A stretch of DNA of 47,683 nucleotides, from contig JADZBD010000014.1 of assembly GCA_020852255.1 (NCBI GenBank), positions 1 through 47,683 of the forward strand, read 5' to 3'. Below, one piece after another: positions 1 to 47,683 of this stretch; position 1 is the stretch's first letter; every line of letters begins with the position of its first letter. Made by a program: the position numbers and the translations under genes. The notes beneath the pieces are model-generated. The model was given only the letters and a program-made list of their open reading frames with translations, did not search any database and was not told where the DNA came from. Source of the stretch: Bacteroidia bacterium. GTDB lineage: Bacteria; Bacteroidota; Bacteroidia; JADZBD01.

Positions 1-30
1 AAACAGCCATGATCAACTTGAAAAAATGCA

Positions 31-120
31 GGGGTCAGTTTGCCCCGGAATCAGGGGGTCAATTTGCTCCGGATTAGAGGGGTCAGTTTGCCCCGGAATC
101 AGGGGGTCAGTTTAAGCGGA
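31..120. repeat. Four tandem ~24-bp repeats, possible IS21-type element end
   Basis: Units start at 31, 55, 79 and 103, each beginning GGGGTCA and containing a TTTGCYCCGGA segment; the last unit is shortened and runs into other sequence near 120. IS21-family elements carry several short repeats inside their ends, and this unit resembles such ends, so an IS21-like element probably lies off the left edge. That assignment is inference because no transposase is visible. The units are contiguous without unique spacers, so this is not a CRISPR array. Confidence 0.5.
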
Positions 121-285
121 ATTTCCAATCTACACCCTAAGCGAGCTTATAATGCTTTGGTAGACACCGTAATAAAAGGCCGGAGTTTCAGGAGTGCTGT
201 TTCCCGGTCATTCATGTAAGGATAAACTTACCCGAAATGGGCTGAAATCAAGCTATTCTGAATTGATGAGTCGAACCAAATATAA
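121..285. repeat. Repeat block copy A (left-truncated)
   Basis: This stretch aligns by eye with blocks at 3541-3735 and 7282-7480. Shared parts are the frame ending IYTLSELIMLW-stop, a GACACCG segment, GTTTCCCGGT, and ACCCGAAATGGGCTGAAAT. The upstream hairpin core found in the other copies is missing here, replaced by the 24-bp repeats, which suggests a mobile element cut it off. It accounts for most of the 303 bases before the first gene. Confidence 0.6.
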
Positions 286-303
286 ATAAACGGCTCAGGT
301 GAT

Positions 304-1515
304 CTATCGCTTCACCAGTTTCGCTACCGAGGTCTTATTATCACTGCCAATGGTTTCTACAAAATAGACCCCGCCTTGAAGGAAGGAAATATCAATAGTC
401 GTCGGTTGGTTGGAGATATTGATAGAATGCACTTTCGCGCCCGATATGTTATAAATTTCAACGGTCCGAATACTCACAACAGAGGAATTAACCATTAACA
501 AATCATCCGCAGGGTTGGGAAAAAGCGTAACCATTGGAAGGGAGGGTTCATTTATTCCTATGGAAGACGGGGTATATTCCCAGAAAGTACTTGTAAGACT
601 AGGAGCGCCATCGTAACCTGTACCAATATAGCCTTTGCCATTGATTGAAAATCCAACTGTTTGAAATCGCGATGTGCCGGCAAAATTGGCTATTGGCGTC
701 CATGTATTACTGATTTGACTCCATCGGTAAAAGTCACCGGAATATCCAATACCAATGCTATCAAGCCCAAGGCCAACATATGCATTTGTTCCAAGTGAAA
801 ACCCTGATGCTCCGAATCTTTTCATGCCCGGAAAATCTGCTTTTTGCACCCACACATCTGTAGTCGTGTCGTACTCCCAGAGGTCTTTCTTATATGGAGG
901 GTTAGGATTAACGGTATCCATCCCGGTTGTAACATATCCTTTGCTTCCAACACTAAAACCAAAAGCCCAATATCTTGGTAAGCCATTAAAACCGGCCTTC
1001 TGTGTCCATAAATTACTAGCCGAATCATATTCCCAAAAATCCGCGCACTTTCCGTTTGTACAAGAATCCCCATATCCTGCCCCGACATATCCTTTACTTC
1101 CTACAGAAAAGGCGAATGCTATGGCTCTTGGCCCTCCATCAAAATCAGCCTTCTGGGTCCAGGTGTCTGTTCCAGGGTCGTACTCCCAAAAGTCTTTGAT
1201 TCTAACCGTACAATTATATCCAAGACCAATATATCCTTTGTTGCCGATGGAAAAACCTACCGCCTCATATCTTCCAGGACTAATTAATGATGCTTTTGGC
1301 GACCATATGTTTACTGAAGGATCATACTCCCAAAAATCACTCATACAACCAGCACCGCTTTGTCCGGTTCCAATATATCCGAAATTCCCAACAGAAAATC
1401 CGACCGAATACATTCTTGCCGAACCCGCAAAGTCTGCCTTTTGGGTCCATACGCCTTGTGCAAAACACACTGAAATTTGGAGGCTGACAATAAGCCAAAA
1501 AGCCGCGGACTTCAT
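304..1515 (-). CDS. Secreted Kelch-type beta-propeller protein with T9SS C-terminal domain
   Basis: This 403-residue protein starts with a signal peptide (cleavage after about residue 20, ...CFAQ). About six repeats of ~55 residues follow, each with 'GFSxGxxGYxGxG' and 'DFWEYDP..xxW..KA', typical of Kelch/galactose-oxidase-like propellers. The last ~80 residues form a type A sorting domain (FPNPADD near 335, then YNISG and GVYFVE). It should cross the outer membrane through T9SS and be surface-attached or released. Substrate is unknown. It starts 18 bp after the 1534-3276 gene and is probably co-transcribed with it. Confidence 0.85.
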   Translation of the reverse strand: MKSAAFWLIVSLQISVCFAQGVWTQKADFAGSARMYSVGFSVGNFGYIGTGQSGAGCMSDFWEYDPSVNIWSPKASLISPGRYEAVGFSIGNKGYIGLGYNCTVRIKDFWEYDPGTDTWTQKADFDGGPRAIAFAFSVGSKGYVGAGYGDSCTNGKCADFWEYDSASNLWTQKAGFNGLPRYWAFGFSVGSKGYVTTGMDTVNPNPPYKKDLWEYDTTTDVWVQKADFPGMKRFGASGFSLGTNAYVGLGLDSIGIGYSGDFYRWSQISNTWTPIANFAGTSRFQTVGFSINGKGYIGTGYDGAPSLTSTFWEYTPSSIGINEPSLPMVTLFPNPADDLLMVNSSVVSIRTVEIYNISGAKVHSINISNQPTTIDISFLQGGVYFVETIGSDNKTSVAKLVKR

Positions 1516-1533
1516 ATCCCAGAACTTTGCTAC

Positions 1534-3276
1534 TTATTCGGAAACTACAAATTTGCCGTCAGCAATTACGATTTCATCGTAAACGTATTTATAAAAATAA
1601 ATTCCCGCTTTCAGATCGCCCCTTTCAATTTCAAATTCCCCGGCATTAATATTTTCCATGCGTCCGACCTCCCGCCCCATCATATCATACGTGATGAAAG
1701 AAGCATTGCTGTAAATGGTTCCTCCATCACCGAAACGAAAAACAGCTGAACGTGAAAATGGGTTAGGATAAAGGACCGTTACGGTTGGGGTCACCGCGTT
1801 CATAACTCTTCCCCCGTCCCCCTCCGGACCTTCAGTACAGGGGCCAGTGTAGCCATACTTGATTGTGGTCGCATCGTTATACACCCCACCGCTCTCGAAT
1901 GAAGTACCGGTAATATACACCTCATCCTTGGCGTAACAGCCATTATAAACAACTTCCCGGGGGTATTTGCCTGCAGGATTATCAGCATAACTCTGGCCAG
2001 AAACACGATTATAAGTGGCAAACCAATCCTGGACGCCCGTGCTAATGTTATATTGGATCGTTGTATAGTTTACGCCTCCGTTGGCTGTTGTTTCTCCCGA
2101 CAATCCTGATACGAATGGCTTCCCCGTTGTCGGACTGGCTTTAACCATAAAAGCAGCATCTGGTGGATTAGGACAAATGCCTCCGGGACCGACATAAGTG
2201 GCCGTCCAGGCATTGGCGCAGCTTGAATTCAGTTTCACCGTCAACCAGTTCAGGTCACAAGTGTTAGGGACAATTATATTTGTGTACCCTGTTGCATATA
2301 ATTCAAATCCGGCGCCGACTTCAACAGCGTCCAACGAGACAAATGCATCGTTCATTCCCGCCGAACCTGCATAGGTATAACTGCACTGCAACGTTCCCGA
2401 AGAGTTGTATTTCAGCACAAGGGCATCCAGGTCTCCGCCGGAATTCGTAGTAGAGCCCGCGATATAAATGTTTTCACTAGCGTCAAGATCCAGCCAGGCT
2501 CCTTCATCGTGACTATTGCCTGCGCCATTCCAGATTTTCGGCCACCCGGAAACAATTTGGCCCGTAGATGCGTTAACTTTCATAAGAAATACATCCCGGC
2601 CATTACTGGTAGAATTGGTAGTTCCGGCCACATAAACATAGGTTCCGCCTGAATTAACTTTTACAAAATGCGGTCTGTCTGCTCCGTAAGTACTATTCCA
2701 CACCAAGCTCCATTGAATTGTACCAGAAGAATTATACTTCAGCAAGATAACATCATCTTGATTAGTGCCGGTAGTTCCGCAAGTATATATATTTCCTGAC
2801 CCATCAATATCCATATGATAGGCTATGTCAGTGGAAGAACCGGTGTTGTTCCAGTTTTTCGCCCATTGCAAAGTTCCCGACAGGTTGTACTTCAGAAGCA
2901 AAGCATCCGTTCCATTTGTGCCATTATAATATGTTTTTCCAGCAGTATAAATTGCAATAGTACTGCCTGACCCATAAGTCCGCACGGAATACGGTATATC
3001 TGCGCCTCCTCCATTTCCATTATAACCTGCCACCCAGTTTTGGGTGCCGCTTGTTGTATAAGAAACAAGAATTGCATCCGTATTCGAGTTCAAGTTTTTG
3101 ACACCAGAAACGTAAATTCTGGCATCCCCTCCATAATGAACATCTCCTCCGCTTTCATTATCGCTGTTTCCAGTATTGTAATGGTTAGCCCATAACAATG
3201 ACTGGGCATCTGCATTATTTATTACCGCGAACACAGCAATGCCTGCGAAGATCAAAATCTTGATTTTGTTTTCCAT
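1534..3276 (-). CDS. Secreted SBBP-like repeat protein with T9SS C-terminal domain
   Basis: The 580-residue product has a signal peptide ending near ADAQ (residue 25). Repeats of the type 'DxSGNIYxxGTTxxxxxDxxLLKYNSSGTxQW' match seven-bladed-propeller/SBBP domains seen in Bacteroidota secreted proteins. The C-terminal ~85 residues are a type A sorting domain (LYPNPFSRS, MMGREVG, GIYFYK). It is the first gene of a two-gene minus-strand unit with the 304-1515 gene. It is a paralogue of the 5281-7095 gene, which heads an identically arranged pair. Confidence 0.85.
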   Translation of the reverse strand: MENKIKILIFAGIAVFAVINNADAQSLLWANHYNTGNSDNESGGDVHYGGDARIYVSGVKNLNSNTDAILVSYTTSGTQNWVAGYNGNGGGADIPYSVRTYGSGSTIAIYTAGKTYYNGTNGTDALLLKYNLSGTLQWAKNWNNTGSSTDIAYHMDIDGSGNIYTCGTTGTNQDDVILLKYNSSGTIQWSLVWNSTYGADRPHFVKVNSGGTYVYVAGTTNSTSNGRDVFLMKVNASTGQIVSGWPKIWNGAGNSHDEGAWLDLDASENIYIAGSTTNSGGDLDALVLKYNSSGTLQCSYTYAGSAGMNDAFVSLDAVEVGAGFELYATGYTNIIVPNTCDLNWLTVKLNSSCANAWTATYVGPGGICPNPPDAAFMVKASPTTGKPFVSGLSGETTANGGVNYTTIQYNISTGVQDWFATYNRVSGQSYADNPAGKYPREVVYNGCYAKDEVYITGTSFESGGVYNDATTIKYGYTGPCTEGPEGDGGRVMNAVTPTVTVLYPNPFSRSAVFRFGDGGTIYSNASFITYDMMGREVGRMENINAGEFEIERGDLKAGIYFYKYVYDEIVIADGKFVVSE

Positions 3277-3490
3277 GGCTACGTTGGTTATATAAAAGCT
3301 TAATAATTAAAGAAGTTCATTGGGACTTAAAATGAGATAATCTTCGGTTCTCAAATAAGCATTTCTGTATCTGCCAAACAAATATATGATTTTCTCGCAC
3401 CTTTCCAATTTTGTCTTGTCAATCCCCCGCGTCCCTGTATGAGGAACAAATGGTGTTATTGCATTTGTGCTCGTGAATCAATCACTAAAA

Positions 3491-3735
3491 AACGAAGGGC
3501 TGGAAACTTCATTTAGTTTCCAGCCCACTTGGGCTCCCCCAAATGTAGACATTTCCAAGGAGCTTGAGGAGGATGTACGGAAAATCTATTCCCTGAGTGA
3601 GCTGATAAAGCTTTGATAAACACCGCCATAAAAAGCCAGCGTTTCAGCAGCGTTGTTTCCCGGTGATTCTCGGAAGGGTAAATTCACCCGAATTGGGCTG
3701 AAATGTGGAAGTTTTGCTAAATCGGTTAGAACCAT
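3491..3735 (+). repeat. Repeat block copy B with C-terminal tail frame
   Basis: A plus-strand frame runs unbroken from 3491 through the hairpin core to TGA at 3614. It reads GLETSFSFQPTWAPP, then a tail ending KELEEDVRKIYSLSELIKL. The block continues as noncoding sequence shared with copies A and C (ACCCGAATTGGGCTGAAAT near 3690). The tail differs from the other copies mainly at synonymous or conservative positions. This suggests a former coding end, probably of a serine recombinase. The block fills most of the gene-free stretch 3277-3750; 3277-3490 shows nothing else I recognise. Confidence 0.6.
3497..3540. repeat. Att-like hairpin core, copy B
   Basis: This 44-bp segment begins GGGCTGGAAACT and ends GGGCTCCCCC. 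It closely matches 7237-7281 and 19125-19168; the last of these is the terminator plus the 3' end of tRNA-Asn. It holds two nested inverted repeats: GGGCTGGAAACT with its complement, and AGCCC-N4-GGGCT. Read on the minus strand it resembles an intrinsic terminator followed by a short T-rich stretch. I interpret it as a recombination-site remnant. Confidence 0.55.
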
Positions 3736-3750
3736 GCAAGAATGGCGAAT

Positions 3751-5259
3751 TTAATGGAGGATAATCTTGTGGACTTCAACCCAATCTTTTGTAATTACCT
3801 GAATTAAATAAAGTCCTTCGGGCTGATTTGAAATATCAATTTCGGTTCTCCTTTGGGAAACGTCTTTTTGGAGAATCATTTCCCCTTGCAGAGTATGGAC
3901 ACTGATCGTTCTAATTTTCTCATCAGCTTCAATAGAAAATGCTCCCGTTGAAGGATTGGGGAAAATGGTTGACTTTGGTTTTCCTGCCAGGAACTCGTTC
4001 ATCCCATTAGGAAGTGGTCCGAATCGGGCTAAATACCTGGCCGTGTCAGTACTGCCCCCTGTGAAATTACCTCCTGCGTAAAGTTCATTATTATAAACAG
4101 CCAGGGCGTATACTTCGTCATTCCTGCCTCCGCTTACGTCTGACCATTGAGAGCCATCCCACTTCGCTATGTTATTTGCAGAAACACTTCCTGCTGCTGA
4201 AAATGCGCCTCCGGCATATAAACTGCCATTTTGTATAGTTAATGAATACACCGGACCATTTATGCCGTTTCCAAGGGTTGACCATTGAACTCCGTCCCAG
4301 ACGGCTATATTGCTGGCCGAATTGCCACCTGCAGAGGTGAAAGCTCCTCCTACATATAGCTTGTTGTTGTCCCATAAAACAACCTTTACGGTGCCATTCA
4401 CTCCCAATCCCAGGGAATCCCAGGTTAGTCCGTTCCATTTTGCAACATTACTTGCTCCAATCACTCCTGCAGAATCAAATCTTCCGCCAGCATAAACATT
4501 TAAAGTGTCAAGCACCTCAATCGCATAAACTGGTCCATTAGTCCCTCCCTGCATAAAATTATATCCAAAGGGGCAACGATCATAATAGGCAATATATCGC
4601 GTGCTATCTGTGTTAACGGTACCATCACAAAACACGCACCTCGCTGCAACATACATCCGCATGTCGGGATTACAGGTTAAATTGACCTTATCGAGAATCA
4701 ATTCCATTGAAAATACCGTATCCATTCCAGAAAATGATTGATTATTGGCGTAGGTTGAGTTGTCAGGATCACCTCTCCAGAATCCAATATTCTGCGCGCC
4801 ATATTCGGCGGGAAATAGAGTACAGTTCATTCCAGTAAATCTGCCTGCACAGGCTTCCCAAAGAAAGGAAGCACTATCATTAACCGGTTCCGGAATAGTC
4901 CACACAGAAGGGTTTTGCTGAAATGGTTGTCCGTAATAAGGCTCGCAATCCAAAAATGCAGGACTCAGAGATGTACCATTAGAAACAAGGTGTGGGGTTG
5001 TCCATGAAGGAGACCAGGAGCCTAGGTTTAACCAATCGTTGAAAGGAACACGCCGTAACGAATCAAACTCGCCTCCGATAAAAAGGCGATTGTAGAAACT
5101 ATTAGTTCGTAAAGTTCTTACAGCCCCATTATCGATGAAGGTATTCCAACCGTAAGTGGTGTCGTAAACGGGTTTCCATGTTTGCTGCGAAAAACATGTT
5201 GATAACACCCCGCAATTTATCACAAGTATATAAAGCCAAGCGCTGAAAACCTTTTTCAT
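3751..5259 (-). CDS. Secreted beta-propeller protein with T9SS C-terminal domain
   Basis: 502 residues. The start 'MKKVFSAWLYILVINCGVLSTCFSQ' region is a signal peptide. From about residue 245, four ~42-residue repeats contain 'LYAGGxFxxAGxxxAxNIAKWDGxQW' and should form propeller blades. A type A sorting domain closes the protein (IFPNPSTGAF, LQGEMI, GLYLIQ). The middle region (about 100-245, several Cys) is unassigned. It lies 21 bp downstream of the SBBP-like gene 5281-7095, mirroring the 1534/304 pair. Confidence 0.82.
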   Translation of the reverse strand: MKKVFSAWLYILVINCGVLSTCFSQQTWKPVYDTTYGWNTFIDNGAVRTLRTNSFYNRLFIGGEFDSLRRVPFNDWLNLGSWSPSWTTPHLVSNGTSLSPAFLDCEPYYGQPFQQNPSVWTIPEPVNDSASFLWEACAGRFTGMNCTLFPAEYGAQNIGFWRGDPDNSTYANNQSFSGMDTVFSMELILDKVNLTCNPDMRMYVAARCVFCDGTVNTDSTRYIAYYDRCPFGYNFMQGGTNGPVYAIEVLDTLNVYAGGRFDSAGVIGASNVAKWNGLTWDSLGLGVNGTVKVVLWDNNKLYVGGAFTSAGGNSASNIAVWDGVQWSTLGNGINGPVYSLTIQNGSLYAGGAFSAAGSVSANNIAKWDGSQWSDVSGGRNDEVYALAVYNNELYAGGNFTGGSTDTARYLARFGPLPNGMNEFLAGKPKSTIFPNPSTGAFSIEADEKIRTISVHTLQGEMILQKDVSQRRTEIDISNQPEGLYLIQVITKDWVEVHKIILH

Positions 5260-5280
5260 GGCCTTCTCCCAATGATCCTG

Positions 5281-7095
5281 TTAATGAGCGATCACAAATT
5301 TTCCGCTGATAAAAACCTGATCCTTGCCAACAAGGCGGTAAAAGTACAAACCGGACACTAACTGACCTTTTTCTATACTAATGGCATTCGTGTTGATGTC
5401 GTTTTGGATTCTGACCAAATTACCTGCAAGATCATAAATATACAAGCAAGCTCCAGAAATCTCAATTTCTGAGCTAAGCCGTAATATCGCTACGTCATAA
5501 ATCGGATTTGGGCGGAGCCCAACATCCTGATCCATATTACCAAACCTACCGCCGGGACCCAAACATGGGACACAAACTCCGCAACTATATTTAATGGTTA
5601 CGTAATCCAATTCCTGGTTTGCCACATAGCTTTGACCGGCAATAAAAATCTCGTCAACGCAATACACCGCATTGTATTTTGCATTTAGCTCATACTTAAA
5701 GGCCACTTCATCTCTTCCTACAAGAACATCGCTTCCGTAATCAAAGGAAGCAGGACCCCATACCAAGCTTCCGTCGGAACCATCATAGCCAATAGTTGTG
5801 ATATTTACACCTCCTGATGTTTCATGGCTTCTGCCTGATATGTAAACCCTATCAGATGAAGAGACATACTCAACTGCCCAACCCTGATCAGTTCCTGCTG
5901 CTTCGGGTGTTCCTGCCGTACCATCATAGGTAACAGGATTAGTTCCCCAACCAGACAAAAAGGCACCCGAAGATCCCAGGTACGCGGCAAGAAGATAATT
6001 TTCATTCAGCGGAGAGGAAGCCACTCTTGTGCGCCCACCTACGAGAGCTGCTCCGTCTCCGGCACCACCACCTGGACCTAGGGCAATATCCGACCACTGA
6101 TCATCAAGATTATTGCTGGAATTGTATATCGCAGGGTACCCTGACCGCAAGGACCCAGAGCTATTATAACTTAAAAGCAGGGCGTCTGTTCCTTGTCCGG
6201 TTGTTGTGGTGTACCCGGCCACGTACACATTTCCACTACCATCTATCGCCATTGCTAAAGGACTATCATTCAAACTGTAAGTTGAATTATTCCAAGTGGC
6301 AGTCCAAGTGGCTGTACCAAGGCTTGGACTCAGTTTAGCTGTAAAAACATCAGTTCCTACACTGGTATTGGAAACTTGCCCCGTGACGTAAAGGGAAGTG
6401 TTATTCGAATTAATCTTTAGATCATAGGCTGAATGTCCGCCCGTTGAATTGGTACCCTGGTAGGTATACGGGGTATTATTCCAGCCCCAGGTATAATTAT
6501 TCGTAGTGATTGTATCTTTAAGAACAATCAATTTGTATCCGCTTGTACTGGTATAGGTCAATCCAGCTATATATACATTCGTGGAATTGTAGACCGCAAG
6601 ACTTGTCCCCATAACCCATACCCCAGTTCCTGATGCATCCTGATACCTCTTCGGATAATTACTCTGTATTACGCCGGAAGAATTGTATTTGATTAAGGCC
6701 AGGTCGGAATAATAGGTTGTGGTATTATATATCGAGGCCGCAACCCAAACGTTTCCACTGCCATCTACGGCAATGCAAAGCCCATTTTCACGACCCGCAG
6801 CGCAGCTACAGCTTCCTCCATCGTAAGTAGTAGTCCATTGAAGTGTCCCCGAGGAATTATATTTCTTGGTTTCAATCCATGAGTTCGCAGTGGAAGGATC
6901 GGAATTTGCAATTCCGGTAATGTACACATTTCCGGATGCGTCAGTGGCTACGGCATATCCCTGATCGCGATTACTTCCGGAACTGTTCCAAAGTTTTGAC
7001 CATTTAGGAGTGGTGGATTGCGAAATGGAGGGGGTTGGGGCGAGGAGAAAGATCAGTATCAAAATGAAAAAGCCCGGTAAGAGTTTTATCTTCAT
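5281..7095 (-). CDS. Secreted SBBP-like repeat protein with T9SS C-terminal domain
   Basis: The 604-residue product has an N-terminal signal peptide (basic start, then a hydrophobic run through residue ~20, cleavage near PSISQS). Repeats carry 'DGSGNVYVAGYT' and 'LLSYNSSGSL', the SBBP-like propeller pattern. The sorting domain at the end has LRPNPIYDVA, YDLAGNLV and GLYFYR. It is paralogous to the 1534-3276 protein in both repeats and tail. Position and order match that gene, so the two gene pairs probably arose by duplication or by acquisition of related cassettes. Confidence 0.85.
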   Translation of the reverse strand: MKIKLLPGFFILILIFLLAPTPSISQSTTPKWSKLWNSSGSNRDQGYAVATDASGNVYITGIANSDPSTANSWIETKKYNSSGTLQWTTTYDGGSCSCAAGRENGLCIAVDGSGNVWVAASIYNTTTYYSDLALIKYNSSGVIQSNYPKRYQDASGTGVWVMGTSLAVYNSTNVYIAGLTYTSTSGYKLIVLKDTITTNNYTWGWNNTPYTYQGTNSTGGHSAYDLKINSNNTSLYVTGQVSNTSVGTDVFTAKLSPSLGTATWTATWNNSTYSLNDSPLAMAIDGSGNVYVAGYTTTTGQGTDALLLSYNSSGSLRSGYPAIYNSSNNLDDQWSDIALGPGGGAGDGAALVGGRTRVASSPLNENYLLAAYLGSSGAFLSGWGTNPVTYDGTAGTPEAAGTDQGWAVEYVSSSDRVYISGRSHETSGGVNITTIGYDGSDGSLVWGPASFDYGSDVLVGRDEVAFKYELNAKYNAVYCVDEIFIAGQSYVANQELDYVTIKYSCGVCVPCLGPGGRFGNMDQDVGLRPNPIYDVAILRLSSEIEISGACLYIYDLAGNLVRIQNDINTNAISIEKGQLVSGLYFYRLVGKDQVFISGKFVIAH

Positions 7096-7236
7096 TTAAT
7101 TGCGTTTTGAAATCATTTAGTATTTATACAAGGTGATTTAAAGGTACAATAATATCATTGTTTAGGCTACAAGGTATCCCCTGCACAGTTGCCAACTTTT
7201 ATCTTAGGTTCCTGAATATTCCTTGGAAAAAGCAAA

Positions 7237-7281
7237 GGGCTGGAAACTAACTTTAGTCTCCAGCCCACTTCGGGCTCCCCC
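7237..7281. repeat. Att-like hairpin core, copy C (putative attL)
   Basis: This 45-bp core starts GGGCTGGAAACTAACTTTAG and ends CGGGCTCCCCC, with one extra base compared with copies at 3497 and 19125. On the minus strand it folds as GGGCTGGAGACT..AGTTTCCAGCCC followed by TTT, a terminator-like shape. Because the copy at 19125 adjoins tRNA-Asn and the recombinase gene, this copy is the natural candidate for the left end of the integrated element. Confidence 0.55.
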
Positions 7282-7480
7282 AAATGTAGAGATTTCCAAA
7301 GAACTTGAGGTTGACGTGCGGAACATATATTCCATGCATGAGCTGATAAAGCTCTGATAAACACAGGGCTAAAGTGTGGAAATTACATGTATAAAAAATT
7401 CCATGCTCCCGCTCCATCGTCGACTCACCCAAAATGGGCTGAAATCGGGTCATTTTCAAAGACCGGTTCGAACCCGTCGG
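7282..7480 (+). repeat. Repeat block copy C with recombinase-tail frame
   Basis: Starting at 7283 a frame reads to TGA at 7355 and ends KELEVDVRNIYSMHELIKL, nearly the same as the tail in copy B. Downstream noncoding sequence shares ACCCAAAATGGGCTGAAAT with copies A and B. The frame through the adjoining core is broken by one extra base here, but is intact in the core copy at 19125-19168. Together with the core it occupies the gene-free stretch 7096-7519. 7096-7236 holds the upstream region of the SBBP-like gene. Confidence 0.6.
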
Positions 7481-7519
7481 TTTGATAAACGAAATGGGCC
7501 CCTGACGCGCCCTAGAGAG

Positions 7520-7897
7520 CTACAGATAATACAAGTCAATCAGGTATTTGGCAATATCTTCATCGTCCCTGCCCAAAGTGGTGGTTACATTATGCGCTTT
7601 GTTATCCTTCATGGTAACCACCTTCCATTCCTTCGCATTCATCCCTTCACTTGTAGCCTCAGCTATTTTAGTTCCGTTAGGCAGAAAATATGAAATGGTG
7701 TAAATCATTTTACCGGAGCCAGCCGAACTGTTTTCCTTAAAAGTGCCGATCACCTTGCCATCCTGCTTTATCTGACCTCCCATAGTAAACAGCATAGCTT
7801 TTCGGTTGCGATCCACAGTTTGGTAGATGTCGGCTGTCGTTCCATTAGTGACCACGATTACGGTCGGGCTGTTTTGCTCCTTGCTTGTTATAACCAA
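7520..7897 (-). pseudogene. 5'-truncated gene of unknown function
   Basis: The frame encodes up to 125 residues with only a TTG available at its beginning and no signal peptide. The content (short beta-strand-like stretches, MLFTMGGQIKQDGKVIGTF, ends KYLIDLYYL) looks like the C-terminal part of a small exported or periplasmic protein. I do not recognise the family. Its 5' end meets the 5'-truncated hsdR fragment at about 7890, so both genes probably lost their starts at a single junction. It could instead be an intact cytosolic protein using the TTG. Confidence 0.4.
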
Positions 7898-8783
7898 CCT
7901 CCAGGAGTTACGGGATAAATTACCGGAGGTAATTAAAAAATGCCTGGCTCATTTCCCCGGCATAGACCGGAATCATGTTGGCTTCGAGGGATTACAGGCC
8001 GCCCAAAATTGCATCGGCACGAATGAAAAGCGCGATGCTTTTGCCAAAGATTTTAATAGCTTATCGAAATTATGGGAAGCCCTCTCCCCGGACCCCGTTT
8101 TAAATCAATTCCAAAAGGATTATAAGTGGTTATCCCAGGTTTATACTTCAGTAAAACCGGCCTCGGATGACAATGGCCGACTTTTATGGCACGCGCTCGG
8201 AGCGCAAACGACAAAATTGATCCACGAACACATCCACGTTTCGGGTATCAATCAGGAAATGGAAGAGGTGATCCTGAACGCAGAGGTAATAGACGGGTTG
8301 ATGAATAAGAAAGACCCGAAAGAAGCAGAGAGAATTTTAAAAATACTGATTAGCCGTCTGCATAAACACGGCAACCACCCGATCTTCAAAAAACTTAGCG
8401 AGCGCCTGGAGGCCGTTCGGGACAAAGCAGAAAAAGGATTGATAAATTCAATTGAATTCATCAAGGAACTTTGCCAAATAGCTAAAGAAACTCTCCGGGC
8501 CGAGAAGCAATCTGAAACAAAACAGGAGCAGAAATCGGCTAAAGCCGCATTGACTGAACTGTTCCTGGAGATGAAAACCGATAAGACCCCGGCCATTGTT
8601 GAACGGATCGTGAGCGATATTGACGAGATCGTGAAAATTGTACGCTTTGATGGCTGGCAAAATTCCGTCACCGGAGAGCGTGAGGTAAAAAAACAGCTAC
8701 GGAAGACCCTTTTGAAGTATCAGCTCCACAAGGACGAGGATTTGTTTAACAAGGCCTACGGATACATAAAGGAGTATTATTAG
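7896..8783 (+). pseudogene. hsdR: C-terminal fragment of a type I restriction enzyme R subunit
   Basis: From about 7896 the frame reads NLQELRDKLPEVIKKCL, GFEGLQAAQNCI, LSKLWEALSPDPVL, KDYKWLSQVY, LWHALGAQTTKLIHEHIHV and, at the end, GEREVKKQLRKTLLKYQLH..KAYGYIKEYY. This is the C-terminal helical region of HsdR-type proteins. The nuclease and DEAD-helicase parts (normally some 700 residues) are absent, as are hsdM and hsdS. The 22 codons before 7896 are antisense to the neighbouring gene and show no HsdR similarity. It is a relic and should not cut DNA. Confidence 0.85.
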
Positions 8784-8787
8784 CGTT

Positions 8788-8811
8788 AATGGGGTGTAAA
8801 ATTCCCATTTT
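8788..8811 (+). terminator. Possible terminator after the hsdR fragment
   Basis: AATGGG (8788-8793) pairs with CCCATT (8804-8809) across a 10-base loop, followed by only a short T run. It begins 4 bases after the hsdR stop codon. The stem is AT-rich at its base, so strength is doubtful. Confidence 0.3.
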
Positions 8812-8883
8812 GAGAGGGAGTTTATAAACAAAAGAATGGTTGTAACACGGAAGAGGCTCATTTTTTTAATTGTATATATGTGA

Positions 8884-8891
8884 TATATTTG
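8884..8891 (+). promoter_or_regulatory. Bacteroidota-type -7 element for the metalloprotease operon
   Basis: TATATTTG fits the TAnnTTTG -7 consensus of Bacteroidota and lies about 50 bp before the first start codon at 8941. A T-rich stretch around 8860-8867 could act as the -33 box but is not a clear TTG. This would drive the three genes from 8941 to 11047. Confidence 0.4.
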
Positions 8892-8940
8892 TGGTATCAT
8901 TGTTGCTTAATATCTTTAACATTACTAAAAGGAGAAAGCA

Positions 8941-9249
8941 TTGTTTCATTCGCACAGTATAGAAAATGAAAAATTCGGTCTCTTTATCTTGTTTTTAAAT
9001 CATCTGTTAGAGGGTGATAAAAAATACGAGGAGCCGGTTAATAAAGTACTTATTGAGACCCGTGCCCTGGCGAAAGGCGAGAAAGATGTTTACACGATAA
9101 ATAGGGATACTTTTTCTATTGTTGTTTATCTCAGCAAGCGTGATAAGACTTTTTTTGGTAGTCTTCCTAATACAAATTCATTTGAAACTAAAGTATATAA
9201 TCACGTAGTTTCCCTGCTTGATAAACAACGTCCCCTTAGTATTATTTGA
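8941..9249 (+). CDS. Small protein of unknown function, first gene of metalloprotease operon
   Basis: 102 residues, family not recognised. The frame has no internal Met, so TTG at 8941 is the likely start; it is preceded by AAAAGGAG at about 8927-8934, a good ribosome-binding site. The sequence mixes acidic and basic residues without signal peptide or membrane segment (KFGLFILFLNHLLEGDKKYEEPV, then RDTFSIVVYLSKRDKTFFG). It ends 3 bases before the metalloprotease gene, so translation is probably coupled. It could be a partner or inhibitor of that enzyme (inference). Confidence 0.6.
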   Translation: MFHSHSIENEKFGLFILFLNHLLEGDKKYEEPVNKVLIETRALAKGEKDVYTINRDTFSIVVYLSKRDKTFFGSLPNTNSFETKVYNHVVSLLDKQRPLSII

Positions 9250-9252
9250 TGA

Positions 9253-10449
9253 ATGTCGCCACGTCTTTTAGAATTACACTTCGCACAGCTAACTAAGGCG
9301 TGGAACAAATCAAAATACAATAATTACTCTGATAATAACAAAAAGCTTTATCACGACAGGTTAGGAGACCTTTACTATCTTCTTAAAAAGGAAGATTTTT
9401 CAAAATTCACTCCGAAGCAGATCGCTGAAAGGTATGATGTTATTAATTTAATCTTCAAGAGCCTTGAATTCCTCGACAGCAGTACGCTAAATCTGCTCCC
9501 GTTTGAAATTGTAAAATGTCTGGATTCTGCCTTAAAGGATTGGCTTCAGGGGAACGAAAAATTGATTATCGTAACCTCCCTGGTCAATGACATCAACAAT
9601 TATAGCTTTGATGAATCCCTTGCCACGAATGAACAATTGTTCAAGTACATTGAGCTTCAGTATAAAGTCCAATTCGATTCTCGCCTCATCCAGATAAATT
9701 TACCTGCTACCCTTTCTCGTGATTATTTAGCAAACGTGGTTCTTTACCATGAATTAGGGCATTTTATCGATACTAAATATCAAATCTCCCGGGCCATTCA
9801 CGATGAAATTTTAGAGAGACTCTTTGTAAACAGGAATATTACCCCTGCTGAAGAAAAAGACTTAGCAGACTACTTCCCCTTTCTAAAAAACTACAAGGCA
9901 TTGGAGCCGTACTACTATAGTCAGGGAGAAATAGGTGTTTTATGGGTATATATTGCAGAATATTTTTGTGATCTTTTTGCTTCCCAATACATAAAAAATT
10001 GTTCGAGCCATTATCTACAATATCTAACACAAGCTTACGCGACACAACACGGCAATGCACATCCATCAACCGAAAAAAGAGTCGAACTCACGGGGAAATT
10101 TTTATCCGGGGACATAAGCAGTTTCACGTTAAATAAAATAAAAGAGGCTGTCAATAAAACAACTTCAGGGAAGAATCTATCTATAAAATTTGAAGAGAAA
10201 AAATCCGATGACTTTATCAATCTTGTTCCTATGGATGTTGATAACGATCGGCAGTTACATTACCTGTTCGTACACGGCTGGGACCTATGGCTTAATAACT
10301 GGCATTTGTTCGAACAGAAAAACAATATGAAATTTACCCTTGACAGAGAAAAGGTTTATGACATTGTAAATAGTTTGATTGAAAAATCTATTGGGAACTA
10401 TGTGGTTAAGACTAATTGGGAAAAAGCGAAAGCCAATGTTTCTAAATAA
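9253..10449 (+). CDS. Predicted zinc metalloprotease (HELGH family, unassigned)
   Basis: 398 residues. HELGH at 166-170 in a hydrophobic helix (NVVLYHELGHFID) supplies two zinc ligands and the catalytic Glu. 'AEYFCDLFA' at about 235-243 places a Glu/Asp in the position of the third ligand in gluzincin-type peptidases. 'HPSTEKR' at 270-276 resembles the His-Pro...Arg motif after the third ligand in M48-like enzymes. There is no signal peptide or membrane helix, so a cytosolic location is expected. It is the second gene of a tight operon with a small protein (3-bp gap) and the deaminase-like gene (14-bp overlap). Substrate is unknown. Confidence 0.7.
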   Translation: MSPRLLELHFAQLTKAWNKSKYNNYSDNNKKLYHDRLGDLYYLLKKEDFSKFTPKQIAERYDVINLIFKSLEFLDSSTLNLLPFEIVKCLDSALKDWLQGNEKLIIVTSLVNDINNYSFDESLATNEQLFKYIELQYKVQFDSRLIQINLPATLSRDYLANVVLYHELGHFIDTKYQISRAIHDEILERLFVNRNITPAEEKDLADYFPFLKNYKALEPYYYSQGEIGVLWVYIAEYFCDLFASQYIKNCSSHYLQYLTQAYATQHGNAHPSTEKRVELTGKFLSGDISSFTLNKIKEAVNKTTSGKNLSIKFEEKKSDDFINLVPMDVDNDRQLHYLFVHGWDLWLNNWHLFEQKNNMKFTLDREKVYDIVNSLIEKSIGNYVVKTNWEKAKANVSK

Positions 10450-11047
10450 AAAAGAAATAGACAAGCTCATAGAAAAAAAAGAGCTTATTATTAAACCCCT
10501 TTTGGACCCGGGCCAAGTAGGCGAAATATCCATTGACTTTCGACTCGGGTATGATTTCCTCGTTTCAATACAGGGCCGGGAACCATTCATAGATGCTTCA
10601 TTAAATAACAAAGATCGTCATCCAATAAGCAGTTTTTTTCAAGAGACCAGGCGGGCCATAGGAGAAACATTTTTATTACATCCGAATCAGACGGTGCTGA
10701 CAAGTAGCTTGGAGTTTATCAAAATGCCAAATGATGTTTTTGCTGTATTGAATATGAGGAGTTCATACGTCCGTCTCGGAATTACCGTTGCCACAATTGT
10801 ACAGCCGGGATATTGTGGTTGCATGTCACTGGAATTAACAAATTCTAATAAAAACCCGGTTAATATGACTGTTGGGGCTCCTATAATACAAGCCCGCTTT
10901 TATCGGTTGGCCGAAAAATCTAATTACTTCAGTAAGGCCAGGAAGTACATTTGTCAGGTTCGGCCTCAGATTTCCGCAGTAAATGATGACGGTGATTTAA
11001 AAATATTACATCGTCTATGGGAAGAAAGCAATCATAAAACATCTTAG
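10436..11047 (+). CDS. dcd: dCTP deaminase / dUTPase-superfamily protein
   Basis: 203 residues from ATG 10436, which overlaps the metalloprotease end by 14 bases. An upstream frame exists, but homology begins at this Met. Family marks include SIDFRLG (32-38), the MRSSYVRLG segment (R108, S109, S110) and LELTN with E133, the position of the catalytic Glu in E. coli Dcd. PGYCG and GAPIIQARF further fit the trimeric fold. Housekeeping Dcd makes dUTP from dCTP; several phage-defence enzymes of this family deplete dCTP. The operon with a metalloprotease inside a mobile element favours a defence or regulatory role, but this is inference. Confidence 0.75.
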   Translation: MFLNKKEIDKLIEKKELIIKPLLDPGQVGEISIDFRLGYDFLVSIQGREPFIDASLNNKDRHPISSFFQETRRAIGETFLLHPNQTVLTSSLEFIKMPNDVFAVLNMRSSYVRLGITVATIVQPGYCGCMSLELTNSNKNPVNMTVGAPIIQARFYRLAEKSNYFSKARKYICQVRPQISAVNDDGDLKILHRLWEESNHKTS

Positions 11048-11055
11048 GCCTGTTA

Positions 11056-11943
11056 CTATTGCGCCTCGCCCCTCAAGATAATTTTTGTGCGAGAATTGTT
11101 TTTCTCTCCAACTGGCATGATTAACACAAATGCATTGTAGGTGTTGTAAAAATAATGATATTGAAATGTGGTAAGTCCGTCCCCAGTCACAAGGCTAAAT
11201 TGGCCTTCAGTGTGAAATTTTCTTTTCTTTAAGTAATCCTGAACAAAAGTCCACTCTATACCCAACGTTTTTTGCCAAGTGATTTCACCAAATTCGTGAG
11301 TAAAGGATGAGGATTGGAAATAATTCCGAACATCACAGCTTCCCGAAATGGTATGCTCTGGATCTTTTAGAACTAACAGGGCGCAGCGCTTAGAGGAGTA
11401 TTCCACGTATCGCCTGATGGCAGCGTGTGTTGAGGACCCGAAAAACTTTGAAAGATACATTGGGGATTTTATTTCGAGTGGTAGTTTTTTCATTTCCTCC
11501 TCGAATCTATCCAGTTGAAATAATGTGGCTGAAGCAAAATAGTTCGCCTCAGCTTCAAATTCATCATGAGTATCTGGATCGATGGTACTATCATCGTCCT
11601 CCATATACTCGTAAGTTTGGCGTTGCCACGGGAGGGCTTCATGACCAACTTCGTGGAGCTGAATAAATTTTTTCCGGGGTTCCGGCTGGTTGGGATCAAT
11701 ATATACTACCTTTTCCCTTCTATCCAGGGCCCCGCGCCATTTGCGCAAAGCTCTTTTTAGTGCCTCAGAAGTACGCGATAGGTAATTCTTAGGAATATTT
11801 GTTATGTCCGTTTTGGTATCTACAGAGAGCTGAGAATAACGAATAATGCTTTCAACCGGGGTAGGGAATACGCCTAAAGCCTTACTTTGCTTAAGCATGT
11901 CGAATGAAACAAGCTCGATGTCCATGCGCGAAGCCTTTTTCAT
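11056..11943 (-). CDS. ImmA/IrrE-family metallo-endopeptidase
   Basis: 295 residues. HEVGH (97-101) and ExEAN (130-134, in HDEFEAEANYFASA) are the zinc-binding signatures of ImmA/IrrE (DUF955) peptidases. The remaining ~150 residues are a C-terminal extension of unknown fold. It overlaps the upstream XRE regulator by 4 bases (ATGA arrangement), the standard ImmR-ImmA pairing. ImmA-type proteases cleave their partner repressor to induce an element. Its 3' end faces the deaminase gene with 8 bases between. Confidence 0.85.
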   Translation of the reverse strand: MKKASRMDIELVSFDMLKQSKALGVFPTPVESIIRYSQLSVDTKTDITNIPKNYLSRTSEALKRALRKWRGALDRREKVVYIDPNQPEPRKKFIQLHEVGHEALPWQRQTYEYMEDDDSTIDPDTHDEFEAEANYFASATLFQLDRFEEEMKKLPLEIKSPMYLSKFFGSSTHAAIRRYVEYSSKRCALLVLKDPEHTISGSCDVRNYFQSSSFTHEFGEITWQKTLGIEWTFVQDYLKKRKFHTEGQFSLVTGDGLTTFQYHYFYNTYNAFVLIMPVGEKNNSRTKIILRGEAQ

Positions 11944-12335
11944 TTCTTCTTTTGAAAACGGATAAATTTCAAATATTCAACTAAGGCTTTTTCCTCTTCC
12001 GGAGAGAGATTTTCAGAGGAAAGCGCGTATCCCCCAAGTGAATGAGGGGCCTTATTTTTCGCAGAATTACCAGTAAAGTTCTTTGTTCCGGTTTCTACCA
12101 AGGGAGAATCAATAATTCCAGCATCCGTCAATAGGTGGCTAAAGTTAATTCCATAAAGGTTCGCAAGTCTATAAAGTACATTGGCTGAAGGTTTTTTGAT
12201 TTTATCATGTTCCAGTTGGCTTAGGTATGCATTGGATATTTCTGTAACTTCTTCCACCTGCCTTAATGTAAAACCCTTGGTTTCCCTCGCACTTCGGAGT
12301 TCTTCACCCAGAGTTTTTTTTGTTTTTGCTGTCAT
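11940..12335 (-). CDS. XRE-family helix-turn-helix repressor (ImmR-like)
   Basis: 131 residues. A helix-turn-helix of the lambda-repressor/XRE type spans about 8-65 (LRSARETKGFTLRQVEEVTEISNAYLSQLEH..KPSANVLYRLANLYGI). A linker of about 35 residues and a short C-terminal helix (LSPEEEKALVEYLKFIRFQ) follow and could contain the ImmA cleavage site. It is transcribed divergently from the ubiquitin-like cassette, with 178 bp between the starts. Two inverted repeats there are candidate operators. I infer that it represses itself and the cassette. Confidence 0.88.
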   Translation of the reverse strand: MTAKTKKTLGEELRSARETKGFTLRQVEEVTEISNAYLSQLEHDKIKKPSANVLYRLANLYGINFSHLLTDAGIIDSPLVETGTKNFTGNSAKNKAPHSLGGYALSSENLSPEEEKALVEYLKFIRFQKKK

Positions 12336-12364
12336 GCTATAGTTGTTTTAATAGGTTTCCGCCA

Positions 12365-12396
12365 CAAAGGTAACTAAAATTGCTCAAAACCACAAG
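12365..12396 (-). promoter_or_regulatory. Promoter of the XRE-ImmA operon
   Basis: On the minus strand, CTTG (12396-12393) and TACCTTTG (12372-12365) are separated by 20 bases, matching the Bacteroidota -33/-7 architecture. The start codon lies 29 bases after the -7 box. The inverted repeat 12397-12417 directly abuts the -33 box. Confidence 0.6.
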
Positions 12397-12417
12397 CTTA
12401 GCTAAATTATTGCTAAG
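12397..12417. promoter_or_regulatory. Candidate operator: inverted repeat CTTAGC-N9-GCTAAG
   Basis: A perfect 6-bp inverted repeat with an AT-rich 9-bp centre sits between the two divergent promoters, next to the -33 element of the XRE promoter. It is a plausible binding site for the dimeric XRE repressor. Confidence 0.45.
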
Positions 12418-12442
12418 TAGATTTAATTTTTCTTTAAAAATG

Positions 12443-12474
12443 CTTGGTAGATTTAAAACAGCTTCGTACATTTG
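12443..12474 (+). promoter_or_regulatory. Promoter of the ubiquitin-like cassette
   Basis: CTTG (12443-12446) and TACATTTG (12467-12474) are 20 bases apart, the same boxes and spacing as the divergent XRE promoter. Transcription would start near 12481, about 33 bases before the Ubl start codon. Confidence 0.65.
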
Positions 12475-12497
12475 GCAAATAATTAGTATTTACCAAA
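12471..12497. promoter_or_regulatory. Candidate operator overlapping the -7 box and start site
   Basis: TTTGGCAAATA-ATTAG-TATTTACCAAA forms an 11-bp inverted repeat with one mismatch. It covers the end of the -7 element and the expected transcription start, so a bound repressor would block RNA polymerase. The half-site differs from the 12397-12417 repeat, so two different proteins or two affinities are possible. Confidence 0.55.
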
Positions 12498-12513
12498 TCA
12501 AAAACTAAGAAAA

Positions 12514-13011
12514 ATGAAAACAATTCAACTTTATTTGAATGGCGAGGGTTGTCCCGAGCCAAAACTGGTAGAAGTATCTGCCGAAGCTACTATTGCAGAC
12601 GTAATCAATAAGTATCGCGAAGTAGCTAACCTTCATGATGCAAAGGTAGATGAAATAGAGCTTTTCTTTGAAGACGAAGAACAGCCCAAGAACAAAGGAC
12701 ATCATATTGAACAGGCAGGGATAAAAAAGCGACATCGAGTTCACTGTCACCGCTGCCGCAAGGTTGCTGTTACGGTAGAATATAATGGTCAGATTAAGGT
12801 CTTAAGCGTTCCCCCGTCTGCTACCGGGGCAATGATTCTTAAAAAAGCGGCAAAGGAATTTAATATCAGTGAAAAAGATGCTGCTGATTTGATCCTGAAG
12901 CTGCCCAACGGGAATGTTTTGCAGAAAACGGATCACATAGGCTCGTTCGTAGCGTCTCCTCATTGCGAAATCAAACTTTTACTAATACACAATACCCAGG
13001 TTCAAGGATGA
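12514..13011 (+). CDS. bilA: Tandem ubiquitin-like protein (BilA-like modifier)
   Basis: 165 residues forming two probable beta-grasp domains. Domain 1 (about 3-78) begins TIQLYLNGEG, with a helix TIADVINKYREVA. Domain 2 (about 83-160) begins VAVTVEYNGQIKVLSVPPSAT, with a helix AMILKKAAKEFNIS and the DHIGSFV loop. Two fused ubiquitin folds resemble ISG15 and the BilA modifier. The protein ends TQVQG, with a single C-terminal Gly rather than Gly-Gly, so it could be conjugated without processing. The next three genes encode E2-, JAB- and E1-like proteins, each overlapping its neighbour, which makes the role as modifier convincing. Letter naming follows my recollection of the BIL order. Confidence 0.8.
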   Translation: MKTIQLYLNGEGCPEPKLVEVSAEATIADVINKYREVANLHDAKVDEIELFFEDEEQPKNKGHHIEQAGIKKRHRVHCHRCRKVAVTVEYNGQIKVLSVPPSATGAMILKKAAKEFNISEKDAADLILKLPNGNVLQKTDHIGSFVASPHCEIKLLLIHNTQVQG

Positions 13012-13484
13012 GACCGGATTTACAGCTTTTTAATACTCATGTTGAAGAGGCCGAATTTCAAATCGGAGTGGACAATGGCATGTGGGGAATTGTGGATGAC
13101 AACCCGCAACGCCCTACATGGCCATATGTCATAATTTGGGTGCAGGCAAGTCCAAAACCGAATGCGCCTAATATGTATTATTTCAGATTTGAGCTGTCAG
13201 GCTATTCAGCATCCGCGCCAACAGCTTGCCCCTGGGACATAGATGGGAATCAACGACTGCCAGATAATTTATGGCCCAAGGGGAATAAATTCGTGTCGTC
13301 TGTATTTAGGCCCAGTTGGAATCCCAACGCGCTTTATGCTCCTTGTGATCGCCTGGCAATGGGAGGACATGGAGACTGGCAGGCACGACATCCGGAATTA
13401 TGGTGGCAGCCAACTTTTAAAATTGATAAGTACTTACATTTTCTCCATAGACTTTTAAATTCTGCTGATTATGTCAATTCCTAA
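13008..13484 (+). CDS. bilB: E2-like ubiquitin-conjugating enzyme (BilB-like)
   Basis: 158 residues from ATG 13008, overlapping the Ubl stop as ATGA. An in-frame extension to 12963 lies inside the Ubl gene and is unlikely. Strand-like segments (VIIWVQAS, YYFRFELSGY) are followed by 'ALYAPCDRLAMGGHGDW' and 'WWQPTFKIDKYLHFLHRLL'. This order, a Cys followed by W-x-P and a terminal helix, fits the E2/UBC active-site region, making Cys113 the likely catalytic residue; Cys74 is a weaker alternative. It should carry the modifier as a thioester from the E1-like protein. Assignment rests on context and motif layout more than on strong identity. Confidence 0.68.
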   Translation: MRPDLQLFNTHVEEAEFQIGVDNGMWGIVDDNPQRPTWPYVIIWVQASPKPNAPNMYYFRFELSGYSASAPTACPWDIDGNQRLPDNLWPKGNKFVSSVFRPSWNPNALYAPCDRLAMGGHGDWQARHPELWWQPTFKIDKYLHFLHRLLNSADYVNS

Positions 13485-13971
13485 ACTGGAAATATCTCAA
13501 CACCTGTGGACTAAACTTATAGGACAATTACGAACTCGTGGGAAAGGGAAGCGCGAAACCGGAGCCTTTTTGCTCGGCCCAGTCGATAAAAATGCGATCT
13601 CCTCTTTCATTTGTTATAATGATCTTGATCCACATGCCTTTGATTCGGGGATAATTATTTTCAGTGGGAACGGATATATTCCTCTATGGAAACATTGTAT
13701 TGAAAACAGCCTCCGTGTTTGGGCCGATGTTCACACGCACCCTGGTGCGTGGACGGGTCAAAGTCCATCTGATAAGGCTCATCCCATGACCGCTCAGAAA
13801 GGACACATTGCATTAATAGTTCCCAACTTTGCAAAAAATAAAAAGCAACTTTTAAACGGAGTTGGCATTTATGAATATATGGGCGACCGGAAGTGGAAGA
13901 CCTGGACCGCCAATCCGGGTGCGATAAAATTTATTGAACAAAAAAATGAGAAAAGAAGTAACAGAAAATAA
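13471..13971 (+). CDS. bilC: JAB/JAMM metallo-isopeptidase (deubiquitinase-like, BilC-like)
   Basis: 166 residues. All JAMM residues are visible: Glu29 (KRETGAFLLG), then H88-T-H90-P and S98-P-S-D101 in VHTHPGAWTGQSPSD. These bind zinc and activate water to cut a peptide or isopeptide bond after a ubiquitin-like C-terminus. It overlaps the E2-like gene by 14 bases and the E1-like gene by 26. With a modifier that already ends in Gly, its main job is more likely to remove the modifier from targets or to recycle it than to mature it (inference). Confidence 0.88.
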   Translation: MSIPKLEISQHLWTKLIGQLRTRGKGKRETGAFLLGPVDKNAISSFICYNDLDPHAFDSGIIIFSGNGYIPLWKHCIENSLRVWADVHTHPGAWTGQSPSDKAHPMTAQKGHIALIVPNFAKNKKQLLNGVGIYEYMGDRKWKTWTANPGAIKFIEQKNEKRSNRK

Positions 13972-15343
13972 TTTTAATCGCCTTGCTATCTGCATTATGT
14001 CTAAACATAATTGTTCCTATGAGGAGGCGCTGGATACTCTTGCAGGGTTAAAATTAAACCTGGTTTGTGGTGAGGCCATAAGAACCTCTATTCCCCTTCA
14101 GGCAGCATTATTAACTGCACTTAACACCGGGAAGCGGGCATTTCTTGGAGGAATATTTGTTGTACTCCCAGAAAATATAAAATTTTTACTTCCCTGGTCA
14201 ACCAGAAATACTTTGAATGAAGTAGTTGTAGGGTTGGGAGGGGAAATTAAAGAAAAAGTAGTCGAAGGGTGTTTTACGTTAACATTCGGTGCACCAGCAA
14301 ACATTGACGATAATTCCTTAGAGATTGTTTGCAATGCATGGCAGGGGGGTATATTAAGTGGAGATTTGGAGCCTCAATTACAGGAAAATAATAGTATTCC
14401 GATTGGTGGCATCGCAGCAGGAGCATTAGGTGTAGGAACGGCATTTCTTAGAGTTGCTGGAGTTAATAATTCAGCCGGAGACTCCTCGGTGGGGGTTTCG
14501 TTGTGGCGACCCGATATAGATTGGCTTGATCCCCAATCCAGGGGACCGGAAGTAAAATTCTTGCCTGAAAAATACTGGCTACTTGGCTTAGGTCATTTGG
14601 GTCAAGCATATTTGTGGAATATCGCTTTCCTTCCATATGAAAATCCTTCGCAAGTATCCGTCCTTTTACAAGATTACGATAGAATGGCACATGCGAATTT
14701 GAGTGCCGGTCTTCTATGTGAACAGAAACACGATGGCCAATATAAAACAAGAGTATGCAGCGATTGGCTCGAAGACAGAGGGTTTAGGACTATAGTAACA
14801 GAAAGAAAATTTGATGTGACAACAAAACCTAATGATGGCGAACCATTAGTGGCGCTTTGCGGGTTTGATTCAGCTTCTTCCAGGGTACACCTGGAAAATG
14901 CCGGGTTTGATTTGGTTATAGAAGCAGCTCTGGGAGGAAATTTATCTTTGTTTGATAATATCATCTTGCATACTTTTCCAGATTCATTTAAATCTCCAAA
15001 TGATATTTGGGGTGGAGCAGTCTCCCAAGAGCTGGAAGTAAATTCCCTTATTCTTGAAAAATTTGCACATCTCGAAAAAAAAGAATGTGGAATTATTGCT
15101 CAAACCCTTGCGAGAAAAGCAATATCAACTTCATTTGTAGGGGCCTTTGCCGGGGCACTCGTAATTGCCGAGCTTCTTCGAGGATTAAATGGTGGTATCA
15201 GGTATGATACCATTGTGGTGCATTTGAGAAGTATCGAGCATAAACAGGCAATCATCCACGATAAACAGAAATATAGTATTGAAATGAGCAGGAATGGTTT
15301 TTTACCTGCCCAGGTTCCTCTGCTGACCGATAGCGAGCGTTGA
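13946..15343 (+). CDS. bilD: E1-like ubiquitin-activating enzyme, ThiF fold (BilD-like)
   Basis: 465 residues from ATG 13946; an in-frame TTG lies at 13934. The Rossmann ATP-binding motif GLGHLG is at 214-219, followed by an acidic loop QDYDRMAHANLSAG (242-254) like the D-x-D-x-x-x-x-N-L of ThiF/MoeB/E1 proteins. CGFDSASSR (305-313) and VIEAALGG follow. KKECGII with Cys381 near the C-terminus, before SFVGAFAGALVIAELLR, is the best candidate for the thioester Cys. The first ~205 residues lack GxGxxG and may be an inactive partner domain. It should adenylate the modifier and pass it to the E2-like protein. No CxxC zinc pair is obvious. Confidence 0.82.
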   Translation: MRKEVTENNFNRLAICIMSKHNCSYEEALDTLAGLKLNLVCGEAIRTSIPLQAALLTALNTGKRAFLGGIFVVLPENIKFLLPWSTRNTLNEVVVGLGGEIKEKVVEGCFTLTFGAPANIDDNSLEIVCNAWQGGILSGDLEPQLQENNSIPIGGIAAGALGVGTAFLRVAGVNNSAGDSSVGVSLWRPDIDWLDPQSRGPEVKFLPEKYWLLGLGHLGQAYLWNIAFLPYENPSQVSVLLQDYDRMAHANLSAGLLCEQKHDGQYKTRVCSDWLEDRGFRTIVTERKFDVTTKPNDGEPLVALCGFDSASSRVHLENAGFDLVIEAALGGNLSLFDNIILHTFPDSFKSPNDIWGGAVSQELEVNSLILEKFAHLEKKECGIIAQTLARKAISTSFVGAFAGALVIAELLRGLNGGIRYDTIVVHLRSIEHKQAIIHDKQKYSIEMSRNGFLPAQVPLLTDSER

Positions 15344-15387
15344 AGCTTCACAATACGAAAGATTGAGGTTAACTAATACCATTCGTT

Positions 15388-15516
15388 ATGAACGGAACTG
15401 TACAGCTATGTAAAGCTGATGTTTGTGTAAAGGCAGACGGTGATTTCGCGAAAGTAATGTTAGCTATTCTCGGATTCATCCTCCTAATTGCTGTAGTTGC
15501 AGCAATTGCGCGTTGA
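15388..15516 (+). CDS. 42-residue single-pass membrane peptide
   Basis: ATG 15388 to TGA 15514. The N-terminal ~20 residues are polar with two Cys (LCKADVCVKADGDFAK); residues 23-41 form one membrane helix (VMLAILGFILLIAVVAAIA). It begins 44 bases after the E1-like stop and ends 6 bases before a strong terminator, so it is probably the last gene of the ubiquitin-like operon. No family is recognised. Possibilities include a toxin-like effector, a membrane anchor or a substrate. The coding call rests on position, start codon and the clean hydrophobic segment. Confidence 0.5.
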   Translation: MNGTVQLCKADVCVKADGDFAKVMLAILGFILLIAVVAAIAR

Positions 15517-15522
15517 GCAAGG

Positions 15523-15547
15523 GCCCGGGTAATGCCGGGCTTTTTTT
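15523..15547 (+). terminator. Intrinsic terminator of the ubiquitin-like operon
   Basis: GCCCGG (15523-15528) pairs with CCGGGC (15535-15540) around a 6-base loop and is followed by seven T (15541-15547). It ends transcription just before the convergent minus-strand gene at 15550. Confidence 0.85.
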
Positions 15548-15549
15548 AG

Positions 15550-15759
15550 TTAATGTGATCCTGGCAATCCTAATTTGTCAAAGATTATTCTCACTTGCTT
15601 GGGGTTATAAAAATATCCTATCCGTTGACCAATTTCTTTTTCGAAAGGAGCCAGCCATTTTTTCAGGGTTTTTCCGCTTATCCCGTACAGCCCGGCCACT
15701 TCCTTAACGGAATATGTTTTTACTGGGATCGCCCGCATTACTAATTCAGTCTGTTTCAT
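15550..15759 (-). CDS. Small helix-turn-helix protein, excisionase-like
   Basis: 69 residues. The segment YSVKEVAGLYGISGKTLKKWLAPF (about 16-39) is a winged-helix/MerR-like DNA-binding start as in excisionases, followed by YFYNPKQVRIIFDKLG. Its small size, location inside an integrative element and neighbouring iteron-like sites suggest a recombination directionality factor or local regulator. It is convergent with the ubiquitin-like operon. Direct binding targets are unknown. Confidence 0.65.
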   Translation of the reverse strand: MKQTELVMRAIPVKTYSVKEVAGLYGISGKTLKKWLAPFEKEIGQRIGYFYNPKQVRIIFDKLGLPGSH

Positions 15760-16034
15760 AAATAATTCATTTTTTGGCGGTAAAGCTCATTTTTTGAGGA
15801 CGATATCGCCAGGTATTCCGGTCCCCCCCGGTCGCCCCGGAATCTCCCCCATATTCCCCCGGAATAATCCCGCGTTCCTCCCTAATCCTCCGGATTAATT
15901 TTCAACTACTCCTTAATTCCTCCGTAATCGCTCCCCAAAGAGTCACTGATGCGTCCGGCATGGGTAAGCGATGCGATAACCATGCGATATGATGAAATGT
16001 CATGCGCTTGTGATGTGATCGGAGCATGGATAGG

Positions 16035-16259
16035 GTTCGATTTAAGGGCTGCCCGGTTTACTGAAGCGCTGGAATATTTGTCAGGATTATGGCAGACAGC
16101 ATTTTATCAGGTTCGATAAACTTGAACTGAAGGCCCATTTATCGAACTACTGGTTTTTTCTGCGTTCGATATAGGCCCGGCCCGGTTAACTGAACAGAAT
16201 GCTTGTAATGTAACTATCTGAAATGCAGAACTTGACGGTTCGATAAAAAGTTCGATAAT
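16035..16259. repeat. Iteron-like cluster of GTTCGAT sites
   Basis: Six copies of GTTCGATWWW occur at 16035, 16111, 16138 (inverted), 16164, 16238 and 16250. The 16111/16138 pair is a perfect 10-bp inverted repeat GTTCGATAAA...TTTATCGAAC. The copies at 16035 and 16164 each start a longer 31-bp imperfect direct repeat ending CCCGGTTWACTGAA (about 25 of 31 positions agree). The cluster lies in the gene-free stretch 15760-16465 between two DNA-binding protein genes. It may be an origin, an excision/transfer site or an operator array. 15780-15950 is C-rich without clear structure. Confidence 0.6.
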
Positions 16260-16465
16260 GTCCGTTTTAGTCAATTTGAATGATTTCCGGAAAAATCACT
16301 CATTTTCGTCAAAAACTGTCTGATTTTGACTGTTTTATGCTGATTTTTGGTAAAAACATGGCTATTTTAAGCAACGGTCACTTTATTCCAACCCTATAAA
16401 ATCTTCCCTACATTTTGTCATGTCAAAGTTAAATATTACCTTTAGGCATAATTTTTGAGGTGCCT

Positions 16466-17428
16466 ATGACGGTGGATTCAACCAAGCAAAACTTGTTTTC
16501 AGAATTCGTAGGACTTATTCATTACGAAGGACTGAAGCCGCTCATTGAACGGTTAAATGAGAAGCATTTCACTAAGAAGGACTTTCAGGTGACTTATAAA
16601 ACCCTGCATGTTTGGGCAAAGGAGGGCTTGCTTACGGATGACAAGGAAGACCCACGGGACTGGAAGCGGTTCAGTTTTGTAGAGTACGCATGGATGAACA
16701 TTATCATTAAGCTGAAGAATTTTGGAATGTCGACAGAGAAAATTTTATTGACGAAGAAAGTGTTGGCTACTCCCTTCCCTGTGAAAGAGCTTATTGACTC
16801 ATTGGATTATGCTACCGGGGAAGGAATGAAGTATTTAAATAAGCATGAACAGAAGATCATGCAGTCTTTCCCTAATGAATTATTGAAGCTCATAAAGGAA
16901 AGCAAGGACGAACCCACTCCAAAAGACATAGCCGGGCATTTTACCATGCTAACTTTTATTCTTGGTAATTACATCATCACCCGGAATAATGTTTATTTCA
17001 TCATTGACAAGCGGGGTAAAGTATTTCCCTGGGCCGAGGACAAAAGAGATCAGTATATTAAACTTGGATTCGGAGCTATTTTAGAAAAGGATCATATTTC
17101 TATTTCGCTTGCCGGGTTGGTGAGGGATTATATTATGTACGAAAAGATTGAAAATGAAGAGCCAAGATTTCATGTGCTGACAGAAGAAGAACAGGAGGTG
17201 ATAAAATATATAAGAGAAAAAAAACTGAGTGAATTAACCATTCGCTTTGATGGTAATAATAAAATCTCGTTGATCGAAGCAACCGAAAATCTCGACACGG
17301 TGAATGTTGAAGCGCGATACCTCGACCATATATTGAGGCACGGCTACCAGGATATATCCTATACCACCGCAGGAGGGAAGATTGTAAAGTTTCAGCGAAC
17401 AACAAAGAAAAAATTCAAAGCAGCGTAA
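16466..17428 (+). CDS. DNA-binding protein with MerR-like N-terminal domain
   Basis: 320 residues from ATG 16466 (an in-frame GTG lies two codons upstream). The region 'VTYKTLHVWAKEGLL..DWKRFSFVEYAWMNIIIKLKNFGMS' (about 40-95) matches a MerR-type winged helix: first helix, wing, and a helix selecting the DNA. The remaining ~220 residues are unassigned; 'ELTIRFDGNNKISLIEATENLD' and 'YQDISYTTAGGKIVKFQRT' near the end look like a small beta-rich domain. Located between the GTTCGAT cluster and the recombinase, it may regulate or initiate element functions. The role is inferred only from position. Confidence 0.6.
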   Translation: MTVDSTKQNLFSEFVGLIHYEGLKPLIERLNEKHFTKKDFQVTYKTLHVWAKEGLLTDDKEDPRDWKRFSFVEYAWMNIIIKLKNFGMSTEKILLTKKVLATPFPVKELIDSLDYATGEGMKYLNKHEQKIMQSFPNELLKLIKESKDEPTPKDIAGHFTMLTFILGNYIITRNNVYFIIDKRGKVFPWAEDKRDQYIKLGFGAILEKDHISISLAGLVRDYIMYEKIENEEPRFHVLTEEEQEVIKYIREKKLSELTIRFDGNNKISLIEATENLDTVNVEARYLDHILRHGYQDISYTTAGGKIVKFQRTTKKKFKAA

Positions 17429-17509
17429 AATGGGATTGAACAAATCAACCCGGAATATACATCTGTGTGCCAACCGAAAAAAGGAAGCGCATGACAACGA
17501 TGTAAAACC

Positions 17510-17701
17510 ATGTTATCATTAGAAAAATGCAGAGAAGTATTATGCAAAAACGGAAGAACCTACACAGACGAACAAATCAAAACAATTAGAGATTTCTGCT
17601 ACAAACTGGCAGAGATTGAGTACGAAGAATATTTAAACAAAATAAAAAATGAGAAAGCGGGCGATAATCTACACCAGGGTATCTACAGACGAGCAAGCTG
17701 A
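17510..17701 (+). CDS. Small protein preceding the recombinase
   Basis: 63 residues starting MLSLEKCREVLCKNG, then YTDEQIKTIRDFCYKLAEIEYEEYL, mostly helical and charged. Similar short 'MLS-x-E-x-C...TDEQ' proteins often stand directly before serine recombinase genes in Bacteroidota; this is recollection, not a search. Its 3' end overlaps the recombinase start by 53 bases in another frame, which suggests translational coupling. Function is unknown. Confidence 0.55.
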   Translation: MLSLEKCREVLCKNGRTYTDEQIKTIRDFCYKLAEIEYEEYLNKIKNEKAGDNLHQGIYRRAS

Positions 17702-19196
17702 TAGGGGCTACAGTCTGAAAGATCAGGAAGACCGACTCCAAAAATTCTGCTCTTTGAAGGGTATAGACATTGTTCTACATTTTCAAGATGATCATTCTGC
17801 AAAAACATTTGACCGGCCAGAGTTTAAAAAACTTCTTGACTTTGCAAAGAAAAACCGGGCTGATGTTGACTTGCTTTTGTTTATCAAGTGGGATAGGTTT
17901 TCCCGAAATGCCGGGGATTCCTATTACATGATAAGTCAGTTCCGTAAACTCGGCATTGAATGCCAGGCAATCGAGCAGCCATTGGATTTATCTGTTCCCG
18001 AAAACAAGATGATGCTCGCTTTTTATCTTGCGGCACCTGAAGTGGAAAATGACAGGCGTTCCATCAATACCATTAATGGAATGCGAAGAGCAATGAAGGA
18101 GGGCCGGTGGATGAATAAAGCCCCTATCGGGTATAAGAATTCGCGGGATGAAAGAGGAGGCTCAATCATTATTCCGAGTAAAGATGCTCCGCTTGTCAGG
18201 GAGGCGTTTGCTGAAATGAGTACCGGGGCTTATCTGATGGAGGAAGTGCGTAAGAAATTACTGAGGAAGGGGTTCAAGTGCTGCAAGAACAATTTCCCAA
18301 ACCTCTTGAAAAATCCTGTTTATATCGGAAAGATTTTGATCCCGGCATTAAAGGATGAAGAAGCGCAGGTAGTCCAGGGAATTCATCAACCGTTAATTGA
18401 TGATGATACTTTTTATACTGTTCAAAATATTCTGAACGGAAGAAAAAAATTCATCTATCACGACAAACAGCGCGAACAACTCCCCCTCCGTGGGTTCCTG
18501 TACTGTAAAAAGTGCGGCAGGAAACTTACCGGCAGTGGCTCAAAAGGGAATGGAGGTAAGTATTTCTATTATCACTGTACGAAGGGATGTAATGAGCGGT
18601 TCAAAGCCGAGGAGGCCAATGGCGTTTTCCTTGATGAATTGGCCAAGCTCCGCGCAGATGATACCGTGATTACCTTCCATTATGAGGTTTTGAAGGATGT
18701 GTTTTATTCCCGGCAGAAAGGGCAATCCAGTTCCACTATCAAGCTCAAAGAAGAAATTGCTAAGAATTCTGTAAGGGCAAATGCCGCCCAAACGCTGCTT
18801 TTAGATGGCGGTCTCGACATTATGGAGTATAAAGCCATTAAGAAGCGCTACGAGGAAGCTAATGCGGAATTACAGCGGGAATTGGCGCGAATTGAGTTGG
18901 CGGATGGCAACTTCTTGCGTTATTTGGAGTATGACACCAACCTGTTCAGGGGTATCGACCGTTACTTTGCGAAAACTAATAGTGTGAACGTAAAACAGAA
19001 GATCCTAAGTTCATTTTTTCCTTACCCTGTTACTTACGAAAACGGGGCAGTTCGAACCAAACAGTTATGCCCTACAGTGGAGGCGCTTTGCCCAAACCAC
19101 GGGGCTTTCAGCGGAAATAAAAAAGGGCCGGAAACTAATTTTTGTCTCCAGCCCAATTGGGCTCCCCCTCTTGGGCTCGAACCAAGGACCCCATGA
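17649..19196 (+). CDS. Large serine recombinase (integrase)
   Basis: 515 residues. The resolvase domain (about 3-150) carries YTRVSTDEQ with catalytic Ser12 and the arginine motif KWDRFSRN. The recombinase domain follows (KAPIGYKN, LLKNPVYIGKI), then a zinc ribbon at about 285-317 (CKKCGRKLTG...HCTKGC) and a helical stretch near 390-420. The last ~25 codons are read from the hairpin core and from the antisense of tRNA-Asn (ending WAPPLGLEPRTP), so the present C-terminus is set by the integration site. It probably catalyses integration and excision at the tRNA 3' end. The intact catalytic residues suggest activity. Confidence 0.9.
   Translation: MRKRAIIYTRVSTDEQADRGYSLKDQEDRLQKFCSLKGIDIVLHFQDDHSAKTFDRPEFKKLLDFAKKNRADVDLLLFIKWDRFSRNAGDSYYMISQFRKLGIECQAIEQPLDLSVPENKMMLAFYLAAPEVENDRRSINTINGMRRAMKEGRWMNKAPIGYKNSRDERGGSIIIPSKDAPLVREAFAEMSTGAYLMEEVRKKLLRKGFKCCKNNFPNLLKNPVYIGKILIPALKDEEAQVVQGIHQPLIDDDTFYTVQNILNGRKKFIYHDKQREQLPLRGFLYCKKCGRKLTGSGSKGNGGKYFYYHCTKGCNERFKAEEANGVFLDELAKLRADDTVITFHYEVLKDVFYSRQKGQSSSTIKLKEEIAKNSVRANAAQTLLLDGGLDIMEYKAIKKRYEEANAELQRELARIELADGNFLRYLEYDTNLFRGIDRYFAKTNSVNVKQKILSSFFPYPVTYENGAVRTKQLCPTVEALCPNHGAFSGNKKGPETNFCLQPNWAPPLGLEPRTP
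19119..19154 (-). terminator. Intrinsic terminator of tRNA-Asn
   Basis: On the minus strand GGGCTGGAGAC pairs along 11 positions (two G-U) with GTTTCCGGCCC around a loop of eight or more A/T-rich bases. Six T follow (plus-strand A run 19119-19124). It begins 7 bases after the tRNA discriminator base. Confidence 0.8.
19125..19168. repeat. Att-like core, right copy (putative attR)
   Basis: This 44-bp core starts GGGCCGGAAACTAATTTTTG and ends GGGCTCCCCC. It combines the tRNA-Asn terminator with the last seven bases of the tRNA gene (plus-strand 19162-19168). Related copies are at 3497 and 7237. The recombinase reading frame passes through it without a stop. Confidence 0.55.
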
Positions 19197-19235
19197 TTAA
19201 CAGTCATGTGCTCTAACCAGCTGAGCTAAGGAGGA
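19162..19235 (-). tRNA. tRNA-Asn (anticodon GTT)
   Basis: The minus-strand sequence folds as a complete cloverleaf of 74 bases. The acceptor stem is TCCTCCT/AGGGGGA with discriminator G. The D arm is AGCTCAGCTGGTTAGAGC. The anticodon stem CATGA/TCATG holds GTT, and the T arm is CTTGG-TTCGAGC-CCAAG. CCA is not encoded. The 3' half is the integration target of the element to its left; the gene remains intact. Confidence 0.95.
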
Positions 19236-19451
19236 ATTTATTTATTCTGGTACATTAAGAAACACCTTTGCGTTAGCCGGGGTGTTTTAAAGGATTGCAA
19301 ATTTAGGTATTGAAGGGGGATTTGCAAAAAAATATTTTCCATACAAGTAGTTGTATTTCAGATGAGTACTCGTGATTTCTGTATTTAAGAACACGCACTT
19401 TCTATGAAGCTTGCGAATATATACGTAAATTGGATTTAAAATCTCAGGGCT

Positions 19452-21224
19452 ATGAAATCAAAGATCCTCCTGCTCCAACTTTTCGTGTTTGTGTCCTCCG
19501 TGGCCCAGATCAATGTAACTAACCTGGGAATGTCCGGCAATATGTTCACATCTGCATTTGGAACGAAAACCTATCTCTGGGCAGATCCAAATCTGAACAC
19601 CATCGTGTATATTCATCGAGGCGGAACTCCAACAGGCGATCCCAATACGGGCTACTTGCGCTACGACATTTCCAAAGATGGAGGAGCGTCCTGGACTAGC
19701 AATGTGGGTCCGGTTTTTACCACACCACTTAATAATCATGCCGCGAGATATCCTCAATGTGTTATTTACAATCCTCCTTCAAATACTGTTCCTGATAGCG
19801 CATTTCTTGCCTATTATGCCCCTTGTGCTAATCCATCGTATTGGAATTCCCAGGTTTATGGGAGATCTCAGATCGGGGGAAACATGCTTAGCACCCAGCG
19901 TGCTGATACGTTCAATGCCGGATTTACCGGTTTTGTCCCGGAAGAATTTTTTGTCACGCAGCAAGGTATTGCCTGGCTAAGCGATCTTTCCTGTGATTCG
20001 AACAGCGGAGACTACCGTGATTCGATACTTCTTTACAAAGGAGTTTGGAATACCAGCACCAATGATTTTGACTATACCCGCTCACGCTTGTATATGCCAT
20101 TGAACCAACAACCCACCAATCTTATTAATTCCGTCGCGTATGGAGATCATCGCTTGTCCTATGCACCCAATGGCAACACCGGATATCTGGTAGTACTCGG
20201 ACATAACGCATCGTTCAGCTCTATAGATTCTTCTTACTATCCGATCATCTGTAAAACAACAAACGGCGGGCAAAACTGGACCAGTCCCGTGAATGTCTCC
20301 TTGTCTGGTGTAGGCGCATTGCTGGGAGTTTCGGCACCCACATACACTACCGGTACGGAATTAGACATGGTTGTGGATATGAACGGGAATCCTCACATCA
20401 TTTTTGCGGCCGGCATTTCCAATGGTTCCTGGGGGATGGACACGACGTATGGAAACTGGGGAATGTTTGAACTCTGGAGTCCAAATGGAGGAAGTACATG
20501 GAACATGACTTTGTTACATAAACCGCATCGCCAATATTATTTTTTCGACGCGAGCAGCACCATTGAAGAATATACTCGTCCGCAGGCAAGCATGAACTGG
20601 GCTGGTAACAAAGTGTTTTTTACCTGGTATGTTACAGATACCACCCTTAACAATGTGGGAGGGAACAGCAAACCGGATGCATTTGTAAAGGCCGTAGATG
20701 TGGTATCCGGACTATGGACCGACAGTGTAAACGTATCTGCCGGAGTAACGAACGCTTCAGGAGAAATGACCTTTGGTGTGACTTCGTATTATGTTTTAAC
20801 TCCCACCTCCACGGATTACGAAGTGCCCATTGCATTCAACCGGGCAACGGTGCCTACAGATTTGTTTCAGCCGGGACAACATAAATACCTGGGCAATTTC
20901 CGATTCAATAACGCTGACTTCAATAAATTAGGGAATACCGTAACCACAGGCATTTTTTCTTACGGAAACAACTTTCAGGGTACTATACTCGCTTATCCCA
21001 ATCCATTTACAAACCGTATTGTTTTAATCGGACTTGAATCCCTATTGCAGGGACAAGAGAAAGCGCAGGTTACCATTCTCAACACTTTAGGGGAGAACAT
21101 GGCTGCATTTGAGGTCACAAATCAAAACCCTCAGTTTGAGGTACAGGATTTACCCAACGGAGTGTACTTTGTTCAGGTACAAAGTACTGTAGGAAAGGTT
21201 ACGGTTAAGGTTGTGAAGCGATAA
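19452..21224 (+). CDS. Secreted protein with T9SS C-terminal domain (BNR/sialidase-like body)
   Basis: 590 residues with a signal peptide (MKSKILLLQLFVFVSSVAQ). The body has Asp-box-like segments (SKDGGASWTSN, KTTNGGQNWTSP) spaced as in BNR/sialidase propellers, with no visible full set of sialidase catalytic residues. The last ~75 residues are a type A sorting domain (AYPNPFTNRI, NTLGENMA, GVYFVQ). It is the first chromosomal gene right of the tRNA and appears monocistronic. Ligand unknown. Confidence 0.82.
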   Translation: MKSKILLLQLFVFVSSVAQINVTNLGMSGNMFTSAFGTKTYLWADPNLNTIVYIHRGGTPTGDPNTGYLRYDISKDGGASWTSNVGPVFTTPLNNHAARYPQCVIYNPPSNTVPDSAFLAYYAPCANPSYWNSQVYGRSQIGGNMLSTQRADTFNAGFTGFVPEEFFVTQQGIAWLSDLSCDSNSGDYRDSILLYKGVWNTSTNDFDYTRSRLYMPLNQQPTNLINSVAYGDHRLSYAPNGNTGYLVVLGHNASFSSIDSSYYPIICKTTNGGQNWTSPVNVSLSGVGALLGVSAPTYTTGTELDMVVDMNGNPHIIFAAGISNGSWGMDTTYGNWGMFELWSPNGGSTWNMTLLHKPHRQYYFFDASSTIEEYTRPQASMNWAGNKVFFTWYVTDTTLNNVGGNSKPDAFVKAVDVVSGLWTDSVNVSAGVTNASGEMTFGVTSYYVLTPTSTDYEVPIAFNRATVPTDLFQPGQHKYLGNFRFNNADFNKLGNTVTTGIFSYGNNFQGTILAYPNPFTNRIVLIGLESLLQGQEKAQVTILNTLGENMAAFEVTNQNPQFEVQDLPNGVYFVQVQSTVGKVTVKVVKR

Positions 21225-21496
21225 GCAAGGCTCTGACAATTCCACTGAAGTAATATAAACAGGAAGGAATATTATAACCAGGGGGTATGTTTTGGTATTA
21301 GTTAACTTCCATCTTTCGTATTGTGAACCTACAATAGCGAGCTTGCCGAACGGCCGAACCAAGCCCAAGAGAGGCAGCTCCGTTAGACAAGTCGTTAGTT
21401 TTGGTGGCTTTTTTGTTTTAACTGATGTGTAAGAAATTGTATTATTGATTCATTCTCATGAATTTTATACGCACATTGTTCTGATCTGATTCCGGA

Positions 21497-21799
21497 ATGA
21501 CTCCTATCCACATCTACATCCTCTTCTCTGTCCGTGCTGATAAATTTTACATTGGCAGAGCGCAGAACCCGTGGAAGCGCCTTGAAATGCATAACAACGG
21601 GGAAATGGAAAAGTTTACGGGGAAATACAAAGACTGGCAATTGCTGGCCGTCTTCGAAGTACGGGGCAGCAGCGGCGACGCGGAAAAAATCGAACGATAC
21701 CTTAAAACCCAGGCAGAGGAGGAACTGATTGTGAAAATGGTAAAACCTGACTATACCCCCAAGGGTCCTTTGGAAAAATTGTACCGGGTGGAACGCTGA
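21497..21799 (+). CDS. GIY-YIG domain nuclease-like protein
   Basis: 100 residues, essentially one GIY-YIG domain. The motif appears as HIYILFS...DKFYIGRA near residues 5-21; RLEMHNNG and a Glu-rich helix (DAEKIERYLK) follow. Such single-domain YhbQ/UPF0213-type proteins are common in Bacteroidota and may process branched or damaged DNA; precise function is unclear. The stop lies directly beside the convergent stop of the next gene (21801). The spacer before it (21225-21496) shows no gene. Confidence 0.85.
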   Translation: MTPIHIYILFSVRADKFYIGRAQNPWKRLEMHNNGEMEKFTGKYKDWQLLAVFEVRGSSGDAEKIERYLKTQAEEELIVKMVKPDYTPKGPLEKLYRVER

Positions 21800-21800
21800 T

Positions 21801-24200
21801 CTACCGGATCACACTCACGTGACCCACAAATTCATGTTTCTTCGCATGGTGGTCATATACGATTACTTTCCATACGTACACGTCCTCCTGAACGATCCTC
21901 CCTGATCCGCCCTGAACTTTTCCGTCCCACCCCAGCGTGGGGTCTGTTGTTTCAAAAATGCGATTGCCCCAGCGGTCATAGATGTAGAGTTCATATTTCC
22001 CCATATCCCACATAATTCCCCTGGGAAGAAATACCTGATTGTTGCCGTCGCCATTTGGCGTGATGGCATTCGGAGCATAGAATGTGAAATCTTCCTCCAC
22101 TACTACCGTAAGGAAAATGGTATCTGAGCAATTTCCGTTCGTCACAATCAGGGTTACGGTGTATGTGCCGGGTGCGCTGTATGTGAAACTTGGATTCTGC
22201 TGGGTAGAGGTAGAATTATTCGGATCACCAAAGTACCATTGCCAGGCCGTGGCATTGCTGCTGCCGTCAGTGAAATAAACCGTAGGATTGCTTACTGAAG
22301 CAGGCTGCGGACTCGCGGAGAAATTCGCCGTGGGCTGAGGCTGCACGATCACCATAGCGGTATGCGTTACGGTTCCCGGACATCCCGATGCGTCGGTGAT
22401 GGTTAGTGTTACATTATAAGTTCCCGGAACAGGGTAGCAGTAAACGGGATTGCAGTTCGTGGAATTTCCGCCATCGCCAAAATCCCACATACAGGTGGTT
22501 GCTGAAGGGGAGGTGTTCGAGAACGTTACACACAAAGGTGCGCATCCCACCGTGTCGATTCCTGAGAACGTCGCCACCGCCGGATTGGTTGGTGCAATGT
22601 TGGCAGTGGTGGTAGCAGTGCATCCATTAGCATCCGTAACAGTAATGGTATAAATACCCACGCCTAGGCCTGTTGCGCTGCTGCCATTTCCGCCATTTGG
22701 CGCCCAGTTATAAGTGTAAGCACCATTCCCACCACCCGCAGAAACCGTTGCAGAGCCGTTGTTTTGCCCGCAGGCTGTGGGAACGGTGTTGGTGGTGTTC
22801 AGGGTTAATTGCGGAGGTTGGGTGATGGTAATTGTTTGCGATGAGGTACATCCGTTGGCATCGGTAACCGTGAATGTGTAAGTGCCGGCACTAAGTCCTG
22901 TGGCGTTGGTTGTTGTTCCGCCTGAAGGACTCCAGTTGTAATTGAAGGGACCTGTGCCTCCGGTTACCGTAATATTTATACTGCCGTTGTTTTGTCCGAA
23001 GCAGGGAATATTAGTTTGGTTAGCTACCGCTGTGGAAATGTTCCCCGGATTACCCACCGTTACAGTGGCCGTACCGGTGCATCCGTTGGGATCAGAAATC
23101 GTTACCGTGTAAACTCCGGAAGAAAGTCCTGTGGCAGTTTGTCCGGTTTGATTTCCCGGTGACCACAGATAGGTGAAGGGTCCCGGCCCTGTGGGCGTTG
23201 CGGTAGCCGTGCCCGTATTTCCTGAACAGGAAGAGGGTGTGGAAACTGTGGCAATCTGAAGCCCGCCTACCGTAACCGTGGTAGTTGCCGTTACGGTGAT
23301 GGTTCCGCTGCAGGTTTGGTTTGTAACTACTGCGGTGTAGGTAGTGGTAGTGGTGGGACAAACATTCAGGGTGGGAGTATTTCCCACTACATTGTTATTC
23401 CCGTCCAGCCACGAAAAGGTATACTGCGGGGCGCCATTGGGTGTGAAACGCTGTGCATCGTTGGCGGCATTCCACTGCGTGGGAAAATTTCTTCCGGGTA
23501 CAATAACCCCTGCCGTGCCGGTTTGGTTATTCAACCCTTCAATGGCCGCTCCTCCGTTCCATGTGGTGCAGGTGGGCTTGTTCTGAATGTAAATATCAAT
23601 AACATTGGTTGTTTCGTATAAAACAGTCTGATGCGTTGCAATGAGATTATTGCAGGAAAACATCGGAATCTGGTAGAAGGATACTACAAGATATCTGCAG
23701 GGAGCTGTGCCGCCGATCTGCCAGTAAATAGTTCCGCCCACGCCCGGATCAATATCATGCCAGGGTCCCATAATGCAATTAAGCATATCCGGATCCATGT
23801 TGGAAGGCATTGCGGTGGAAATAGGCCATGTATTGTAGCCATTGGCATTCGCCAAATCGAATGATACCAGTCCGTTGGATCCGATCAGACATTGTGTGTA
23901 GGTATTTCCGTAATACTCGAAACAGAATGGAAGGTTTACCACCGCTGACCATACATCATCTATCCCAACCAGAATGGGTGTGCCTACATTATACGGGTAA
24001 GGACTATAGGGAATTGACGCAACAGTATATCCCGTGGTGGCTACCGTGCCCTGGATTGTGGCTGTAATATTGGTACACCCGCTGCAGATCGTTTGATTAG
24101 GCCCCGTGACCACGCTCGGACATGCAGGAGTTTGAGCCGGCAACACTGCCGGTAGTATTCCCAGCAACACCGGGATCAGGTATTTCAAGATGCTATGCAT
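21801..24200 (-). CDS. Surface protein with SprB repeats, PKD domains and CHU_C (T9SS type B) C-terminus
   Basis: 799 residues. Signal peptide to about 22 (LPAVLPAQ). After a ~300-residue N-terminal region of unknown fold (Cys-rich, with WHDIDPGVGG), three SprB-type repeats of ~73 residues run from about 325 to 545 (pattern GTYTFTVTDANGC). Two PKD domains follow (WDFGDGG...YPVPGTYNVTLTITD and WYFGDPN...YSAPGTYTVTL). The last ~90 residues are the gliding-motility-associated domain (ITPNGDGNNQVF, YDRWGNRIF, GWDGK) used for T9SS export. Probably an adhesin-like surface protein. Confidence 0.88.
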   Translation of the reverse strand: MHSILKYLIPVLLGILPAVLPAQTPACPSVVTGPNQTICSGCTNITATIQGTVATTGYTVASIPYSPYPYNVGTPILVGIDDVWSAVVNLPFCFEYYGNTYTQCLIGSNGLVSFDLANANGYNTWPISTAMPSNMDPDMLNCIMGPWHDIDPGVGGTIYWQIGGTAPCRYLVVSFYQIPMFSCNNLIATHQTVLYETTNVIDIYIQNKPTCTTWNGGAAIEGLNNQTGTAGVIVPGRNFPTQWNAANDAQRFTPNGAPQYTFSWLDGNNNVVGNTPTLNVCPTTTTTYTAVVTNQTCSGTITVTATTTVTVGGLQIATVSTPSSCSGNTGTATATPTGPGPFTYLWSPGNQTGQTATGLSSGVYTVTISDPNGCTGTATVTVGNPGNISTAVANQTNIPCFGQNNGSINITVTGGTGPFNYNWSPSGGTTTNATGLSAGTYTFTVTDANGCTSSQTITITQPPQLTLNTTNTVPTACGQNNGSATVSAGGGNGAYTYNWAPNGGNGSSATGLGVGIYTITVTDANGCTATTTANIAPTNPAVATFSGIDTVGCAPLCVTFSNTSPSATTCMWDFGDGGNSTNCNPVYCYPVPGTYNVTLTITDASGCPGTVTHTAMVIVQPQPTANFSASPQPASVSNPTVYFTDGSSNATAWQWYFGDPNNSTSTQQNPSFTYSAPGTYTVTLIVTNGNCSDTIFLTVVVEEDFTFYAPNAITPNGDGNNQVFLPRGIMWDMGKYELYIYDRWGNRIFETTDPTLGWDGKVQGGSGRIVQEDVYVWKVIVYDHHAKKHEFVGHVSVIR

Positions 24201-24419
24201 GTACCTCTGTCAGACACAGACTTTTCTGTTGATGTTGCATTGCTCTGCGTAACTTATTCGGTGAAAACCAGTAAGTTACGAATTTACGATACTATTTTCA
24301 TTTTTCCAATGACTATCCTGCTGAATTTGTAAAACTTCGAAATCGGTTTAGTCCCTGCAACCCCCGTTACATAAACATTCTCTTTTTGGTACATTTACCA
24401 AATTGACGCCTCGTTCCGC

Positions 24420-27400
24420 ATGAAGTCTTTTTTCGCTCTTCTTTTCCTGTCCCACTGCTTTTGGGCATCTGCCCAATCTGTAAGCTGGTCTCAGGATCCT
24501 TTTGAACAGCCTGTTTTCACAGAAAATGCCGGACAATGGAATGATCTGATTCCGGGTCAGCGGGTACTTTTTCAAACCCGCAACCTGGGAATGGATATCT
24601 ACGTTACTGATAAAGGCATTGTTTACCGGCACGACCGGGTGGTGCCGCTCAGCAGTGAAGAGAAGGAGAAGCGGTGGAAGGATTCGCCTTCGAGGGAATT
24701 TAAAATGAAGAACGGGCATTGGTCAGATTTTAAACTGTTACCGGAATTCGTCAGAATAGAGTGGAAGGGAGCGGGAGCGGGTGTAGAAGCGGAAGGCATG
24801 GAAATGCAGCACCATTATCACACCTTCGGCGCAAAAGAGGGCAACCATTATGTGAGCCTGAAAGCCAGAACATTTAAAAAGGTATTGCTCCGTAATATTT
24901 ATCCGGGCATAGACGTGGAATGCTATCTGAAGGAGAATAAGCAAGGCCTCAAGTATGATTTTATTGTTCATCCGGGTGCAGACCCCGGTTTGATCAGGAT
25001 TATTTACCATAACGCGAACAAGATTACTGCACTGGAGAACGGCGACCGTTTTGTACAGACATCCCTGGGAAGTTTCACCGATCACGCCCCCCTGGTCTAC
25101 TACCAGGACAACCGGAAGCTGCTTTCCTGCACCTACTCCGGAACTTCGGAGATGATCTTCTCTCTCGAAAAGTTTGACCCCTCGCGTACCCTCGTTATTG
25201 ATCCATGGATCAGCAATCCTGCTTTTTCAGGTTACAATGCAGGGTATGATATCAATTACGATAACGCCGGGAATGTATATGTGCTGGGATCTTATAATCC
25301 TCTTCAGCTGGCCAGATTCGACAACACCGGCGCCTTGCAGTGGGTTTACAATATGATGGGAGGGTATTATGCCTATGGAGATTTTGCAGTTGACGAGAAT
25401 ACCGGTTTCTCTTACATCGCGGAAGGGAAGACCGGCCCTACGCTGATGCACAAGGTGGATCCTGCAGGGGCGCTGGTGCTCCAGAACGCGAGTACAAGTA
25501 CCGAAATGTGGAGAATGGAATTTAACCGCGTTACCAATGAATTTTTAATTGGAGGGGTGGGAAATACGGTTGAAATCATGGATGTGAACCTGAATTTTAC
25601 CCCGGTGAATATTACGGCCGGCGTGATGAACGACAACACACTGATGTGCATTGATAATTGCACCAATGCCAATGATCTTTATGTGGCAGGCAACTCCGGA
25701 GAGATGGCAAAGGTTCCCGCCAATACTCTTGCACCTACTGCATGGAACGGGAACAACGGATATACATTCGCCTACGCCGGATGCAGGAATGTGGGCGGCT
25801 GGATTTTCCCGGTGATGGGATATAACGGAATGGCCGTAAGCGCAAACTGGCTGTATACTTTCGATGGTGCCGTGCTGAAAAAGTGGGACAAGAACACAGG
25901 TGCCTTTATCACCTCTGTCAATGTGACCGGCACTCCGTACCAGGAAGGCGGATTAACCACGGATCGTTGCAACAATGTGTATGCAGGAGCTAACAATCAG
26001 GTGAACGTGTATGATCCCAACCTAACGCTGCTTACTACAATCGCACTCCCCGATACAGTGTACGATCTTAAACTGGGGCTGAACAACTTGCTGTACGCTA
26101 CCGGAAAGAATTTTGTTGCGGAGATCCAGCTGCCTCCCAGCCTGGCTGTTGTGCTTACCCTTGCCCAAACTCCTTCTTCATGCACCACTTGCAACGGAAC
26201 CGCATCTGTAACGGTGAGTAACTCCTGCCTGGCTGCCTCCTACCTCTGGAGTCCGGGTGGGCAAACTACTTCTTCCGCCACCGGATTATGTGCTGGCTTG
26301 TATACTGTAACGGTTACCAATGCCTGCGGCGATACTTATTCTGATACCGTTACCGTACAAGGCCCGCCTTTGCTTTCGCTCAGTACCTCCCAGCAGAATG
26401 TTTTATGTTTCGGGCAAAATAACGGCACCGCTACTGCACTGCCAGCAGGCTCATCTCCCTTTACGTATCTCTGGAGTAATGCGCAAACAGGTGCCACCGC
26501 CACCGGACTCGCAGGCGGAACTTATACCGTTACGGTAACAGATGCCAACGGCTGTACGCTTACCGCAACGGTGACCATCACGCAGCCGGCCTCAGCCCTG
26601 AGCGCTAACCCCGTTGTTGTTTCTGCTACCTGCGGAAACAACAACGGGAGTATCACAGGGAACGCCGGAGGAGGAACCCCCGGATATATTTACCAATGGT
26701 CACCCTCCGGCGGTACCAATGCCAATGCGAGCGGACTGTCTGCCGGCACGTACACACTAACAGTAACCGATGCCAACGGCTGTTCGGTTACCGCAACGGC
26801 TACTGTTACCACTTCTTCCGTTCCTGCTCTTACACTTTCAAACGTTGATGTAACGTGTAATGGAGGAAACAATGGTTCAGCTACGGCCACAGCAACCGGC
26901 AATGGTCCCTTCACGTATGCATGGTTACCTTCCGGTGGTTCGAATGCTGCAGCAACAGGACTTAGTGCAGGAATATATACCTGTACTGTTACGGATGCCA
27001 ACGGGTGTACTGTAAGTCAAACAGTGAGTATTACCCAACCCGCGCCAATGAGCGTTTCCGCATCCGCAACGCTCACAACGATAGGGCAGGGAGGAGCAAG
27101 CCAGTTGACGGTGGTGGGAGGAATTACCTGGCTGTGGAATCCGGCAGCGGGATTATCCTGTACCACTTGTCAGTCGCCCGTCGCAAGTCCAACCGTAACC
27201 ACCACCTATTGCGTAACAGCAACGGATGCGGGCGGCTGTACCGCCTCTGCGTGTGTTACGATCAGTGTGGATGTGCCCTGCGGAACGGAGATTCTCGAAA
27301 CATTGATGCCAACGGCATTTTCTCCGAACAACGATGGAAGAAACGACGAGCTTTGTGTTCCGCAAAATTTATGTATAGAATCGTTTAATCTGAAGATATA

Positions 27401-27569
27401 CGATCGCTGGGGAGAGAAAGTGTTCGAGACAGAAAACATAGCGGATTGTTGGGATGGGAAATACAAGGGCAAAGAGTTGAACACTACGGCGTTTGTTTAT
27501 CATTTCGTGGCCACATTGAGCAATGGGGAGCAATTCGAACAAAAAGGAAACATCACACTCGTCCGATGA
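24420..27569 (+). CDS. Large surface protein with DUF7948-like N-terminus, SprB repeats and CHU_C C-terminus
   Basis: 1049 residues. Signal peptide near 1-20 (FWASAQ). The segment 'PVFTENAGQWND..VLFQTRNLGMDIYVTDKG' opens a DUF7948-like domain of about 240 residues. A propeller-like middle follows (NAGNVYVLGSYNP), then four SprB-type repeats from about 575 to 865. The end has ilPTAFSPNNDGRND and YDRWGEKVFE, the CHU_C T9SS type B domain. The stop overlaps the start of a PorP/SprF gene (ATGA), the usual pairing in which the SprF-like membrane protein supports export or surface attachment of its CHU_C partner. Confidence 0.88.
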   Translation: MKSFFALLFLSHCFWASAQSVSWSQDPFEQPVFTENAGQWNDLIPGQRVLFQTRNLGMDIYVTDKGIVYRHDRVVPLSSEEKEKRWKDSPSREFKMKNGHWSDFKLLPEFVRIEWKGAGAGVEAEGMEMQHHYHTFGAKEGNHYVSLKARTFKKVLLRNIYPGIDVECYLKENKQGLKYDFIVHPGADPGLIRIIYHNANKITALENGDRFVQTSLGSFTDHAPLVYYQDNRKLLSCTYSGTSEMIFSLEKFDPSRTLVIDPWISNPAFSGYNAGYDINYDNAGNVYVLGSYNPLQLARFDNTGALQWVYNMMGGYYAYGDFAVDENTGFSYIAEGKTGPTLMHKVDPAGALVLQNASTSTEMWRMEFNRVTNEFLIGGVGNTVEIMDVNLNFTPVNITAGVMNDNTLMCIDNCTNANDLYVAGNSGEMAKVPANTLAPTAWNGNNGYTFAYAGCRNVGGWIFPVMGYNGMAVSANWLYTFDGAVLKKWDKNTGAFITSVNVTGTPYQEGGLTTDRCNNVYAGANNQVNVYDPNLTLLTTIALPDTVYDLKLGLNNLLYATGKNFVAEIQLPPSLAVVLTLAQTPSSCTTCNGTASVTVSNSCLAASYLWSPGGQTTSSATGLCAGLYTVTVTNACGDTYSDTVTVQGPPLLSLSTSQQNVLCFGQNNGTATALPAGSSPFTYLWSNAQTGATATGLAGGTYTVTVTDANGCTLTATVTITQPASALSANPVVVSATCGNNNGSITGNAGGGTPGYIYQWSPSGGTNANASGLSAGTYTLTVTDANGCSVTATATVTTSSVPALTLSNVDVTCNGGNNGSATATATGNGPFTYAWLPSGGSNAAATGLSAGIYTCTVTDANGCTVSQTVSITQPAPMSVSASATLTTIGQGGASQLTVVGGITWLWNPAAGLSCTTCQSPVASPTVTTTYCVTATDAGGCTASACVTISVDVPCGTEILETLMPTAFSPNNDGRNDELCVPQNLCIESFNLKIYDRWGEKVFETENIADCWDGKYKGKELNTTAFVYHFVATLSNGEQFEQKGNITLVR

Positions 27570-28639
27570 GATCGACCTTTTTTCTACTGGTCACTTCCTT
27601 CTGCCTGTTTCCGGCTCGTTATTACGCTCAGGATGTTCACTTTTCTCAATACACCTTCTCTTCTCTGCAAATAAATCCGGCAAACACCGCGGTATCCAAG
27701 GATCTGATCGCCACATTGCAGCATAAGGAGCAGTGGAGAAGTGTGAATGCTTTTCGCACTTCCGCCGGATCTTTTGAAATGAAGTTTAACCAGAAGCGCT
27801 GGACCCGGATTCAAAAGATGACCAGCACGTTCAAAAAGAAACTGGTTAAAGGATTAGCGTGGGGGCTTCAGGGGTTTACCGATAAAGCCGGGGATGGAGG
27901 GATCAAACATACGCGCGTCAACAGTTCGCTGGCTTACCATGTTCTGCTGGATCCGAACAATACCCTCTCAGCCGGCTTCTCCGGCGGGTTTTCACAACGT
28001 AGTCTGACCACTGACGGATTACGGTGGAATTCCCAGTACACGAACGGCGTATATAATTCATCCCAGTTGTCCGGTGAAAGCATTTCATCAGGAAGTCTTT
28101 TCTTTTTTGATTTTGGCGCGGGTTTACTCTGGAATTATGGAGACGCCGCACGGTATATGACCTCCAACGACCATAAGCATTTTAGTGCCGGCATCAGTGT
28201 TGATCATCTGAACCGGCCGGTCTGCTCTTTTTTAGGCAGCGGCGAACGTTTAAACCGGCGCTGGACGGCAACACTGGGATCCGTTTTCGGAATCCCAAAC
28301 AGCCCTTATTCTCTTTGCCCCTCTGTTTTATTTATGCAGCAGGGAGCGCTGAAGGAATTAACCGGCGGGCTGCTTTTGAAGTACAAGTTCAGAGAGGAGT
28401 CAAAATATACCGGAAATGTAAAAGGGGCAGCGGTGTCGCTGGGTTGCTTTTACCGGAATAAAGATGCGGTGATTCCCATGATCTTAATCGAACTGGATGC
28501 GTATTCCCTGGGTATCTCCTACGATACCAATATTTCCGGTCTAACTTCTGTCACACAGGGCCGCGGCGGATTCGAAATCAGCCTGAGATTTTCCACCCCC
28601 AGCCCTTTTTTGTATCAGAATGTGAAGTCGAGGATATGA
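27566..28639 (+). CDS. PorP/SprF-family outer membrane protein
   Basis: 357 residues from ATG 27566, overlapping the previous stop; the frame is open upstream only inside that gene. After a signal peptide (FFLLVTSFCLFPARYYAQ) comes the family start DVHFSQYTFSSLQINPANTA. Alternating hydrophobic strands follow (AWGLQGFTDKAGDG, HFSAGISVDHLNRP, SLGISYDTNISGL), as expected for an outer-membrane beta-barrel. It should work with the CHU_C protein encoded just upstream. A further gene overlaps its end as ATGA. Confidence 0.9.
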   Translation: MRSTFFLLVTSFCLFPARYYAQDVHFSQYTFSSLQINPANTAVSKDLIATLQHKEQWRSVNAFRTSAGSFEMKFNQKRWTRIQKMTSTFKKKLVKGLAWGLQGFTDKAGDGGIKHTRVNSSLAYHVLLDPNNTLSAGFSGGFSQRSLTTDGLRWNSQYTNGVYNSSQLSGESISSGSLFFFDFGAGLLWNYGDAARYMTSNDHKHFSAGISVDHLNRPVCSFLGSGERLNRRWTATLGSVFGIPNSPYSLCPSVLFMQQGALKELTGGLLLKYKFREESKYTGNVKGAAVSLGCFYRNKDAVIPMILIELDAYSLGISYDTNISGLTSVTQGRGGFEISLRFSTPSPFLYQNVKSRI

Positions 28640-29550
28640 AGAAGCATTTCCGTATTCACCTGTTTATAGTACTATTCGCCTTTCCGCTTGTCCTTCGCCC
28701 TTCATCCTTCGAACTCTTCGTTCTTGGTACAGCACAGGACGGCGGCCGGCCGCATACCGGATGCGTCAAAACGTGCTGTACGAATGTAAACGAGAGGGAT
28801 TATGTTGTTTCCCTGGCTCTGGCTGATCATGTCAGCAAAAAATGGTGGTTGTTTGAAGCTACACCGGATATCAGAGAACAACTGGAACTTTTTCAGACAC
28901 TGACCGAAAAAAAATTCAACTATTTGCCGGATGGGATTTTCATTACCCATGCACATATCGGCCATTATACCGGCCTGATGCAATTCGGAAGAGAGGTGAT
29001 GAATACCAAAGATCTTCCGGTTTATGTACTTCCCAAAATGGCACAGTTCCTGCGTACCAACGGACCCTGGAGTCAGCTGGATTCTTTGAAAAATATCTCT
29101 ATTACCGAAATGAAGGAAGATTCAGCGATCTCACCGGTAGCCGGATTCCGGATTAAGGCGTGGATGGTTCCGCACCGGGACGAATTTTCGGAGACAGCAG
29201 GATTCAGTTTTTGTTTTGACACCACGGATGTTTTGTTTATCCCCGATATTGATAAATGGGAAAAATGGGATCAGGATATTGTAAAAATGGTAAAGGAACA
29301 TGATCACGCCCTCCTGGATGCCACGTTCTACGATGCGAATGAATTGCCCGGGCGCGATATAAAAACTATTCCTCATCCCCTGGTAAGTGAAACGATGACC
29401 TTGTTCAAAGATGAATCTGCGGCTACAAAAGCCAAGGTGGTGTTCATCCATTTTAACCATACCAACCTGCTGCTCAGAGATGCTAAGGAGAGGGCGAAAG
29501 TGTTGAAAGCCGGTTTTCGAATAGCCGGACAAGCAGGGAAGATTCTTTAA
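28636..29550 (+). CDS. MBL-fold metallo-hydrolase, PqqB-like
   Basis: 304 residues with an N-terminal hydrophobic signal-like segment (HLFIVLFAFPLVLRPSSF). 'FELFVLGTAQDGGRPHTGC' resembles the PqqB start, and 'FITHAHIGHYTGL' is the metallo-beta-lactamase motif in which Asp of HxHxDH is replaced by Gly. Further metal-binding residues could be the His in VPHRDE, FIPDID and FIHFNHTN. No other pqq genes are near, so PQQ synthesis is unlikely. Overlap with the SprF gene (ATGA) implies co-transcription with the surface-protein pair. Confidence 0.75.
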   Translation: MKKHFRIHLFIVLFAFPLVLRPSSFELFVLGTAQDGGRPHTGCVKTCCTNVNERDYVVSLALADHVSKKWWLFEATPDIREQLELFQTLTEKKFNYLPDGIFITHAHIGHYTGLMQFGREVMNTKDLPVYVLPKMAQFLRTNGPWSQLDSLKNISITEMKEDSAISPVAGFRIKAWMVPHRDEFSETAGFSFCFDTTDVLFIPDIDKWEKWDQDIVKMVKEHDHALLDATFYDANELPGRDIKTIPHPLVSETMTLFKDESAATKAKVVFIHFNHTNLLLRDAKERAKVLKAGFRIAGQAGKIL

Positions 29551-29576
29551 CAGGTTCCGTGTACCTGATCGGGCAT

Positions 29577-29888
29577 TTATTTAGTCAGTTTGGCTTCCAA
29601 TGAAGCCCATCCGCCTCCGTTATACACTTCATATCCTTTCGCCGAGAGAACTCCTTTTGCCTGAGCGCTGCGCATCCCGGAGGCGCATACAGTAATCACC
29701 GGTGTATCTTTCCGGATCTTTTTTATGCGCGAATGAAGATCCTGAAGAGGAATGTTAACGGAACCTTTGATATGACCGTTGGAAAATTCACGGGGCGACC
29801 GTACATCAATGATCTGCGCACCACGATCCATTAAACCGGGAAAATTAATTTTCGGTCCCAGACCGAGAAGTTGTGTCAGAAAGCTCAT
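29577..29888 (-). CDS. Rhodanese-domain protein
   Basis: 103 residues comprising one rhodanese domain. IIDVRSPREFSNGHIKGSVNIPL (about 26-48) is the CH2A-type signature and VCASGMRSAQA holds the active-site Cys (about residue 72). It may carry persulfide sulfur or act in redox or cyanide detoxification; the substrate is unknown. It overlaps the upstream membrane-protein gene by about 44 bases in another frame. Confidence 0.9.
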   Translation of the reverse strand: MSFLTQLLGLGPKINFPGLMDRGAQIIDVRSPREFSNGHIKGSVNIPLQDLHSRIKKIRKDTPVITVCASGMRSAQAKGVLSAKGYEVYNGGGWASLEAKLTK

Positions 29889-30087
29889 TTTTCTTTTTCT
29901 TTTTCGTGCTGTCCCAGGATAGTATCAGCCCCAGCAACGCACCGTATCCCATGCTGTTGTACGGATTGGAGGTAATGGCACAGCTTCCACTGCTGCACCC
30001 TATAAAATACCAGTAAGCCCAACCTCCGGAAATACCTATAGTTACCGCGAGGAGAATCCATTTGAAACGGAGAAGAGTAGTTCTCAT
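29845..30087 (-). CDS. Small membrane protein, DUF6132-like
   Basis: 80 residues. One or two membrane segments (FKWILLAVTIGISGGWAYWYF and YGALLGLILSW) flank GCSSGSCAITSNPYNSMGYG, which resembles small DUF6132-type proteins commonly next to rhodanese genes. The tail is highly charged (KKKKKNELSD). It precedes and overlaps the rhodanese gene, so the two likely cooperate in sulfur or thiol handling at the membrane (inference). Confidence 0.75.
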   Translation of the reverse strand: MRTTLLRFKWILLAVTIGISGGWAYWYFIGCSSGSCAITSNPYNSMGYGALLGLILSWDSTKKKKKNELSDTTSRSGTEN

Positions 30088-30122
30088 AGCACAAAGTTAG
30101 TAATCCTAACCATATAATGCAA

Positions 30123-33100
30123 CTAGATCTGAATCCCCATAACTAACACATCGTCAATTTGTTCCAGTGGACCTCGCCACTTTTCAAAGTAAGTCGCAAG
30201 CCTTAACTGTTGTTCGGTCATGGTGAGGGAGGAGGTTTCCTGGAGGAGTGTGCAGAAGTTTCGGAATTTCAACTTTTTACCTTTCTCTCCGCCAAATTGA
30301 TCGGCATATCCGTCAGTGAATAGATAGAGAATACTTTTTCCGGATGCGTTTATCGTATACAACCGGAAGGGGTTCAGCTTCTCAGACCGCCCGACGGGGA
30401 TTTTATCATATTCCAGTTCCTGTAGCCCGTTTTCGGTCACTAGCAATGGAGGATTGTTGGCCGCAGCGTATGTAATTTTTCCTGAGCGCGAGAAGCGAAC
30501 CATTATCCCATCCATCCCATCTTTCACTTCATCGGCTGCTAGGTGCGAAAGCAATCGTTCACGAGTATAGTTGAACACTTCCTCAGGTGAACGAATATCC
30601 TTTTCCATGATAGCTTCGTTCATGATGGTGATATTCAGCAAGCTCATGAAAGCGCCTGGTACTCCATGACCGGTGGAGTCGCACACGGCAAGGTAGAAAT
30701 CTCCCTCTTTTTCCAAAGCCCAGTAAAAATCTCCGGATACAATGTCTTTTGGGAGAAAGAGAATGAAATGAGGCGGAAGATTTTTTTCAAGCAGGGTAGC
30801 GGAGGCCAGCAATGCCTGTTGGATCCGTTGTGCGTAAAGAATAGAATCGGTGATCTCCTTATTCTTATGTTCAATGATATCTTTCTGTCCCCGGATCTCT
30901 TGTGTAGCCTGTTGGATTTTTTGGTTAAGCTGTCGATTCGCATGTTCTAACCTTCTGCCATTCCACTTTACAATTCCTAATACTAAAAGAAGCCCGCCTG
31001 CTGTGAAAAATGCTATTGCCCACCACGTAAAATACCAGGGAGGTAGAATGGTAAATTTGAATTGAATGGGCGTGCTCCAAACCATGGAACGATCCATGGC
31101 TCTCACCTGAAAAGTATACTGTCCCGCAGGGAGCGATATAAAATCAAAATCCTGGTTTGTGGTAAGTGTAGACCAGGCAGAATCAATTTCCGGTATCCGG
31201 GTTTGATATCGTACCGCCTCCTGGTTGAAATCTGCAATGGCCAAATAAGATATTCGAAATGATTCTCCGGAAGGAAATTGGGTTGGAAAGGAGTCCGGAA
31301 ATTCTTTACCCGACAAACTCAATGTTGTAAAGTGTAATGTCGGAAATTTAGGTTTGATCTTATCCAGATCGAAAGTGACCAAGTTGGGCCCCCATCCACC
31401 TACGAAAGCCTGACCCTGATGCACTACCGCTTTCCATATAAATCCGATGTCTTCGCTTACATCTCCCAATAAGTAGAAGCACGCGTATTCATTGGAATAC
31501 CGGTAGATCGATGTTCCGGAGCAGAGAATGATTTCATTTGACCCGCGTTCAACATCTGCCAAAGAAATATTTTCTGTTGATAAAGGTTTATTTAAATGAA
31601 GTACCCGGATCTCTCCGTTGGTGTAGAGTAAGATTTCTGAGAAGGTTGGAGATCCCGCTTTACCCAGAAAGAAAATCCTGTTGTTACGATCCTGTGCCAC
31701 ATAGGAAATGGCCCTCAGGTTAGGAAACCGGACGGTATCTAACGGAACAGCTGTTCCATGCTGAACCAAAAAAGGGGTTTTATTCTTCACCAGGAAGAGG
31801 GTGTATCCAAGGTCCTGAAACCGGGTCACAATTCCATCGGGCAAACCGCTTACTTCCTGAATAGTTCGGTTGTGTCCGGACCAGTAGTAAATTTTTTCAT
31901 CCGTCGTTAACAGATAGAAGGCATTGTCCGGAGCACTTTGCATCATCCGGATATCTCCGGGGAGGTCTTTCAAAATGATCTCTCTGTTGCCCTTTACATG
32001 ACGGTAGACCGTGTCATTTTTCTCGGTAAAGAAGATACCTCCATGGCTGGCGGAGAAATGCCGGAAGGTCGAATTTACATTCGTCAGGTTACCCTTCGGA
32101 TCATAATACCGGAGGAATTGCCTGGCACTATCCGTATCAAATACTCCTCCTGAATCGTCGATATAGACATATTGACCATTTACCAAGCCGGTTTTCTTCC
32201 ACTCTCCGTTTTTATATTTAAAAACTTCAATATGCTTATTCTCCAATAAGGTAAAAAGGGAAGAGTCGGATGCAGATACACCTTGTGGAGCAAGACCATT
32301 GCAGGGTACGGGTGGAATAATTTTTTCACGATTCAATTCGAATGTGACCAATTTCCCCTCTGTTTTCTGCATTTTTTGAACCCATATCACACCTGGTTTT
32401 GCCGAATAACATAGGGAGTTGAAGAGTTCGAGGCCGGGATATAATGAATCCTGAACAAAGGCATGACCGTTTTTCAGTACATAGCTGAATGTAGAGGCTG
32501 GAGTAAAATCATAGATCCAGACTTCGGGTCCAACGTCAGAATTGAAAAAGCTCTGATCTCCCCCCCCCGAAACCTTACCCAGGGAGAAAAAGTTATTTTT
32601 ATTCAATTGATACCAACCGGATTGTTGAGTAGCATATAATTCCATCGGTCCCGTTTCCGGAATCGAAGCGAAGTAGTGGTATCCCCCATCATCATCCCCA
32701 AGATAATACAACGGGAGGGGAAGCTCACTGAACCCTTTCTTGAAGTCATAAAAGCCGGATTTGTTTTTAAAATCAGAGATGTAGATCCCTTTTTCAAGGA
32801 ACTTAACAATATTAAACCGCATAGGAATGATTACGGAATCTACTTTTCCATCCTCGCAAACCCACCACTTAGAATAAGCACTTTTTTCTTTGTAGGAAAT
32901 ACCCCACCACATCCGTCCTGATTCATCCAGCTCAAGATTAAATACCGGATTTCGGTTATTGGGATCATACCCTTCCTTGTCGATGATGGCTGATGGATTG
33001 ATATCAAAATCTGGGGCTACAGGTTCCCATTTACCATTTTTAGCAGCCGGAAAAAACTTGCCCAGCCCTTTGTAGGTAAACACCCAAAGTGCACCGCGTT

Positions 33101-33536
33101 TGTCCAGACACATTGAAATAACCGAGTCGGAGGGCATGCCGTTTTCACGGCCAAATATTTTTTCAGGTTCTCCATTTACCATTTTGAAAACGCCATTCAT
33201 ACTTCCCATCCAAACTGAGCCTGCAGAATCTTTGAATATAGGTAGGGGATCCCGGTTTGCCCTCCAGGCAGCATGGACGAAGGATAGCCAATGTGATCCG
33301 GTTTGTTTCGAGTATATTTTAAAAGTGCTGCCATTAAAGCGAATCAGACGGTCACTTGAGCGATCCACGGAGATCATCCAGGTATACCCCATATTGTCAG
33401 TAATACATTGGGATATCGGCTCAAAGCCGTCTGCCCCGGTGTACCTATGTATGTGTATACTATGCTGGGCGGATATGGAAAAAGTTTCCCATAGGATAAA
33501 TAAGACCACGATCAATCCACTCCTGAGCGAACTCAT
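30123..33536 (-). CDS. Membrane signalling protein: propeller sensor with SpoIIE-type PP2C phosphatase
   Basis: 1137 residues from Met at 33536; a longer start at 33563 adds nine residues, but the 33536 start gives a clean signal peptide (LRSGLIVVLFILWETFSISAQ). About 750 residues of propeller repeats form the periplasmic sensor, followed by a Y_Y_Y-like domain, one membrane helix (WAIAFFTAGGLLLVLGIV), a coiled coil (HANRQLNQKIQQ..EHKNKEITDSI) and a SpoIIE/PP2C domain (SGDFYWAL, AVCDSTGHGVPGAFMS, LFTDGYADQ). It probably dephosphorylates an anti-sigma-factor antagonist or similar. A run of nine C at 32560-32568 (nine G in the coding strand) lies in the sensor part. Confidence 0.88.
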   Translation of the reverse strand: MSSLRSGLIVVLFILWETFSISAQHSIHIHRYTGADGFEPISQCITDNMGYTWMISVDRSSDRLIRFNGSTFKIYSKQTGSHWLSFVHAAWRANRDPLPIFKDSAGSVWMGSMNGVFKMVNGEPEKIFGRENGMPSDSVISMCLDKRGALWVFTYKGLGKFFPAAKNGKWEPVAPDFDINPSAIIDKEGYDPNNRNPVFNLELDESGRMWWGISYKEKSAYSKWWVCEDGKVDSVIIPMRFNIVKFLEKGIYISDFKNKSGFYDFKKGFSELPLPLYYLGDDDGGYHYFASIPETGPMELYATQQSGWYQLNKNNFFSLGKVSGGGDQSFFNSDVGPEVWIYDFTPASTFSYVLKNGHAFVQDSLYPGLELFNSLCYSAKPGVIWVQKMQKTEGKLVTFELNREKIIPPVPCNGLAPQGVSASDSSLFTLLENKHIEVFKYKNGEWKKTGLVNGQYVYIDDSGGVFDTDSARQFLRYYDPKGNLTNVNSTFRHFSASHGGIFFTEKNDTVYRHVKGNREIILKDLPGDIRMMQSAPDNAFYLLTTDEKIYYWSGHNRTIQEVSGLPDGIVTRFQDLGYTLFLVKNKTPFLVQHGTAVPLDTVRFPNLRAISYVAQDRNNRIFFLGKAGSPTFSEILLYTNGEIRVLHLNKPLSTENISLADVERGSNEIILCSGTSIYRYSNEYACFYLLGDVSEDIGFIWKAVVHQGQAFVGGWGPNLVTFDLDKIKPKFPTLHFTTLSLSGKEFPDSFPTQFPSGESFRISYLAIADFNQEAVRYQTRIPEIDSAWSTLTTNQDFDFISLPAGQYTFQVRAMDRSMVWSTPIQFKFTILPPWYFTWWAIAFFTAGGLLLVLGIVKWNGRRLEHANRQLNQKIQQATQEIRGQKDIIEHKNKEITDSILYAQRIQQALLASATLLEKNLPPHFILFLPKDIVSGDFYWALEKEGDFYLAVCDSTGHGVPGAFMSLLNITIMNEAIMEKDIRSPEEVFNYTRERLLSHLAADEVKDGMDGIMVRFSRSGKITYAAANNPPLLVTENGLQELEYDKIPVGRSEKLNPFRLYTINASGKSILYLFTDGYADQFGGEKGKKLKFRNFCTLLQETSSLTMTEQQLRLATYFEKWRGPLEQIDDVLVMGIQI

Positions 33537-33558
33537 GGGGAAAAGATACAAAAATCTG

Positions 33559-33566
33559 TACATTTG
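33559..33566 (+). promoter_or_regulatory. -7 element almost adjoining a start codon
   Basis: TACATTTG fits the Bacteroidota -7 consensus and ends only 5 bases before ATG 33572. Transcription would then start at or beside the start codon, giving a leaderless mRNA. No good -33 box is visible 20 bases upstream. Confidence 0.35.
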
Positions 33567-33571
33567 CAGGG

Positions 33572-35350
33572 ATGCGAATCTTGCTTCTTCTTTTCATTCC
33601 ATCCTTGCTCTTTTCCCAATCGGGCTCCCTGATTTCCGAGGATTTTACAAGCTACGATGGCACTTCTTCAACTTCACCGGCCGGCTGGTATTTTAACTCA
33701 CATGGAAATTACACGTCAACTACCTATTCCGGTGCCAGTGGCCCTAATGCGTACCGCTTAGGAATAGATCAGGCTGAAATTATTTCTCCCGCATTCCAAA
33801 ATGCAGATTCTCTTCGTTTCTGGCTTAAAGGTGCCGGTACCGATTCATTGAGTTATCTGGTGTTGCTGGAATCTTCAGACAGCATTTCGTGGAATGTTAT
33901 GGATACAATTCTTCCCATTCCGCTTAGTGCAACAGTGGTGCATTTTCCTATAGATAATGCCAGCAAACACCTGAAATTTATTTACAGAAAATCCGTTGGG
34001 AATTGTAGTCTGGACGATCTGGAGATCTTTGCCATTCCAAACAACCCGCTCGGAAAGATCATCGCTTATTTTAACACCCCTGTAGATACCATTCTTGGAT
34101 TTCCTCCTCATGCCCTTCATGTGAACCAGGGTCTGGATGATACACTGATCGCTTACATCAACCGTTCCCAATCCAGCCTTGACATTGCTGTTTATAATTT
34201 TAATCAGTCAGGAAATATTTCCTCCATTGTGAACGCCGTAAATAACGCATTTGCCAGGGGAGTGCAGATCCGTTGGATTTATAACGGATCATCAACCAAT
34301 AGCGGAATCGCACTTCTTAACCCGGCCATTCAAACGCTGGTGAGTCCTACTACTTCAACCTATGGACTCATGCATCAAAAATTCATGATCATAGATGCTC
34401 TGGATATTGATCCTTCAAAGGCCTTTGTTTGGACAGGTTCTATGAACTGGGAAGATCAGCAAATCAACACAGACCATAATAATGTGATCATTGTTCAGGA
34501 TTTACAATTGGCGAAAGCGTATACCCGGGAATTCAATCAGATGTGGGGAGGGAGTGGACCGATACCGGACATTACCAGGTCACGATTCGGCCCTACAAAA
34601 TTTGAAAACAACATTCATTATTTTATCATAGGTGGCAGAGTAGTGGAGTTGTATTTTTCTCCTGCTGTCAGCGTGGAATCACCATTGATCAGGACTATTA
34701 ATTCGGCTGATAATACCTTGTTCTTTGGTGTCTATGCCTTCACCCGGATCCCGGTAGCATCTGCTATTAATAATAGGGTGCCGGCTGTAGGAAACTATGT
34801 GTTGGGTATCATGGATCAGTTCAGCGTACCGTATGATGCGGATGACACGCTCAACACGGTGATACCGGGCCAGGTGTTGTTTCACAATGCTTCTCACTTG
34901 TTTCATCACAAGTACCTGATCATTGATCCGTGGGATACGCTTTCGGATCCCACAGTAATCACCGGCTCATACAACTGGACTACGGCAGCAGAAACCAAGA
35001 ATGACGAAAATGTGCTGATCATTCACGATCCATTTATTACCATTCAGTTTTATGAATCTTTTCATGAAGATCTGGAGCAATTGGGAATAGGAATCGGCTG
35101 GCAGGAATCTCCTGCGGATGAATTCATAAGGGTATTTCCCAATCCGGCTACAGAAATGATCTATATTGAAAGTTCTTCAAAACTGCACACGCTTAAAGTG
35201 CTGGATCTTTCCGGGAGAGCAATTATGCATTTAGCCGGTGAGAGCACCAACTTCTCCATTGATATTTCAAGCTTGCCCCCCGGAATTTACATTCTTGGAA
35301 TCTCCACCGAAAAGGGTTGGCAGTATAATAAGATTACTATTTCCAGGTAG
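33572..35350 (+). CDS. Secreted phospholipase D-like protein with T9SS C-terminal domain
   Basis: 592 residues. Signal peptide MRILLLLFIPSLLFSQS. After a ~165-residue N-terminal beta-domain, two PLD (HKD) motifs are present: MHQKFMIID...WTGSMNW (about 266-291) and FHHKYLIID...ITGSYNW (about 443-470). Two motifs are needed for one active site, so the enzyme is probably an active phosphodiesterase on phospholipids or nucleic acid. A type A sorting domain ends it (VFPNPATEMI, LDLSGRAI, GIYILGI). It is divergent from the phosphatase gene. Confidence 0.88.
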   Translation: MRILLLLFIPSLLFSQSGSLISEDFTSYDGTSSTSPAGWYFNSHGNYTSTTYSGASGPNAYRLGIDQAEIISPAFQNADSLRFWLKGAGTDSLSYLVLLESSDSISWNVMDTILPIPLSATVVHFPIDNASKHLKFIYRKSVGNCSLDDLEIFAIPNNPLGKIIAYFNTPVDTILGFPPHALHVNQGLDDTLIAYINRSQSSLDIAVYNFNQSGNISSIVNAVNNAFARGVQIRWIYNGSSTNSGIALLNPAIQTLVSPTTSTYGLMHQKFMIIDALDIDPSKAFVWTGSMNWEDQQINTDHNNVIIVQDLQLAKAYTREFNQMWGGSGPIPDITRSRFGPTKFENNIHYFIIGGRVVELYFSPAVSVESPLIRTINSADNTLFFGVYAFTRIPVASAINNRVPAVGNYVLGIMDQFSVPYDADDTLNTVIPGQVLFHNASHLFHHKYLIIDPWDTLSDPTVITGSYNWTTAAETKNDENVLIIHDPFITIQFYESFHEDLEQLGIGIGWQESPADEFIRVFPNPATEMIYIESSSKLHTLKVLDLSGRAIMHLAGESTNFSIDISSLPPGIYILGISTEKGWQYNKITISR

Positions 35351-35360
35351 TCATTAAACA

Positions 35361-35390
35361 AACAACCCCCGCATTGCTGCGAGGGTTGTT
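35361..35390. terminator. Hairpin terminator between convergent genes
   Basis: AACAACCC (35361-35368) pairs with GGGTTGTT (35383-35390), extended by CGCA/TGCG inside. A second small stem TCCGCC-TTGC-GGCGGA follows at about 35394-35409. It separates the PLD-like gene from the convergent subtilase gene and may work in both directions. Confidence 0.7.
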
Positions 35391-35427
35391 CTGTCCGCCT
35401 TGCGGCGGATGGGGATGCGAAAAAAAC

Positions 35428-37824
35428 TCAGAATACAATTAGACGTTTTACCATCTTATTCTCCTTGTTCCGGATGGCGAGCAGATATACTCCCTTGCCG
35501 TATTCAGAAATATTGAAATGGCGGTTATATTGCCCGCTGAAGGAAGTGAGCTGCTCGGAAGCAATTACTTGTCCTATAGAATTCAGGATCTCCACAGTAT
35601 AATCATCCGTATTTCCGGTTTCGAACATCACATCAAATTCTCCGTTATTCGGATTCGGATAAAGATTGAAATCACCGAAATGATATTCATCAAGTCCCAC
35701 CAGTGTTCCGGTAATGTTGATATTGTCAACATAAATCGCCTGTCCGTAACGTCCGCGGTTGATGAAGGACACCATCACGTTATTACCCACATAGGGCGTC
35801 AGTATCACTGTTTCCTGTCTCCATTGGTTGGAGGTCGGAACGAAGATGGCGTTTTGCACATCCACTTGTCCGTTGGTGGAAAGTGTGTTTCCTCCCTTCA
35901 GGTAAACCTGGGTCCAGGTTTGTCCGCAGTTGGTAGATACTTTTACCTCCAGTGTATCGGAATACATTACACTTTGGTACAAGCCATAACGTGCGTAGGC
36001 CACCCAGAAGGTTAATGTGCAAGCCGACAAAGTAGTGAGGTTCAACTTGGGAGTTCGCATTTCGTCGCGGGTGCCGTTAGCGTCAAGGTTGTAATTGTCA
36101 TACATGGCACTGGCGGTGCTCGCCTGGCCAACGGTGGCATTGCGCGACCAGTACAATCCGTCGTTTCCGGCGTCCATAGGTTGCCAGCCGGTAGGAAGGA
36201 AGGTAGTGTTCTGGAATCCTTCCGTGAATGGCAAAGTGAGACCGGAATTCGAAACAACCACTGTTGTGGTAGAAGTACTTGAGCCGTAAGAATTGGTTGC
36301 TGTGAGTGTGATGGTATACGTGCCTGCACTGGCGTAACTAACGGTTGGATTCTGCACCGTAGATGAAGAAGGTGATCCGCCGGGCATACTCCAACTCCAG
36401 CTGGTAGGACCATTTGTGCTATTGTCTGTCAACTGGATGGTTTGACCCGTACAAGCAGTAGTCGGACTTGCGGAGCAGGCCGCTACCGGTGGTGCGCTCA
36501 GCGTACTTGAAATACATGCCATGGCATTGTTCGCGTTGATCCTTCCTGCCCCAAGCATTCCTATGTAACTTGGATTCTGTGCATTAATGTTGTCACATGT
36601 ACTCGTAAGGCAATTTATTAACGCAGTTTTAGATATCGTCGGATTCAGCGATTTCATCAGTCCCAGCAATCCGGCTACAATAGGTGTAGCCATGGATGTT
36701 CCGGACATGGAAACATACGTGTTATTCGGAATAGTACTATAAATGCTGCTACCGGGAGCACTCACGTCTACCCAGGCTCCATAATTTGAAAAACTGGATT
36801 TTGCATCAGTGCTTGTTGTAGAAGCAACAGCGATAACGTTTGTATAAGCGGCCGGATAGTGGTTTTGATTCACCCCGCTGTTACCGGCGGCAGCAACGAT
36901 CACGCAACCGGCATTCCAGGCGGCGTTGATTACATTCTGCGCACTTTGGGAAGAGGAAGTACCTCCCCAGGAGAGAGAAATAACATCAGCACCAATAGAA
37001 GCAGCATAAGATATTCCGGTGTAACCTGCAGTAACAGAAGTGGGACTGTCTGCATCCCCGGTTGCTTTTACCGCAACAATTTTAGTGCTCCAGCCAATGG
37101 CTGCAATACCGGTTCCGTTATTGGTGGTTGCAGAAGCGGCTCCGGAGCAATGTGTGCCATGATCAAAAGAAGTATTGGGAGGGTTCGGGTTATTATCGTT
37201 ATCTGCTACATCATATCCGTTGATGTCGTCAATGTAACCATTGCCATCGTCGTCCACGCCGTTATTTGCAATTTCACCCGGATTAACCCAGATGTTGGCG
37301 CTGAGATCGGTATGGGTACGCTGAACGGCATTATCCACAATGGCTACTTTACGGGTAGAGCCGGCAGAAAAATAATTCCATGCCCCTGCAGCATTGATCT
37401 TGGTCAGGTGCCACAGATTGCTGGGATAGGAAGGATCATTCGGAGTCAGATCAATCTTATCATAGGGAACCAGTTCGGCATATTCAATCTCAGGCAATGC
37501 ATTGATGATCTCCACGATCATTTTAGCATTATAGATGTCTGTAAAATGAATCTCGTAGGTTCGTTGCAGCTTTCCGTCGTTCTTAAGCGCGAAGAAAGGC
37601 TTCATTAACTTTGTGATCTGGAAATTTTTCGTCACTTTGGCTACGAAAGGAAGCTGATCCATGGGAATGCTCCATGGATTCTCGCCTTTGGTTTTCATCA
37701 CCGGATGCGAATCCTTCAGTTTAAACCAGACTTTTCCGTCCTGGTATCCGGGAAAGGCGTTTTGAGCCAGGGCTAAGCCGCAACACAGCACGAAACTTAG
37801 AATGAGTAGTCCTGTCTTTTTCAT
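35428..37824 (-). CDS. Secreted S8 subtilisin-like protease with PKD domain and T9SS C-terminal domain
   Basis: 798 residues. Signal peptide to about 20 (CCGLALAQ), then a propeptide-like region to ~130. The catalytic triad is complete: Asp164 (AIVDNAV), His222 (FDHGTHCSG) and Ser377 (MSGTSMATP), with oxyanion Asn315 (AAAGNSG). DDDGNGYIDDINGYD (191-205) is probably calcium-binding. A PKD domain (about 450-525) and an MAM-like/jelly-roll segment precede the type A sorting domain (LYPNPNNGEF, GKGVYLLAI). It is an extracellular peptidase. Confidence 0.92.
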   Translation of the reverse strand: MKKTGLLILSFVLCCGLALAQNAFPGYQDGKVWFKLKDSHPVMKTKGENPWSIPMDQLPFVAKVTKNFQITKLMKPFFALKNDGKLQRTYEIHFTDIYNAKMIVEIINALPEIEYAELVPYDKIDLTPNDPSYPSNLWHLTKINAAGAWNYFSAGSTRKVAIVDNAVQRTHTDLSANIWVNPGEIANNGVDDDGNGYIDDINGYDVADNDNNPNPPNTSFDHGTHCSGAASATTNNGTGIAAIGWSTKIVAVKATGDADSPTSVTAGYTGISYAASIGADVISLSWGGTSSSQSAQNVINAAWNAGCVIVAAAGNSGVNQNHYPAAYTNVIAVASTTSTDAKSSFSNYGAWVDVSAPGSSIYSTIPNNTYVSMSGTSMATPIVAGLLGLMKSLNPTISKTALINCLTSTCDNINAQNPSYIGMLGAGRINANNAMACISSTLSAPPVAACSASPTTACTGQTIQLTDNSTNGPTSWSWSMPGGSPSSSTVQNPTVSYASAGTYTITLTATNSYGSSTSTTTVVVSNSGLTLPFTEGFQNTTFLPTGWQPMDAGNDGLYWSRNATVGQASTASAMYDNYNLDANGTRDEMRTPKLNLTTLSACTLTFWVAYARYGLYQSVMYSDTLEVKVSTNCGQTWTQVYLKGGNTLSTNGQVDVQNAIFVPTSNQWRQETVILTPYVGNNVMVSFINRGRYGQAIYVDNINITGTLVGLDEYHFGDFNLYPNPNNGEFDVMFETGNTDDYTVEILNSIGQVIASEQLTSFSGQYNRHFNISEYGKGVYLLAIRNKENKMVKRLIVF

Positions 37825-38017
37825 AGGGGTTTGGTTTGGTTAATCGATTGGTCTTATTGGTTCAGATATGCAATTTGGTAAATTCGTCGGCAAATCGCAA
37901 ATTTTCAGATTCCTTATCTGTAAAAGTCTGAATTTAAGTGGGAAGTATAAGGTAGCGCAAGGCAACAAACATTTGATATACAATGTTTTACAATGTAAAC
38001 GAGTAATTGTCGCGTTT

Positions 38018-39070
38018 TTACTTCAGCACGGCGCGTCCAGTATAGAGCAGCCGGTTTTCAAATGACAGTAGTTTGACTATGTACATACCGGCCGGCAAGG
38101 TTCCGCGATCCAGACGGAATTGGAAACCATTCACGGTTTGTAACAGCAGTTGATTTCCGCAGACATCATATAGCTCCAATTTGCCGTTTAACACCGGTTC
38201 GTCCAGCAGAATAGTAAGAACGTCTTCAGCGGGGTTGGGATATAGGACAACAGAAGAAGATGCGTTTTCTGCGACAGAGGTGGTGATGTTAGTATAAAAT
38301 ACCACGTTGTTCAGTGTACCCGAGTTAGGAATACCAATGGAATCTCCTGCCGAGCTGATGTCAATATCTGCCGGTGAAGAAAGCCCGGTCATTACAGAAA
38401 CCGGCGCTGCGGAAAAAGCAGGATCAAACCGCCGTAAGGCATTGCCGCCCCAGGTAGTGATATACCAGTATCCCGCCGGATCTCTGGTGATACCGTCTAT
38501 ATTGGAAACGGTGTTGGTATACAGTGTTGTAACAGTGGAATCTGTCATGCTCATGGCCTGCACCCGCGCGCTGGTTCCCCAGTTTACAAAAACACAGCGG
38601 TTATTCGGTGCATCATAAATGATCCCATTCGGAGTGTAAGTGGTGGTAACCATAATATTAAATGTTCCGTTACTCACATTGATCCGGTAAATGCGCTTAT
38701 TGGTAAAATCCGTGGCAAATAAAAAATTCCCTCCGTCAGAGGTGAGTCCGTTCAGAAACGCCGCGCCGGTGTTGACATTGAAAACCTGATTTGCCGAGCT
38801 GAGGTCGTAACCAAGAATGCGCGAACCATCACATACATAGAGTACATTTCCTAACACCTCCAGTCCATGGGGTCCGCTGGCTATTCCGGTTGCAAAAGGA
38901 ATCAAAGTGTTCGAGAGCGGACTGATTATATGGATCTCCCCGGAACCATTCTGACCTACCAGCCAGCGGCCGTTCGTCTGATCGTACTCCACGCTTTCCG
39001 GGCTGTTGAAGACTTGAGAGAAGGAAACTAAACACATGGATGTCAGGAGAATAGAAATGTAGAGCCTCAT
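38018..39070 (-). CDS. Secreted SMP-30/NHL-like propeller protein with T9SS C-terminal domain
   Basis: 350 residues from ATG 39070, chosen over a TTG at 39085 because MRLYISILLTSMCLVSFSQ is a clean signal peptide and a -7 box covers the TTG. Propeller-like segments (HGLEVLGNVLYVCDGSRIL, GNFLFATDFTNKRIYRIN, ITRDPAGYWYITTWGG) resemble NHL/SMP-30 folds. The sorting domain has LYPNPAEDVL, YDVCGNQL and GMYIVKL. It is divergent from the SUF operon. The 190-bp gap on its 3' side shows no gene. Confidence 0.82.
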   Translation of the reverse strand: MRLYISILLTSMCLVSFSQVFNSPESVEYDQTNGRWLVGQNGSGEIHIISPLSNTLIPFATGIASGPHGLEVLGNVLYVCDGSRILGYDLSSANQVFNVNTGAAFLNGLTSDGGNFLFATDFTNKRIYRINVSNGTFNIMVTTTYTPNGIIYDAPNNRCVFVNWGTSARVQAMSMTDSTVTTLYTNTVSNIDGITRDPAGYWYITTWGGNALRRFDPAFSAAPVSVMTGLSSPADIDISSAGDSIGIPNSGTLNNVVFYTNITTSVAENASSSVVLYPNPAEDVLTILLDEPVLNGKLELYDVCGNQLLLQTVNGFQFRLDRGTLPAGMYIVKLLSFENRLLYTGRAVLK

Positions 39071-39082
39071 TTGCTTTTTTTT

Positions 39083-39110
39083 CAAATATACCTATTTTTA
39101 GTTACCTTTG
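39083..39110. promoter_or_regulatory. Divergent -7 elements between the propeller gene and the SUF operon
   Basis: On the minus strand TATATTTG (39090-39083) precedes ATG 39070 by about 12 bases; on the plus strand TACCTTTG (39103-39110) precedes the SUF start at 39172 by about 61 bases. Both fit TAnnTTTG. Neither has a convincing -33 box. No FeS-regulator site was recognised. Confidence 0.4.
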
Positions 39111-39171
39111 TTCGGTATTTAGAATGAATCTAAATAAGATTAATGGTTTAAACATCTGAAAATCAAGGAAA

Positions 39172-39498
39172 ATGATCACTGTCTCAGAACGCGCAAAAGA
39201 AAAAACGCTGGCTTTATTCAAGGAAGAGAACCGCGGTCCGGAAACATTTATCCGCGTGGGAGTATCCGGTGGGGGTTGTTCCGGCTTGTCGTACAAACTG
39301 GAATTTGACTCCAAGAAGCAGGAGGGAGATCAGGAGTTTGAGGACAAAGGTGTCCGCATTGTAGTGGACCGAAAGAGTTTTCTTTATCTCGTTGGAACCG
39401 AACTGGATTTCAGCGGCGGACTCAACGGGAAGGGATTTGTATTTAATAACCCCAATGCCTCCAGAACCTGCGGTTGCGGAGAATCATTTTCTGTCTGA
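39172..39498 (+). CDS. sufA: HesB/IscA-type iron-sulfur carrier, first gene of SUF operon
   Basis: 108 residues. Conserved Cys occur in GGGCSGLSY (about 38) and in the C-terminal SRTCGCGESFSV, the three-Cys signature of A-type carriers. It should accept Fe-S clusters from the SufBCD scaffold and deliver them to targets. The symbol is by operon context; an ErpA/IscA type is equally possible. It is 29 bp before sufB and follows a -7 box at 39103. Confidence 0.88.
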   Translation: MITVSERAKEKTLALFKEENRGPETFIRVGVSGGGCSGLSYKLEFDSKKQEGDQEFEDKGVRIVVDRKSFLYLVGTELDFSGGLNGKGFVFNNPNASRTCGCGESFSV

Positions 39499-39527
39499 TC
39501 TGACCTACACACTTTTTATTTCCGAAT

Positions 39528-40988
39528 ATGGCTGACAGCGATAAAATATTAGAAGAACATATCTCGTCGGAGTATAAATATGGGTTCACTTCCGATATTG
39601 ATACAGAAACTGCTCCCAGGGGGCTGAATGAAGACATCATTCGATTTATCTCCGCAAAAAAGAAGGAACCGGCATGGATGCTGGAGAATCGTCTCAAAGC
39701 ATTTGCGTACTGGAAAACCCTGAAGGAACCAAAGCATTGGCCGAATCTGAATTTCAAATCGGTAAATTTCCAGGATATCATTTATTACGCTGCCCCAAAA
39801 CCCAAAAAACAGTTGTCGAGTCTGGACGAGGTGGATCCTGAGCTTCTGAAAACGTTTGAGAAGCTGGGAATTTCGCTCGAGGAACAAAAGCGGCTGTCGG
39901 GTGTGGAATCCACCATTGCCGTGGATGCGGTGATTGACAGCGTGTCCGTTAAAACCACATTCAAGGAAACCCTGGCTGAAAAGGGAATCATTTTCTGTTC
40001 TTTCTCCGAAGCGGTTCAGGAGCATCCGGAACTGGTGAAACAGTATATGGGGTCTGTAGTGCCCTACACGGATAATTTTTATGCAGCTCTCAACGCAGCG
40101 GTGTTTTCCGATGGCTCCTTCTGTTATATTCCGAAGGGAGTGCGTTGCCCTATGGAACTTTCTACCTATTTCCGTATCAATTCGGCGGGTACCGGGCAGT
40201 TTGAGCGAACACTGATTATTGCCGATGAGGGAGCGTATGTTTCTTACCTGGAAGGCTGTACTGCTCCGATGCGCGATGAAAACCAGCTTCACGCTGCGGT
40301 GGTTGAGATTGTAGCCCACCGGAACGGAGAAGTGAAATATTCTACTGTCCAGAACTGGTATCCCGGCGATAAAGATGGGAAAGGTGGGGTATTTAACTTC
40401 GTAACCAAAAGGGGTATTTGCCTGGGAGAGAATTCAAAGATTTCCTGGACGCAGGTTGAAACCGGTTCCGCCATTACATGGAAGTATCCGGGGGTGATCC
40501 TGAAAGGTGATAATAGTGTGGGCGAGTTTTATTCGGTGGCAGTTACGAATAATTATCAGCAGGCGGATACGGGAACAAAAATGATTCACCTCGGGAAAAA
40601 CACGCGAAGCACCATTGTTTCTAAAGGGATCTCCGCCGGTTTCTCCCAAAACAGTTACCGCGGATTGGTGCGGGTAAGTAAGGGTGCGAAAAATGCACGA
40701 AACTTTTCTCAATGTGATTCCCTTCTGATGGGAGATAAATGTGGCGCGCATACTTTTCCTTATATCGAGATCAGAGATAAATCTGCTGTAATGGAGCACG
40801 AAGCCACAACCAGTAAAATAGGGGAAGATCAGATCTTTTACTGCAAGCAGAGAGGCATCGATACGGAAAAAGCGGTGGCGCTGATCGTGAACGGTTACTG
40901 CAAGGAAGTGTTGAACCAGCTTCCAATGGAATTTGCCGTGGAGGCACAAAAATTACTGGCTGTGTCACTGGAAGGTTCGGTGGGGTAA
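39528..40988 (+). CDS. sufB: Fe-S cluster assembly scaffold protein SufB
   Basis: 486 residues, the usual length for SufB. Family segments include [18 protein letters not shown] near the start, [52 protein letters not shown], and the C-terminal [22 protein letters not shown]. It forms the SufB2C2D or SufBC2D scaffold with SufC and SufD in the cytosol and builds clusters from persulfide delivered by SufS-SufE. About 55 bp separate it from sufC. Confidence 0.96.
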
Positions 40989-41043
40989 CGCACTGGTTCA
41001 TGGGGAAAGATCAACGATTAATGAACGACAAAAAAGTAGGGAA

Positions 41044-41808
41044 ATGCTAAAAATTGAGAATTTACATGCAGGTATTCCGGGCAGAGAAATCCTGAAAGGG
41101 TTTTCACTCGAGATAAAACCCGGAGAGGTTCATGCGATTATGGGACCCAATGGTTCAGGGAAAAGCACCCTGGCCAGTGTATTGGCGGGGAAAGAGGATT
41201 ATGAAATCAGTGGGGGGAAAGTTATGTTTCTGGGAAAGGATTTGCTGGAATTGTCAGCAGAAGACAGGGCGAGGGAAGGCCTGTTTCTTGCTTTTCAGTA
41301 CCCGGTGGAAATTCCGGGGGTGAGCAACATTAATTTTCTTAAGACCGCCCTCAACGAAATCCGCGCCTATCGCGGAGAGGGTCCTATGGATGCGGCTACG
41401 TTCCTCAAACGCGTGAAAGAAAAGCAGGCCCTTGTAGAGTTGCAGGGAACGCTCGCCAACCGAAGCGTGAACGAAGGATTCAGTGGAGGAGAGAAAAAAA
41501 GAAATGAAATATTCCAGATGGCTATGCTGGAACCGAAAATGGCGATCCTCGACGAAACCGACTCCGGGCTGGATATTGATGCGCTGCGCATTGTAGCCAA
41601 TGGAGTAAATAAACTGCGTTCAAAAGACCGGTCCTTTTTAGTAATCACCCATTACCAGCGATTACTGGATTACATTGTGCCGGATGTGGTACATGTAATG
41701 TACGACGGTCGAATCGTAAAGTCGGGCCCCAAAGAACTGGCCCTGCAACTGGAAAAAGAAGGATACGATAACATCAGAAAGCAAAGCGGTGAGCAGGTTG
41801 GAGCATAA
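41044..41808 (+). CDS. sufC: Fe-S assembly ATPase SufC
   Basis: 254 residues from ATG 41044. ABC ATPase motifs are all present: Walker [10 protein letters not shown] (about 35-43), signature SGGEKKRNE (about 150), Walker [13 protein letters not shown] and H-loop VITHYQ. ATP hydrolysis drives rearrangement of the SufB-SufD scaffold. It overlaps sufD by 20 bases. Confidence 0.96.
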
Positions 41809-43084
41809 CATTCAGAACTGGCCGGCGAACAGGATGGTTCCCGGCGGACTTCCGGTGACCGCGGTACGCGGAAAAGCAAAGGAGGTGTTTGATTCACTTG
41901 GCATTCCCGGAAAGCAAAGCGAGGATTACAAATATTCTCCGGCAAACAGAATTTTTCATGGCGGGCTGCAGCTGGCAGAGTCAGCTCCTGCCTCTGATGC
42001 CTTCCGGAAAGAATTCCTGATCCCGGGAATGGATGCGTGGATCATGGTTTTCTGTAACGGCCGCTTCCAGCCTGCTGATTCACTGCTCAACGGGATTCCC
42101 GACGGGGTGCGGATCCTTCCCCTTGGCGATGCGCTGAATGAGAAAAACGGTAGTGCGGAACAGCACTTCGGCAGCATGGCTTCCAACTATCCGGAAGCCC
42201 TGGCAGCAATGAATACCATGTTCGCGCGGGAAGGCGCCTTTGTCCATATCCCGGAGGGTATAATGCTGCCAAAGCCGCTGCATATCGTGTCCGTTTTTAC
42301 TTCCGCTGCAGACGTGCTGTATTTTACGCGCCACCTGATTGTTCTGGGAAAAAATGCAAAGGCAGAGATCTTTGAGTCTTTCCACGGAAATGATCCTTCT
42401 GCCTCCTTTACGCTGAATTCAATGGCGGAGGTTCTTGTGAGAGAATCGGCTGCTCTTAAATATTATATTCTGCAGCAGGCGGGTAAGGACTGCCATCATG
42501 TTTCTCATCTGTATGCCGGTGTGGCACGCAATTCTCATTTTGATACCAACACGGTTACGCTGGATGGGAAATGGATACGCAATAACCTTCGAATTGCCAT
42601 GCAGGGAGAGGGAAGTGAAATTCACCTCAACGGGCTTACTCTTGCCGCAGGGGAGCAGCACGTTGATCATAACACACTGGTGGATCATCGCTTTCCGAAC
42701 GGGCAAAGTTTTCAGCTGTATAAGGGAGTGCTGACAGGAAAATCTACCGGTGTTTTCAACGGAAAGATTTATGTTCGCCCGGATGCACAGAAAACCAATG
42801 CCTACCAGAGCAGTAAAAATATTTTGCTTTCCGATGACGCTTCTATCAATGCAAAACCCCAGCTTGAAATTTATGCGGATGACGTGAAATGTTCCCACGG
42901 TTCTTCTACCGGTAAACTTGATGAACAGGCATTGTTTTATTTCCGTTCAAGGGGAATAGGGGAGGAAAGTGCGCGTAAGCTGCTATTGGGTGCATTTTGT
43001 GAGGATGTTCTCGAAACGGTCCGCAACGAAGCACTGAAGGATCATTTAAGGCTTCGGATGGAGGAAAAATTGCGAAATGATTAG
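41789..43084 (+). CDS. sufD: Fe-S assembly protein SufD
   Basis: 431 residues from GTG 41789; an alternative ATG at 41834 would drop 15 residues. Recognisable parts include [11 protein letters not shown] near the N-terminus, [12 protein letters not shown] in the middle, and the C-terminal [29 protein letters not shown] of the SufB/SufD family. It pairs with SufB in the scaffold and is needed for iron entry. It overlaps both neighbours, as expected for translational coupling. Confidence 0.93.
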
Positions 43085-44306
43085 ATCCGCTTTAGACATT
43101 GGTCGCATCCGCGCGCAATTCCCCATCCTGCAACGGACGGTGAACGCAAAGCCGCTGGTGTATTTTGATTCTGGCGCTACTTCCCAGAAACCGGATGCTG
43201 TGATCAATGCCATGAATGAATATTACCGGTTGCGGAATGCAAATATTCACCGGGGTGTACATACACTGAGCCAGGAGATCACTGCTTTATACGAATCAGC
43301 CCGAGACACGGTGCGCGATCACCTGAATGCTACGAATTCGCGGGAGATTATATTTACCGCCGGTACAACTGCTTCTGTAAACATGGTAGCGGATACGTTC
43401 GGGAAAGAGATTTTTCCTTCCGGCGGAAGCGTCGTTGTTTCGGAAATGGAACACCATAGTAATATCCTTCCCTGGCAGAAGATGGTGAAGGAGAAAAAGG
43501 GGAAACTGCTGGTCATCCCCGTTACTGAACGTGGTGAGATGGATATGAATGTATATGAGCAACTGCTGGAGAAATCGCCTTCTTTTGTTGCGGTAACTCA
43601 TGTTTCTAATACCCTCGGAACCGTTAACCCCCTAAAGGAAATGATCCGTATGGCCCATGCGAAGAATATACCGGTACTGGTAGACGGCGCGCAGGCAGTA
43701 CCTCACATGAAAGTGGACGTAAGGGATCTTGATGCGGATTTCTACTGCTTCAGCGCACATAAAGCGTATGGACCCACGGGAGTAGGCGTACTCTATGGTA
43801 AGGAAGCGTGGCTGGAAAAGTTGCCGAACTATCAGGTGGGCGGTGGTACCATCAAAACCGTGAGCTTCGAGCGGACGGAATATGCCGAACTGCCGCTGCG
43901 CTTTGAAGCAGGAACTCCGAATATTGAAGGAGGAATTGGCATGAAGGCAGCGCTTGACTGGATGAACGGCATAGGATGCATGGCCATCGAAGCGCATGAA
44001 CAGGAATTAATGGAGTATGCTACGCAACAGCTGGAGAAACTGCCCGGGATCAGAATACTGGGAAATGCCCCGCAGAAAGCAGGGGTTATCTCCCTGATTA
44101 TGGAGGGCATTCACCCGTATGATGCGGGAATGATCCTGGATAAACTCGGAATTGCTGTAAGAACCGGACACCATTGTACTCAGCCGCTGATGAGCCGCTT
44201 TGGTATACAGGGCACAGTCCGGATCTCTTTTGGTGTGTATAATACATTTTCTGAGGTGGATGCACTCGTGGAAGGACTCGGAAAGGTTCAAAAAATGCTT
44301 TCATGA
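43077..44306 (+). CDS. sufS: Cysteine desulfurase SufS
   Basis: 409 residues. The PLP Lys is in CFSAHKAYGPTG (about residue 226), TTASVN near 98 binds the cofactor, and the persulfide Cys is in RTGHHCTQP (about 364). Group II (SufS) rather than IscS is indicated by length and by the sufE gene next to it. It takes sulfur from cysteine for SufE. It overlaps sufD by 8 bases and sufE by 4. Confidence 0.96.
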   Translation: MIRSALDIGRIRAQFPILQRTVNAKPLVYFDSGATSQKPDAVINAMNEYYRLRNANIHRGVHTLSQEITALYESARDTVRDHLNATNSREIIFTAGTTASVNMVADTFGKEIFPSGGSVVVSEMEHHSNILPWQKMVKEKKGKLLVIPVTERGEMDMNVYEQLLEKSPSFVAVTHVSNTLGTVNPLKEMIRMAHAKNIPVLVDGAQAVPHMKVDVRDLDADFYCFSAHKAYGPTGVGVLYGKEAWLEKLPNYQVGGGTIKTVSFERTEYAELPLRFEAGTPNIEGGIGMKAALDWMNGIGCMAIEAHEQELMEYATQQLEKLPGIRILGNAPQKAGVISLIMEGIHPYDAGMILDKLGIAVRTGHHCTQPLMSRFGIQGTVRISFGVYNTFSEVDALVEGLGKVQKMLS

Positions 44307-44725
44307 GTATAGCCGCTACAGAAAAGGATTTGCTGGATGAGTTTGAATTGCTTGGCAACGACTGGGAGGCGCGCTATGAACATATTATTAGTATGGGCAA
44401 GGATATGCCACCGCTGAGGGATGAGGAAAAAAAGGAAGAATTCCTGATCAAGGGATGCCAGAGCCGGGTATGGTTGTTGTCGGAATTCCGCAACGGAAAG
44501 GTTTTTTTTAAGGCCGACAGCGATGCGGCCATTCCCAAGGGAATCGTGGCCATGATGGTCCGGTTGCTTTCGGGAAATACGCCCGATGAAATCGTGAATG
44601 CGCCCTTGAATGTGGTGAACAGCATCGGACTGAAAGAGCATTTATCTCCTACCCGTGCCAACGGACTGGTTAGTATGATCAAACAAATGAAACTGGACGC
44701 ACTCGCCTATAAAGCAAAAGTTTAA
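44303..44725 (+). CDS. sufE: Sulfur acceptor protein SufE
   Basis: 140 residues. KGCQSRVWL carries the acceptor Cys (about residue 53). LLDEFELLGNDWEARYEHIISMGKDMPPL at the N-terminus and RLLSGNTPDEI further on are typical SufE. It takes persulfide from SufS and passes it to SufB. Starts by ATGA overlap with sufS. Confidence 0.94.
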   Translation: MSIAATEKDLLDEFELLGNDWEARYEHIISMGKDMPPLRDEEKKEEFLIKGCQSRVWLLSEFRNGKVFFKADSDAAIPKGIVAMMVRLLSGNTPDEIVNAPLNVVNSIGLKEHLSPTRANGLVSMIKQMKLDALAYKAKV

Positions 44726-44726
44726 T

Positions 44727-45056
44727 ATGCATACCGTAATCACATCCAATGATCCGCAAATGACGCAAAATGTCATTGATATGATCAAAACCTGCTTCGA
44801 TCCGGAAATTCCTGTTGACATCTGGGAACTGGGGCTTATCTATGAGATCAATATAAATGACGAAAAAGATCTGGAAGTGGTTATGACACTTACCTCTCCC
44901 TCTTGTCCCGTGGCAGAAGTTCTTCCTCCGGATGTGGAAGATAAGCTGAGAGCCATACCGGGGATCAAATCAGCCAAGGTGAGGGTAACCTTTGAGCCGC
45001 CGTGGGAAAAGGAAATGATGAGTGAGGTGGCACAGGTAGAGTTGGGATTTATGTAA
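44727..45056 (+). CDS. MIP18/DUF59-family Fe-S assembly protein (SufT-like)
   Basis: 109 residues. DPEIPVDIWELGLIY and the SPSCPVAE segment with its conserved Cys match the MIP18 (DUF59) family. Such genes are common in SUF operons and help maturation or transfer of clusters. It follows sufE by 1 base. Confidence 0.9.
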   Translation: MHTVITSNDPQMTQNVIDMIKTCFDPEIPVDIWELGLIYEININDEKDLEVVMTLTSPSCPVAEVLPPDVEDKLRAIPGIKSAKVRVTFEPPWEKEMMSEVAQVELGFM

Positions 45057-45057
45057 A

Positions 45058-45564
45058 ATGGAAAGCGAGATCATAAACAGAGTGGAGGCCGCCGGACTCA
45101 CAGAGATCAGGCTCGAGGAGTTACGCCTGGAAGGAGAAAGAGCGGTTTTGGATATTCAGCCTTTTCTTTTTCAGGGACAGCTACTAAGGGAAAAAGAATT
45201 CAGAGAAACCGTAAAGGGGCACGATTGGTCTGTTTACCGGAACAAATATGTTGCTATTACCTGTTCAGCAGACGCCATTGTTCCCACCTGGGCATATATG
45301 CTCATTGCTCTTGCGATTCATCCGTTCGCCAGGTCGTTCGTTTTCGGTGATGCCGGGCAACTGGAAACAGCGCTTTTTCTGGAGGCGCTTGGGAGAACAG
45401 ATATTTCCCGTTACCAAAACGCAAAGGTGGTGATAAAGGGCTGCGGTAAAGTTCCGGTTCCTGAAAGTGCCTACGTGGAGATTACCCGTCTGTTGGCTCC
45501 GGTGGCGCAGTCCATTATGTACGGTGAAGCCTGCTCCACTGTTCCTTTGTTCAAAAGAAAATAG
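45058..45564 (+). CDS. DUF2480-family protein, end of SUF operon
   Basis: 168 residues. Features include ITCSADAIVPTWAYMLIALAIHPFA in the middle and VVIKGCGKVPVPESAYVEIT near the end, matching the DUF2480 proteins often found after SUF genes in Bacteroidota. Function is unknown; position suggests Fe-S metabolism. It begins 1 base after the MIP18-like gene. No terminator is clear in the 121 bases that follow. Confidence 0.82.
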   Translation: MESEIINRVEAAGLTEIRLEELRLEGERAVLDIQPFLFQGQLLREKEFRETVKGHDWSVYRNKYVAITCSADAIVPTWAYMLIALAIHPFARSFVFGDAGQLETALFLEALGRTDISRYQNAKVVIKGCGKVPVPESAYVEITRLLAPVAQSIMYGEACSTVPLFKRK

Positions 45565-45685
45565 GTTACTGCGCCGGAAAAATTGAAGTTGAGATTTCCA
45601 GCATTACATCTTTGCCTCGTGTTGGTTCTAAAATAGAACCACACGTGCCCTTGCCGGGTAAAAAATCTTTTGCTCCTTCGCTTTT

Positions 45686-47683
45686 GTGAAAAAGCGATTG
45701 CTTTTTATGGGATTGCTCATGGCGGTAAAGTTTGTTGCCGCCTCTTCTCCTTTTAACGGACCGGCCTCGGGTAATTTCCTGCTGCGGACCAATCCATTGA
45801 GTACAGAAGTCCGTTTTGAGAATTTTGATGTGGTATCGGGAAGGCAGTTTTTGCAGCTTCAGGAAACAGCCGACAGCATCAATGCCCGCCTGCAATGGGT
45901 ATATGAACATTACGGCATCGAATGCTACTTCGTTTTCATGGAGTATTTTGATGTGCACATTGCCCATTCAGCCGATGGAAAAATGAGCGCTGACAGTCTG
46001 TTCGGTGGCGGCAAGTGGTATTCAGAGCATTCGGTTATTGATTCTCTCAGAACCATCCAGAAAAAGACAGGAGCCTGGATGAAGTCTGCCCTTTCGGACA
46101 TGCTCGGACGCCCGGTGATTTTGGTCAGCATGGCACGCTATCATGCGGTATTTTCAGGAGCAGGTGCCGCCAATTACTATCTCACCCTGCATTATGCTCA
46201 TCGTCCGGCTTCCTTACCAACGCCGCCTTTTTTTAACGAAGTACATACCGGATACCTGGAACGCTGCCGGGTGAGGAATCAATACGGGGCAGATCTTTTT
46301 AACGATAACCTGGCACTGGCCTATGCCGAGCTTTTCAGGGAAACTGCAGTGAAGGTTAACCTGCGGTCGCGCATCCCGGACACATATACATCGGAGGGCT
46401 TAAGCGGGATCTTCCGGTATTTTACACCCGGCGGACCGGATTATAAAATACTCACACTTCAGGAGCGTTTGCATTGCCTGAGCGTGTTTGCCGGAGAGGA
46501 GATGAGCGGCGGGGGACAATACCAGCCAAAGGAAGAGGAGTTTGTTATCCGCATTCTTTCCCACACTCCCGCAGAGCAATTACAGAGTCTGTTCACGGCC
46601 CTGGCGCAGCCTTCGGTGATGAATGCCGATCCCCGTTACCCCGGCGACCGTTCGGACCAGACCCCGCTGCTGGAGCGGCTCATCAGCCGTACCGACGGTG
46701 ATAACTACGCTTTACTGATGCGATCGCTCACGGATCGCCTGCAGCAAATGCCCGGCTTTTCCGAACAGCTTACCCGTCTGCTTACCGAAGAGGAGATCGG
46801 CCGGCGGCATTTTATCTGGAACGAGCGCTGGCTGCTGACCCCGGAAATAGGGCAATTACAGTACATGGTGAATCTTACGGGAAACGGAAAGGTGAAGGTG
46901 AGTACAGGCAGGGTTAGCCAAGTACAGGTCAACTCCCCGGTCAACAGCAACTTACCCACCTACTATGTATCCTATAACAGCGAACCACCCGTGGAGCTGG
47001 AATACTTTGAGCCTGTGTTATTCACCTCGCAGTGTGAGCTGCCCGCCTTTGCCGAAGGAGGAGCGGAGAACGGCCTTCCCATGGTGGTACCGGCGGTGTT
47101 TTTAAAGTATGCATACGATAAGCAGTTTAATCACGACATGCTTCGTATGGGAGGAGTGGCCGGCGACCTGGTGACGCTGGTTTCGGCTCCTCTGGCATTT
47201 TTCAAGGCGGTGACGTGGACCCGCAGGGCCTGGATCGCCTTTGAAGTGGCCAACGCAACAGGCAATCTGTTGGTCAATACACTGGGAGCAGATCTGCCTC
47301 CGGGCTTTGAGGATATCGTGCAGCAGAGCAATTACCTGATGATAGCTGTTGGAGGGAAGAATATACTCAAGGGAGGTTACCAGTCGCTCTCGTTCGCCCT
47401 GGCGGGTACCAAAGAGTTCACGAGCCGGGTATCCAAGGAACTTGCCCTTACCCTGGCCCGTTCCTTAAATGCGGAATCGGCACCCGGTCTTACCCGTCTG
47501 CAAAAGCTGCAGGAGTTATCAGCCACCTCCCTCTCGGCCAAAGCCATCACGCGCTTTTACGAAAAGCTCAAAACCCTATACAAGGATTCCTTCAAACGCG
47601 ATCTTGAAGCCGATCTTCTGCCACCCCTTCCCACCGGCCTCCCCTCCTGGGTCAGCGAAATCAAAACAGTGGAGGATTATTTG
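45686..47683 (+). CDS. Large exported protein, incomplete at the window edge
   Basis: An open frame of at least 666 codons runs off the right end. GTG 45686 gives a signal peptide (MKKRLLFMGLLMAVKFVAAS); an ATG at 45707 would cut into it, and a stop at 45659 rules out earlier starts. The visible part has no domain I recognise. It includes a central mixed region (GDNYALLMRSLTDRLQQ, EEEIGRRHFIWNERW) and, near 500-560, hydrophobic helices (GGVAGDLVTLVSAPLAFFKAV, YLMIAVGGKNILKGG), then charged helices. This resembles the part before a C-terminal toxin domain in polymorphic toxins, but the decisive end is missing. Confidence 0.7.
   Translation, partial: MKKRLLFMGLLMAVKFVAASSPFNGPASGNFLLRTNPLSTEVRFENFDVVSGRQFLQLQETADSINARLQWVYEHYGIECYFVFMEYFDVHIAHSADGKMSADSLFGGGKWYSEHSVIDSLRTIQKKTGAWMKSALSDMLGRPVILVSMARYHAVFSGAGAANYYLTLHYAHRPASLPTPPFFNEVHTGYLERCRVRNQYGADLFNDNLALAYAELFRETAVKVNLRSRIPDTYTSEGLSGIFRYFTPGGPDYKILTLQERLHCLSVFAGEEMSGGGQYQPKEEEFVIRILSHTPAEQLQSLFTALAQPSVMNADPRYPGDRSDQTPLLERLISRTDGDNYALLMRSLTDRLQQMPGFSEQLTRLLTEEEIGRRHFIWNERWLLTPEIGQLQYMVNLTGNGKVKVSTGRVSQVQVNSPVNSNLPTYYVSYNSEPPVELEYFEPVLFTSQCELPAFAEGGAENGLPMVVPAVFLKYAYDKQFNHDMLRMGGVAGDLVTLVSAPLAFFKAVTWTRRAWIAFEVANATGNLLVNTLGADLPPGFEDIVQQSNYLMIAVGGKNILKGGYQSLSFALAGTKEFTSRVSKELALTLARSLNAESAPGLTRLQKLQELSATSLSAKAITRFYEKLKTLYKDSFKRDLEADLLPPLPTGLPSWVSEIKTVEDYL

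Follow-up and report, generated by a model that had tools for sequence, protein, structure and literature searches.

Lau et al. (2022) reportedly described CapH-CapP as a CBASS-associated repressor paired with an ssDNA-activated peptidase. In the published Bil systems, BilA is conjugated to target proteins, namely phage virion proteins. CapP cuts CapH upon binding ssDNA, Bub operons carry either CapW or CapH together with CapP, and the CapK/CapS pair controls some Bil operons (PMC13373217). The CapP-like protein PprI is also ssDNA-activated (PMC10904395), and ImmR/ImmA pairs control ICEs (PMC10233336). CapH/CapP and Bil are each known, and the pairing of the two is little described. The window, that is, the whole 47,683-bp stretch of DNA analysed here, carries such a pairing: a 178-bp gap separates two divergent gene groups and probably forms the control region common to both, with a CapH-CapP switch governing BilABCD: CapH would sit on the promoters and ssDNA-activated CapP would cut CapH. 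The genes on either side of the gap are the following.

11056..11943, minus strand: capP-like gene, M78 (ImmA/IrrE) metallopeptidase of 295 aa with a C-terminal sensor-like domain (Pfam M78, E 2e-10; PADLOC capP, E 8e-20)
11940..12335, minus strand: capH-like gene, XRE repressor of 131 aa (Pfam HTH_19, E 4e-14; PADLOC capH, E 3e-11)
12514..13011, plus strand: bilA, ubiquitin-like protein with C-terminal Gly165 (PADLOC BilA, E 4e-41)
13008..13484, plus strand: bilB, E2-like, with Cys113 in PCDR and His121 (PADLOC BilB, E 5e-53; DUF7665)
13471..13971, plus strand: bilC, JAB/JAMM deubiquitinase-like (PADLOC BilC, E 9e-56)
13946..15343, plus strand: bilD, E1-like (PADLOC BilD, E 2e-135)

The Ubl, E2, JAB and E1 genes at 12514-15343 (+) form one operon in the PADLOC assignment, and the catalytic residues expected of them are intact (E2 Cys, JAMM, E1 Cys and the C-terminal Gly of the Ubl). 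BilA G165 is present in 88 of 88 alignment rows, BilC E29, H88, H90, S98 and D101 are conserved across the rows, and BilD Cys381 occurs in every row. Judged by its sequence, the cassette holds the full BilABCD set. The gene calls of the preliminary description were confirmed for the Ubl cassette, for the XRE gene at 11940-12335 (-) and for the ImmA/M78 gene at 11056-11943 (-). The capH and capP genes overlap by 4 bp and are both divergent from the Bil cassette.

The HEVGH motif of the peptidase is intact at residues 97-101, and its zinc-site residues H97, E98 and H101 are invariant across 12 relatives. A PDB sequence search with the peptidase gave CapP (7t5t) as the only significant match (E 4.6e-7, co-linear over residues 75-194). 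The XRE protein matched 7t5u (E 9e-8), an entry annotated only as a helix-turn-helix protein, which we take to be the N-terminal domain of CapH. A Foldseek search with the AlphaFold model of the peptidase, a modest model (pLDDT 66) built on only 8 sequences, placed the PprI-ssDNA structure 8sln first (E 2e-9) and CapP 7t5t sixth (E 9e-7). These matches identify the XRE and ImmA-type proteins of the window as a CapH repressor and a CapP protease, as far as homology and modelling go. The same circuit could in principle answer to a small molecule or another signal, received by a GAF/PAS-like C-terminal domain of CapP, instead of ssDNA. Conservation and model confidence are both lowest in the C-terminal region of CapP, and PAS domains were also among the fold matches, weakly; however, the nearest folds are the ssDNA-activated PprI and CapP, and ssDNA activation is described for the related CapP and PprI (PMC13373217; PMC10904395). 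We consider this other trigger unlikely and favor ssDNA. In a search of 395 Bacteroidota genomes, CapP was present only in the window's own genome, and it had no match in phage records or IMG/VR. By eye, the CapH proteins of the window and of loci L023, L025, L026, L029 and L099 share a conserved C-terminal stretch near LAGxALSSExLTPEEE, a candidate site for recognition or cleavage by CapP.

The 178-bp gap contains the following elements.

12365..12372, minus strand: -7 box of the capH promoter, TACCTTTG (promoter pattern)
12381..12398, minus strand: operator-like site AGCTTGTGGTTTTGAGCA over the capH -33 box (PWM score 5.1 symmetric, 8.0 asymmetric)
12393..12396, minus strand: capH -33 box, CTTG (promoter pattern)
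12397..12417, no strand: first inverted repeat, CTTAGC-N9-GCTAAG, with 6-bp arms (P 0.76, chance level)
12411..12428, plus strand: middle operator-like site TGCTAAGTAGATTTAATT, a weaker copy
12441..12458, plus strand: predicted main operator TGCTTGGTAGATTTAAAA, covering the bilA -33 box (matrix built from ten other loci)
12443..12446, plus strand: bilA -33 box, CTTG (promoter pattern)
12467..12474, plus strand: -7 box of the bilA promoter, TACATTTG (promoter pattern; 20-bp spacing as in L026)
12470..12498, no strand: second inverted repeat, 10 of 11 bp with one mismatch (P about 0.09; not conserved)

The preliminary description had proposed matched divergent promoters of the form CTTG-N20-TAnnTTTG, and this was borne out: the pattern occurs at 12443-12474 (+) and 12365-12396 (-), pointing away from each other within the gap, and nowhere else in the 47,683 bp. 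Whole-window shuffles gave an expectation of 0.52 matches to the CTTG form, and only 0.02% of 5,000 dinucleotide shuffles of the gap carried TTG-N19..21-TAnnTTTG on both strands. Both sites present this Bacteroidota -33/-7 pattern upstream of a gene, and we regard them, on their sequence pattern, as real Bacteroidota promoters.

A motif for CapH was trained on the capH-cassette gaps of ten other loci with the window left out: four Bil loci (L023, L026, L029 and L063) and the plasmid ThiF/multiubiquitin cassettes L099-L104, with the near-duplicate L025 excluded. Expectation maximisation yielded the 18-bp motif TGCTTGAyATACTTAGCA, whose palindromic form had a log-likelihood of 77, compared with at most 33 in 20 shuffled sets. 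Leave-one-out training recovered it in 9 of the 10 loci (P<=0.0034), L099 being the failure (P 0.21). With this matrix, position 12441-12458 ranks first or second among all positions of the 47.7-kb window (best-site shuffle P 0.008-0.015), and TTG at 12444-12446 inside it is the bilA -33 box. The three copies in the gap each lie 30 bp from the next; the spacing of a pair at 29-30 bp has P 0.0003-0.003 and that of the triple P <1/4000. The best window site scores 13.7 bits, less than most relatives (15-22; L099 9.2), with the loss mainly in the right half-site, and the two flanking copies score low and owe their weight mostly to their spacing, that at 12381-12398 being the weakest of the three under the symmetric model.

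The position of the operator on the promoter is also conserved. The operator TTG lies 20 bp from the -7 box in the window and in L026, and in L023 and L026 the TTGACA of the motif stands upstream of a TAnnTTTG -7 box. The overlap of operator and -35 region recurs in L100-L104; TTGACA within the motif has -35 spacing from a -10-like hexamer in L100 and L103-L104 (register by eye). Copies are spaced by 29 bp in L100 and L103, 29-29 bp in L101 and L102, and 30 bp in L104. Among Bil loci with other regulators the motif is absent (maximum 8.1 bits in 50 class D loci and 4.3 in three class C loci), all of them below the best site of the window. Two loci with fused XRE-M78 genes (L073/L096) score 15.3. 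CapH-CapP systems are marked by an operator within the promoter of the immune operon next to them; here a conserved 18-bp site is predicted in that place. The strong operator of L022:1-209 (22.4 bits), a contig-edge locus outside the training set, predicts a CapH-CapP pair just beyond the contig. L026:2860-3399 retains CapH and a double operator before Bil; no CapP gene was found there by tblastn or profile search within 3.4 kb upstream.

The inverted repeats at 12397-12417 and 12471-12497, which the preliminary description took for the binding sites of the XRE protein, do exist, and the GCTAAG/CTTAGC arms of the first match operator halves. Neither, however, rises above chance, and the relatives do not keep them: the second has no counterpart there, and the outward half-site arrangement and spacing are not the pattern that relatives conserve, which is the 18-bp pseudo-palindrome located elsewhere. 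The first repeat overlaps only part of the middle operator copy (12411-12428). That these repeats are themselves the operators is hardly credible. The pseudo-palindrome also accounts for the CTTG common to both promoters, since both -33 boxes sit within (A/T)GCTTG half-sites.

The preliminary description also implied that related cassettes would keep the XRE-ImmA pair. The outcome was mixed: most Bil relatives lack the pair, but an M78 peptidase was found upstream of Bil in 70 of the 75 loci with at least 3.5 kb of upstream sequence (window included), compared with none downstream in the 78 loci with as much downstream sequence. The sample comprised the 80 best BilD matches plus plasmids and, being so chosen, leans towards relatives of the query alignment; regulators were sorted into classes by iterative profile searches, spot-checked against Pfam. 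The upstream peptidases were split CapH+CapP in eight loci (window included), fused XRE-M78 in five, another M78 in four, and an M78 with a sigma-like gene and a protein of about 130 aa in three. In 50 Bil loci it was an M78-UvrD fusion, with a sigma-70-region-4-like gene ahead of it in 49 and a roughly 200-aa gene ahead of it in all 50. HExxH and a Pfam M78 match were present in all 50 fusions, and PD-(D/E)XK was also found in a representative one. This three-gene module lies directly upstream of Bil in L043:1552-6432 and about 50 other Bil loci. The smaller trio, divergent beside Bil, is seen at L017:4697-6462, L018 and L019 (sigma-like 195 aa, 132 aa and M78 257 aa), with a similar layout in L028. 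L012:1656-3067 has a sigma-like gene and partner upstream of Bil without the M78-UvrD gene. No M78 peptidase was found upstream of BilA in L020 and L021; a divergent ORF there in L020 looks sigma-like by eye.

On a quick BilD tree, 14 changes of regulator type are counted (minimum 4), with the window placed among cassettes with other regulators. Together with the near-constant presence of M78, this indicates that regulators were exchanged while an M78 peptidase was nearly always kept; since most Bil cassettes are under other regulators, CapHP is not required for Bil. Outside Bil, five of five M78-UvrD modules examined (L106-L110) lie upstream of multiubiquitin/ThiF cassettes or comparable genes; in the unannotated L108, the genes downstream of the module match such cassettes in size and order. 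In the literature searched, which did not include the main Bil/Bub papers, no description of the module was found. Phage records and IMG/VR were dropped as a source of relatives: phage records held no BilD, neither source held CapP, and the one viral contig with BilD in IMG/VR carried a copy identical to that of a genome locus. We tentatively suggest, at somewhat less than even confidence, that the Bil/Bub class is gated by M78 peptidases in several architectures (CapH-CapP, fused XRE-M78 and two sigma-like modules), and that the commonest, the M78-UvrD-PD-(D/E)XK switch, may link the processing of broken or foreign DNA ends to the release, by proteolysis, of a dedicated transcription factor.

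Elsewhere in the window, a 318-aa protein at 7827-8783 shows weak likeness to the HsdR C-terminus (Pfam T1RH-like_C, E 1e-5, just under the cut-off) and is possibly the remnant of a type I restriction HsdR subunit. Between this gene and capP, 9253-11047 holds a gene for a 398-aa protein that has a HELGH motif but lacks a significant Pfam match and, after it, a dCTP-deaminase-like gene, possibly another defence unit. A MerR-type gene and a large serine recombinase gene (17649-19196) are found at 16460-19236. The recombinase gene adjoins tRNA-Asn (-), which its 3' end overlaps, and this arrangement of genes suggests an integrated island that includes the Bil region; no direct repeat of the tRNA end of at least 13 bp was found in the window as a boundary, and the left end was not found.

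The recombinase gene and tRNA-Asn at the end of the Bil region, and the control of ICEs by similar ImmR/ImmA pairs (PMC10233336), would suit a CapH-CapP pair that is an independent toxin-antitoxin-like or mobile-element pair merely lying beside Bil, with an operator serving capH only. However, it is the bilA promoter, not that of capH, that holds the strongest operator. Window-type CapP recurs beside Ubl cassettes in distant phyla: in 6 of the 7 plasmid loci examined, an XRE gene is adjacent and a ThiF or multiubiquitin cassette divergent. Moreover, in close BilD relatives the equivalent upstream place is taken by other types of M78 module. This independent-pair reading is very unlikely, and we favor a switch shared by capHP and Bil.

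In the proposed switch, CapH dimers would bind TGCTWR-N6-YWAGCA-type sites, most strongly on the bilA -33 box, less so in mid-gap and most weakly on the capH -33 box. Since these sites lie on the -33 boxes and 30 bp apart, CapH would block access of the sigma factor to bilA and limit its own transcription, and the defence is probably silent until damage to DNA leads CapP to cleave CapH. CapP would be activated by ssDNA that arises in phage replication or through DNA damage, cleavage of CapH would empty the sites, Bil and CapHP would be transcribed, and expressed Bil would conjugate BilA to target proteins. The biochemical steps have been described for other CapH/CapP pairs and for PprI (PMC13373217; PMC10904395; PMC10233336). 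For the window copy, we infer the binding by its CapH, repression, CapP cleavage, the ssDNA trigger and anti-phage activity.

The reading of the preliminary description, XRE/ImmA control of a Ubl defence released by damage or infection, is largely supported: it fits the CapH/CapP identity, the intact HEVGH motif, the sites on both -33 boxes and the recurrence of the pair beside other Ubl cassettes, but the operators were misplaced. Its implied novelty of prophage- or ICE-like control did not stand, as published work already places CBASS and Bub operons under CapH/CapP, and some Bil operons under CapK/CapS (PMC13373217). What our study adds to this work is the operator and the wider M78 pattern. 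The exact predicted CapH operator is located before a ubiquitin-like defence, and the 18-bp site with its promoter overlap is kept from Bacteroidota to Proteobacteria, before Bil as well as Bub-type cassettes. Should the wider pattern prove true, ubiquitin-like conjugation in bacteria would generally be turned on when DNA damage or infection is sensed through a protease gate, which would explain the silencing of a possibly toxic protein-modification system.

Among known systems, CapH-CapP resembles the window pair in having a small XRE repressor and an M78 peptidase of like length (291 aa, compared with 295 aa in the window) adjoining a defence operon. In contrast, the window pair would control Bil in a Bacteroidota host through -33/-7 promoters. 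The four genes of the anti-phage system BilABCD, which is ISG15-like, are found in the window in the same order with catalytic residues intact, whereas other regulators lie upstream of most sampled Bil cassettes. Bub operons with CapW or CapH+CapP share a Ubl-conjugation cassette and the same type of repressor and protease (PMC13373217), and window-type CapP occurs beside multiubiquitin/ThiF cassettes; however, the gene content of Bub differs from that of the window Bil. CapK-CapS provides DNA-damage-responsive control of adjacent immune operons, including five Bil cases, but by a kinase/STAS mechanism without a protease. Finally, in ImmR-ImmA (ICEBs1) and DdrO-PprI/IrrE, an M78 peptidase cuts an XRE repressor following DNA damage, as we propose here, whereas their targets are ICE transfer or a chromosomal damage regulon.
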